Shown piece by piece: positions 1 through 42,136 of a stretch of 42,136 bases of DNA. Source of the stretch: an uncultured Cytophagales bacterium (GTDB lineage: Bacteria; Bacteroidota; Bacteroidia; Cytophagales; Thermonemataceae). Position 1 is the first letter of the stretch, and every line of letters begins with the position of its first letter. Location of the stretch: the NCBI GenBank assembly GCA_938002655.1, contig CALLAC010000029.1, forward strand, positions 1 to 42,136, in the 5' to 3' direction. The position numbers and the translations under genes were made by a program. Below the pieces are notes generated by a model. The model saw only the letters and a program-made list of their open reading frames with translations. It did no database searches and was not told where the DNA came from.

Positions 1-107
1 GTAAACGCCGTTTAAAAGCCCTTTCTTAGTTCCATGCGGAAAGCTTTACTTTGGGGCCTCCAGAATTAGCGAGGGGGGTCACAATCCAATATTTTAACCC
101 GCCTCCG

Positions 108-1937
108 ATGTGGTTATATATTGTTCGTTATGCTCTTTACAGCATGGGAGGAATGTTGGGTTTATTGCTACTTTTGTTAAGTATTGAATGGCTCAAAGTA
201 CCTGTCTATCCAATTCCCAGAGAATCGACTTTACCGATTGTGGTCTATGCCCGTGATGGAGAAACGGCGATTAATCCCACCGCGCAAAATAATACCCATC
301 GTGAACTTAAGAGCCTCTCGGATTTTTCTCCTTATTTACCCCATGCGGTGATCGCTTCAGAAGACAGTCGTTTCTATTGGCATTTTGGCGTTGATCCTAT
401 AGGTGTTACCAGAGCAGTAGTTATTAACCTTTCCTCATCTAAATTGCGTCAAGGAGCAAGCACTTTAACTCAGCAGTTAGCTCGTAGTTTATTTCCCGAA
501 GTTGGTCGGCAAAATACTGCGGGGCGCAAATTGCGGGAAGCCCTAGTCGCACTGAAACTAGAAACTGTTTATAGCAAAGATTTTATTCTGAAAACCTATT
601 TGAATCGAGTTTATTTAGGTATCGGTAGCTATGGTTTTGAAGATGCGGCTCAATTTTATTTTGAAAAATCCGCTGCGGATCTTAATCTTTCTGAAGCCGC
701 TACCTTAGTCGCTATTTTACCTGCTCCAAATTCATATAATCCTGTCAAAGATTACGATACGGCTATTGGTTTACGTAACCGCATTATCGATCGCATGGTT
801 AAATTAGGCATGGTAAACACCGAAGAAGCAGATCGGGCAAGGCGATCGCCGATTGAAGTAAGCCCGAAAGCGCGTAACACTTTTTCTAATACAGTGGCAC
901 CCTACTTTTACAGCTATGTTTTAGAAGAACTCCAAGAGTTACTGGGTTCAGATGTGACCCAAGAAGGCAACTTTATCATCGAAACTGCTTTAGACACTCA
1001 GTTACAGCAAGAAGCTGAATCAGCTTTAGAGTATTCTATTAATAGTGATGGCGATCGCTTTGGCTATAGTCAAGGCGCAGTAGTAACTTTAGATAGTAGA
1101 AACGGCAACATTCTGGCTCTTGTCGGCGGTGTTGATTTTGGAACAAGTCAGTTTAATCGAGCCGTGCAGGCAAAAAGACAGCCTGGTTCAACCTTCAAAG
1201 TCTTTGCCTATGCCGCAGCAATTGAGCAGGGCATCGATCCCGATACGGAATATCCCTGTACAGCTTTAACTTGGAAAGGACAGCAATATCGAGGTTGTGA
1301 GCGTAGTAGTGGCAATATTAATATGTATCGTGGGTTAACCCAGTCGGAGAATGTAACTGCCCTGAGAGTAGCCCAAGAAGTCGGCTTGAAAAAAGTGATC
1401 GATGTAGCGCAACGCCTGGGAGTATCTTCCCCCTTAATTGAAGCTCCTGGTTTAGTAATTGGACAAAGTGAAACCACTGTCTTAGAAATGACTAGTGCCT
1501 ATGCCACCATCGCTAATGATGGTATTTGGAATAAACCCCATGCCATTCGGCGGGTTTTAGATGGTAGTGACTGTAAAGATTCGAGCGATCGCAACACCTG
1601 TCGAGTAGTCTATTTCTTTGACGATAACGAAGACACTATTTTTGATGATGGCACTGTTAATGATGCGATCGAGGAAAATGTTACGGATAAACTTACAGAA
1701 ATGTTGCAGTTATCAGAAGAAGGGACAGGAAAAGCAGCATTTATTGACCAAGGTGAAGCAGGAAAAACGGGAACAACAGACAAAAATGTTGATCTCTGGT
1801 TTATTGGTTATATTCCCAAGAAAAACTGGGTAACGGGAGTATGGTTAGGCAATGATGATAACTCTCCTACTAGGGGCAGTAGCTATCAGGCAGCTAGTCT
1901 TTGGGGAAGATATATGAAGCAGGCGGTAAGTAATTAG
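108..1937 (+). CDS. Class A penicillin-binding protein (transglycosylase/transpeptidase), cyanobacterial type
   Basis: Bifunctional peptidoglycan synthase: it polymerises glycan strands from lipid II and cross-links stem peptides on the outer face of the inner membrane. One membrane segment lies near the N-terminus (GGMLGLLLLLLSIEW). The GT51 transglycosylase motifs follow in order: EDSRFYWHFGVD, QGASTLTQQLAR, KLREALVALKLE and LNRVYLGIGSYG. The transpeptidase domain has the active-site SxxK (PGSTFK), SEN and KTGTT. About 609 aa, a normal length for the family. I chose ATG 108, just before the membrane segment; a TTG at 51 gives 19 more residues, and TAG at 27-29 closes the frame upstream. The gene carries three GCGATCGC octamers, a cyanobacterial hallmark, unlike anything after 3.2 kb. 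Function is certain; host assignment is inference. Confidence 0.93.
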   Translation: MWLYIVRYALYSMGGMLGLLLLLLSIEWLKVPVYPIPRESTLPIVVYARDGETAINPTAQNNTHRELKSLSDFSPYLPHAVIASEDSRFYWHFGVDPIGVTRAVVINLSSSKLRQGASTLTQQLARSLFPEVGRQNTAGRKLREALVALKLETVYSKDFILKTYLNRVYLGIGSYGFEDAAQFYFEKSAADLNLSEAATLVAILPAPNSYNPVKDYDTAIGLRNRIIDRMVKLGMVNTEEADRARRSPIEVSPKARNTFSNTVAPYFYSYVLEELQELLGSDVTQEGNFIIETALDTQLQQEAESALEYSINSDGDRFGYSQGAVVTLDSRNGNILALVGGVDFGTSQFNRAVQAKRQPGSTFKVFAYAAAIEQGIDPDTEYPCTALTWKGQQYRGCERSSGNINMYRGLTQSENVTALRVAQEVGLKKVIDVAQRLGVSSPLIEAPGLVIGQSETTVLEMTSAYATIANDGIWNKPHAIRRVLDGSDCKDSSDRNTCRVVYFFDDNEDTIFDDGTVNDAIEENVTDKLTEMLQLSEEGTGKAAFIDQGEAGKTGTTDKNVDLWFIGYIPKKNWVTGVWLGNDDNSPTRGSSYQAASLWGRYMKQAVSN

Positions 1938-1967
1938 TGCTATTTCAGTTGAGACTCGTTTAAATAA

Positions 1968-2273
1968 AGCGATCGCCCTGATGCAACTGAGGAACTAGAT
2001 ATCAAGCCCTACGAGTCAGATATGCGTCATCTGATTAACACTTATATCCAGGCAGATTCACAAGAGACTCTGGGGAACTTAAGCTCTCTTTCCCTTACAG
2101 AAGCTATTATCGAGACTGGTATCCACGATGTTATTGCCCAAAGACTCAATCGCCAGAGAAACTTATCAAATAATGCGATCGCTGAAGCTATCATTAATAA
2201 TGTTCGCAGGACAATCGTTCGCGATCAACATCCTCAACGAACACTATCCAACTTGGCGCGAAGCTCGTGCTGA
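1968..2273 (+). pseudogene. Remnant of type I restriction enzyme HsdR, C-terminal domain
   Basis: The reading frame opens just after an in-frame TAA at 1965-1967 with no suitable start. It reads through IKPYESDMRHLINTYIQAD, LSLTEAIIETGIHD and NAIAEAIINNVRRTIVRDQ. These match my memory of the C-terminal helical domain of HsdR, the translocase/nuclease subunit of type I restriction systems. Everything N-terminal (nuclease, DEAD helicase) is missing. After TIVRDQ the family match ends; in another frame a tail containing HYPTWREARAELNELPL runs to a stop at 2316, which I read as a second gene scrap fused on. No HsdM or HsdS is present. Non-functional fossil; the family assignment is recalled, not searched. 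Confidence 0.7.
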
Positions 2274-2316
2274 ATTAAATGAACTACCTTTAACTGATGA
2301 AGCTTGGTACGAATAA

Positions 2317-2484
2317 ATTTAAGTTATCTCAACTGCCCTGTAAAACTGATTTGAATGCAATGTAAATTGCGAATGTAAATTGCGATCGCCAAATAATAGA
2401 GGATTTCATATATCAACTCCTAAGCTTCTCTCTGACACGATCTCGATTGCGATCGCTAATTTCAATACGATAAGTTAACTAAGC
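2317..2484. other. Intergenic, no gene seen
   Basis: Non-coding stretch between the restriction and integrase remnants. It has two HIP1 octamers and a short near-tandem repeat of TGTAAATTGCGA at about 2361-2387. I see no promoter or RNA structure I could defend. Confidence 0.5.
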
Positions 2485-3156
2485 TTAAGGTAGAAATTTT
2501 GAGATATGGATGAATAGACTTATCCCAAGGCTCTTAGCTGAACTCTCATATACTTCCATACCCTTACTATCCATCTCCTTAGCCATTACATCAATACAAT
2601 GACAAAGAAGCCTACCCCTTTCTACACAAAGATTGTGAAGGTTTTTCTTTTGTTGGTCTGTAAGAAGTAAAGGCAATCCCAAGTCATCATCAGTAAATAA
2701 TGTAGCAATTGTTGAGGCTGCAAAATGAACTTGTAAGTAAAGAACAAATTCTGAGGCTTTAGGAAGCTCAAGTAAATACTTCGGGGTTTTAGATAAATAG
2801 CGATCGCAATCTTTCCATAGGTAAGTTTAGGTTGTTGCTGCGATTCTAGTTTCTGACTGCTGCTTATATAAATCCCAGAGTTCGATTAGATTGTATTCTC
2901 TCTGTTTCTGACTTCTGGCAATCTCAAGAGTTTTGGCATGAGTAGGAGAGTAGCGAGCATAGGTATCATCGAAGTCACCTAAATTTATATCACGATTTAT
3001 TAGCTTTGCTGCTTTGAGTGCCGTTAACCATCCATCATCATTTACCTGAGCAATGCGTAATTCATGGCGTTTGCCTTTGGGGTAACTGAATCTAATTCGA
3101 TATCGGTTTGCTTTGATATCTACGGAAACCTTACCAATACGGGCTTTTGCTTGACC
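2485..3156 (-). pseudogene. Degenerate cyanobacterial-type phage/tyrosine integrase, N-terminal part
   Basis: Read on the minus strand from 3156, the frame has no start codon and a TAA directly upstream (3157-3159). It encodes an arm-binding domain (GKVSVDIKANRYRIRFSYP, KGKRHELRI, AAKLINRDINLGDFD) and the start of a core-binding domain (LIELWDLYKQQ), as in cyanobacterial phage integrases. An in-frame TAA at 2827-2829 interrupts it, but the same frame continues as core-binding-like sequence (YLSKTPKYLLELPKASEF, HFAASTIATLFTD). It then diverges into an unrecognised tail ending at 2485. The catalytic domain with its R-H-R-Y residues is absent. The remnant starts 100 bp beyond the 3' end of tRNA-Asp and reads the same way, the usual layout for an integrase next to its attachment site. 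Its in-frame stop could also be a sequencing error. Confidence 0.65.
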
Positions 3157-3255
3157 TTACTGAATACATGGGGTAATTGCCCCAAATTTGCCCCAAAAAA
3201 GAATCACTACCAAGTCATTCCGCTTGATAGTGTCTTCTGCATTGTATATATAATA

Positions 3256-3329
3256 CGGGACTGACGGGACTCGAACCCGCGACCTCCTGCGTGACAGGCA
3301 GGCATTCTAACCAGCTGAACTACCGCTCC
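3256..3329 (-). tRNA. tRNA-Asp (GTC), chimeric acceptor stem
   Basis: Cloverleaf on the minus strand: 5' acceptor strand GGAGCGG, D-arm, anticodon stem CCTGC/GCAGG around CTGTCAC (anticodon GTC, Asp), T-arm GCGGGTTCGAGTCCCGT. The 3' acceptor strand is CAGTCCC plus discriminator G. It mispairs with GGAGCGG at two positions (A3-C70, G6-A67) and has one G-T pair. A Bacteroidota tRNA-Asp should end CCGCTCC here, while CAGTCCC fits a 5' strand GGGACTG of cyanobacterial type. The gene therefore looks like a Bacteroidota 5' portion joined to a cyanobacterial 3' end inside the shared T-arm. CCA is not encoded. Aminoacylation function is doubtful if the sequence is real. Confidence 0.85.
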
Positions 3330-3342
3330 GTTTTTAGTGTTG

Positions 3343-3350
3343 CAAAAGTA
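3343..3350 (-). promoter_or_regulatory. Bacteroidota -7 element for tRNA-Asp
   Basis: TACTTTTG on the minus strand, ending 13 bp before the tRNA 5' base. It fits the Bacteroidota consensus TAnnTTTG and matches the elements in front of the tRNA-Thr and tRNA-Ala genes. It shows that the 5' half of this tRNA belongs to the Bacteroidota part. Confidence 0.7.
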
Positions 3351-3399
3351 GAAATCTTTTTCTTTCTTGCCAAATATTTTGTTAAATTTTTTTTTCACA

Positions 3400-4137
3400 A
3401 TGAAAAAACTTGGACTGATTGGGTATCCCCTAACTCATTCATTTTCAAAAAAATATTTCCAAGAAAAATTCTTTCGGGAAAATTTGCATAGCTACACATA
3501 CCAGCTATATCCCATAGAAAATATTTATCAATTTCCCCAACTACTTGCCCAAGAACCCGAACTTATCGGCTTAAATGTTACTATTCCGTACAAAGAGCAA
3601 ATCTTGCCTTTTTTGGACGAAATACACGAAAATGCTCAAAAAATTGGTGCTATCAATACCATAGCTATCCAAAATGGCAAAAAAATAGGCTACAATACCG
3701 ATTATGAAGGTTTTTTGATTTCTCTACAAAATTGGATAGGACATCAGAAGCCTTCCAAAGCTCTTGTTTTAGGAACAGGTGGAGCAAGCAAAGCTGTACA
3801 AGCAGTTTTAGAACATTTACAAATTCTTTTTCAGGTAGTTTCCCGAAATAAAAAAGCTACTTTTCTCTGCTATAGCGAACTTTCTTGCCAGATTATAGAA
3901 AGCTCTCAACTGATTATCAACACTACTCCACTCGGCATGTATCCCTACACAGATACCTACCCCCCTATTCCTTACCAGTATATTTCCGAAAAACACTTTC
4001 TATACGATTTGGTGTACAATCCTGAACAAACACTTTTCTTGCAAAAAGGACAAACTCGGGGAGCTAAAACAAAAAATGGATTAGAAATGCTTTACTTGCA
4101 AGCCGAAGCGGCTTGGAATATTTGGCGGAATATTTAA
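3400..4137 (+). CDS. aroE: Shikimate dehydrogenase
   Basis: NADPH-dependent reduction of 3-dehydroshikimate to shikimate in chorismate and aromatic amino acid synthesis, cytosolic. Start ATG 3400 gives the typical beginning KKLGLIGYPLTHSFS with the shikimate-binding serines. The catalytic Lys65 lies in NVTIPYKE and the partner Asp101 in YNTDYEG. The nucleotide-binding loop is GTGGAS, and NTTPLGM follows. At 245 aa it is a normal, slightly short family member. An 11-residue upstream extension in the same frame (from 3367) lacks homologous character. It stands alone between tRNA-Asp (divergent) and a convergent minus-strand gene. It is the first clearly Bacteroidota protein after the junction. 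Confidence 0.95.
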   Translation: MKKLGLIGYPLTHSFSKKYFQEKFFRENLHSYTYQLYPIENIYQFPQLLAQEPELIGLNVTIPYKEQILPFLDEIHENAQKIGAINTIAIQNGKKIGYNTDYEGFLISLQNWIGHQKPSKALVLGTGGASKAVQAVLEHLQILFQVVSRNKKATFLCYSELSCQIIESSQLIINTTPLGMYPYTDTYPPIPYQYISEKHFLYDLVYNPEQTLFLQKGQTRGAKTKNGLEMLYLQAEAAWNIWRNI

Positions 4138-4168
4138 TAAAAAAGCCTCCTTGCATTTCTTGCAAGGA
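4138..4168 (-). terminator. Rho-independent terminator
   Basis: Inverted repeat TCCTTGCA/TGCAAGGA (4148-4155, 4161-4168) with a 5-nt loop. On the minus strand a run of Ts follows, so it ends the 4183-7404 transcript. It sits between two convergent genes. Confidence 0.75.
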
Positions 4169-4182
4169 AGCAAAGCAAATTT

Positions 4183-7100
4183 TTACTTCATTACCTGTAT
4201 CCATCCACTACAATTCACTCCTGAAGGTGATTGCAAATGATAGTAATATGTTCCTGCTATGATCTCTTTTCCATCCCCCCATTCTTTTTTGTAATTGTCA
4301 GACTGATACACCAACTTACCCCAACGATTCCAAATCTTTATTTTAGAACCTGCTTCTGCCACTTCAAGAATATCATTCACACCATCGCCATTAGGCGTAA
4401 TAACGTTAGGCGGGGAAATAGGCGGTTTGGGGATAGTAACTTTCTTTTCTATTTTTGTTTCACAATCATTCAAATTTACCCCCACTAATGTAATTGTATA
4501 TTCGCGATCAGGAACAAGGTAAGGGTGTTCAGGAGGAATTGTAGTTGTGTAGGTGGTGCCATCTCCCATCGACCAACGAAAAGCCCTGAATTGAAGCGTA
4601 TCTACATTTACCAAATTCACTTTTACACGATAAGGGCTGTTACAATCTTTTAAAACTTTGAAATCAAAATCTACGGGAAAAGCAGGTATCACGGTTACTT
4701 TCACTTGCTTTCGCACGGTACAATTGTCATCCTTCATTTCCAAAGTATAAGTAGTAGTTTGTAAAGGAGAAGCGATAGGGTCGGCAATATTAGGATTGCT
4801 CAAGCCCGTAGTAGGTGTCCATTTATAAGTTTTTGCTCCGCTTGCTACCAATTGTATGCTGCTAAACTTACAAATCGTAGCATCGTTGGGGGCTTGAAAG
4901 TTGGGAATAGCTACTACAAGATTTTCTATGCGTTGGGCTGTTTTACTGCAATTAGTTACAAACAAACGCACCTTATACGTTCCCGAACTTGTAAAGGTAT
5001 AAGAAAAGTTTTGTTGGGTAGTAGTTGTGAACAAAACATTTCCTGCTAAATCGTAGATAGTCCATTCGAAGCTATCGAATTCGGTTACATTGTTAGGGAA
5101 AAAGAAATTTACTTTTGCCGAGCAAGATGTTCCACCACCAATAATAGTTGTATTGCTGATGGGGTCTTGCATGGTGAAATCGGCATTGATATTAGTTTGA
5201 AACTTGAAAACAGCACAATCCCAGCCTGCTCCCGAGCCAATCGTAGGTTGCCAAACACCAGGTGTAGTCAAAAATCCACTATTTGTACAAACAGCGTGAT
5301 AAATCGTTCCATTTTTAGCAAAACGACTTGTTCCTCCATCTACATGCTCTCCTGAAGAAGCTCCTCCAACATACGTCGCATATAATAAACCTGTCATATT
5401 CGGACGATAGACAGCAAGATAAAAATCTCTCCCGTCTGTAGTAGATTTGAAGGCATCAGGCGTAACAGGCGAACCCGTAACATTAGGAATACTGCTCCAT
5501 CCACCATAGCCTGAAATGTAGATATTGCCACACACATCTACGAGAAAAGCCGTAGGAGAAAGATTATATGTTCCGTTATTGTTTCCTACACGTGTACTCC
5601 ACTGAGTTGCAGTTAGTTCACTATCAAGTTTGTGGATAAATTGCCCACTATTGCCGTTATTATACACACTTGCAGGCGAGATAGGGTAAGCTCCACCACG
5701 ACTTTGTCCATAAGCATATACGTTATCGTTCGTATCTACATCAATGAAGAAAACCATATCGGCATTGCTTGTACCCAAATAAGTACTGCGAATGAGGTTT
5801 CCATTAGCATCAAATTTAGCAATGAAGCCATCATCGTTGCCAAAAGCATTGGTATTCAATCCTGTAGCGTTTGGCAAGTTGTTGCTTCGGGTACCTCCGC
5901 CAATAAAAATTTCTCCCAAAGTATTTGTTTTTACAGACAGGGCCAAATCCAAGTCATTTCCACCAAAATAACGTCCAAAGATGAGGTTCAGATTATCGTC
6001 AAATTTTAAAAGCAAGGCGTCTTGCCCCCCTTGTAGTGTACCTGTAACACCTGCAATTGTATTGGAAGTAGTATTAGTTGCTACAAAAATATCGTTATTC
6101 GCATCCACGTAAATATCACCACGACTTCCATCGCCGTGGTTGTTTATTGTCCAAGCCAAAGAACTTGCTTTAATGGCTTCATTGCCACTGCCACCTAACA
6201 TTCGAGCTCGGTTCAATGTACCATCGGCATTGAGTTTGACAATGTACATATCCGTACCATTGCTGTACGTAGAAGCTGTAACACTTGCCGAAGTTCCACC
6301 TTGAAACGTAGGACCAAACGTAACAGGAAAATCATTGGAACCTGTTGCTCCGAAAGCATAGAGTTTATTGTTGTTATCTACTACTAAACTATGAGGGATT
6401 TCATTTTGGTTTCCACCAATGAAAGTAACATACAAGAGTGTTGTACCAGTAGGATTGTATTTATAAAGGCGAATATTGATAGAACCTCCCAAAGTACCTA
6501 CATTGGTGGGTGTAGGAGAACCTGCACGCATGCCAGGTCCGAAAGAGGTAGAACCTGAATAGAGATGCTCTGTCTCATCAAAGCAAGCTGTATTGCCATA
6601 ATTACTTGATGTAGCTCCTGAATAAGTAGAAAAAACTATACCAGGATCTATAATGAGAGGATATCTTTTATTGTAACCTTGTGGAAATTCAAAACTCACC
6701 ACATTGCCATTCAAAACAAATTTGGTAGGCACTTCTACTTCTTTGCCTTTAATAATCTGATAGCTGTATGGTTTTTTTTCAAAAACGCTTCCAAGTGTGG
6801 TTTTTATTTCCAACGAACCATCAGGCAAGAGTTCCATTCCTGCAACATAGTCATACCGCATTTGAATAAGACGAGGATTGGCTCCTACATCTAAATGAAA
6901 TTCATACTTCAAAGTATTTCCCTTGCTAAATAAATGATAGGAAATGTTTGAGTAGATATTTTCAAAGAGTACTTTACCAAAAGCATTGCACCTATCTGCC
7001 CAAAATTTTCTATCATTTCCGAGGTAGTAGTTGTATTTAGTAGGCTGAAGGTCTGTGGGTTTGGCTTGTACAGGACTTGCCCCTAAAAAATTAACGATAA

Positions 7101-7404
7101 AGCTATGATAGCGAATTTCGGCATTGGGGTCAATATCTTCGGGGTGCTCTTGGTGATAACGCTTATGAACGGCTTGTTCATCATAGAAAAAGTACTGCAA
7201 ACTGCCATTTTGCACATCCAGAAAACCTGAGGGAATTTCAGCTCGGAACTGAATGTCGCTATGCCATTGTCCTTTATTTTCTACAAAGGAGATTTTCGGG
7301 GGCACGACTTCTAAGTTTCTAATAAGAGTTTGCTTACTATTTTGAGCATATAAATTGCCTAATATCCCCACCCATAGTAAAACAGATAAGTAATTGTTCT
7401 TCAT
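4183..7404 (-). CDS. T9SS type B cargo protein with SBBP propeller repeats and PKD-like domains
   Basis: Large exported or cell-surface protein of 1,073 aa. A signal peptide (KNNYLSVLLWVGILGNLYAQ) is followed at about residues 35-230 by the Bacteroidota domain often found before propellers (starts FVENKGQWHSDIQF). Residues 255-720 hold repeated beta-propeller (SBBP) units of the type DANNDIFVATNT and DTNDNVYAYGQS. Residues 740-960 hold PKD/Ig-like modules (FRAFRWSMGDGTTY). The last 85 residues are a gliding-motility-associated type B sorting domain (PPNVITPNGDGVNDILEV, IKIWNRWGKLVYQSDNY, GTYYYHL). That domain is known to direct secretion through the type IX system and surface attachment. The partner or ligand is unknown. 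It lies downstream of two GldJ-like genes on the same strand, separated by a terminator, so shared location rather than shared transcript links them. Confidence 0.9.
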   Translation of the reverse strand: MKNNYLSVLLWVGILGNLYAQNSKQTLIRNLEVVPPKISFVENKGQWHSDIQFRAEIPSGFLDVQNGSLQYFFYDEQAVHKRYHQEHPEDIDPNAEIRYHSFIVNFLGASPVQAKPTDLQPTKYNYYLGNDRKFWADRCNAFGKVLFENIYSNISYHLFSKGNTLKYEFHLDVGANPRLIQMRYDYVAGMELLPDGSLEIKTTLGSVFEKKPYSYQIIKGKEVEVPTKFVLNGNVVSFEFPQGYNKRYPLIIDPGIVFSTYSGATSSNYGNTACFDETEHLYSGSTSFGPGMRAGSPTPTNVGTLGGSINIRLYKYNPTGTTLLYVTFIGGNQNEIPHSLVVDNNNKLYAFGATGSNDFPVTFGPTFQGGTSASVTASTYSNGTDMYIVKLNADGTLNRARMLGGSGNEAIKASSLAWTINNHGDGSRGDIYVDANNDIFVATNTTSNTIAGVTGTLQGGQDALLLKFDDNLNLIFGRYFGGNDLDLALSVKTNTLGEIFIGGGTRSNNLPNATGLNTNAFGNDDGFIAKFDANGNLIRSTYLGTSNADMVFFIDVDTNDNVYAYGQSRGGAYPISPASVYNNGNSGQFIHKLDSELTATQWSTRVGNNNGTYNLSPTAFLVDVCGNIYISGYGGWSSIPNVTGSPVTPDAFKSTTDGRDFYLAVYRPNMTGLLYATYVGGASSGEHVDGGTSRFAKNGTIYHAVCTNSGFLTTPGVWQPTIGSGAGWDCAVFKFQTNINADFTMQDPISNTTIIGGGTSCSAKVNFFFPNNVTEFDSFEWTIYDLAGNVLFTTTTQQNFSYTFTSSGTYKVRLFVTNCSKTAQRIENLVVAIPNFQAPNDATICKFSSIQLVASGAKTYKWTPTTGLSNPNIADPIASPLQTTTYTLEMKDDNCTVRKQVKVTVIPAFPVDFDFKVLKDCNSPYRVKVNLVNVDTLQFRAFRWSMGDGTTYTTTIPPEHPYLVPDREYTITLVGVNLNDCETKIEKKVTIPKPPISPPNVITPNGDGVNDILEVAEAGSKIKIWNRWGKLVYQSDNYKKEWGDGKEIIAGTYYYHLQSPSGVNCSGWIQVMK

Positions 7405-7460
7405 TGCAAAATAATAATTTTATCCAAAAACTAAACTGGACAAAATTATTCAAAAAAATT

Positions 7461-7490
7461 AAAATAACCAAAATTTTATTTGGTTATTTT
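7461..7490 (-). terminator. Rho-independent terminator directly after the GldJ-like gene
   Basis: Perfect 10-bp inverted repeat AAAATAACCA/TGGTTATTTT with a 10-nt loop, touching the stop codon at 7491. The minus-strand 3' arm runs into TTTT and further T-rich sequence. Confidence 0.75.
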
Positions 7491-9143
7491 TCATTCTTCT
7501 TCTTCTTCTTGGACTTTATTTTTCTGCTTTCTTTGCTGTTTTTCTTGCATTCTGATTTGTTTTTCTTTGGCTCTTTGTAATTTTTTTCTTTCTTTGGCTT
7601 GTTGTGCATCAAACTTTGCTTTACGTTTTTTGATAGCTTCGGTGAGATCTACATCACTAGTAATCGTATTATTTTGAGGCTTATCTTTCTTGGGAGCATA
7701 ATCCATTGCACAACGAAAACCCAAAGTAGCCAGACTTTTATCCATTTCTAAATATCTACGTGTACCAGGGATAAGCCAGTAAGCCACATCTTTCCAAGAA
7801 CCACCTTTGTAGACTTTGAAGCGAGCCAGTTTTTCTTTTGCTACAACATTGCCAGGTAAGCCAAGCATATTATGGCTCATTGCATTTGGGAAAGGCATTA
7901 AATTTTCTCTGGCAATATTTATAGTATCTTTTTGTTGCTGTTTAATTTTTTGTCCTTTTGCTTTCATTGTTGTATCCGATCTACCATAAAGCATTACATC
8001 GAGCGTGAGTTTGTTTTGATAAGTAGAATCCATGTAAGTAGTAACTCTTTTTACCTGACGCAAATCGAGATAGTCTTCCCAGCCTTCTACAAAGTAGGCA
8101 TCTTCTACCCATTCATTTACATTGCCTGCCATATTGTATAAGCCAAAATCATTGGGCGGATAAGAGTATATGGATACTGTAAGCATTGCTCCATCGTTGA
8201 GCCTACCTGCAATGCCTGCATAATCTCCTCTACCACGCTTGAAATTGGCTAAGAATAGTCCTTTGTTAGGATTATAGGGATTACGTGTTTGGCGAGTATC
8301 CCAAGGGTACAGGCGTTCTTTACCTGTGATACGAGCATTATCATATTGAGTAGCTACCATAGCTTTAGCGGCGTATTCCCATTCGGCTTCGGTTGGCAGG
8401 CGATAATTAGGAAATTTGATAAGGTTAGTATCTTTTATTTTTTTGGGTTTGGTAAACTCCCCTACTGTTAGTTTTCCATCCAGTTTTACTCCTGTATAGT
8501 AGCTTTTTTCTTCTTCTTGATAATGATTTACCATTTTAGTTCGCCATTTGCAAAATTCTTGTGCTTGTATCCACGTAACTCCCACAACAGGATACATTCT
8601 AAACCCTGGATGACGAAGATAATTCTTAACATAGGCATCATTGGCAGTAGCCTCAGAAGCCCAAACAGTAGTATCAGGTAATAAAACCTCTTCGGCGTAT
8701 TCCTCAAAAGTCATTCCTGCGGGAATAGAATCGCGATGATGATAAAAAAAATTCATAAATTCAAGCCAATGAATATTGGCTATTTCGGTTCTATCCATAT
8801 AAAAAGAAGGAACAATAACACGTGTAAGACGATTGCGAGAAAGGTTAATAACATCTTCTTCGGTAATTCCCATCACAAAAGCTCCCCCCTCAATAAAAAC
8901 CATATTAGGGGCATTGGGCATATCATAATATTTTGCCACAAACATACTGTTATCAATGGTACTATCGTTGTAGGGGATACCTGTAACCTGACTAACACCA
9001 TCTACATTACCCGCTTGCATATCCTCAAAGGATTGCCGCTCGATTTTATTTTTTTTCTTGAATAAAGAGCAAGCCGAAAAAGTACAAAAAACTATAAGTA
9101 GAAAAGCCAAGTATATGTATATGTATCGAACTTGAATTTTCAT
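7491..9143 (-). CDS. GldJ-like gliding motility lipoprotein (SUMF1/FGE-fold), second paralog
   Basis: Lipoprotein of the GldJ group, which in gliding Bacteroidota is needed for gliding and for stability of the T9SS component GldK. I start at ATG 9143, giving a compact lipoprotein signal ending FCTFSAC; ATG 9176 adds 11 residues. The FGE-sulfatase-like domain runs from about residue 65 to 490: PNMVFIEGGAFVMG, SFYMDRTEIANIHWLEF, YPVVGVTWIQAQEFCKWRT, YRLPTEAEWEYAAKA, YNMAGNVNEWVEDAY, VYKGGSWKDVAYW and LGFRCAM. No cysteines lie between GGSW and GFRC, where formylglycine-generating enzymes keep their catalytic pair, so oxidase activity is unlikely. The last 50 residues are a Lys/Gln/Glu-rich helix-like tail ending in five Glu. 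It shares QVTGIPYN after the signal with the next gene upstream, so the two are paralogs. Confidence 0.8.
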   Translation of the reverse strand: MKIQVRYIYIYLAFLLIVFCTFSACSLFKKKNKIERQSFEDMQAGNVDGVSQVTGIPYNDSTIDNSMFVAKYYDMPNAPNMVFIEGGAFVMGITEEDVINLSRNRLTRVIVPSFYMDRTEIANIHWLEFMNFFYHHRDSIPAGMTFEEYAEEVLLPDTTVWASEATANDAYVKNYLRHPGFRMYPVVGVTWIQAQEFCKWRTKMVNHYQEEEKSYYTGVKLDGKLTVGEFTKPKKIKDTNLIKFPNYRLPTEAEWEYAAKAMVATQYDNARITGKERLYPWDTRQTRNPYNPNKGLFLANFKRGRGDYAGIAGRLNDGAMLTVSIYSYPPNDFGLYNMAGNVNEWVEDAYFVEGWEDYLDLRQVKRVTTYMDSTYQNKLTLDVMLYGRSDTTMKAKGQKIKQQQKDTINIARENLMPFPNAMSHNMLGLPGNVVAKEKLARFKVYKGGSWKDVAYWLIPGTRRYLEMDKSLATLGFRCAMDYAPKKDKPQNNTITSDVDLTEAIKKRKAKFDAQQAKERKKLQRAKEKQIRMQEKQQRKQKNKVQEEEEE

Positions 9144-9202
9144 AAAGAAATTTTTGAAATAATGCCTCAATTTCAAGATTTAGCTGATAGGATTCTTACA
9201 AA

Positions 9203-9239
9203 CACAAAAAGGCTTTGATAACACACAAAGCCTTTTGTG
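9203..9239 (-). terminator. Rho-independent terminator after gldJ
   Basis: Long inverted repeat CACAAAAAGGCTTTG/CAAAGCCTTTTGTG with an 8-nt loop and one bulged base. On the minus strand it ends in a T-rich arm. It separates the two GldJ-like genes, suggesting each has its own transcript. Confidence 0.75.
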
Positions 9240-9254
9240 GATATCTGTAAAGAA

Positions 9255-10769
9255 TTATCTGTACTGACCTCCTACACGCTTATTGCTACGGCGTTTTTCA
9301 CCTACTTTTTCACCTGCCATAATCATGGCACAGCGGAAACCAATATAGTCGCGAGCTTCAAATTTATTCAAATATCTTCTTGTGCCAGGCGAAAGCCAAT
9401 AGGCTACATCTCTCCAAGAACCACCCTTGTATACCCTTGCGCTATCGTCAACTAAGGAATTTTTCTTACCTGCTAGCAGATAATTTTGCGTAGGGTCTCC
9501 TACTACTGATTTAGTGGGGTCCGATTTGAGTCTAGTGCTATCTAATTGAATTCTTCTGACAGGGTTCAAATCATTTACATCTTCAAAAGCCAGGGGACGA
9601 TACACATCTTCAACCCATTCAGCTACATTACCAGCCATATTGTAAAGACCAAAATCGTTGGGAGGATAAGCATATATCCATTCTGTAATGAGAGCAGCGT
9701 CATTTTGTTTACCTGCAATACCTGCATAGTCACCTCTACCACGCTTAAAATTAGCCAAGAAAAAGCCCATTTGCTTTCCGTAGGGGTTACGCGTAGCGTG
9801 TCCATCCCAAGGATACACACGGTTATTCGATTGGTTTTCATCTTCATATTGTGTACCGATCATACCTTTGGCGGCGTACTCCCATTCGGCTTCGGTAGGT
9901 AAGCGATAATCGGGCATAACTACACCACTTTCCAAAGGAGCGTCTTTAGCAGTTTTGTATTGGCTTAAAAGGCCATCTTTGTCTCTTTTTTTAGCTTCAT
10001 TGAATAAATATTCATTAGCGGCACGAGTACGCCATTTGCAGAATTCTTGTGCTTGCACCCAATTGATACCCACCACAGGGAAAAAGCGGAAACCAGGATA
10101 ACGCAAATAATTGGCCACGTAAGAGTCATTGAACGCTGTTTCTCTTGCCCACACGGTAGTATCAGGACGCAAAATTTGCACTAAGAAATAAGAATAATCG
10201 AAGCGTTTGACGTCATTAGGGTCAATCACATCAAGTTTCTGAAAATTGTATTTATTGGTTTTGGTATTGTTCAAATAATCTACATAAGAATTGTATCGTT
10301 CTGTTCTTTTAGGGTCATAAGTGTAGCCATCGTGAATATTAGGAATTTCAGACTTGTTTTTATCTTGTTTGTAGAATTCCATGAATTCGAGCCAGTGGAT
10401 ATTTGCCACTTCGGTCATATCCATATAAAAAGATTGAATACTGATAGTCCTTTCACGGTTATCGCGTGTGTAAAGAATATCTTCTTCACCAGAGCCCATT
10501 ACGAAACGTCCTCCTTCAATAAATACAAGATTAGGACCATCTGGCTGACCAAGATAAGGATTTACTTTCAAAGAAGTGTAAGCACCTGTATCTTGCATAT
10601 TGTAAGGTATGCCAGTTACTTGGCTAAACATACCTTTTTTATGGACATTATCGCTTCGCTGTACTTGCATTGGGAAACCTTCACTCTGTTTTTTCCCGAA
10701 TATACTACAAGCTCCAAGCGTAACCGCACAAGTACTTGCTACAAGCAAGGTTTTCATACTTTGATTCAT
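9255..10769 (-). CDS. gldJ: GldJ-like gliding motility lipoprotein (SUMF1/FGE-fold)
   Basis: Outer-membrane or periplasmic lipoprotein of the gliding machinery. ATG 10769 gives MNQSMKTLLVAS and a good lipobox LGAC; ATG 10790 and ATG 10757 are alternatives. The FGE-like domain holds GPNLVFIEGGRFVMG, SFYMDMTEVANIHWLEFM, FPVVGINWVQAQEFCKWRT, YRLPTEAEWEYAAKG, YNMAGNVAEWVEDVYRPL, VYKGGSWRDVAYW and IGFRCAM. The segments LRPDTTVWARE and YVANYLRYPGF are typical of GldJ rather than GldK as I recall them. The catalytic cysteine pair of true formylglycine-generating enzymes is absent. A family-unusual insert of about 45 residues with Asn/Lys-rich sequence follows the first motif. It is the first of two tandem paralogs and lies divergent from a sigma-54 activator. 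Which paralog is the functional GldJ cannot be told from sequence. Confidence 0.82.
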   Translation of the reverse strand: MNQSMKTLLVASTCAVTLGACSIFGKKQSEGFPMQVQRSDNVHKKGMFSQVTGIPYNMQDTGAYTSLKVNPYLGQPDGPNLVFIEGGRFVMGSGEEDILYTRDNRERTISIQSFYMDMTEVANIHWLEFMEFYKQDKNKSEIPNIHDGYTYDPKRTERYNSYVDYLNNTKTNKYNFQKLDVIDPNDVKRFDYSYFLVQILRPDTTVWARETAFNDSYVANYLRYPGFRFFPVVGINWVQAQEFCKWRTRAANEYLFNEAKKRDKDGLLSQYKTAKDAPLESGVVMPDYRLPTEAEWEYAAKGMIGTQYEDENQSNNRVYPWDGHATRNPYGKQMGFFLANFKRGRGDYAGIAGKQNDAALITEWIYAYPPNDFGLYNMAGNVAEWVEDVYRPLAFEDVNDLNPVRRIQLDSTRLKSDPTKSVVGDPTQNYLLAGKKNSLVDDSARVYKGGSWRDVAYWLSPGTRRYLNKFEARDYIGFRCAMIMAGEKVGEKRRSNKRVGGQYR

Positions 10770-10905
10770 AATTCTTGGATTTTTTAACACTTATTTCAAG
10801 TTTTTTGAAGTTACATCAGTAATTGTACCAAAATTGAGAGTTTTTTTTGAGTTCGCCAAAATTTTTTGAAAAAATTTTTTTGTAAAAAAATTAAATAAGA
10901 CATTT

Positions 10906-10921
10906 TGTCAGCATTTTTGCA
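10906..10921 (+). promoter_or_regulatory. Possible sigma-54 promoter before the activator gene
   Basis: TGTCAGCATTTTTGCA fits TGGCAC-N5-TTGCA with two mismatches in the -24 box and a perfect -12 box, 61 bp before the ATG. It could mean self-regulation of the activator. AT-rich DNA makes chance matches easy. Confidence 0.3.
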
Positions 10922-10981
10922 ACTCTTTGGCACTTTTTTACGTTTATGATTTTGTCTCAAAAAAAATAAATATTTCTTTCA

Positions 10982-12265
10982 ATGTTGGCAAATACAGACC
11001 TTCAAAGTATCAAACAACGTTTCGGAATAGTAGGAAATGCCCCCTTGCTCAACCACGCATTAGAAAGAGCTATTATGGTCGCTCCTACTGAAATCAATGT
11101 GCTCATTACGGGCGAAAGTGGTGTGGGCAAAGAGTCTTTCTCTAAAATCATTCATCAGTTAAGCCCTCGAAAGCACAACACTTTTACGGCTGTAAACTGC
11201 GGAGCAATTCCCGAAGGAACTATCGATTCAGAACTTTTCGGACATGAAAAAGGAGCTTTCACAGGAGCAATAGAAAGTCGTAAAGGTTTCTTTGAAGTAA
11301 GCAATGGAGGTACTATTTTTTTAGATGAAATCGGCGAAATGCCACTAGCTACACAAGCACGTTTGTTGCGTGTATTAGAATACGGAGAATTTATTAAAGT
11401 AGGTTCTTCCAAAGTACAAAAAACGGATGTACGAGTAGTAGCGGCAACAAATGTCAATTTAGAAGAAGCTATCCGTAAAGGCAAGTTTCGTGAAGATTTG
11501 TACTATCGTTTGAGCACCGTACCCATTTATGTACCTGCCTTACGTGAAAGAGGTAACGATGTACTACTACTTTTCAGAAAATTTGCCACCGATTTTGCTG
11601 AAAAATATCGCCGAGAACCCATAGAGCTAAACGAAGAAGCAAAAAATATTATCCTCAACTATCGCTTTCCTGGTAATATTCGTCAGCTCAAAAACCTTGT
11701 ATATGACCTTTCCATCACCGCCGAAAGCCAAATTATTACAGCTGATATTCTGCAAAAATACTTGCCCAAAGCAACTTACAACAATTTGCCCGCCCTTGTA
11801 GAAAACGAAAGCCAACAGCAAGCCTTTTCGGATAGAGAATTGCTCTATAAAGTGCTTTTTGATATGCGTAAAGATGTTACAGAGCTAAAAAAATTGGTTT
11901 TGCAGATACTTACCAGTGGAAATTCGCTTGCAGGAACTGAAATTCTCAAAAACCACCAAGATTTGTTCAAAGAAATACAAGGATTTCCTGCGGTAGTAAA
12001 GAGCCAAGCAAGTGCTGATAACAAAGTGGTTTTGCCTGTCATTCAGTCCGAAACTGGTGTCATTCCTTTTTCAGCCTCTACCGAACAAATTGAGGATATT
12101 CCTCACGAAACAGAAGAAGAAACCCTTTCTTTGGAAAAAAAAGAAAAAGAACTAATTATCAAAGCCTTAAAGCAACATAAAGGTAAACGCAAATACGCCG
12201 CCCAAGAATTGGGCATTTCCGAAAGAACCCTTTACAGAAAAATAAAAAAATATGGGCTTGAATGA
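10982..12265 (+). CDS. Sigma-54-dependent transcription activator (AAA+ with Fis-type HTH), no sensor domain
   Basis: Bacterial enhancer-binding protein that remodels RNA polymerase-sigma-54 by ATP hydrolysis. The AAA+ domain starts almost at the N-terminus: Walker A GESGVGKE, sigma-54 contact loop ELFGHEKGAFTGA, Walker B GTIFLDEIGEMP, sensor I VRVVAATN and the arginine-finger region GKFREDLYYRLSTVPI. A linker of about 140 residues follows, with a helical segment (LFDMRKDVTELKKLVLQIL). The C-terminal Fis-type HTH contains KRKYAAQELGISERTLYR. There is no receiver, GAF or PAS domain, so activity must be set by expression level, by another protein or through the linker. It is divergent from gldJ and 57 bp ahead of an outer-membrane barrel gene that has a sigma-54-like promoter. 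Confidence 0.92.
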   Translation: MLANTDLQSIKQRFGIVGNAPLLNHALERAIMVAPTEINVLITGESGVGKESFSKIIHQLSPRKHNTFTAVNCGAIPEGTIDSELFGHEKGAFTGAIESRKGFFEVSNGGTIFLDEIGEMPLATQARLLRVLEYGEFIKVGSSKVQKTDVRVVAATNVNLEEAIRKGKFREDLYYRLSTVPIYVPALRERGNDVLLLFRKFATDFAEKYRREPIELNEEAKNIILNYRFPGNIRQLKNLVYDLSITAESQIITADILQKYLPKATYNNLPALVENESQQQAFSDRELLYKVLFDMRKDVTELKKLVLQILTSGNSLAGTEILKNHQDLFKEIQGFPAVVKSQASADNKVVLPVIQSETGVIPFSASTEQIEDIPHETEEETLSLEKKEKELIIKALKQHKGKRKYAAQELGISERTLYRKIKKYGLE

Positions 12266-12267
12266 TT

Positions 12268-12283
12268 TGGCATGCTATTTGTT
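12268..12283 (+). promoter_or_regulatory. Possible sigma-54 promoter of the barrel protein gene
   Basis: TGGCATGCTATTTGTT matches TGGCAC-N5-TTGCA with one change in the -24 box and the last two bases of the -12 box, at correct spacing. It lies 40 bp before the ATG of the barrel gene and directly after the activator gene, which would make the barrel gene a local target. Confidence 0.4.
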
Positions 12284-12322
12284 ACAAATGCTTTCAGTTT
12301 GTTAACCTAAACCCGAAAAACT

Positions 12323-13030
12323 ATGTTGAAAAAATTCTCTATTCTCGCTTCTTTCTTATCTATTTTTGGTGTAGCTACCTCTTTTGCCCAAATTTCACAA
12401 GGTAGCCTCTATTTCGGCGGTGGATTCGGATTTGCTATCACTTCAAACAAAGAAAAAAAAACTTTTTCTGGTGGTTCAACTACCGTTACCTCTGATGGTC
12501 CTAGAAGTACAAGTTTTTCTATCGTACCCGGTGTAGGTTACTTCATCGTCGATAAACTTGCTATCGGCATTGATATTTCTTTCATAAACGAATCAGAAAA
12601 AACACCTTTTGATGGATCTGGTTCTCAGGCTGGCGACTACAACAAAGAAAGTAGCAACCTTATTAGCTTTACTCCTTATGCAAGAAAATTCTTTATGTTG
12701 AGCGATAACTTCGGCTTCACAGGAACTTTTGGCGTAGGCGTAGGATTTGGTAGCTCTAAACTTGAGTCTAAAAGAGGAAACTCTACCGTAACCAATGATG
12801 GACCCAAAATAACTGCTCTTGAAGTAGGAATTACTCCTGGTCTTGTATTTTTCCCTTCTAAAAATGTGGGCTTGGAAGCGAATTTTGGCTTCGTAGGTTT
12901 TTCTTCAACTACTTTAAAAACAGAAAATAATATATTCACCACGAAAAATACCGAGACATCGGTTGGTTTCGGAGCTAATTCTATTAGTCCTGCTTTTTCA
13001 TTTGCTTTCCGCTACTACTTAGCCAAGTAA
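12323..13030 (+). CDS. Outer-membrane beta-barrel protein (porin-like)
   Basis: Predicted small outer-membrane barrel of 235 aa with signal peptide MLKKFSILASFLSIFGVATSFAQ. The mature part consists of alternating amphipathic strands, such as GSLYFGGGFGFAIT, FSIVPGVGYFIVDKLAIGID and FGFTGTFGVGVGFGSSK, and ends in a strand with aromatic residues (AFSFAFRYYLAK), as expected for BAM-inserted proteins. It resembles the OmpW/OmpX-like group of Bacteroidota barrels of unknown ligand. Start ATG 12323 begins a clean signal peptide. A terminator follows. Its placement behind a sensorless sigma-54 activator with a candidate sigma-54 site suggests regulated expression; that is inference. Confidence 0.8.
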   Translation: MLKKFSILASFLSIFGVATSFAQISQGSLYFGGGFGFAITSNKEKKTFSGGSTTVTSDGPRSTSFSIVPGVGYFIVDKLAIGIDISFINESEKTPFDGSGSQAGDYNKESSNLISFTPYARKFFMLSDNFGFTGTFGVGVGFGSSKLESKRGNSTVTNDGPKITALEVGITPGLVFFPSKNVGLEANFGFVGFSSTTLKTENNIFTTKNTETSVGFGANSISPAFSFAFRYYLAK

Positions 13031-13054
13031 CATTTCCTAACTTATAGCACAACG

Positions 13055-13090
13055 AAATAGCAAGGTCACTTTGTTCCTTGCTATTTTTTT
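13055..13090 (+). terminator. Rho-independent terminator
   Basis: Perfect 11-bp inverted repeat AAATAGCAAGG/CCTTGCTATTT with a 10-nt loop and a T run at 13084-13090, 25 bp after the barrel gene. Confidence 0.85.
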
Positions 13091-13288
13091 CATTATAGCT
13101 AAACACTAAACTTACAGTTTTTCGGACAAAATTGCTTCTTGAAAGTTTCCCCTTCCAACCATTTTGAAAACCAAGAAATCAAACTTTTAAATCCTGAAAA
13201 TCATTTTAATTTGATACAAGACTTGCTTTTACCTTTGAATTTTGCTTATTTGCAAAAACAACTATCTATCAAATCGCCTTTGCTATCT

Positions 13289-16200
13289 ATGACTTTCTTG
13301 GAGAAAACCTGTGCGTATCTACTCGAAAATCATCAAAATCTATCTAATATCTGTGTGCTTGTGCCTTCCCGAAGGGCTATGCGTTCTTTGCGTTTAGAAT
13401 TTCGGAGAAAAAAAATAGAAAAAGACCAAATGCCTACGATATATCCCATTGAGGATTTCGTGAACCGTACCTACGAAAAAAGTGACTTGATTGAACAACT
13501 CTTACTTTTACAGAAAACAGCTTACGACGTTCTGGGCAAGTCTATGCAATCGAAACAGCCTAGCGACAATCTGCTTTCTTGGCTTGCTGTGCTTCTCAAA
13601 GATTTTAACCTAATAGACCAAAACCTGGTTGATGCCGAAAAGCTTTTTGGCAATTTGGCAGATATAGAAAGAATCAAATCTTGGCAACTCAACGAAACAC
13701 GAGAGAAATACGTACAAGACAAACTCAAATATTATTTTGAATTTTGGGAAAAGCTATTTGAAATTTACAAGCAATTCAAGAAAAATTTAGAAGAGCAGAA
13801 TTTGGCATACTTGGGAATGATTTACCGCAAATTGGCTGAAAATATAGCAATTTGGCTCCAAAATGGCTACAAGCACTACTATTTTGTAGGTTTTAATGCT
13901 TTCAGCAAAGCCGAAGAAAAAATTATTGATGAACTGCTTGCCCTCAACAAAGCTAGCCTGCTCTGGGATACCGACTCTTTTTATATGGAACACACAGGCG
14001 AAAACCAAGCAGGTAAATGGCTAAAAAAATATAAGCAGAAATGGGGAAATTGGCTTTGGCAAGAAAATTTCTTGCTATCGCAAGCTAAAAAAGTAGAAAT
14101 AATTGCTACGGGTAGTTATAGCTTGCAAGCACAAGTAGCTCAGAATCTTCTCAATAAATGGGATAAAGAAAGCCGCTCACGCAAACGCACTGTAATTGTA
14201 ATGCCCGACGAAAATATGCTTTTACCCCTACTTCATAGCATTTCAGAAGAAAATTACAACGTTACTTTAGGTTTGAGCTTGCAAAAATCAACTTTGTTTA
14301 ATCTCATTTCGCTACTTTTTGAACTACACCAAACCCGTAAAGAATACAAATGGAAAGCTCAGAACTTGGAAGGTAAAATCGTAGAAAAACATACCTTCGT
14401 ATATCATTACAGTCATGTTGCTAAAATTCTTACACATCCTTTCATTCGAAAATTTGAGCAAATTTTGCTCAAAAAACATCTTTTGCCTGCTCATCAAAGT
14501 TTTTTGCGTTTGGCTCGTAAGTATTTGGTGCAATACAATAAAGTTTTGAGCAAATCTTGGGAACTCAAAAAATTACCTGAAACTTTGCTTCAAAATGAGC
14601 CTGACGAAGCCATAAAAAGTTCTTTACAACCGTTTTATACCGAAATACAATCGCTCTGCAAGTTGCTTTTTAGTTCTTGGGATTTACAAAAAGTAACTTC
14701 TATTTTGCTTCATTTGGAGCGTATTATGCTATTTTTTGAAAAAACTTTCGAAAACGACCCAGATGATTTAGAGCGGTTTTACATTAGGCAGTTTAAGCAG
14801 ATTTTTGCAAGAATGCGTAAAATTCTCAAAAAACGTAACTTCAATATTGATTTCCGCACTTTCAGAAACTTTTTGTTTCAACTCGCACGCCAAGAGCGTA
14901 TTCCTTTTGAAAGTAGCGTAGATAATCGCTTGCAAATTATGGGAGTGCTTGAAACTCGTACACTGGATTTTGAGCAAATCATTGTAGTATCTGCCAACGA
15001 AGGTACTTTTCCTACAATTCAGAAAAATAAATCGCTTATTCCTTACGATATAGCCAAAGCATTTGGCTTGCCTACTTACGAGGATTACGAGGCTATGCAC
15101 AGCTATTATTTTTACCGCCTTTTGCAAAGAGCCGAAAAAGTAGCTCTCATCTATTGTACTTCGAAAAATGTTTCGTTGGTGGGTAATAGCGAAGTAAGTC
15201 GTTATGCTTGGCAATTAGAATACGATTTGGCTCAAAAAAATCCTAAAATAGCCGTGCAAAAAGCCAATGTTGTCTTTCCTACTGTTCCTAAAAGCCAACA
15301 AGATGATTTACGAATTGAGAAAAATAAGGAGATTTTGGAGATTATCAAGCAAAAATTACAAAGCCAGCTTTCTCCTACTGCCATTGATTCTTTTATCCGT
15401 TGTTCTTTGCAATATTATTTCAATTATGTCGCAGGTATCAAAGAAGCCAAAGAAGTTCGCGACGAAATAGAAGCCGATACACTCGGAAGCATTGTTCATC
15501 AGGTTTTAGAAGATATTTTCTTTGAAATTGGAGAAAATCATCAAGTTTCAGCAAAAAATCTGCGAGAGGTTTTACCCCAAATCGCTGACAGAGTGAAGCA
15601 AAAATTTAAAGAAACGGCTCATCTTTATACACAAGAAGCCGTTATTGGCAATAATCTTATCGCCCAAGAAGTTGCTATTTTGTATGTGAAAAATTTTTTA
15701 GAAAAGCAAATAGCCGAATTGGAAGACGATAGCAACAAATTGAAAGAAAATCCTACTTTTGAAATTTTGAGTTTGGAAAACAAGCACGAACTTTTACGCA
15801 TTGAACCCGCTATTTTCCGCTACCAATACAACGGCGAAAGTATTGATGTACGTCTGCGAGGCATTGTGGATAGAGTAGATAAAATCAGTGGTATTTTGCG
15901 AATTATTGACTATAAAACAGGCAAAGTCGAGAAAAAAGATGTAAAAATAGACCATGCCGAACTACTTTCCATTGCCGATAGCCCCGATATGAGCAAAATC
16001 AGGCAATTATGGCTTTACAAGTATCTTTTGCAAAAAAATTTGGATAGCAATCCACAATGGAAAACTTATCAGAATGCCCCTATTGAAGCGGGTATTTACA
16101 GCCTTCGCAATCCTACCAAAGAACTGCTTGCTCTGCATACCTCTGGCAAATCCAAAGAAAAGGATAAAGACAGAGGCAATCCTGAAAATGTACACCTCCA

Positions 16201-16348
16201 TGATAAAGAATGGTTTTATCAGAAAACCGAAGATTGGCTCGGCAAAGTAGTTCATAAAATGCTTGATAAAGATTTGCCTTTTGAGAAAACCGATAATCTA
16301 AGCATCTGCGAGTTTTGTATTTACAAAAATATCTGTGGAAGAGGGTGA
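13289..16348 (+). CDS. addB: AddB-like PD-(D/E)XK nuclease with Fe-S staple (helicase-nuclease subunit)
   Basis: Likely exonuclease subunit of an AddAB-type double-strand-break repair complex, 1,019 aa from ATG 13289 (MTFLEKTCAYLLENHQ). A TTG at 13139 would add 50 residues that look unrelated. The N-terminal helicase-like half has VLVPSRRAMRSLRLEF where AddB has a Walker A, so ATPase activity there is doubtful. The nuclease half has the HQ motif (LGSIVHQVLEDIF, about residue 732) and GIVDRVDKISGILRIIDYKTGK (about 857-880) with the catalytic Asp and DYKTG. Four cysteines for an iron-sulfur staple appear: one in FIRCSLQYYF (about 705), and Cys1007, Cys1010 and Cys1016 in CEFCIYKNICGRG. No addA is next to it. 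nhaA follows after 63 bp. Confidence 0.85.
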   Translation: MTFLEKTCAYLLENHQNLSNICVLVPSRRAMRSLRLEFRRKKIEKDQMPTIYPIEDFVNRTYEKSDLIEQLLLLQKTAYDVLGKSMQSKQPSDNLLSWLAVLLKDFNLIDQNLVDAEKLFGNLADIERIKSWQLNETREKYVQDKLKYYFEFWEKLFEIYKQFKKNLEEQNLAYLGMIYRKLAENIAIWLQNGYKHYYFVGFNAFSKAEEKIIDELLALNKASLLWDTDSFYMEHTGENQAGKWLKKYKQKWGNWLWQENFLLSQAKKVEIIATGSYSLQAQVAQNLLNKWDKESRSRKRTVIVMPDENMLLPLLHSISEENYNVTLGLSLQKSTLFNLISLLFELHQTRKEYKWKAQNLEGKIVEKHTFVYHYSHVAKILTHPFIRKFEQILLKKHLLPAHQSFLRLARKYLVQYNKVLSKSWELKKLPETLLQNEPDEAIKSSLQPFYTEIQSLCKLLFSSWDLQKVTSILLHLERIMLFFEKTFENDPDDLERFYIRQFKQIFARMRKILKKRNFNIDFRTFRNFLFQLARQERIPFESSVDNRLQIMGVLETRTLDFEQIIVVSANEGTFPTIQKNKSLIPYDIAKAFGLPTYEDYEAMHSYYFYRLLQRAEKVALIYCTSKNVSLVGNSEVSRYAWQLEYDLAQKNPKIAVQKANVVFPTVPKSQQDDLRIEKNKEILEIIKQKLQSQLSPTAIDSFIRCSLQYYFNYVAGIKEAKEVRDEIEADTLGSIVHQVLEDIFFEIGENHQVSAKNLREVLPQIADRVKQKFKETAHLYTQEAVIGNNLIAQEVAILYVKNFLEKQIAELEDDSNKLKENPTFEILSLENKHELLRIEPAIFRYQYNGESIDVRLRGIVDRVDKISGILRIIDYKTGKVEKKDVKIDHAELLSIADSPDMSKIRQLWLYKYLLQKNLDSNPQWKTYQNAPIEAGIYSLRNPTKELLALHTSGKSKEKDKDRGNPENVHLHDKEWFYQKTEDWLGKVVHKMLDKDLPFEKTDNLSICEFCIYKNICGRG

Positions 16349-16411
16349 TATTTCAAACAAAATTATCTGTGGCATGTTTATGTAATACTCACTAACACAA
16401 ACACTTTTATT

Positions 16412-17731
16412 ATGCAAACACAGCAGGTAGCTTTTAATTGGTTTGTCAAGCCGCTAAAAAGTTTTATCAATAATACTGCGTTCAGTGGTATTTTGCTTTT
16501 TTCTGCCACTATTTTAGCAATGATTGTTGCTAATTCGCCTTGGGCAGAGGCTTTTCATCATTTTTGGGAAATTGAGTTCTCCATAGGAACAGAAAACTTT
16601 TCGATGAAGAAGTCTTTACATCATTGGATAAATGACGGCTTGATGTCCGTATTCTTTTTTGTAGTAGGTTTGGAACTAAAACGTGAGCTACTTGCAGGAG
16701 AGCTACGAAACCCTAAAAATGCCATAATGCCTATCGTAGGGGCTATTTGTGGTATGCTTTTTCCCGCTTTGATTTATGTAACACTAAATCCTGATTTGCC
16801 TACTCAAAAAGGTTGGGGCATACCTATGGCTACGGATATAGCGTTTGCTTTGGGAGTTTTGTATCTGCTCGGAGATAAAGTATCCACAACGGTTAAAGTA
16901 TTTCTAACAACTATTGCTATTGTTGATGATTTGGGGGCTGTACTTGTCATAGCTATTTTTTACACTTCTGAAATTAATGTAAGTAGCTTGATTGCCGCGG
17001 GGATTTTTCTTTTAATCCTGATAGCTGCCAATCGTTTAAAAATACGCAAAACTTGGTTTTATGGAGTTGTAGGTATAGGGGGCATTTGGGTGTCTTTTTC
17101 AATGTCAGGCGTACATCCTACTATTTCTGCGGTTTTATTAGCTTTTACGATTCCTGCACGTACCTATATTGGTGAAGAAAAATACTTGTATAAATTGAAC
17201 TATCTGATTGATGAGTTCAAAAAAGCACAAACTACTCATTTACCCATAGTTACTCACGAGCAGATAGAAATCGTTGAAAAAATGCGGGAAGTCGGAAAAA
17301 AGTTTTTGCCACCACTGCAACGATTGGAGTATATTTTACACCCTTGGGTAGCTTATTTGGTAATGCCTATTTTTGCTTTAAGCAACGCAGGAGTAAAAAT
17401 TTCAGAGGAATCTTTAAATCATCTTAGTTCTAATGTTACCTTAGGTATCACTCTGGGTTTGGTGCTTGGAAAATTTTTAGGAGTTAGTGGTATTTCTTGG
17501 CTTTTACACAGACTCAAATGGGTTAAGTTACACCCTGATATTTCTTTGAAATACCTTGTAGGCATTGGATTTTTATCAGGTATAGGCTTTACAATGTCCC
17601 TATTTATTGCTGAACTTGCCTCACAAGAAGAAACATTCTTAGTACAAGCTAAACTTGGCATTTTACTTGCTTCTATCTTGGCAGGCGGATTGGGATATTT
17701 TTTCGTCGGAAGAGCTACAAAAAATTCGTAA
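16412..17731 (+). CDS. nhaA: Na+/H+ antiporter NhaA
   Basis: Inner-membrane electrogenic antiporter expelling Na+ in exchange for protons, for sodium and alkaline pH tolerance. Length 439 aa with about 12 hydrophobic segments. Diagnostic motifs are VGLELKRELLAGEL, the unwound-helix ATDIAFALGVL and AIVDDLGAVLVIA with the paired ion-binding Asp residues, and GFLSGIGFTMSLFIAELA with the essential lysine region nearby. An insert of about 60 residues in the middle (after ARTYIGEEKYLYKL) is cytoplasmic and charged, as in other Bacteroidota homologs. ATG start after a short 63-bp spacer. A long non-coding stretch follows. Confidence 0.95.
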   Translation: MQTQQVAFNWFVKPLKSFINNTAFSGILLFSATILAMIVANSPWAEAFHHFWEIEFSIGTENFSMKKSLHHWINDGLMSVFFFVVGLELKRELLAGELRNPKNAIMPIVGAICGMLFPALIYVTLNPDLPTQKGWGIPMATDIAFALGVLYLLGDKVSTTVKVFLTTIAIVDDLGAVLVIAIFYTSEINVSSLIAAGIFLLILIAANRLKIRKTWFYGVVGIGGIWVSFSMSGVHPTISAVLLAFTIPARTYIGEEKYLYKLNYLIDEFKKAQTTHLPIVTHEQIEIVEKMREVGKKFLPPLQRLEYILHPWVAYLVMPIFALSNAGVKISEESLNHLSSNVTLGITLGLVLGKFLGVSGISWLLHRLKWVKLHPDISLKYLVGIGFLSGIGFTMSLFIAELASQEETFLVQAKLGILLASILAGGLGYFFVGRATKNS

Positions 17732-18405
17732 TTTATTATGAAATCAAACTTACTCCAAATGAAAAATTACTTGTAAGATAATCTTTTGCAAAAGATAAAC
17801 TTTGCATTATAAGAAGAATCACCTACCTTATCAAATGAAAAAAGTAAATTCACTCCCCTGAGCGACGATACATGAAAAAAATAATTGGGAAACGTAGAAA
17901 ATCTAAACATTCTTTGCGAGTTATTGTGAAAGCCATTTTGTATTTGAACTACACAAGTGTGCAATAGCACATAATTTGAGCTATCGCAATATCGCACAAA
18001 TATCTATGATAATCAAGCGGGTATAGTTGCTCTTGAACGATTATCAGGGAAAGAACCAAGGCTACAAAAGTACTTTCATTACACACGTTGAGGAAATGTA
18101 GAGCTGTCAGACAGAAATTACACAAAAACCAGAAAGGATTTATATCTGAAAAAAAACAGGTGGCAAGTGGAAAGAGAAAATGGTAGAATCAGCCGAAACA
18201 ATGCTACAAATCGTATTTATATCGTTCATTATCAATTATTAATCGAAAAACCTCATCTCAAATGTGCAGTTGTAAAAAGGAAAAAGAGAATAGGTCAAAG
18301 TTACAAAATTGTAGAAAACACCCTAAATCAAACCTGTAAGAGAAAAGCCTTTATAGGTCTGAAATATATTGAACTGCAAAATTTTTCTTTTTTTTACAAA
18401 ACCCT
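17732..18405. other. 674-bp region without a clear gene
   Basis: No convincing ORF, RNA or terminator. The plus-strand frame starting at 18002 (IYDNQAGIVALERLSGKE) is open for about 29 codons, has a TGA at 18089, then stays open to 18418. It contains KKNRWQVERENG, which only faintly recalls the end of DDE transposases. Codon use is poor and start codons are lacking. I regard it as possible decayed gene sequence, identity unknown. Confidence 0.4.
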
Positions 18406-18413
18406 TATCTTTG
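18406..18413 (+). promoter_or_regulatory. Bacteroidota -7 element before the ECF sigma gene
   Basis: TATCTTTG, an exact TAnnTTTG match, 18 bp before ATG 18432. It supports that ATG over an upstream start at 18369 that would lie before the promoter. Confidence 0.65.
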
Positions 18414-18431
18414 CTTAAATTTTCTCTGAAA

Positions 18432-18998
18432 ATGTCTTTTGATGAAGTACATATTGTAGCGGCTTGCCGCAAGCAATGCCCCAAAGCCCAACGCAAACTT
18501 TATGAACATTTTGCTTCTAAAATGTTTGCAGTAGCTTTGCGTTATACTTCGGGTAGGCTTGAAGCAGAAGATGTTTTGCAAGAAAGTTTTATTAAGGTAT
18601 TTCAGCATATTCAAACTTTTCGCAGAGAATGCAGTTTAGAACATTGGATAAAGAAAATTGTTATCAACACGGCTCTCAAACAAAATCGTAGTAAGTTATA
18701 TTTATTTCCTGCTTTTGATTTGCAAGATTTGCCCGAAGAATATCAAGAAACTTGCGAAATCATAGAAAATTTACAGTATGAAGATTTGCTTGGTATGATA
18801 CAACAATTAGCCCCACGCTACCGAGTGGTTTTCAACTTGTATGCAATTGAAGGTTATCAGCATAACGAAATTGCTGAAATGCTAGGAATTAGCGAAGGAA
18901 CATCAAAATCACAATATGCAAGAGCAAAGCAAATTCTCAAAGAAATGATTTTGAAAGAAAGTACCCAAGTACAAAAGCCAAATTATGAAAGGTCATAG
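18432..18998 (+). CDS. ECF-type RNA polymerase sigma factor
   Basis: Sigma-70 family extracytoplasmic-function factor of 188 aa. Region 2 spans the N-terminal half: AQRKLYEHFASKMFAVALRY, EAEDVLQESFIKVFQHI and ECSLEHWIKKIVINTAL. Region 4 has LAPRYRVVFNLYAIEGYQHN and the HTH EIAEMLGISEGTSKSQYARA. This is the common Bacteroidota type in which ECF factors are cotranscribed with a membrane protein. The stop overlaps the next ATG by 14 bp, so the two proteins are probably translationally coupled. Target genes cannot be inferred. ATG 18432 was chosen from the promoter position and the start of region 2 homology. Confidence 0.92.
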   Translation: MSFDEVHIVAACRKQCPKAQRKLYEHFASKMFAVALRYTSGRLEAEDVLQESFIKVFQHIQTFRRECSLEHWIKKIVINTALKQNRSKLYLFPAFDLQDLPEEYQETCEIIENLQYEDLLGMIQQLAPRYRVVFNLYAIEGYQHNEIAEMLGISEGTSKSQYARAKQILKEMILKESTQVQKPNYERS

Positions 18999-20256
18999 AA
19001 ATTTTGAACAAATTTGGCAAGAAAAAATGCTCAATGCCTCTATTACTCCTTCGGATAGAGTATGGGAAGCGATTGCTCTGCAAATTGATGAAAAGCATCA
19101 ACAAAAACGCAGGAAAATACTTGCTTGGTGGGCAGCGGCAATACTCGCTCTCTTTTTAGGTGATGGGGAACTTGTATACCAAAGCAAAGGACTTATCGGT
19201 AAATGGTTTAGTAAAACAGCTAACCCCGACACCGAAATTACTCAAAATGCAGATATAACTTCAACAAACACTTTCAGAACTATCCCCCCAAGAAATACTA
19301 AAAATGTGCGTATAAACAAATTTGTACAAATTTTCAATGAAGGCGAAATTAAGCAGGAAAATCAGGTAAATATACAAGCCAAAGCTGAATTTGAAACTGA
19401 AAAGAAAGCAGTTTTGCCCAAAAAGCACGAGCAAGAACTCACTAACGAAAAAGTTGGAACTCCCAAAGCTAAACGTTGGTGGGTGCAAAGAAATGCCAGT
19501 ATAGGCAGTTTCCGCCAAAATTGGCATTATACGCCCTTGTCTAATTTGGCAGGACGTATGCTTTCTACCCCACAAGAGCAGTTTATGCTCAAAAGAGAAG
19601 AAAACCTACTCAAAGAAATAGCTACTTACCGAACCCTTTGCACCTGGACAATAGGTACAGATTTGGGCTTTCAAATCAATAAAAATTGGTATGTAAGTAG
19701 CGGATTTCAATGGCGAAGCAATTATGCCATTTTTCAGAGCAATGCCCCTGTGCCTATTATTGCTAAATTTTATGGGAATGTTCCCAATCTAGATGCTGAA
19801 GCTCCCCCTACCAATACATTAGTTTCTACACCCACTATTGAAATGGTAGAAGGCGAGTTAAACCAGATAAGTGCCTTGCCTACTGCTACAGAAACAGAAA
19901 TCACCTATCGGCATACAACTGAATTTATCAGCATTCCACTGAAAGTAGGTTATCAGGTGCAAAAAAATAAATGGCGTTGTGCGGTAGCAGTAGGTACAGA
20001 AGCCAACTTTCTTGTAAATAGCACATTTTCATCTGAAAATGCCACCTATTCAAGTGTGTTTCAGAAAGTAAATCGTGTTCAGTATGCAGGGCTTGCCGAA
20101 CTACAAATAGGTTATCAAGTTGCCCCTAAACTTTATTTACAAATTGCCCCTTCATTTAGAAATACTTTTACACCTTTATTCAAAGACTTTTCTGCTTTAC
20201 AAGTACAAAATCAGCAAAGTTGGTTTATAGGGGTTGGGCTTCAAAAAAGATTATAG
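18985..20256 (+). CDS. Membrane-anchored protein with C-terminal barrel-like domain, ECF sigma partner
   Basis: 423 aa. Residues 1-40 form a soluble head (FEQIWQEKMLNASITPSDRVWEAI) typical of Bacteroidota proteins paired with ECF factors. One membrane segment follows (KILAWWAAAILALFLG). Then comes a long Lys/Glu/Thr-rich linker to about residue 160. The rest has beta-barrel character (WTIGTDLGFQINKNWYVSSG, FISIPLKVGYQVQ, SWFIGVGLQKRL), like PorT-type outer-membrane domains. Such head-TM-barrel proteins sit where an anti-sigma factor would, but I see no zinc-binding or other known anti-sigma motif. The 14-bp overlap with the sigma gene supports functional coupling. Role as anti-sigma factor is inference. 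Confidence 0.75.
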   Translation: MKGHRNFEQIWQEKMLNASITPSDRVWEAIALQIDEKHQQKRRKILAWWAAAILALFLGDGELVYQSKGLIGKWFSKTANPDTEITQNADITSTNTFRTIPPRNTKNVRINKFVQIFNEGEIKQENQVNIQAKAEFETEKKAVLPKKHEQELTNEKVGTPKAKRWWVQRNASIGSFRQNWHYTPLSNLAGRMLSTPQEQFMLKREENLLKEIATYRTLCTWTIGTDLGFQINKNWYVSSGFQWRSNYAIFQSNAPVPIIAKFYGNVPNLDAEAPPTNTLVSTPTIEMVEGELNQISALPTATETEITYRHTTEFISIPLKVGYQVQKNKWRCAVAVGTEANFLVNSTFSSENATYSSVFQKVNRVQYAGLAELQIGYQVAPKLYLQIAPSFRNTFTPLFKDFSALQVQNQQSWFIGVGLQKRL

Positions 20257-20289
20257 ACTTAATTTTACGGAGTTAAAAAATAAGTTTTG

Positions 20290-20700
20290 ATGTATCAATC
20301 GTACACACAGCTTCGTGTTCGTTATGCCGAAACTGACCAAATGAAATACGTCTATTACGGCAACTATGCCGTATACTTTGAAGTAGCAAGGGTTGAATGT
20401 TTACGAAATCTTGGCTTAAACTATAAAAGCCTTGAAAGTGAATACAAGATAATGATGCCTGTATTGGAGCATTACTCTCGCTATCTCAAACCTGCCCTCT
20501 ACGACGACCTGCTCACTATTCGTGTAAGTATTCCTGAACTTCCTCAAAGCCGCATACGTTTTGAGTACGAAGTTTTGCGAGAAAATGCTTTGTTACACAA
20601 TGGTTATACTACGCTTGCGTTTATACATACAGAAACCCTGCGACCTGTGCGTTGCCCCGAAGTGCTTTTAAACCTGCTGAAACCTTATTTTGAAATATGA
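20290..20700 (+). CDS. Acyl-CoA thioesterase, hot-dog fold (YbgC/4HBT family)
   Basis: Predicted cytosolic thioesterase of 136 aa that hydrolyses acyl-CoA thioesters. The family signature is clear: LRVRYAETDQMKYVYYGNYA with the catalytic Asp in TDQM, then YFEVARVECLRNLG. The hydrophobic strands RIRFEYEVL and GYTTLAFI complete the fold. ATG 20290 is preferred to the adjacent TTG. The final bases form an ATGA overlap with the next gene, implying coupled translation. Substrate chain length cannot be read from sequence. Confidence 0.9.
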   Translation: MYQSYTQLRVRYAETDQMKYVYYGNYAVYFEVARVECLRNLGLNYKSLESEYKIMMPVLEHYSRYLKPALYDDLLTIRVSIPELPQSRIRFEYEVLRENALLHNGYTTLAFIHTETLRPVRCPEVLLNLLKPYFEI

Positions 20701-22823
20701 GCTTTTTATATCCTGCTTTTCTGTGGGCATTGTTTGCTATTGCTGTTCCGATTATCATTCATATCTTCAATTTTCGAAGGCTAAAAAGAGTATATTTCAC
20801 AAATGTTCGCCTCCTAAAAGAGCTCAAAACAGAAACCAACTCTTTCAAAACATTACGAGAATGGCTGATTTTGCTGATGCGTTTGGGCTTAGTAGTTTCT
20901 TTGGTGCTGGCTTTTGCCCAACCTTTTTTGCCAAATGAAAAGCAAACAACATTTTATCAAGCAGGCGGCATCACTAGCATTTATTTAGATAATTCGTACA
21001 GTATGCAAAACGAGCTAAGACGCCGCAAGCATCTTTCTTGGGCAAAAGAAAGCATTTCAGATTTAGTAAAAAAGTTTCCAAAGTCAGCTCAATTTCAGTT
21101 GGTTACCAACGATTTTCGCAATCGTGAGCAATTGGCTCTCAACGCTACCCGAGTAGAAGATATTTTGAGCGAAACCAATTTTTCTCCCCATAGTCGGGAT
21201 TTGCAAGCCGTATACGCTCGTCAGCAAACACTTTTGAAGCGATTGGCCCCTAAGGAAAATAATCAGATTTTCTGGTTTTCCGATTTTCAGAAAAGTACCA
21301 TAGGAAATTTGGAAAAACTAATTTTGGATAGCACAACGCAGTTTTTTCTTGTACCGCTCCAATCCGAACAAAAAGCAAACCTCTACATAGACTCGGCTTG
21401 GCTGGCCAATCCTTTCGTAAAAGCAAATGAAACTAGTACGCTTCTTTTTTCTGTAAAAAACAATTCCGAAACTCCTGTACAAGATTTAGTCGCTCGCCTT
21501 TTTATTGACGAACTGCAAGTTTCCACTACTACTTTGGATATCGGTGCCAATGGCAAAATTACAGGTAGTTTCAATTTCGTAACGCAAGAACGCGGCAGTC
21601 GGAAAGGTAAAATCGTAATTGAAGACCAGCCCATCAGCTTTGATAATGAATATTTTTTCACGCTCAATGTAGCCCCCACAATTCGTATTTCGTATGTATA
21701 TGCTGGGGGAGGCAATCCTTTTGTCCGAAGCGTATACGCAAGTGAAAAGAGTTTTCAACTCATCAGCTACGACCTCAATACCTTCAACTACGATATTCTG
21801 CCTAATACAGATTTGCTTATTTTAGATGCTTTGCCCAGCTTACCCACCTCTATGCGTGAAGAACTACAAAAATTTACACTTAATGGAGGTAGTGTGTTAA
21901 TTTTTCCTAACAATCTCCCCGATATTGCAAAATATGCCGAAGTATTGAGCCCGCTGGGCGTACGAGGATTACAAGCTGAAAAAATAGATTCTTTGGGGAA
22001 AAACTCTGCCAAAACCTTGCTTCCACCCAATATCAACAACCCTTTTTATGAAAGTATTTTCGAGCAAAATCCTAAAAATATTGATATGCCCTATGCCAAT
22101 GCAGTAATGAGCTGGCTTGGTGTAAGCACACAGCTATTAGGTTTCAAAAATGGTAAAAGTTTTCTTTCGATGTTCAGAAATGGCAGAGGAAAATTGTATT
22201 TGTGTGCTTCACCTCTCGAAAAACGCTATACCGATTTTCCTACAAATGCTCTTTTTGTCCCTATCATGTATAAAATAGCGGCTCGTAGTGTAGAACAAAA
22301 TGAAAAAATCGCCTACCATTTTCAAGAAAAAACTCTGACCCTCAAAGTGGGCAAAAGTAACAGAAAGCAAGTTTTTAGACTCAAAAATAATAAAACAGAA
22401 TTTTTACCTGCTCAAAAAATAGATGGTGAACAACTGATTTTGGAGTTACCCGAAGAAACTATCGAATCCGGACATTACGAAGTTGTTGATGACGAAAAGC
22501 AACTAATAGGAGTATTGGCTTTCAACTATGATAAGCGAGAGTCGGAAATGCAATTTTATAGCATAGAAGAATTGAAAAAAATCTTTGCTAATCGTAAAAA
22601 TGTTCAGATTTACGAAAATATTGCCGATAAAAAGTTTATCCAAGACTTCCAAGAACGCAATATGGGTACGCCTTTGTGGAAGTATTTTATCTGGCTTGCC
22701 CTAATTTGCCTACTTGCTGAAATTCTGATTATTCGTCTTTTCAAAAAATGGGATAAAAAAATAAGAAAAATGAGGCTCTCGTTTCATAACAAGAGCCTCA
22801 GCAAATCTAACTCACTTGAATAG
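20697..22823 (+). CDS. BatA-like membrane protein with N-terminal BatA and VWA-like domains
   Basis: 708 aa. The N-terminal BatA domain (FLYPAFLWALFAIAVPIIIH, RLKRVYFTNVRLLKEL) has two membrane helices, the second being WLILLMRLGLVVSLVLAF. It is followed by a VWA-like domain with a MIDAS-type DNSYS (about residue 100). A glutamine-amidotransferase-like segment (LLILDALPSLPTSMREELQK, NGGSVLIFPNN) lies mid-protein. A C-terminal helix (YFIWLALICLLAEILIIRLF) and a basic tail end it. Bat proteins in Bacteroidota are linked to aerotolerance and envelope stress, though the biochemical role is unclear. It overlaps the thioesterase by ATGA. Its last 20 codons contain a hairpin that seems to terminate the convergent small heat shock gene. 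Confidence 0.85.
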   Translation: MSFLYPAFLWALFAIAVPIIIHIFNFRRLKRVYFTNVRLLKELKTETNSFKTLREWLILLMRLGLVVSLVLAFAQPFLPNEKQTTFYQAGGITSIYLDNSYSMQNELRRRKHLSWAKESISDLVKKFPKSAQFQLVTNDFRNREQLALNATRVEDILSETNFSPHSRDLQAVYARQQTLLKRLAPKENNQIFWFSDFQKSTIGNLEKLILDSTTQFFLVPLQSEQKANLYIDSAWLANPFVKANETSTLLFSVKNNSETPVQDLVARLFIDELQVSTTTLDIGANGKITGSFNFVTQERGSRKGKIVIEDQPISFDNEYFFTLNVAPTIRISYVYAGGGNPFVRSVYASEKSFQLISYDLNTFNYDILPNTDLLILDALPSLPTSMREELQKFTLNGGSVLIFPNNLPDIAKYAEVLSPLGVRGLQAEKIDSLGKNSAKTLLPPNINNPFYESIFEQNPKNIDMPYANAVMSWLGVSTQLLGFKNGKSFLSMFRNGRGKLYLCASPLEKRYTDFPTNALFVPIMYKIAARSVEQNEKIAYHFQEKTLTLKVGKSNRKQVFRLKNNKTEFLPAQKIDGEQLILELPEETIESGHYEVVDDEKQLIGVLAFNYDKRESEMQFYSIEELKKIFANRKNVQIYENIADKKFIQDFQERNMGTPLWKYFIWLALICLLAEILIIRLFKKWDKKIRKMRLSFHNKSLSKSNSLE
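22771..22800 (-). terminator. Terminator for the convergent hsp20 remnant, inside the BatA-like coding end
   Basis: Perfect 9-bp repeat TGAGGCTCT/AGAGCCTCA with a 12-nt loop. On the minus strand it is followed by ATTTTTCTTATTTTTTT, a T-rich tract. It lies wholly inside the last codons of the BatA-like gene. Confidence 0.6.
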
Positions 22824-22855
22824 TTTTGCTGTTTTTCTTGCTCTCTTTTTGCTTT

Positions 22856-23105
22856 TTAAATGTCTAAAATCAGCAAGCCATCTTTGTATTCGGCTTTGAT
22901 TTTATCGGCATCGGTGTTTTCGGGAAGCGAAAAGCTATGCATAAAACTTTCGTAGCGAAACTGGCGACGTGTTGTATAGTTTTCTTTTTCATCTTTTTTT
23001 CTTCTTTTTGCTCACTGCTAATGCAGAGCCTATTGTCTTTGACTTCAACTTTGAACCTATCTTTGGAAAGTTTGGGTACTGCCATTTCCAAAGTAAATTT
23101 TTCAT
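22856..23105 (-). pseudogene. Small heat shock protein (Hsp20/alpha-crystallin) with two single-base frameshifts
   Basis: Alpha-crystallin domain chaperone that would hold unfolded proteins. A strong ribosome site (AAGGAGG) precedes ATG 23103-23105. Two frames carry parts of the domain: LEMAVPKLSKDRFKVEVKDN with SSEQKEEKK, then after a shift RRQFRYESFMHSFSLPENTD and DKIKAEYKDGLLILDI to a TAA at 22856-22858. Adding one A to the A5 tract after the start and one A to the A7 tract in the EEKK region restores a single frame of about 83 aa. That product is only the crystallin core, short compared with about 140-160 aa for the family. Either true decay or two homopolymer sequencing errors. Confidence 0.75.
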
Positions 23106-23221
23106 TAATACCCTCCTTTTTTTGAGTTAAACATAAATTTTTGCGTTGCTGTAACGAAAATAATAACCCAACAAGATGGTCTGAGATGAATTTTTTTCAA
23201 AAAAACATTGATTTTTCTCAA

Positions 23222-24382
23222 TCAGATTTGAGCAAGTGCTTGTTCTAAATCAGCAATAAGCAGATGAGGCTCTTCCAAACCAATATAAAACCGAACCAAG
23301 CTCCAATGGAAAGGTGCAGTAGCATAATTTTCGGACGTGTAGAGCGTACAAGCAGGGAAAATCAAAGACTCATATCCTCCCCAGGAAGCGGCAAGTAAAA
23401 ATTTTTTCAAACTATTGCAAAAACGTTCTACGGCATTGATATTTGGGGCTTTGAGCTCTATGGAAAATTGTCCCGTAGGGGCTTTCATTTGTCGTTGAGC
23501 AAGTTCAAATTGTGGGTGTGAGGGATGAAAAGGATAATACACTCGGCTTACTTTGGGATGAGAGGCAAGAAAATTGACAATTTGGGGGGTAGTTTCAGCA
23601 ACTCGTTGCATACGAATGGGTAAAGTTCGCAAACCTCGTAAAATTAGCCAAGCATTGAAAGGTGAAACAATACCACCGATAGTCATCAATTCGCTTTCAA
23701 AAACTTTCTTTAAATGCGTTTTTTTTCCGCAGAGTATACCTGCTACCGTATCGCTATGCCCCGAAAGATATTTTGTAGCAGAATGTACAACCATATCTAC
23801 CCCCATTGTAACAGGTTTTTGATTGAGAGGTGTAGCATAGCTATTGTCTAAGATAGTGGTTAGGTTGTATTTTTGAGCAATCTTGACTACCGCTTCAATG
23901 TCTTGCAATTCAAAAGTGAAAGAATTGGGGCTTTCTAAAAAGAAGAGTTTAGTAGTAGGCTGAATAGCTTTTTCATAATTTTCAGGATTTGTTCCGTCTA
24001 TCATTGTAGTACTTACACCAAAGCGTTTGAGCCATTGGTTGAGCAGTTTGTTGGTCCAGCTGTATGGTTTTTGCACACAAACTATGTGGTCGCCTATTTC
24101 TACTACCGAAAGCACTGCTGCGGCAATAGCGGCACTGCCACTGGCGAAAATAAGGGCATCTTCAGTTTCTTCAAAAGCCGCCATTTTCTTACGTAAGATA
24201 TCGGTTGTTGCATTGTTGCCACGTGTATAAAAAGCTGTTTCTGACTCATTGGCAAGGCTCTGACGCATAGCCTCTACATTGGGAAAGCAAGACATTGCCG
24301 TCTGAAATATCGGTGGAGCGACAGAATACAGATAGTTTTCACGTTCTTCGCCCAATTCGTTGATGATATAGTATAAATCCAT
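23222..24382 (-). CDS. Cys/Met metabolism PLP-dependent enzyme (trans-sulfuration family)
   Basis: 386-aa fold-type I PLP enzyme of the cystathionine gamma-synthase/gamma-lyase group. The PLP-binding Asp179 lies in LDNSYATPLNQKP and Lys204 in VHSATKYLSGHSD. FYTRGNNATTDILRKKMA and ALIFASGSAAIAAAV are the usual N-terminal motifs, and GGYESLIFP is near the C-terminus. Family members make or cleave cystathionine or use O-acetylhomoserine, and sequence alone does not separate these. It is a single gene on the minus strand, divergent from a glycosyltransferase. No sulfur-metabolism neighbours are present. Confidence 0.88.
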   Translation of the reverse strand: MDLYYIINELGEERENYLYSVAPPIFQTAMSCFPNVEAMRQSLANESETAFYTRGNNATTDILRKKMAAFEETEDALIFASGSAAIAAAVLSVVEIGDHIVCVQKPYSWTNKLLNQWLKRFGVSTTMIDGTNPENYEKAIQPTTKLFFLESPNSFTFELQDIEAVVKIAQKYNLTTILDNSYATPLNQKPVTMGVDMVVHSATKYLSGHSDTVAGILCGKKTHLKKVFESELMTIGGIVSPFNAWLILRGLRTLPIRMQRVAETTPQIVNFLASHPKVSRVYYPFHPSHPQFELAQRQMKAPTGQFSIELKAPNINAVERFCNSLKKFLLAASWGGYESLIFPACTLYTSENYATAPFHWSLVRFYIGLEEPHLLIADLEQALAQI

Positions 24383-24440
24383 TTTTACATTTTTTCAAAA
24401 AACGATTTTTTTGCAAGAAAATTTTTGAAACCTTTGAAAG

Positions 24441-24480
24441 AAAACCTTATAGGTTGTAGGACCTATTTTATAGGTTTTTT
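24441..24480 (+). repeat. Imperfect palindrome with T run upstream of the glycosyltransferase
   Basis: AAAACCT (24441-24447) pairs with AGGTTTT (24473-24479) and TAGGT with ACCTA inside, around a 6-nt loop, with seven Ts at the end. It resembles the hairpin at 32002-32032 (shared AACCTnATAGG). It could be a leader attenuator or a dispersed intergenic repeat. Confidence 0.45.
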
Positions 24481-24514
24481 TATAAGTTTGGGTTTAAATT
24501 TCTGCCATATAAAT

Positions 24515-25657
24515 ATGTACAAAGCCGCTTTTGTAGCTGTTCTTAAACCTGCTGATGATATTCGACTTTTTCAGAAAATAGCTAAAACTTTTAGAGAAAT
24601 GGGATTTGAAATTTTTAGCTTTGGTTATCAAAGCAATTTAGATACCACTAATGATGATATTGGTATTCATTTGTATCCTATTTTCGAATTTGCTCGGAAT
24701 AGTTTTCGGCGATTATGGGCAGGCTTACTGATTTTGAAATATTTATGGGAAATCAAGCCACAAGTATTAGTTTGCGGAGCAGTAGAGCTACTTCCTTATT
24801 GTATTTTATACAAAAATTTACAGAAAATTTTAGGAAAAAAATTACATCTGATTTACGATGTACAAGAAAATTACTTTCTCAATATTTTACATACCCAAAC
24901 TTACCAATCTTGGTGGGTGTTCAGAAAAATATTAGCGTATAGCGTTCGCTTTGTAGAGTGGCTTTGTAGCAAGGATGTTGATACGTTTTTTTTGGCTGAG
25001 CAATGCTATCAATCTGAATTGAGTTTTGTAAAAAAACGATGTTTAATTATAGAAAACAAAGTTTTGAAGAATAAATTTCAAGAGAAAAATATCAGCAATC
25101 CTATTTTTTTACTTTCAGGCACTATTGCTGCTGAATATGGGCTTTGGCAAGCCATTGATTTCGTAGAGAAAATACATTTTTTCATTCCTCATAGCATTCT
25201 AAAAATAGTAGGCAGATGTAATCGTAAAAAGATTTTTTATGAACTAATAGCTTTGCAAAAGAAGAAACCATTTTTACAATTAGAAATTTCTGAAAAAGCA
25301 TTAAGTTATGGAGTTTTAGAAAAAAACTTTGCAGAAAGTACGTTTTGGCTAATGCCCTATCGAGTAAATGTTGCTTACCAAAATCGTATTCCCACAAAGT
25401 TTTACGAGGCTATGGCTTGGCAAAAATGGATATTTGTGCAAAAAAACCCTGTTTGGGAAAGTTTTTTCAAAGAATATGCTTATCCTTATGTGATTTGGAT
25501 AGATTTTCAGAAACCTCAAACTTGGCAAGAATGCCTTGATACTGCAAAACTACAGCAAAAACCCATTTACCAAAATCCGCAAATTTTTTGGGATAGTGAA
25601 AAAGAAAAATTGCAACAATTTATTTCAAATTGGATTTCATCAAATACAATAACCTAA
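24515..25657 (+). CDS. Glycosyltransferase family 4-like protein
   Basis: Probable GT-B-fold sugar transferase of 380 aa acting at the cytoplasmic face of the inner membrane. The N-terminal Rossmann part begins AAFVAVLKPADDIRLFQKIA and includes LIYDVQENYFLNIL. The C-terminal part has FLLSGTIAAEYGLWQAIDFV and ends in the donor-site motif NRIPTKFYEAMAWQKWIFVQ, which matches the E-x7-E-like region of GT4 enzymes. ATG 24515 begins the conserved part; a TTG at 24425 would add 30 residues across the palindrome. Its last bases overlap the convergent dehydrogenase by 4 bp. Sugar and acceptor unknown; no polysaccharide cluster surrounds it. Confidence 0.78.
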   Translation: MYKAAFVAVLKPADDIRLFQKIAKTFREMGFEIFSFGYQSNLDTTNDDIGIHLYPIFEFARNSFRRLWAGLLILKYLWEIKPQVLVCGAVELLPYCILYKNLQKILGKKLHLIYDVQENYFLNILHTQTYQSWWVFRKILAYSVRFVEWLCSKDVDTFFLAEQCYQSELSFVKKRCLIIENKVLKNKFQEKNISNPIFLLSGTIAAEYGLWQAIDFVEKIHFFIPHSILKIVGRCNRKKIFYELIALQKKKPFLQLEISEKALSYGVLEKNFAESTFWLMPYRVNVAYQNRIPTKFYEAMAWQKWIFVQKNPVWESFFKEYAYPYVIWIDFQKPQTWQECLDTAKLQQKPIYQNPQIFWDSEKEKLQQFISNWISSNTIT

Positions 25658-26427
25658 CGAGGCATTGTTAGTTTTTTCATCAGAGGTTTCCGCAAAAAAG
25701 GAAATAAATTACCCAAAAAGTTTAGCAATTTGAGTTTATTTGTAAGAATGTGGTGCGTTTTGTGCTGGTGAATTGCCTGCCAAATTTTTTCGGCAACATC
25801 TTCGGGCTGAACGTGTACGCCCATTTTTTCTACTGCCCAAGCCTTGTAAGTAGCTTTGCCAAGCATATCAGTATTGACAAAGGGGGGCATAATATCGGAA
25901 ACGCCAATTCCCAACCTTGAAAGCTCAATTTCTAGCCCTTCGGTAAACCCCCTAACAGCATGTTTACTTGCCGCATACACACAAAACTCAGGCACACCAT
26001 AAATGGCAGAAGCTGAAGACAAATTGATAATTTTCGATTGAGGGGTATTTTTAAGCAAAGGCAAAGCCCAATAAGTAGTATTGATAAGCCCCCAAAAGTT
26101 GACTTCAATCATTTTTTTCTGCTCTGCAAGTGGAATATTTTCGAAAAAGCCCATTCGCAGAATACCTGCATTATTTACCAAAACATCAAGATGATTTTCT
26201 GTTTGCCGAGCAATTTTTTCAAAAACTGCTTGCATTTCTGTTTCGTTGCGTACATCTGCTCTTTGCAGTAGCCCTCCTGCTTTATCAAGCTCATTTTGCA
26301 AATTTTTCAAAGCTACTTCGTCGATATCCACCCCACTGATAATCCAGCCTTTCTGTGCGAACAGCAAAGCCGTAGCTTTGCCGATACCACTTGCTACGCC
26401 TGTGATAAAAACATTTCGGTTTTTCAT
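25654..26427 (-). CDS. Short-chain dehydrogenase/reductase (SDR)
   Basis: NAD(P)-dependent oxidoreductase of 257 aa with a Rossmann fold. Signature residues are visible: TGVASGIG (9-16), DVR after strand 3, NNAG (85-88), a catalytic Ser in NLSSASAIYG (about 138) and Tyr151-x3-Lys155 in YAASK. The acidic residue after strand 2 (GVDID) suggests NAD preference. A Lys/Leu-rich C-terminal tail (FLRKPLMKKLTMPR) may touch membranes. It is convergent with and overlaps the glycosyltransferase end by 4 bp. Substrate unknown. Confidence 0.9.
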   Translation of the reverse strand: MKNRNVFITGVASGIGKATALLFAQKGWIISGVDIDEVALKNLQNELDKAGGLLQRADVRNETEMQAVFEKIARQTENHLDVLVNNAGILRMGFFENIPLAEQKKMIEVNFWGLINTTYWALPLLKNTPQSKIINLSSASAIYGVPEFCVYAASKHAVRGFTEGLEIELSRLGIGVSDIMPPFVNTDMLGKATYKAWAVEKMGVHVQPEDVAEKIWQAIHQHKTHHILTNKLKLLNFLGNLFPFLRKPLMKKLTMPR

Positions 26428-26618
26428 AAAATTAACGTTTTTGTAGTGCTACATATGTAAAAGTAGTGCCCAACGTATTATGAGTTTTTTCAAAACCTCA
26501 TAGTTTTCTAGTTTTTTCATCATTCAAACAGCTCTACTGGTTGATACTATTACATTTTTTTATTTGCGTAAAATAAAAAAAGTTTTTCGACTACATTTTG
26601 TTTTTTTACAAAAAATTG

Positions 26619-26626
26619 TATTTTTG
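26619..26626 (+). promoter_or_regulatory. Bacteroidota -7 element of the Sia-like operon
   Basis: TATTTTTG, an exact TAnnTTTG match, 32 bp before ATG 26659, with a TTTTG about 20 bp further upstream. Confidence 0.6.
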
Positions 26627-26658
26627 CCAAAAAGACTTAAACCAAAAGTCCAAAATTT

Positions 26659-27105
26659 ATGCTCAATTTTGATACAGCTATAAAAGAAGTAGCAACTAAA
26701 TTCAATGCACAAATCAAAGAACTTTCACCAGGCGTATATTCATTAGATATTCCATTCAAGCTCAAAGATGGTTCAAGCCGTTACCAATATGTTTATGCAT
26801 GGGTAATCAAAGATTCTTTCAAAAATAAAGATTATTTTTATTTCAACAGCCGTTGTGGTACATACGAAAAAGGAATTACTGATACTTATAATCTTTTGAA
26901 AGAAGCAGGCTATGGACATTACTCTACGATTACGATTGCCGCAGACAAATTGCCTGACGGCTCGCCTTGCGAAACTGTGGTAGTACAGGCAAGTCCTATT
27001 GCAGAACATATTAAAACACTTGATGAACTAGCTGATATCGTGTGGGAAGTAGCAGAAGTAGCAGATATTATTGAAGAAAAGTATTTTGGGGGGGATAAAA
27101 ATTAG
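26659..27105 (+). CDS. Conserved-looking 148-aa protein, first gene of Sia-like module
   Basis: I do not recognise this protein with certainty. It is cytosolic (no signal or membrane segment), acidic at the C-terminus, and built of alternating strands and helices: AIKEVATKFNAQIKEL, YSLDIPFKLKDGSSRYQYVY, YFYFNSRCGTYEKG, LLKEAGYGHYSTITIA and a helical end LDELADIVWEVAEVADIIEE. The strand-helix pattern is reminiscent of CesT/YbjN chaperone-like folds, only as a guess. It lies 27 bp before a SiaB-like kinase gene, behind a good promoter, and in one direction with siaC-like and VWA genes. That makes it a candidate member or partner of the signalling module. Confidence 0.7.
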   Translation: MLNFDTAIKEVATKFNAQIKELSPGVYSLDIPFKLKDGSSRYQYVYAWVIKDSFKNKDYFYFNSRCGTYEKGITDTYNLLKEAGYGHYSTITIAADKLPDGSPCETVVVQASPIAEHIKTLDELADIVWEVAEVADIIEEKYFGGDKN

Positions 27106-27132
27106 TTTTTCACCACAAACAAAAATAAGTTT

Positions 27133-27687
27133 ATGTCCAAAAAGTTCAGCTTTTTTCATCATTACATCAACATGAGTGATGATGATATACTTATTTCTTA
27201 CAAAGGACCCATGTCTGATGTAATTATCCACGAAATAAGCAAAGAAATACAATCTCGCCTTGCCGAAGACCCTAAATCGGGGAAGAAAGTATATGCCATT
27301 TTTATGGAGCTGGCTCAAAACATCTTTTTTTATTCCTCTGAATCTACCATTCTTGGAGGTAAAACATACCGCATTGGCTCTATTGTTCTTTCACAAGATG
27401 AGGATAATTACACGCTTACCACAGGAAATATAGTAGATAAAAAATGGATTCCGATTTTGTGGGATAGATGCGAAATGATAAATAATGCAGACCGCGAAAC
27501 CTTGCGAAGAATGAAATTTGAACAACGAGACCAAGGTACAATGAGTACAGAAAATAGCAAAGGAGCAGGTATCGGGCTTATCCAAGTAGCTCTCACCTCT
27601 GCTCAACCCATTTCTGTTGAATTTAGAGATATTGATGAAGAAAAATCTTTCTTTGCACTATCTGTGAGCGTCAAGAAAAATCTTTAA
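27133..27687 (+). CDS. SiaB-like protein kinase (GHKL-type fold)
   Basis: 184-aa cytosolic protein matching the SiaB family. In Pseudomonas aeruginosa, SiaB phosphorylates SiaC and is opposed by the PP2C phosphatase SiaA, which controls the diguanylate cyclase SiaD. Visible parts are an N-box-like helix IFMELAQNIFFYSSE and a glycine loop NSKGAGIGLIQVAL, the ATP-lid features of a GHKL fold. LRRMKFEQRDQG lies in between. It is the second gene of the run, 22 bp before the SiaC-like gene, which supports kinase-substrate pairing. No SiaA-like phosphatase or GGDEF protein is in the window. Family identification from memory. Confidence 0.82.
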   Translation: MSKKFSFFHHYINMSDDDILISYKGPMSDVIIHEISKEIQSRLAEDPKSGKKVYAIFMELAQNIFFYSSESTILGGKTYRIGSIVLSQDEDNYTLTTGNIVDKKWIPILWDRCEMINNADRETLRRMKFEQRDQGTMSTENSKGAGIGLIQVALTSAQPISVEFRDIDEEKSFFALSVSVKKNL

Positions 27688-27709
27688 ACTAAATAAAAAT
27701 ACTGAAACA

Positions 27710-28093
27710 ATGGAAAATCTGATTATAGAGGGTGTAAAAAGTACCTATTTCACACCGCAAGTTACTTTCAATGCTTCCACAGGCGAATGTTCTATAGCAG
27801 GTGAATCGTATCTGGAAGATACCTGGGATTTCTACAAGCCTATTCTTGCTTGGCTCAAACAATATACAGAAGAAGTCAAAGGTCCTATAAACTTTACATT
27901 TGACCTCACCTATTACAACACCAGTTCCTCAAAATGTTTCTTGGATATTGTAAAACTACTTAAAGAATACAAAGAAAATGGCGGCAATGTCACTATCAAT
28001 TGGAAACATCCCGAAGATGATGAAGATATTCGCGAGGAAGCCGAAGATTACAAAAACTTCTTGGGCATTGATATCAACATTATTGCTTACTAA
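27710..28093 (+). CDS. SiaC-like regulatory phosphoprotein (DUF1987)
   Basis: 127-aa single-domain cytosolic protein. It has the family's recognisable segments: STYFTPQVTFNASTGECSIA, GESYLEDTWDFYKPILAWL and FDLTYYNTSSSKCFLDI. Thr71 in YYNTSSSK probably corresponds to the phosphorylated Thr68 of Pseudomonas SiaC. The acidic stretch HPEDDEDIREEAEDY is also typical. In the known system, unphosphorylated SiaC binds and activates SiaD. In Bacteroidota the target is not known to me. Cotranscription with the SiaB-like kinase is implied by the 22-bp spacing. Confidence 0.88.
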   Translation: MENLIIEGVKSTYFTPQVTFNASTGECSIAGESYLEDTWDFYKPILAWLKQYTEEVKGPINFTFDLTYYNTSSSKCFLDIVKLLKEYKENGGNVTINWKHPEDDEDIREEAEDYKNFLGIDINIIAY

Positions 28094-28124
28094 ATTCTGC
28101 ACTGCTATTTAAGATAAACTGTTG

Positions 28125-28132
28125 TATCTTTG
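28125..28132 (+). promoter_or_regulatory. TAnnTTTG match at the VWA gene start
   Basis: TATCTTTG fits the -7 consensus but overlaps the TTG start codon (28130-28132) of the best gene model, so promoter and start cannot both be right. It may be chance. Confidence 0.35.
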
Positions 28133-29122
28133 AACTTTTACGTAAATTTTGGTTACCTTGAAGCTATCGGGGTAACCTTGTTTTTCGTACTTTATGTTTT
28201 GTATTTTGTTTTTTCATTCCAAAGAGCAAAAGTTTTAGGTTTGCCTCTACGAGGATATTTTTGGCTGAAAATGCTCTTTCGCTCTGTTTATTTTGGCTTG
28301 TTTGTAATAGCTATCCTCGGACCTACTATTGGCGAAGAAAAACAACAAGTAAAGGTACAAGGTAAAGATATAATGTTTGTGGTAGATGTTTCTGCTTCTA
28401 TGCTTGCCCAAGATGTGCTTCCTTCTAGGCTAGAAAAGGTGAAATTTGAATTGCAAAATCTTTTAGAAAATCCTTTGCAAGCACGTATAGGAATAATAGT
28501 TTTTGCCCAAGAAGCCTATCAATTTTGCCCCCTTACCAAAGACTACTCACTCTTGCAAAATGTATTTATTCCTGCTCTTTCGGCTCAAATGATGAAAAAC
28601 TCAAGTACCCAAATCTATAATGCTTTGGAACTTGCTCTGAAAAGACTTTTGAACGAAAATCAAGACCAAATTCACAAAAAAGCCAAAGTTATTGTTTTAT
28701 TCACTGATGGTGAAGACTGGGGAGAAAATATCAACGCTTTGGCTGAAACTATTAAGCAAAAAGGAGTTCATTTGCTTGTAGTAGGCATAGGCTCGGAAAA
28801 AGGTGGTCCTATTTTTACATCCACAGGTTTCAAAAAAAACAACAAAGGCGAAAAAGTTATCAGCAAACTAAACCGCAACTATCTGCTAAATTTTGTTCAG
28901 CGAGCAGAAGGAAAATACTTTGAAATTAGTCAGGAAAACCAAATTATCCGAAATGATATGGACAAAGTTCGAGCAACTCTGGAGGAAATTCAGGGTATTT
29001 TGCAAGATAAGCGAGAAATCAGCTTAGAAGCAAACAAGTATTACTATCCTTTACTTTTGGCTTTTATGATGCTCTGCTTAGATACAATTATTACAACACG
29101 TATCATCAAACTGCCTTCTTAA
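28130..29122 (+). CDS. BatB-like VWA-domain membrane protein
   Basis: 330-aa inner-membrane protein. There is a helix near the N-terminus (AIGVTLFFVLYVLYFVFSF), a second at FGLFVIAILGPTIG, then a VWA domain facing outward and a closing helix (YYYPLLLAFMMLCLDTIITT). The metal site (MIDAS) is complete: DVSAS (Asp86, Ser88, Ser90), a Thr in KNSSTQIYNAL and Asp in LFTDGEDWG. BatB homology seems to extend to YLEAIGVTLFF, which favours the TTG start at 28130. There is no ATG until codon 48. BatA, BatC and a MoxR ATPase are not adjacent; a BatA-like protein lies 5 kb away. It ends with a 4-bp overlap with the convergent hisC. Confidence 0.82.
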   Translation: MNFYVNFGYLEAIGVTLFFVLYVLYFVFSFQRAKVLGLPLRGYFWLKMLFRSVYFGLFVIAILGPTIGEEKQQVKVQGKDIMFVVDVSASMLAQDVLPSRLEKVKFELQNLLENPLQARIGIIVFAQEAYQFCPLTKDYSLLQNVFIPALSAQMMKNSSTQIYNALELALKRLLNENQDQIHKKAKVIVLFTDGEDWGENINALAETIKQKGVHLLVVGIGSEKGGPIFTSTGFKKNNKGEKVISKLNRNYLLNFVQRAEGKYFEISQENQIIRNDMDKVRATLEEIQGILQDKREISLEANKYYYPLLLAFMMLCLDTIITTRIIKLPS

Positions 29123-30192
29123 ATCAAATCATTGGGGCTTTGCTTTTGGTAATAAGCTAAAAGTGCTTTGAGCAAAATCTGATTCTCTTCTTTTGTTCCG
29201 ACACTTATTCGCAAACAATCTGCTACTACTTTGACTCGACTGCGAACAATAATTTTTTGCGAAAGCAGATATTCAAAGACTTGTTGAGCATTTTTCATTT
29301 TTACAAGTAAAAAATTTGCATCAGAGGGAAATACCTTTTCTACAAAAGGTAGCTGAGCGAGTGCATGTTCTAAAAAATTTCGTTGTTCCAAAATTTTTTG
29401 TACCATTTCATTCTTAAAGCGTTCGTATTGTAAGCTATCGTAAACTAGCTCTTGTGTAGTTTTACTAATATTGTAAGGAGCCTTGATTTTATTCAATACG
29501 GCAATAATTTCGTAATGAGCAAAAGCCATTCCCAAACGCAGAGCCGCCAAACCCCAAGCCTTTGAAAAAGTCTGGATTACAACCAGACGAGGATACTTAT
29601 GCAACTCTTTCAGAAAAGTGGCTTGTGGCGAAAAATCGATATAGGCTTCATCAATAAGGGTAATACCTTGAAAAGTATCTAAAATTTCTAAGATTGTTTC
29701 TTTTTTCAAAAGATTACCACTCGGATTATTCGGCGAACAGATGAAAAGAATTTTCGTATGTGGTGTAATAGCTTGTTTTACTGCCTCGATATCTATTTGA
29801 AAATTGGCATCAAGTGGTATTTTTTGCACAGGCACGGCATTGATGTTGGCACTTACCTCATACATTCCGTAAGTAGGAGGCATAATCAGAACACTTTCGC
29901 GATAAGGCTCACAAAAAGCTCGAATGAGTAAATCGATGGCTTCATCGCTACCATTTCCTAAAAAAATATTTTCTGGATTTACTCCTTTGATGAGAGCCAA
30001 TTTTTCTTTGACTTTGCGTTGATAAGGGTCTGGATAGCGATTGTACATTGCCGCTGTTACCGAACCAATCGGGTTTTCGTTGGCATCAAGGAAAATACCT
30101 TCTTTGCCACTGTACTCATCACGAGCAGAGGCATAGGGCTCTAATTGTAGAATATGCGGACGTAAAAGATTTTGAATTTCCATTTCTATCAT
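29119..30192 (-). CDS. hisC: Histidinol-phosphate aminotransferase
   Basis: PLP enzyme for the transamination between imidazole acetol-phosphate and histidinol-phosphate in histidine synthesis. Features: substrate loop FLDANENPIG, FLGNGSDEAIDLLIRAF, CSPNNPSGN, IDEAYIDF and the PLP lysine Lys211 in TFSKAWGLAALRLG. 357 aa is normal. ATG 30192 lies two bases after the asnS stop; ATG 30183 (MEIQNLLRP) is an alternative. No other his gene is near. Related aminotransferases share the fold, but the N-terminal and C-terminal motifs (CLRISVGTKEEN) favour HisC. Confidence 0.92.
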   Translation of the reverse strand: MIEMEIQNLLRPHILQLEPYASARDEYSGKEGIFLDANENPIGSVTAAMYNRYPDPYQRKVKEKLALIKGVNPENIFLGNGSDEAIDLLIRAFCEPYRESVLIMPPTYGMYEVSANINAVPVQKIPLDANFQIDIEAVKQAITPHTKILFICSPNNPSGNLLKKETILEILDTFQGITLIDEAYIDFSPQATFLKELHKYPRLVVIQTFSKAWGLAALRLGMAFAHYEIIAVLNKIKAPYNISKTTQELVYDSLQYERFKNEMVQKILEQRNFLEHALAQLPFVEKVFPSDANFLLVKMKNAQQVFEYLLSQKIIVRSRVKVVADCLRISVGTKEENQILLKALLAYYQKQSPNDLI

Positions 30193-30194
30193 TT

Positions 30195-31631
30195 TTAAAA
30201 CTCTGCCCCCTTCGGATAACGTGGAAAGGGAATTACATCACGGATATTACTCATTCCTGTAACAAACTGCACAAGTCGTTCAAAACCTAAACCAAAACCA
30301 CTATGCGGTGCTGTTCCAAATTTACGTGTATCCAGATACCACCAAAGCTCTTGCGTAGAAATACCTAACTCTTGCATTCTATTTTTGAGCTTTTCGTAGT
30401 TTTCCTCTCTTTGCGAACCACCAATGATTTCACCTATACCTGGGAAAAGTATGTCCATAGCTCGTACGGTTTTGCCGTCGTCATTTTGTTTCATATAAAA
30501 AGCCTTGATTTCTTTGGGGTAGTTAGTCAGAACAACAGGTTTTTGGAAATGCTTTTCCACCAAATATCGTTCGTGTTCGCTCTGCAAATCTATACCCCAT
30601 TTTACTTCAAATTGGAATTTCTTTTTTTTATGATAAGGCGAAGCCAGCAAAATATCAATAGCTTCGGTGTAAGTGAGGCGTTCAAAGGGGTTTTGTATGA
30701 CAAATTTTAGTTTTTCTACAAGTGGCATTGGGCTTTTTTCTTCCTGTTTTTTGCTTTTTTCCTCGTCCAACAATCTTTTTTCTAAAATGTCCAAATCGTC
30801 AGCACAGTGCTCCAAAGCATAAGCTATCACATATTTGACAAAATCTTCTGCAAGGTTCATATTGTCGTCAAGTTCGTAAAAAGCCATTTCAGGCTCAATC
30901 ATCCAAAATTCGGCAAGGTGGCGAGTTGTATTGGAGTTTTCGGCACGAAATGTAGGACCAAAAGTATACACTTTGCCCAAACCCAAAGCCATCAGTTCAG
31001 CTTCTAACTGCCCCGAAACGGTCAGATTAGTACTTCTACCGAAAAAATCTTGTTTAAAATCTACTTCTCCTTGTTCATTTTTTGGGATATTTTCCAGAGG
31101 CAATGTAGTAACCTGAAACATTTCGCCCGCTCCTTCGGCATCGGAAGCGGTGATAATAGGCGAATGGACATAATAGAAGCCATTATCGTTGAAATATTTA
31201 TGAATGGCATAGCTCAAAGCGTGTCGTACGCGAAACACTGCTCCAAAGGTTGCTGTACGGCTACGTAAATGAGCGTGTTCACGTACGAATTCCAGGCTAT
31301 GTTTTTTGGGTTGAAAAGGATATTCATTAGGATTGGCCAGTCCATATACTTCAATGCTTTCAGCGAGTACCTCTCGGTCTTGTCCTTTACCTGTGGAAAC
31401 TACTAGTCTTCCTTTGATGTGTAAACAAGCTCCTGCTTTGATAGGTGCAATTTGCTCACGAGGAATTTTATTGAAATCTACTACAATTTGCAAATTTTTT
31501 GGTGTCGAGCCGTCATTCATCACAATAAAAGCCACTTCTCCGCTATCTCTTTCATTTCTTACCCAACCTTTTACACTTACTTCCTGATTTTGGATAGGAA
31601 TTTTGAACAAATCTTTAATACTTGATTTCAT
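30195..31631 (-). CDS. asnS: Asparagine--tRNA ligase
   Basis: Class IIb aminoacyl-tRNA synthetase charging tRNA-Asn, 478 aa. The N-terminal OB-fold anticodon-binding domain is [20 protein letters not shown]. The catalytic core holds motif 2 ([19 protein letters not shown]) and motif 3 ([20 protein letters not shown]). An insert with charged residues ([16 protein letters not shown]) is typical of Bacteroidota AsnRS. hisC follows after two bases, so the genes are surely cotranscribed. The start at 31631 precedes [15 protein letters not shown], a usual beginning. Confidence 0.96.
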
Positions 31632-31742
31632 AACTGATAAATTTTAAGCCTCAAAATTAAGCATTTCCAAATTTTTTTGAGAAAATCGCAGATTTTTTTT
31701 TAAAAAAATTTGCAGATACAAAAAAAAGCTATAAATTTGCAA

Positions 31743-31750
31743 TACTTTTG
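31743..31750 (+). promoter_or_regulatory. Bacteroidota -7 element for tRNA-Thr
   Basis: TACTTTTG, identical to the tRNA-Asp element, ending 7 bp before the tRNA 5' base. Confidence 0.75.
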
Positions 31751-31756
31751 AACAAA

Positions 31757-31829
<73 letters not shown>

Positions 31830-31834
31830 CATGA

Positions 31835-31863
31835 AAAAAGCCTTTCGATAAAAAGGCTTTTTT
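31835..31863 (+). terminator. Rho-independent terminator after tRNA-Thr
   Basis: 11-bp inverted repeat AAAAAGCCTTT/AAAGGCTTTTT with a 6-nt loop ending in TTTTTT. Confidence 0.85.
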
Positions 31864-32001
31864 CTTTATATTCACCAAGTTTTTACCTTTTTAATAAGTA
31901 GCGAGACCACTATTTTTGTTTTTTTTTGAAAATATCAGAGAGTCTCAAAGAAAAGCAAAATTAGAAACCACAATAAAAATTTTTATATCCACAATGTTTC
32001 A

Positions 32002-32035
32002 AACCTGATAGGTTTTTAAAATCTATCAGGTTTTT
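32002..32035. repeat. Palindromic intergenic hairpin
   Basis: Perfect 10-bp repeat AACCTGATAG/CTATCAGGTT with an 11-nt loop and five Ts after it on the plus strand. It could end plus-strand transcription, but there is no gene directly upstream except tRNA-Thr, which has its own terminator. Sequence resembles the palindrome at 24441. Confidence 0.55.
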
Positions 32036-32101
32036 GGCTATATTACTCATTTCTTACAAAAATAAATGCTTGATAATTTGATTACCAAGCATTTGTTTTT
32101 G

Positions 32102-32175
32102 TGGAGCATATCGGAGTCGAACCGATGACCTCTACAATGCCATTGTAGCGCTCTAGCCAGCTGAGCTAATGCCCC
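32102..32175 (-). tRNA. tRNA-Ala (GGC)
   Basis: Minus-strand cloverleaf: acceptor GGGGCAT/ATGCTCC, D-arm TAGCTCAGCTGGCTAGAGC, anticodon stem CTACA/TGTAG around ATGGCAT (anticodon GGC), T-arm ATCGGTTCGACTCCGAT, discriminator A. CCA is not encoded. Confidence 0.95.
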
Positions 32176-32189
32176 AAGTGTTGCGGTTG

Positions 32190-32197
32190 CAAATGTA
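32190..32197 (-). promoter_or_regulatory. Bacteroidota -7 element for tRNA-Ala
   Basis: TACATTTG on the minus strand, matching TAnnTTTG, 14 bp before the tRNA 5' base. Confidence 0.7.
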
Positions 32198-32280
32198 GTA
32201 AGAAAAAAATTGCTTTACAAATTATTCACAAAAAATTATTTGAATAGTAGAGATTTTGTTATTATTGCCAAAAATAGCTT

Positions 32281-33177
32281 ATGCAATGGGAAATATACAT
32301 TGAGCAGTTTAGAAGTTACTTGAAATTGGAGCGTGGCTTTTCAGAAAATTCCATTGAAGCTTATTTGCGAGATATAAGTAAATTTCGAGACTTTGTATTA
32401 GGAAAAGCTTGGCAAAATCCTGAAAAAATCAGTACGCAACAAATTCAGGCTTTTATTTTACATCTCAATGAATTAGGGATAGCCGAAACTTCACAAGCAC
32501 GTATTCTTTCAGGTATCAAGGCTTTTTACAAGTTTCTTTTTGCCGAAGAAGTTATTTCTACTGACCCTGCCTACCTGATAGAAGCTCCTAAACTCAGACG
32601 TAAATTACCCGATACGCTGGAATATCACGAAATTGAAACTCTTTTAGAAGCCATCGACCACTCTACGCCCGAAGGTACACGGAATCGTGCTATGTTAGAA
32701 GTGTTGTATAGTTGTGGTTTGCGAGTAAGCGAACTCATAGAGCTTAAAATTTCTAACTTGTATTTTGATATAGAATTTATTAAAGTAGTAGGTAAAGGTA
32801 ATAAAGAGCGTTTTGTTCCCATAGGCAGTGAAGCCATGAAATATACGCAAATCTATTTAGAACATATCCGCAAACACCTGAATATTGCCAAAGGACACGA
32901 AAATTTCGTTTTTCTTAATAGAAGGGGTAAAAAACTCACACGCGTATATGTGTTTATGGTTGTCAAAGCACTGGCTCAAAAAATTGGACTGAAAAAAAAT
33001 ATCAGTCCGCATACATTTCGGCATAGCTGTGCTACTCATCTCTTGGAAGGTGGTGCCGATTTACGAACTATTCAAGAAATTCTCGGACATGAATCTATTA
33101 CTACCACCGAAATTTATACCCATTTAGATAAAGACTACCTTCGCCAAACTATTCTGCAATATCATCCCCGAAGCTAA
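32281..33177 (+). CDS. xerD: Site-specific tyrosine recombinase XerD
   Basis: Chromosome dimer resolution recombinase acting at dif with XerC and FtsK, 298 aa. The SAM-like core-binding domain spans residues 1-100 (FRSYLKLERGFSENSIEAYL). The catalytic set is complete: Arg148 in GLRVSE, Lys172 in VGKGNKER, His244 and Arg247 in HTFRHS, His270 in LGHESI, Tyr279 in EIYTH. Length and the lack of phage or transposon neighbours point to the housekeeping protein rather than a mobile-element integrase. tRNA-Ala is divergent upstream. It converges on the giant protein gene. Confidence 0.93.
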   Translation: MQWEIYIEQFRSYLKLERGFSENSIEAYLRDISKFRDFVLGKAWQNPEKISTQQIQAFILHLNELGIAETSQARILSGIKAFYKFLFAEEVISTDPAYLIEAPKLRRKLPDTLEYHEIETLLEAIDHSTPEGTRNRAMLEVLYSCGLRVSELIELKISNLYFDIEFIKVVGKGNKERFVPIGSEAMKYTQIYLEHIRKHLNIAKGHENFVFLNRRGKKLTRVYVFMVVKALAQKIGLKKNISPHTFRHSCATHLLEGGADLRTIQEILGHESITTTEIYTHLDKDYLRQTILQYHPRS

Positions 33178-33182
33178 AAAAA

Positions 33183-33206
33183 TGCGGTGCTTTTTTCAGC
33201 ACCGCA
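33183..33206 (-). terminator. Rho-independent terminator for the giant protein gene
   Basis: Perfect 8-bp GC-rich repeat TGCGGTGC/GCACCGCA with an 8-nt loop. On the minus strand seven Ts follow; the plus strand side lacks a T run, so it mainly serves the minus-strand gene. Confidence 0.85.
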
Positions 33207-33213
33207 ACATTTA

Positions 33214-36200
33214 CTAAAATCCGTCTTTATCGTCTTTCTTTTTATCTTTTTTCTTTTCGTCTTTGGGTTCTTCATCGGTAGGTTCTTCTTCCTCTTCTTC
33301 TTCTCCTTTTTTCTTTTTGCCTTTTTTCTCTTTTTTAGGTTTCTCTTCTTTGGGCTTTTCGTCCTTGGGTTTATTTTCGTCTTTTGGCTTATCTTTGTTC
33401 TTTTTCTCTTTTTTCTCTTCGTCTTTTTTAGGTTCAGGTTGAGTTTCTGTTTTTTCTGTGGATTCTTCTTCGTCTTCTTTCTGCGTTTTCTTTTTAGATT
33501 TTTTTTCTTTTTTGGGTTTTTCTTCTTGTTCTTGCAGAGGCTCTGTATTTTCGTTGTTTTCTTCGATTGTTATTTGTTGTTTTTTCTTTTTAGATTTTTT
33601 CTTTGCTTTTTTGCCAACTTCTTCTTCTGTTTCATCTATTTGTTTTTGTTCTTTTTCAGGCAGAGTTGCGATTTTTTTTCCTAAATATTGTTGCATAAAA
33701 TGTCTTTTAAAAGTTTCGGCGGCATTATCAGCAAGTTGGAGAGCTAAATCTTTATCTGATTTAGCCTTTTTACCTTTTTCAAAAGCAGTATTGATTTTTT
33801 CTACGGATGATTCTGCTGAAAGTATATTTTGCGTAAGAGAAAGGAAAATCCATTGCTCGGGGGTAAGTTCTAAATAAAGGTTGATAATATCGCCGTCCTC
33901 TAACTTCTGAATTTCCATAAAGCCCTCTACCATAGCATTGACGTCTTTGTCTAAAATATTTGCCAAGCCAATTTTGCCAACACTATAAAAGCTATTCGTT
34001 GTATCCGACCATTTCAGATTTACCTGCGAAAGCACCAAACCTTTGCCTAATACTTTCTTATCAGCTTGCAAGAGTGGGTGATATTTTGTTCTTGCCTGAT
34101 TTTCATATTTTTTAGCTTTATCGTTTCCAACTATTTCTGCAAGGCGACTTATCAGAGAGGCATCATCTGAATTGTAGGCTTGGTCGCCAGCAGAGCCGTC
34201 CATTTTAGCATATTTGAACAAATCGGCAACTCCCGAAAGTGGTGATTTGGCTTTGGAAAGGTCAAAAGCAAACATTTGTGTAAGTTCATATTCATCTTTT
34301 TTAAGATTTACTTTTGCCGAACCCGCCGAAAGCACAAATTTTTGTAGTTTTTCATCGACGAGCTTAAACTTACCTTGCATGTCTAGAATGCCTTTTTCGT
34401 CATCAAGGGTGAGCAGAGTACCTTCATAGCTTTCTTTTTCCAAGCGAGCTTTGTCAATGATTTTGAATTCATTGAGTTCAGGAGTATAAGTAAAAACACC
34501 TTTGGCAAGATACATATCGCTATCATTATCTCCCTTCTTGCCTGAAAGAAAAGTAGTATAGAGCTTTCCGTTTTCTTCATAGGTGTAGTGCAAGCCTGCG
34601 GTAATCAAGTCGGCTTCGGACGAATTTTTTTCATCCAATTCTATGTATACATCACCCGCATCGCGTTGGTAGGGTATCCAGTGGCTGCCATATTTTTTGC
34701 TTTGCAACTGAATTTGAATGAAACCATCTAAAATTAAATCTTTTTTGTAGGCAAGCATTTCGACTGTACCTTTGAATTTGATACGTGGTTTGATAAAAAA
34801 GTTGTCTTCTTCACGTACTTCGCCACGCGACTGGGTGTAGCGTTTAGGAATTTGCAAAGTATCTTCACTCTCTCCTTTTTTTCTTTTACGCTTAATTTTG
34901 GTTTTACCGGCTTCAGAGATTTGTTCGCTATCTACCAGTTCAAACCTATCAAATTTGAGCTTGAAAGTATCTTTGGCAACATTTACATAAAGATAAGTTG
35001 CATCACCCTCAAAATCTTCCCTATGATTGATTTTGATATTTCCGTTGATAAGCGTATGATGGAAACTGATAGTATCTAAAATAACCGTGGCATTTTTTAA
35101 CTCTTGAATAGTAGCTCCTTTTGAAATAGTCACTTTATTTTTATCGGGAATGATACGAGCATCGGCAGAGGAAATATAAGATACGCCTTCCAGGTCTAAT
35201 ACGGGATTGTTGAGGTCTTTCATATCATATTTCCCCTTAGAGGCTTTGAGCAAAAGGTCTTTGTTAGGTGCATTCTCTTCTTCTTCGTAATGTGTAGAGC
35301 GAAAAGTAGTATTTTCATCTCCTATCATAGTTACCTCTTGTTTAGCGACATTCCAAGTAACTTCACGGATAGAAGTTTTGAATTGAGCGTAAGGGAAAGT
35401 TATAAATTCATAATTAAGGTCTTGTTCGGCTATGGCTGGATTGTTGCTAATTTTACAAATGTTATTTTTCAAATCAAAATCTATGAATACAGCATTGGCA
35501 TCAATGATAGGTTTATAAATATCATTTTGCTCTTTTTCGAAAGGATCTATTTCGGTAGAATATACCTTGAAATCTATGATATTTTCAGGATTTTGCAAGG
35601 TATAAATTCTTTGAGGCGAAATAGAAGCTCCTTTGGGAGCAAGCATAAAGAAATCTTTACGCTTCAATTCACCAATAGCCCAAAGTGCTTCGGGAGTAAG
35701 GGCTAATGTTCCTTTGAAACTAGAAGGATTTTTCTCATCAAAAATACGTACCAATTTATCAGGTGAAGTACGAAGCGTAAGGCTATCTATTTTTAAAGTA
35801 TCTTTCCCAGCGTAGCGAGAAGTGTACCAAGTGAGTTTCATATCCTCGCCCACTGCTTCGGGGTAGAAAGTATTTTTTACTTTTTGTTGCTTTACTATAA
35901 TATTCGCTTTGGCTGTAACCACCGAATCAGGTGTAAATAAAAAATAAGGAGCTTTTACGCTGTAACTATGATTTTTAATTTCCAGTTTCTTACCTGTGGC
36001 AATGAGCCCCGTTTTGTACATTACAATAGAGTCGGCAGTTAACTCACCCTGAGTATTGTATAATTTGAGAGGCTTTTTGGGCTTATGTACAAAGCCCAAA
36101 GCATAACGCGATTCTACGCCTGTATATTTGGGGTCGTAGATAGGTACAAGCACTTCTTTGATAGGTGGAAACATATTAGAGTAGAAAGTACCTTCAAATT

Positions 36201-38949
36201 TGGGTATTTTGGTTGTAAGGCTGTCCATTTCTACACGAGGAATTTCAAAATAGGCTTGGTGCTTGTGATAAGCATACTTTTGACGATAAAAAGCATCGAA
36301 ATAAATTCTTCCTCCTGTGGCAATTTTTAGTTTAGGATAAGATTCATATACTTCGCCTTTCTTTCCACCAGGAATTTGTCCTTTTTTCAGACCTGAAATA
36401 TTTTTAGGATGAGAAATAAGCAAATCTCCTGCGTAGAATCTAATTTCGCCTCCAAGTTCATGTTTTATATCAGGATTTTTGGGGTCTGGCACTATAAAAA
36501 CGACACTATCCAGCGTTTCCATCGTGAGTTTGAACTCATCATAAGGAAGCATGAAATTTTTCCCAACAAATTTAAAGTTTCCAACCGTCACTTCTCCTTC
36601 TTCCATAAAAAAGTTGCTTGCCCCAAAGATTTTTATCTCCTTATTTTTAGGGATAAAGTATACGTTTAGTTTTTTACTGATAGCAAATTTTTCAACACCT
36701 CTGATTATCATGCCACCACCATCAGGTAATACAGAGGCATTCGGCATAGCAGGACCTTTTTTTCGTTCCGATTTTGTAAAGAATCCTTCTAATTCCCAAA
36801 GAAAAAATTTATCAGGATTCAGTTTATTTAATTCCAACTCTTCGGTAAAAGCCACTTTCTTGATTTCCTGAAATTTATCTATTTTGAAAGTATCGATAAG
36901 TGTAATAAGCGTATCTATTGGGAAATCTGGTGACTCGAGCGTATCAGGTTTAGGGCGAAATACGCGTTTGGTAATAAAAATGTTTTTGCCCTCTAATTTT
37001 TTGTATAAAATTCTACCATTTGTAAAATGAAATTTGACCGTATCCGTCAAAATACTATCTTTACTAGCATCACGAGGTGAAATAGAATAAATGAGCATAT
37101 CATCAAAATCCTTATCTACATAAGGCTCCATATACTTTGGTAATTTTTTCTTAGGATTTTTTTCTAAAAAATCCATTGCTCGTTTATATTCATGGGCATC
37201 GATAGTATGGGTTGTTCTGTTCAGAACTACCACTCTACCTGTGTATTCATCGTAATCTACGTACCCTTCACGTGCAAGTTTTGTCAGTATACGCTTGATA
37301 ATATCTAATTTGATATTGGCAAAAGAGTTGTTTTTTGCTTTTTTCTTATCCAAATTCTCTTCCGATTCCATTGCGAAAGCCCCATCAATATTGAACTCAC
37401 GAGTTCCTTGCGAATTCATTACGCCATATTTTTTAGCATAATAATCTACCATTCGCAAAGGATGAAAGTTATATTCACCTTGCAATTCTTCGTATCGGTC
37501 TTCATCATAATAATTAAACGATTCAAACAAGGCAGGAACTTTATCTTGAGCACCTACGATATAAAAATCTATCGTATTTTTCTGCGGATTGTAAAGAGCT
37601 AAATCGGCAGTAATGTATATTTTATGGTACTCGTCAATAAAAGGAATATCATCGTTTGTTTTGTCTTTGTAAAGTTTGAAAACACCCACAGGTGTAGTAT
37701 CTCCTGCTATTTTTACCTTGTTGTAGCTTAAAGCAATGTTGTTATGAGTAAGCGAATCATTACCACTTACATAGTAACCAAATGAAGCGTTTTTAGAATA
37801 GATACGGTCTTCACCGAGATAAAACTGCTTAGAATTTGCATGAAATTTCACTTGTCCATCTTTGTATACCAGTAACCTACAAACAGGGCGATTGGTAGGA
37901 GAATACCCATACAGGCTAAAACCCTCTAATTTCATTCCACCGATGTATTCCATATTTTCACCGATATTGATAAGGTCGGCTTTATCATCGTAAGAAACAA
38001 ATCTTGGAAAACGCAAAGGTTGATTTTTCTTACGTTGTTCGCTAAAAAATTCAAACCTTCCTAATTCGGGTATTTTAAGTTTGGCAGGATACGTAAGCGT
38101 AACGTTATCCGCCTCAAAATGCAGGTCGCTTACTTGATGGCTATAACGACTGAAATCTGCATAAATTTGAACACGAGCAATACTGCCCAAAGCTACCGAA
38201 TCTACATTTCCTCTGTTGTACAGATTTTCCCAAGAAAAACGCCCTCCATCGCCCACTATGTAATTATTTTCAAAAAGAAAAGCCAGTTTAGTCTGATTGA
38301 TACTTACAGAATCGTATGGTGAAACAAAATATAAATTTGTTTTGGGGAAGAGGACAACCGCTCCTGCTACCAATGGATGTGGATAAGGTTTGATATTACC
38401 TAAGGAGTCAGGCTCAGGTTGCACCTCTTGCCACCCCTGAAACCAAGCATGCTGTTTGCGAAGTAGCGAATCGGCATAAACTATCTCAAAACTTCCATCG
38501 ACATACAAGCGATGCATTTTAGAAAAATACAATGCTTTGTAAGTAAGCAAGCTATGCAGCGAATTGACAAAACTATAAATTTCCCCTGAATTTTTTGCAC
38601 TAAAAAACCTTTCGGCAACGGAAAGAATAGCATCTACCTGCGAACTGCTGATGGTTTGTTTTTCTAATCCATTTTCCAGAGCCGAAAGAAAGGTTTTTAC
38701 GTGAGAGCCTATACCACCACCTTTGCCTACAATCAGTTTTACCAAATTGATAATTTTTTCTTGCTGTGAAGTTGTAAAGCTCCCTCTTGTCCAAGTAGAA
38801 CGAAACTGCTCTGCAAATTTCTCCTGACGAGCCAAACGCAGTTCCTTATCCAATTGAGAAATAAATTCATCAGGGTTTGCTGAGAAGCGTTGGGCAAAAC
38901 TTGGAAAAACCCACATCAACACCCAAAAAAGACATAAAAGCTTTTTCAT
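33214..38949 (-). CDS. 1,911-aa exported protein of unknown function with Lys/Glu-rich tail
   Basis: I do not recognise a family. A clear signal peptide (KKLLCLFWVLMWVFPSFAQ) sends it across the inner membrane. Residues 20-150 look helical (FISQLDKELRLARQEKFAEQ). From about 150 to 1,700 the sequence is a long run of short beta-strand-like units with many aromatic and charged residues, for example GRFSWENLYNRGNVDSVALG, LNNPVLDLEGVSYISSADAR and KLNVYFIPKNKEIKIFGASN. This recalls long beta-jellyroll or beta-taco proteins only in general character. There is a basic patch KIKRKRKKGESE near 1,350. The last 150 residues are almost all Lys, Glu, Asp and Pro. No T9SS sorting domain or lipobox, so it probably stays in the periplasm or outer membrane. 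prmA is 190 bp upstream. Confidence 0.85.
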   Translation of the reverse strand: MKKLLCLFWVLMWVFPSFAQRFSANPDEFISQLDKELRLARQEKFAEQFRSTWTRGSFTTSQQEKIINLVKLIVGKGGGIGSHVKTFLSALENGLEKQTISSSQVDAILSVAERFFSAKNSGEIYSFVNSLHSLLTYKALYFSKMHRLYVDGSFEIVYADSLLRKQHAWFQGWQEVQPEPDSLGNIKPYPHPLVAGAVVLFPKTNLYFVSPYDSVSINQTKLAFLFENNYIVGDGGRFSWENLYNRGNVDSVALGSIARVQIYADFSRYSHQVSDLHFEADNVTLTYPAKLKIPELGRFEFFSEQRKKNQPLRFPRFVSYDDKADLINIGENMEYIGGMKLEGFSLYGYSPTNRPVCRLLVYKDGQVKFHANSKQFYLGEDRIYSKNASFGYYVSGNDSLTHNNIALSYNKVKIAGDTTPVGVFKLYKDKTNDDIPFIDEYHKIYITADLALYNPQKNTIDFYIVGAQDKVPALFESFNYYDEDRYEELQGEYNFHPLRMVDYYAKKYGVMNSQGTREFNIDGAFAMESEENLDKKKAKNNSFANIKLDIIKRILTKLAREGYVDYDEYTGRVVVLNRTTHTIDAHEYKRAMDFLEKNPKKKLPKYMEPYVDKDFDDMLIYSISPRDASKDSILTDTVKFHFTNGRILYKKLEGKNIFITKRVFRPKPDTLESPDFPIDTLITLIDTFKIDKFQEIKKVAFTEELELNKLNPDKFFLWELEGFFTKSERKKGPAMPNASVLPDGGGMIIRGVEKFAISKKLNVYFIPKNKEIKIFGASNFFMEEGEVTVGNFKFVGKNFMLPYDEFKLTMETLDSVVFIVPDPKNPDIKHELGGEIRFYAGDLLISHPKNISGLKKGQIPGGKKGEVYESYPKLKIATGGRIYFDAFYRQKYAYHKHQAYFEIPRVEMDSLTTKIPKFEGTFYSNMFPPIKEVLVPIYDPKYTGVESRYALGFVHKPKKPLKLYNTQGELTADSIVMYKTGLIATGKKLEIKNHSYSVKAPYFLFTPDSVVTAKANIIVKQQKVKNTFYPEAVGEDMKLTWYTSRYAGKDTLKIDSLTLRTSPDKLVRIFDEKNPSSFKGTLALTPEALWAIGELKRKDFFMLAPKGASISPQRIYTLQNPENIIDFKVYSTEIDPFEKEQNDIYKPIIDANAVFIDFDLKNNICKISNNPAIAEQDLNYEFITFPYAQFKTSIREVTWNVAKQEVTMIGDENTTFRSTHYEEEENAPNKDLLLKASKGKYDMKDLNNPVLDLEGVSYISSADARIIPDKNKVTISKGATIQELKNATVILDTISFHHTLINGNIKINHREDFEGDATYLYVNVAKDTFKLKFDRFELVDSEQISEAGKTKIKRKRKKGESEDTLQIPKRYTQSRGEVREEDNFFIKPRIKFKGTVEMLAYKKDLILDGFIQIQLQSKKYGSHWIPYQRDAGDVYIELDEKNSSEADLITAGLHYTYEENGKLYTTFLSGKKGDNDSDMYLAKGVFTYTPELNEFKIIDKARLEKESYEGTLLTLDDEKGILDMQGKFKLVDEKLQKFVLSAGSAKVNLKKDEYELTQMFAFDLSKAKSPLSGVADLFKYAKMDGSAGDQAYNSDDASLISRLAEIVGNDKAKKYENQARTKYHPLLQADKKVLGKGLVLSQVNLKWSDTTNSFYSVGKIGLANILDKDVNAMVEGFMEIQKLEDGDIINLYLELTPEQWIFLSLTQNILSAESSVEKINTAFEKGKKAKSDKDLALQLADNAAETFKRHFMQQYLGKKIATLPEKEQKQIDETEEEVGKKAKKKSKKKKQQITIEENNENTEPLQEQEEKPKKEKKSKKKTQKEDEEESTEKTETQPEPKKDEEKKEKKNKDKPKDENKPKDEKPKEEKPKKEKKGKKKKGEEEEEEEPTDEEPKDEKKKDKKKDDKDGF

Positions 38950-39139
38950 AGAATATTTTGGTAAATCAGGTAGTTAATTCTTGGAATACTTCTAACATAT
39001 TCAAAAATTTGAGGTTTATATCGCAAAACATTCAGCACTTTATCTCTCATTTCTATCATTAAAATTCTATTTCCTGCTTCTTTCCTATTTTCTATTTCTC
39101 CCTACTGCAAATTATACTTCAAAGTTTGAACATTTCACC

Positions 39140-39994
39140 TCAAACTTTTTCAAATACTGCCGAAACCCACCTATTTCTATTTTTTTCTTTGATAAATTTC
39201 AGATTATTTTCCTCACATTTTTGCTGAATATCTGCCAAATCTTCTTCGTAAAAGCCACTCAAAAGCAGAAAACCGCTTGTTTTCAGGAGTTGGCTGTAAG
39301 CAGGTATATCAGCAAGCAAAACATTTTTATTGATATTTGCCAATAGTATATCAAAACGCTTTTGGGTATCAACTACCAAAATATCGCCCTGATAAACAAC
39401 TATCTCCGAACAATTGTTGAGCAGGGCATTTTCACGGCTATTTTCTACTGCCCATTCATCTATATCGAAGGCTTCTACATAACTGGCTCCTAAAAGTTTT
39501 GCCATAATTGCCAAAATGCCTGTGCCTGTACCTGCATCCAAAACTACTTTCCCTTGATGATTGATTTCCAACTGATTCTCAATCATTAGGCTGGTGGTAG
39601 CATGATGCCCTGTACCAAAAGACATTTTGGGCGTAATGATAATTTCATGTTGAAAATCTTGGGATTTAGGCTGGTGGAAAATAGCTCGGATACGCACTTT
39701 ATTGGCTATTTCCACAGGTTCATAATTTTTTTCCCAAGTTTCGTTCCAGTTTATTTTTTGCAGTTTTGAAAAAGTATAGCGAAACGGATAAATTTTTGCA
39801 TATTCAATTTGTAGCATTTTGATGGCTTCTTCATCAAAATTTTCAGCTAAGATGTAGGCTTTCAGAGTTTCTTGCTCTTCCATAAAAGAATCGTAACCCA
39901 AATCAGCAAGTTCTGCAATAAAAATTTCAAAAGCCTCAGGATTTGCCTCTACAATAAGTTCTATAAACACTGCTTTTTTCCAAATTATTTCCAA
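39140..39994 (-). CDS. prmA: Ribosomal protein L11 methyltransferase
   Basis: SAM-dependent enzyme that trimethylates ribosomal protein L11, 284 aa. The N-terminal recognition domain (residues 1-95, IELIVEANPEAFEIFIAELA) precedes MSFGTGHHATTSLMIE, the PrmA-specific linker motif. The SAM-binding loop VLDAGTGTGILAIMA and the acceptor-site LANINKN follow. Start ATG 39994 begins directly at conserved sequence. It is on the same strand as the giant gene but separated by 190 bp, so cotranscription is uncertain. Confidence 0.95.
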   Translation of the reverse strand: MEIIWKKAVFIELIVEANPEAFEIFIAELADLGYDSFMEEQETLKAYILAENFDEEAIKMLQIEYAKIYPFRYTFSKLQKINWNETWEKNYEPVEIANKVRIRAIFHQPKSQDFQHEIIITPKMSFGTGHHATTSLMIENQLEINHQGKVVLDAGTGTGILAIMAKLLGASYVEAFDIDEWAVENSRENALLNNCSEIVVYQGDILVVDTQKRFDILLANINKNVLLADIPAYSQLLKTSGFLLLSGFYEEDLADIQQKCEENNLKFIKEKNRNRWVSAVFEKV

Positions 39995-40385
39995 AGCTAA
40001 GATTTTTTATTGAATTTCCCAAAAAACCCTCAAAACCTTTTGCAAAATTTCTGTTTAGCTAAAACGCTATCTGTTTGATAAATTTTGTTGAAAAAGCGAA
40101 AATCACATGAAAACAATCTGTTCTATTCAGAAGCTGTAGCTACATGGGCAAAAGTGAGTGTTTTTTCGAAAAGTTTAATTTACTCGCAGGAATGAGCCTT
40201 TGATAAACCTTTCTGAGATTTTTATTACTTCATGCTGGGCTTTTTCACCTACCTAACATTCAAGAAAGGAGTAAGCCGCAAGTGCAAATCTTTTGTAAAT
40301 TTCTTACAAAAAATTTGACTACTCGCCCAAAATTCTATTATTTTGGGCAAATAAAATATTTTACCTAAAAATAACCCCTAAGGCA
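39995..40385. other. 391-bp divergent intergenic region with two palindromes
   Basis: No ORF of note between divergent prmA and nuoN. Two inverted repeats lie at its right end: TTTTGTAA/TTACAAAA (40291-40311, 5-nt spacer) and GCCCAAAAT/ATTTTGGGC (40325-40348, 6-nt spacer). They could be operator sites or a leader hairpin for nuoN. Confidence 0.5.
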
Positions 40386-41795
40386 ATGCTGTCTATCATT
40401 TTACTTTCAGTTTTTGGCATAGTGAATTTGTTTTTAGGCTTTCTGAAAAATCGTCAGGTGCTTTTGGGTGCGGCGGTTTTGTTTGCAGTGCTTACTTTGG
40501 TAGCCACTTTTACCGAATGGAATACCCCTTTGGACTTGGGCAAAGTCATCAACAATGCAATGATGACCACCTCGCCAAGTGCTGTACTTTTTTCATTTAT
40601 TTTGCTTTTTACTGCTTCGTTGATTATTCCTCTCTCTGAGCATTACATTCAAAAAAAAGAAGCACAACCCGCAGAGTATTATGCTCTTATGCTTTTTTCT
40701 TTGGTAGGTGCTATCATGATGGTAAGTTATGAAAACCTACTTATGCTCTTTGTAGGAATTGAAATTGTTTCTATCATAATGTATGTGCTAGCAGGTTCGG
40801 AAAAGCGTAATTTGCGTTCTAACGAAGCGGCAATGAAATATTTTCTGCAAGGAGCATTCGCCACAGGTATTTTCTTGTTTGGAGTTGCCATGCTTTATGG
40901 AGCTTCGGGGGGCTTTTCGCTTGCCGAATTGCAAAAATACACGCAAAGCAGTGCCAATCTTTCGCCAATGCTTTATTTGGGTTTGATGCTAGTGCTGGTA
41001 GGAATGTTTTTCAAGGTTTCTATTGCTCCTTTCCATTTCTGGACTGCCGATGTATACGAAGGCTCGCCTACACTTTTTACAGCTTTTATGGCAACGATTG
41101 TAAAAACAGCAGGCTTTGCGGCAATTTACAAATTACTTGCCTCGGCTTTTGTGCCTACTTACAACTATTGGCAAATGAGCTTTGTTGTTTTGGCAGGTCT
41201 TACACTACTGATTGCCAACATTACTGCCGCTAATCAACAGAGCTTTAAGCGAATGATGGCTTTTTCAAGTGTTTCGCATGCAGGTTATTTACTACTTGCT
41301 ATTACAGCCTTCAACGACAGAAGTTTATCAGCAATTATTTTCTATTCTTTGGCTTATTCTTTGGCTAGTATTTCAGCCTTTGGAGTGCTTTTGTTGGTGG
41401 CTGAAAAAACCCATAACGAAGAATACACAAGTTTCAATGGCTTGGCTAAAACCAATCCTTTTTTGGCTTTGGTAATGACTATCGCCATGCTTTCATTGGC
41501 AGGTATTCCTCTTACAGCTGGCTTCTTTGGAAAATTGTGGGTATTTGTAAGTGCTTACGAAAGAGGTTTATACGAAATTATGGTACTTGCGGCACTTATG
41601 TCGGCAGTAGGCTTATATTATTATTTTCGAGTAATTATTGCAATGTATCTCAAAGAACCTCACAACCGCCAAGGAGCCATAAAAGTAGACGTTTCGCTTC
41701 CCTATATTATAGTTTTTCTACTGACTACCACTCTTACTGTTTTGCTGGGTCTTTTTCCTGATTTACTGTTCAGATTTTTGCCCAAGTCAATTTAA
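40386..41795 (+). CDS. nuoN: NADH-quinone oxidoreductase subunit N
   Basis: Membrane-arm subunit of respiratory complex I, one of the antiporter-like proton channels. 469 aa with about 14 hydrophobic helices. Key segments are MLFVGIEIVSIIMYVLAG with the conserved Glu, KYFLQGAFATGIFLFGVAMLYG, FKVSIAPFHFWTADVYEGSP with the channel Lys and His, and FKRMMAFSSVSHAGYLLL. NuoN is usually last in the nuo operon; here nothing upstream is a nuo gene, because a 391-bp gap and divergent prmA come first. The rest of complex I must lie elsewhere or be arranged differently. Confidence 0.95.
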   Translation: MLSIILLSVFGIVNLFLGFLKNRQVLLGAAVLFAVLTLVATFTEWNTPLDLGKVINNAMMTTSPSAVLFSFILLFTASLIIPLSEHYIQKKEAQPAEYYALMLFSLVGAIMMVSYENLLMLFVGIEIVSIIMYVLAGSEKRNLRSNEAAMKYFLQGAFATGIFLFGVAMLYGASGGFSLAELQKYTQSSANLSPMLYLGLMLVLVGMFFKVSIAPFHFWTADVYEGSPTLFTAFMATIVKTAGFAAIYKLLASAFVPTYNYWQMSFVVLAGLTLLIANITAANQQSFKRMMAFSSVSHAGYLLLAITAFNDRSLSAIIFYSLAYSLASISAFGVLLLVAEKTHNEEYTSFNGLAKTNPFLALVMTIAMLSLAGIPLTAGFFGKLWVFVSAYERGLYEIMVLAALMSAVGLYYYFRVIIAMYLKEPHNRQGAIKVDVSLPYIIVFLLTTTLTVLLGLFPDLLFRFLPKSI

Positions 41796-41807
41796 GAATA
41801 CTCTGCT

Positions 41808-42136
41808 GTGAAAACTTATCTTCGCATATTTACATTAGTTGGTTCTATCCATCAGTTTATTTTTGCTTTTCTGTTAACTTCGCTTTTAGCCTCTTTATTC
41901 GGGCTTATCAATTTTACAATGATTATCCCTGTTTTGGAAATACTTTTCCAAAACAAACCCGAAGTAATTAGCCAATATCCTACGTTTAGTTGGAGCGTGG
42001 ATTATTTTGTCAATCTATTCAAATACTTTCAGTCAAAAATTTATTATGAAGAAGGTCCTATTGCTTTGCTGTGGAAAGTCTGCTTGTTGGTTGTAGCTTC
42101 GGTATTTCTGACTAATGTGTTTCGGTATCTGACAAT
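41808..42136 (+). CDS. ABC exporter (MsbA-like), N-terminal fragment cut by window end
   Basis: Open frame from a GTG at 41808, 12 bp after nuoN, running to the window end (109 codons). The encoded start KTYLRIFTLVGSIHQFIFAF is followed by a hydrophobic helix (LLTSLLASLFGLINFTMIIP) and a second at ALLWKVCLLVVASVFLTNVF, with an extracytoplasmic loop between them. The pattern matches the transmembrane domain of Bacteroidota MsbA-like lipid exporters, which begin with a short helix and a long first loop. The ATPase domain lies beyond the window. The tight spacing suggests cotranscription with nuoN. Confidence 0.75.
   Translation, partial: MKTYLRIFTLVGSIHQFIFAFLLTSLLASLFGLINFTMIIPVLEILFQNKPEVISQYPTFSWSVDYFVNLFKYFQSKIYYEEGPIALLWKVCLLVVASVFLTNVFRYLT

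What the first reader, a model, noticed from the sequence alone, without database searches (positions are those of the whole stretch)
3256..3329. tRNA-Asp gene is a cyanobacterium/Bacteroidota chimera
The 5' acceptor strand GGAGCGG and the 3' strand CAGTCCC do not pair properly (A3-C70, G6-A67). The 3' strand fits a cyanobacterial tRNA-Asp, while promoter, D-arm and anticodon arm fit Bacteroidota. The switch lies at the end of the shared 18-nt T-arm GCGGGTTCGAGTCCCGTC. Site-specific integration into a tRNA gene swaps exactly this 3' part, but an assembler overlap in a conserved tRNA would look the same. The chromosomal-type PBP on the left favours misassembly.
Basis: partly seen in the sequence, partly recalled or inferred. 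Interest (0 to 1): 0.75.

Follow-up and report, generated by a model that had tools for sequence, protein, structure and literature searches.

The report
Two-organism join inside a tRNA gene
A transfer-RNA gene here is stitched from two unrelated bacteria, most likely because assembly software joined their DNA at a stretch of tRNA sequence they share, so it is probably an artefact and not a real gene.

Summary
The mispaired tRNA-Asp (3256-3329, minus strand) is really in the sequence: 5 of 7 acceptor pairs form, against 7 of 7 in 33 of 34 copies from 28 related genomes. To its right the window matches Bacteroidota congeners in gene order. To its left, 2,630 of 3,262 bases match a Pleurocapsa (cyanobacterial) MAG, mostly at 97.6-98.3%. 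Pleurocapsa's own tRNA-Asp matches window 3255-3323 exactly, so the two tRNAs share up to 61 nt and the join can lie anywhere in 3263-3323. I judge it a metagenome assembly chimera (about 0.9): the foreign DNA is a contig end; it carries a penicillin-binding protein gene and an integrase remnant without catalytic domain; no other tRNA-Asp was seen in the genome; and genes that follow tRNA-Asp in two congeners, including smc, were not found in it. Without reads, real cross-phylum integration is not excluded (about 0.05). A side observation may deserve more interest: Pleurocapsales tRNA-Asp carries a Bacteroidota-like body inside a cyanobacterial acceptor stem, unlike nearly all other cyanobacteria sampled.

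The parts
3256..3329 (-). tRNA-Asp(GTC), chimeric; acceptor pairs 3-70 and 6-67 broken
3263..3323 (-). stretch shared by the two tRNAs: 61 nt identical between Pleurocapsales tRNA-Asp and three Bacteroidota relatives (G005, G026, G013); exact run of 54 nt with congeners G001 and G003, 53 nt with G002; the join lies somewhere inside it
3323..3329 (-). 5' acceptor strand GGAGCGG, as in congeners G001 and G003
3257..3263 (-). 3' acceptor strand CAGTCCC, as in Pleurocapsales and most other cyanobacteria examined
1..3262 (.). cyanobacterial contig end. Matches to Pleurocapsa MAG G039: 1-1987 (97.6%), 2245-2463 (92.7%), 2839-2871 (100%), 2865-3262 and on to 3282 (98.3%), on three different contigs; 1988-2244 and 2464-2838 unmatched in that MAG, 1988-2228 and 2464-2693 unmatched in the further Pleurocapsales loci compared. 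8 GCGATCGC sites against 0 in 3330-42136
51..1937 (+). class A penicillin-binding protein (transglycosylase + transpeptidase domains), 99% aa identity to Pleurocapsa MAG contig CALLPS010000251.1; the gene begins beyond the contig end in that MAG, and in the window its frame has a TAG at 27-29
2692..3159 (-). remnant of the N-terminal part of a tyrosine integrase: aligns with residues 4-159 of 388; frameshift at the start (giving the first of two TAA), one internal TAA, no catalytic domain
3330..4137 (+). Bacteroidota side: region upstream of the tRNA (which is read on the minus strand) and shikimate dehydrogenase gene (aroE); tRNA-Asp and aroE lie together in three congeners

Best explanation
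The window is a contig assembled from two organisms. DNA of a Bacteroidota (from the tRNA rightwards) and of a Pleurocapsa-like cyanobacterium (the left end) was joined at their tRNA-Asp genes, which share up to 61 identical bases. The cyanobacterial relatives also carry shorter copies of the tRNA-Asp 3' end, one of them beside an integrase remnant, which would add ambiguous paths in an assembly graph. The broken acceptor stem is what a wrong path through such a shared stretch leaves behind: the 5' strand of one tRNA and the 3' strand of the other. Shown: the two origins, the length of the shared stretch, the dead integrase, and the failure to find the expected neighbours. Inferred: that the two organisms were in one sample and that software made the join.
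For: (1) Bases 1-1987 are 97.6% identical (48 differences, 36 of them in the first 600 bases) and 2865-3282 are 98.3% identical to two contigs of one Pleurocapsa MAG: near-conspecific cyanobacterial DNA, not an old transfer. (2) It is the end of a 42,136-bp contig. (3) The exact shared run is 61 nt with three relatives and 54 nt with the two closest congeners. (4) Congeners G001 and G003 have tRNA-Asp, aroE and the following DNA in the same order, a fully paired acceptor stem and, by eye, a terminator-like hairpin after the tRNA; the window has cyanobacterial DNA there. (5) The 11-15 kb stretch of G001 next to the tRNA (hydrophobic protein, glycosyltransferase, end of smc) gives no DNA match in G000 except the tRNA and two hits of 53 and 39 bases; the 11 kb before it gives three hits, none in smc. 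Protein searches for smc and the hydrophobic protein find nothing. The smc search does hit 7 of 7 other genomes of the genus and family, one of them the query's own source; the other protein search has no such control. (6) No other tRNA-Asp-like match was seen in G000; an organism with this as its only tRNA-Asp would have two mispairs in an essential acceptor stem. (7) The integrase remnant has no catalytic domain. (8) Tetranucleotide distance: the left piece lies nearer to Pleurocapsa contigs (0.205) than to the right part (0.319); all 11 pieces of the right part show the reverse (the reference contains about 230 bases related to the left piece).
Against: No reads or coverage were available, and co-occurrence of the two organisms in one sample is not shown; that G000 is a metagenome bin is itself assumed. 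The left end is not colinear with the Pleurocapsa MAG: its matches lie on three contigs, the MAG departs from the window at 1987 and again left of 2865, and 632 of 3,262 bases have no match there, so the sampled strain differs or the left end has further joins. In the MAG the integrase remnant sits beside only a 28-nt tRNA fragment, and the full tRNA-Asp is on another contig with a different 3' flank. With that layout the direct overlap of the integrase side with the Bacteroidota tRNA is only 20 nt (3263-3282), and a false join needs a small k-mer or a path through the full Pleurocapsa tRNA. The geometry (integrase remnant, about 90 nt, tRNA 3' end) is also what a real integration junction looks like. 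The missing neighbours are a weak point alone, since a real integration with a lost contig would show the same.
Confidence: 0.9

Rival explanations
1. Real site-specific integration: a Pleurocapsa element, moved by an intact integrase acting in trans, recombined at the tRNA-Asp 3' end of the Bacteroidota and replaced the last bases of its tRNA-Asp.
For: The cyanobacterial side carries an integrase remnant about 90 nt from the tRNA 3' end. Pleurocapsales hold related integrases and tRNA-Asp 3' fragments of 28 nt (G039, G042) and 46 nt (G043); in G043 an intact integrase lies next to the fragment, so tRNA-Asp is plausibly an attachment site there.
Against: The remnant has no catalytic domain. 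The DNA includes a PBP gene whose relatives sit on chromosomes of other cyanobacteria (four loci are titled chromosome). Islands in tRNA genes normally restore the target (Islander, PMC4383910, start of abstract in the listing); here pairing is broken and no other tRNA-Asp was seen. In 37 other relatives no match reaches below residue 120 of this integrase. No second junction was seen; none was sought otherwise.
Confidence: 0.05
2. Real recombination without an integrase: cyanobacterial DNA taken up by the Bacteroidota recombined through the 54-61 nt of tRNA homology.
For: The shared stretch is long enough for homologous recombination to be conceivable.
Against: One-sided homology would leave an open end (inference). 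The contig end, the neighbours not found and the mispaired tRNA-Asp are explained no better than by misassembly.
Confidence: 0.02
3. An old, vertically inherited divergent tRNA-Asp of this Bacteroidota species.
For: None beyond the presence of the sequence.
Against: The adjacent left flank (2865-3282) is 98.3% identical to Pleurocapsa; three congeners have a fully paired tRNA-Asp.
Confidence: 0.01

Closest known systems
Chimeric contigs from metagenome misassembly (as described in the GUNC paper, PMC8201837; passages seen)
   Same: Fragments from two sources joined in one contig; join in conserved shared sequence; foreign part at the contig end.
   Different: The passages seen describe the kind in general and call misassembly relatively rare beside mis-binning; they do not speak of tRNA genes.
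Tyrosine-integrase genomic islands in tRNA genes (Islander, PMC4383910; start of abstract in the listing)
   Same: Integrase-type gene beside a tRNA 3' end; 3' part of the tRNA replaced.
   Different: Integrase dead, tRNA not restored, displaced tRNA fragment not seen, far end of the island not in the contig.

Membership tests
Genomic island integrated in a tRNA gene (tyrosine integrase) | Integrase gene with catalytic domain next to the tRNA | tested here: not met
   The remnant aligns with residues 4-159 of 388 with two TAA; the Phage_integrase domain lies at 197-380 of the intact homologue
Genomic island integrated in a tRNA gene (tyrosine integrase) | Target tRNA restored by the island's own sequence | tested here: not met
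   5 of 7 acceptor pairs
Genomic island integrated in a tRNA gene (tyrosine integrase) | Displaced tRNA 3' fragment at the far end of the island | tested here: inconclusive
   Only the window copy found in G000 with the congener tRNA region as query; a fragment of about 25 nt could be missed, and the far end is not in the contig
Assembly chimera | Two parts of different taxonomic origin, each matching its own organism | tested here: met
   left end only in pieces
Assembly chimera | Join inside sequence shared by both organisms | tested here: met
   Exact shared run up to 61 nt, 54 nt with the closest congeners; only 20 nt on the integrase side if the sampled strain has the layout of the MAG
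Assembly chimera | Depth step and no reads or pairs spanning the join | not testable with these tools
   No reads available

The most novel reading that the evidence does not exclude
A recent, genuine transfer of Pleurocapsa DNA into a Bacteroidota chromosome through tRNA-Asp, made possible because Pleurocapsales share the Bacteroidota tRNA-Asp body, leaving the host with a mispaired tRNA-Asp as its only copy.
Probability: 0.05. Interest if true: 0.6.

Novelty: not a real feature. Interest (0 to 1): 0.1.

Why it matters
Mainly as a warning: two phyla can share about 60 identical bases in one tRNA gene, enough to mislead short-read assembly, and the product imitates an integration junction, integrase remnant included. 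A mispaired acceptor stem in a genome's only tRNA-Asp is a cheap flag for such joins. If the join were real, it would show cross-phylum integration through a shared tRNA site.

Tried and rejected
Old divergent tRNA: rejected, since the adjacent left flank is near-identical to Pleurocapsa. Window ORFs 29119-30192 and 30195-31631 resemble in size the two congener genes left of the tRNA; I translated all four and judged them different proteins by reading (HisC-like and AsnS-like by recall; no family search of the window pair). True left neighbours on other G000 contigs: not found. The smc search missed 8 of 38 genomes (G000 and seven known only as same order), so its silence in distant relatives carries little weight. 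In G002 tRNA-Asp lies by aroE but smc about 105 kb away, so that neighbourhood is not universal in the genus. A first pairing count was unreliable for copies printed with extra 3' bases and was replaced. Paper searches: chimeric contigs; Pleurocapsa and tRNA-Asp; tRNA integrases; sample type; listings only, apart from passages of one paper; none named the origin of the window.

Full report
What is there. ARAGORN places a tRNA-Asp(GTC) on the minus strand at 3255-3330. Its acceptor strands GGAGCGG and CAGTCCC form 5 of 7 pairs. For comparison I counted 34 tRNA-Asp(GTC) copies from 28 related genomes: 33 pair 7 of 7 and one 6 of 7. The sample: 38 other genomes, loci for 29 of them, one locus without tRNA-Asp; a doubtful ATC prediction in L083 was left out. 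The mispairing is real in the sequence and unusual.

Right side. From the tRNA rightwards the window matches congeners G001 (79% over 3256-8168) and G003 (76% over 3256-7420) in the same order, and G002 (69%) over tRNA-Asp and aroE. In G001 and G003 the tRNA ends in CCGTTCC, which pairs with GGAGCGG, and a terminator-like hairpin follows, judged by eye. Beyond it G001 has a hydrophobic protein without Pfam match, a glycosyltransferase (Pfam) and Smc (Smc named by recall from its sequence). I did not compare window 8168-42136 with relatives beyond two short hits; its composition is uniform.

Left side. The PBP protein is 99% identical to one on contig CALLPS010000251.1 of a Pleurocapsa MAG; in DNA 1-1987 is 97.6% identical, with 36 of 48 differences in the first 600 bases. 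Its frame has a TAG at 27-29 in the window where the MAG reads on. Two further contigs of the MAG match 2245-2463 (92.7%), 2839-2871 (100%) and 2865-3282 (98.3%). In all 2,630 of 3,262 bases are covered; 1988-2244 and 2464-2838 are not. So the left end is Pleurocapsales-like throughout its matched parts but not colinear with this MAG. GCGATCGC, an octamer that I recall as frequent in cyanobacteria (HIP1), occurs 8 times in 1-3262 and not in 3330-42136. Tetranucleotide distance agrees. The window is a whole contig, C29.

The shared stretch. Window 3255-3323 is 100% identical to the tRNA-Asp of G039 (the Pleurocapsa MAG), G042, G044 and G046. Pleurocapsales and Bacteroidota tRNA-Asp share an exact run of 54 nt (G001, G003), 53 nt (G002) or 61 nt (G005; G026 and G013). 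The join therefore lies anywhere in 3263-3323.

The integrase. On the minus strand 2692-3159 aligns with residues 4-159 of an intact 388-aa integrase of Pleurocapsales LEGE 10410 (G043), at 65% identity with two TAA. The first TAA goes with a frameshift at the start, the second is internal. The Phage_integrase domain, at 197-380 of the intact protein, is not there. In the Pleurocapsa MAG the remnant is a 103-aa frame beside a 28-nt tRNA-Asp 3' fragment, and the full tRNA-Asp is on another contig with another 3' flank. In G043 the intact integrase lies beside a 46-nt tRNA-Asp 3' fragment. Of 37 other relatives of G000, 32 have some match to this integrase, but none reaches below residue 120 and identities are 24-33%.

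What was not found. DNA of G001 left of the tRNA (L110:11000-15060) finds in G000 only the tRNA and two hits of 53 and 39 bases. The 11 kb before it finds three hits, at 43-548 bases, none within smc. Protein searches for smc and the hydrophobic protein find nothing. For smc the same query hits 30 of 38 genomes, and 7 of 7 others of the genus and family, G001 being its source; the other protein has no such control. G000 is listed as 97.54% complete. No other tRNA-Asp-like match was seen in G000; the list of 32 tRNAs gives no anticodons.

Weighing. A real integration and a false join would both leave a tRNA with the 5' part of one organism and the 3' part of another. What tips the scale is the contig end, the near-identity to one Pleurocapsa species including a PBP gene, the dead integrase, the broken tRNA without a second copy, and, more weakly, the missing neighbours. 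The weak points of the misassembly reading are that no reads were available, that co-occurrence in one sample is assumed, that the left end is itself patchy against the MAG, and that the overlap is up to 61 nt only if the sampled Pleurocapsa has its full tRNA-Asp beside the remnant (20 nt with the layout of the MAG). I stay at 0.9.

Aside. Eight Pleurocapsales or Xenococcaceae genomes have tRNA-Asp with a cyanobacterial acceptor stem and a 60-nt body that in 6 of 8 equals that of Bacteroidota such as G005 and in 2 of 8 differs at 2 sites; 19 other cyanobacteria differ at 11-13 sites (of the 28 genomes one had no match). In 194 genomes of the class, 185 had a match, and only three, G039 among them, reach 96% identity to this tRNA; the other listed matches are at 85% or less (at most four candidates scored in a genome, and the weak end of the list was cut). 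This sharing is what would make the false join possible, and it looks like a natural tRNA mosaic that deserves its own study. The same body type may be common in other phyla; I did not test that.

Noticed in passing
L141-L148, L177, L178 (tRNA-Asp genes); window 3263-3323: Pleurocapsales/Xenococcaceae tRNA-Asp has a cyanobacterial acceptor stem around a Bacteroidota-like body (0-2 differences in 60 in 8 of 8 genomes; 11-13 in 19 other cyanobacteria). In 194 class genomes only 3 reach 96% identity to it. Possible natural mosaic or horizontal replacement.
   Followed up: partly
L129:809-2105: Intact 388-aa tyrosine integrase beside a 46-nt tRNA-Asp 3' fragment in Pleurocapsales LEGE 10410; the fragment faces the integrase with its 5' side, opposite to the window.
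   Followed up: partly
window 1987-2865; L002 from 5247; L135 left of 3256: The window departs from the Pleurocapsa MAG at 1987 (where the MAG runs into type I restriction-modification genes, named by recall) and between 2464 and 2865. Strain difference, decay, or further joins.
   Followed up: partly
window 27-29: In-frame TAG in the PBP gene near the contig end, where the Pleurocapsa MAG reads on.
   Followed up: no
L014, L059: Contigs titled Gracilibacteria and Chloroflexaceae MAG carry a cyanobacterial-type PBP (63 and 67% identity), probably mis-binned.
   Followed up: no
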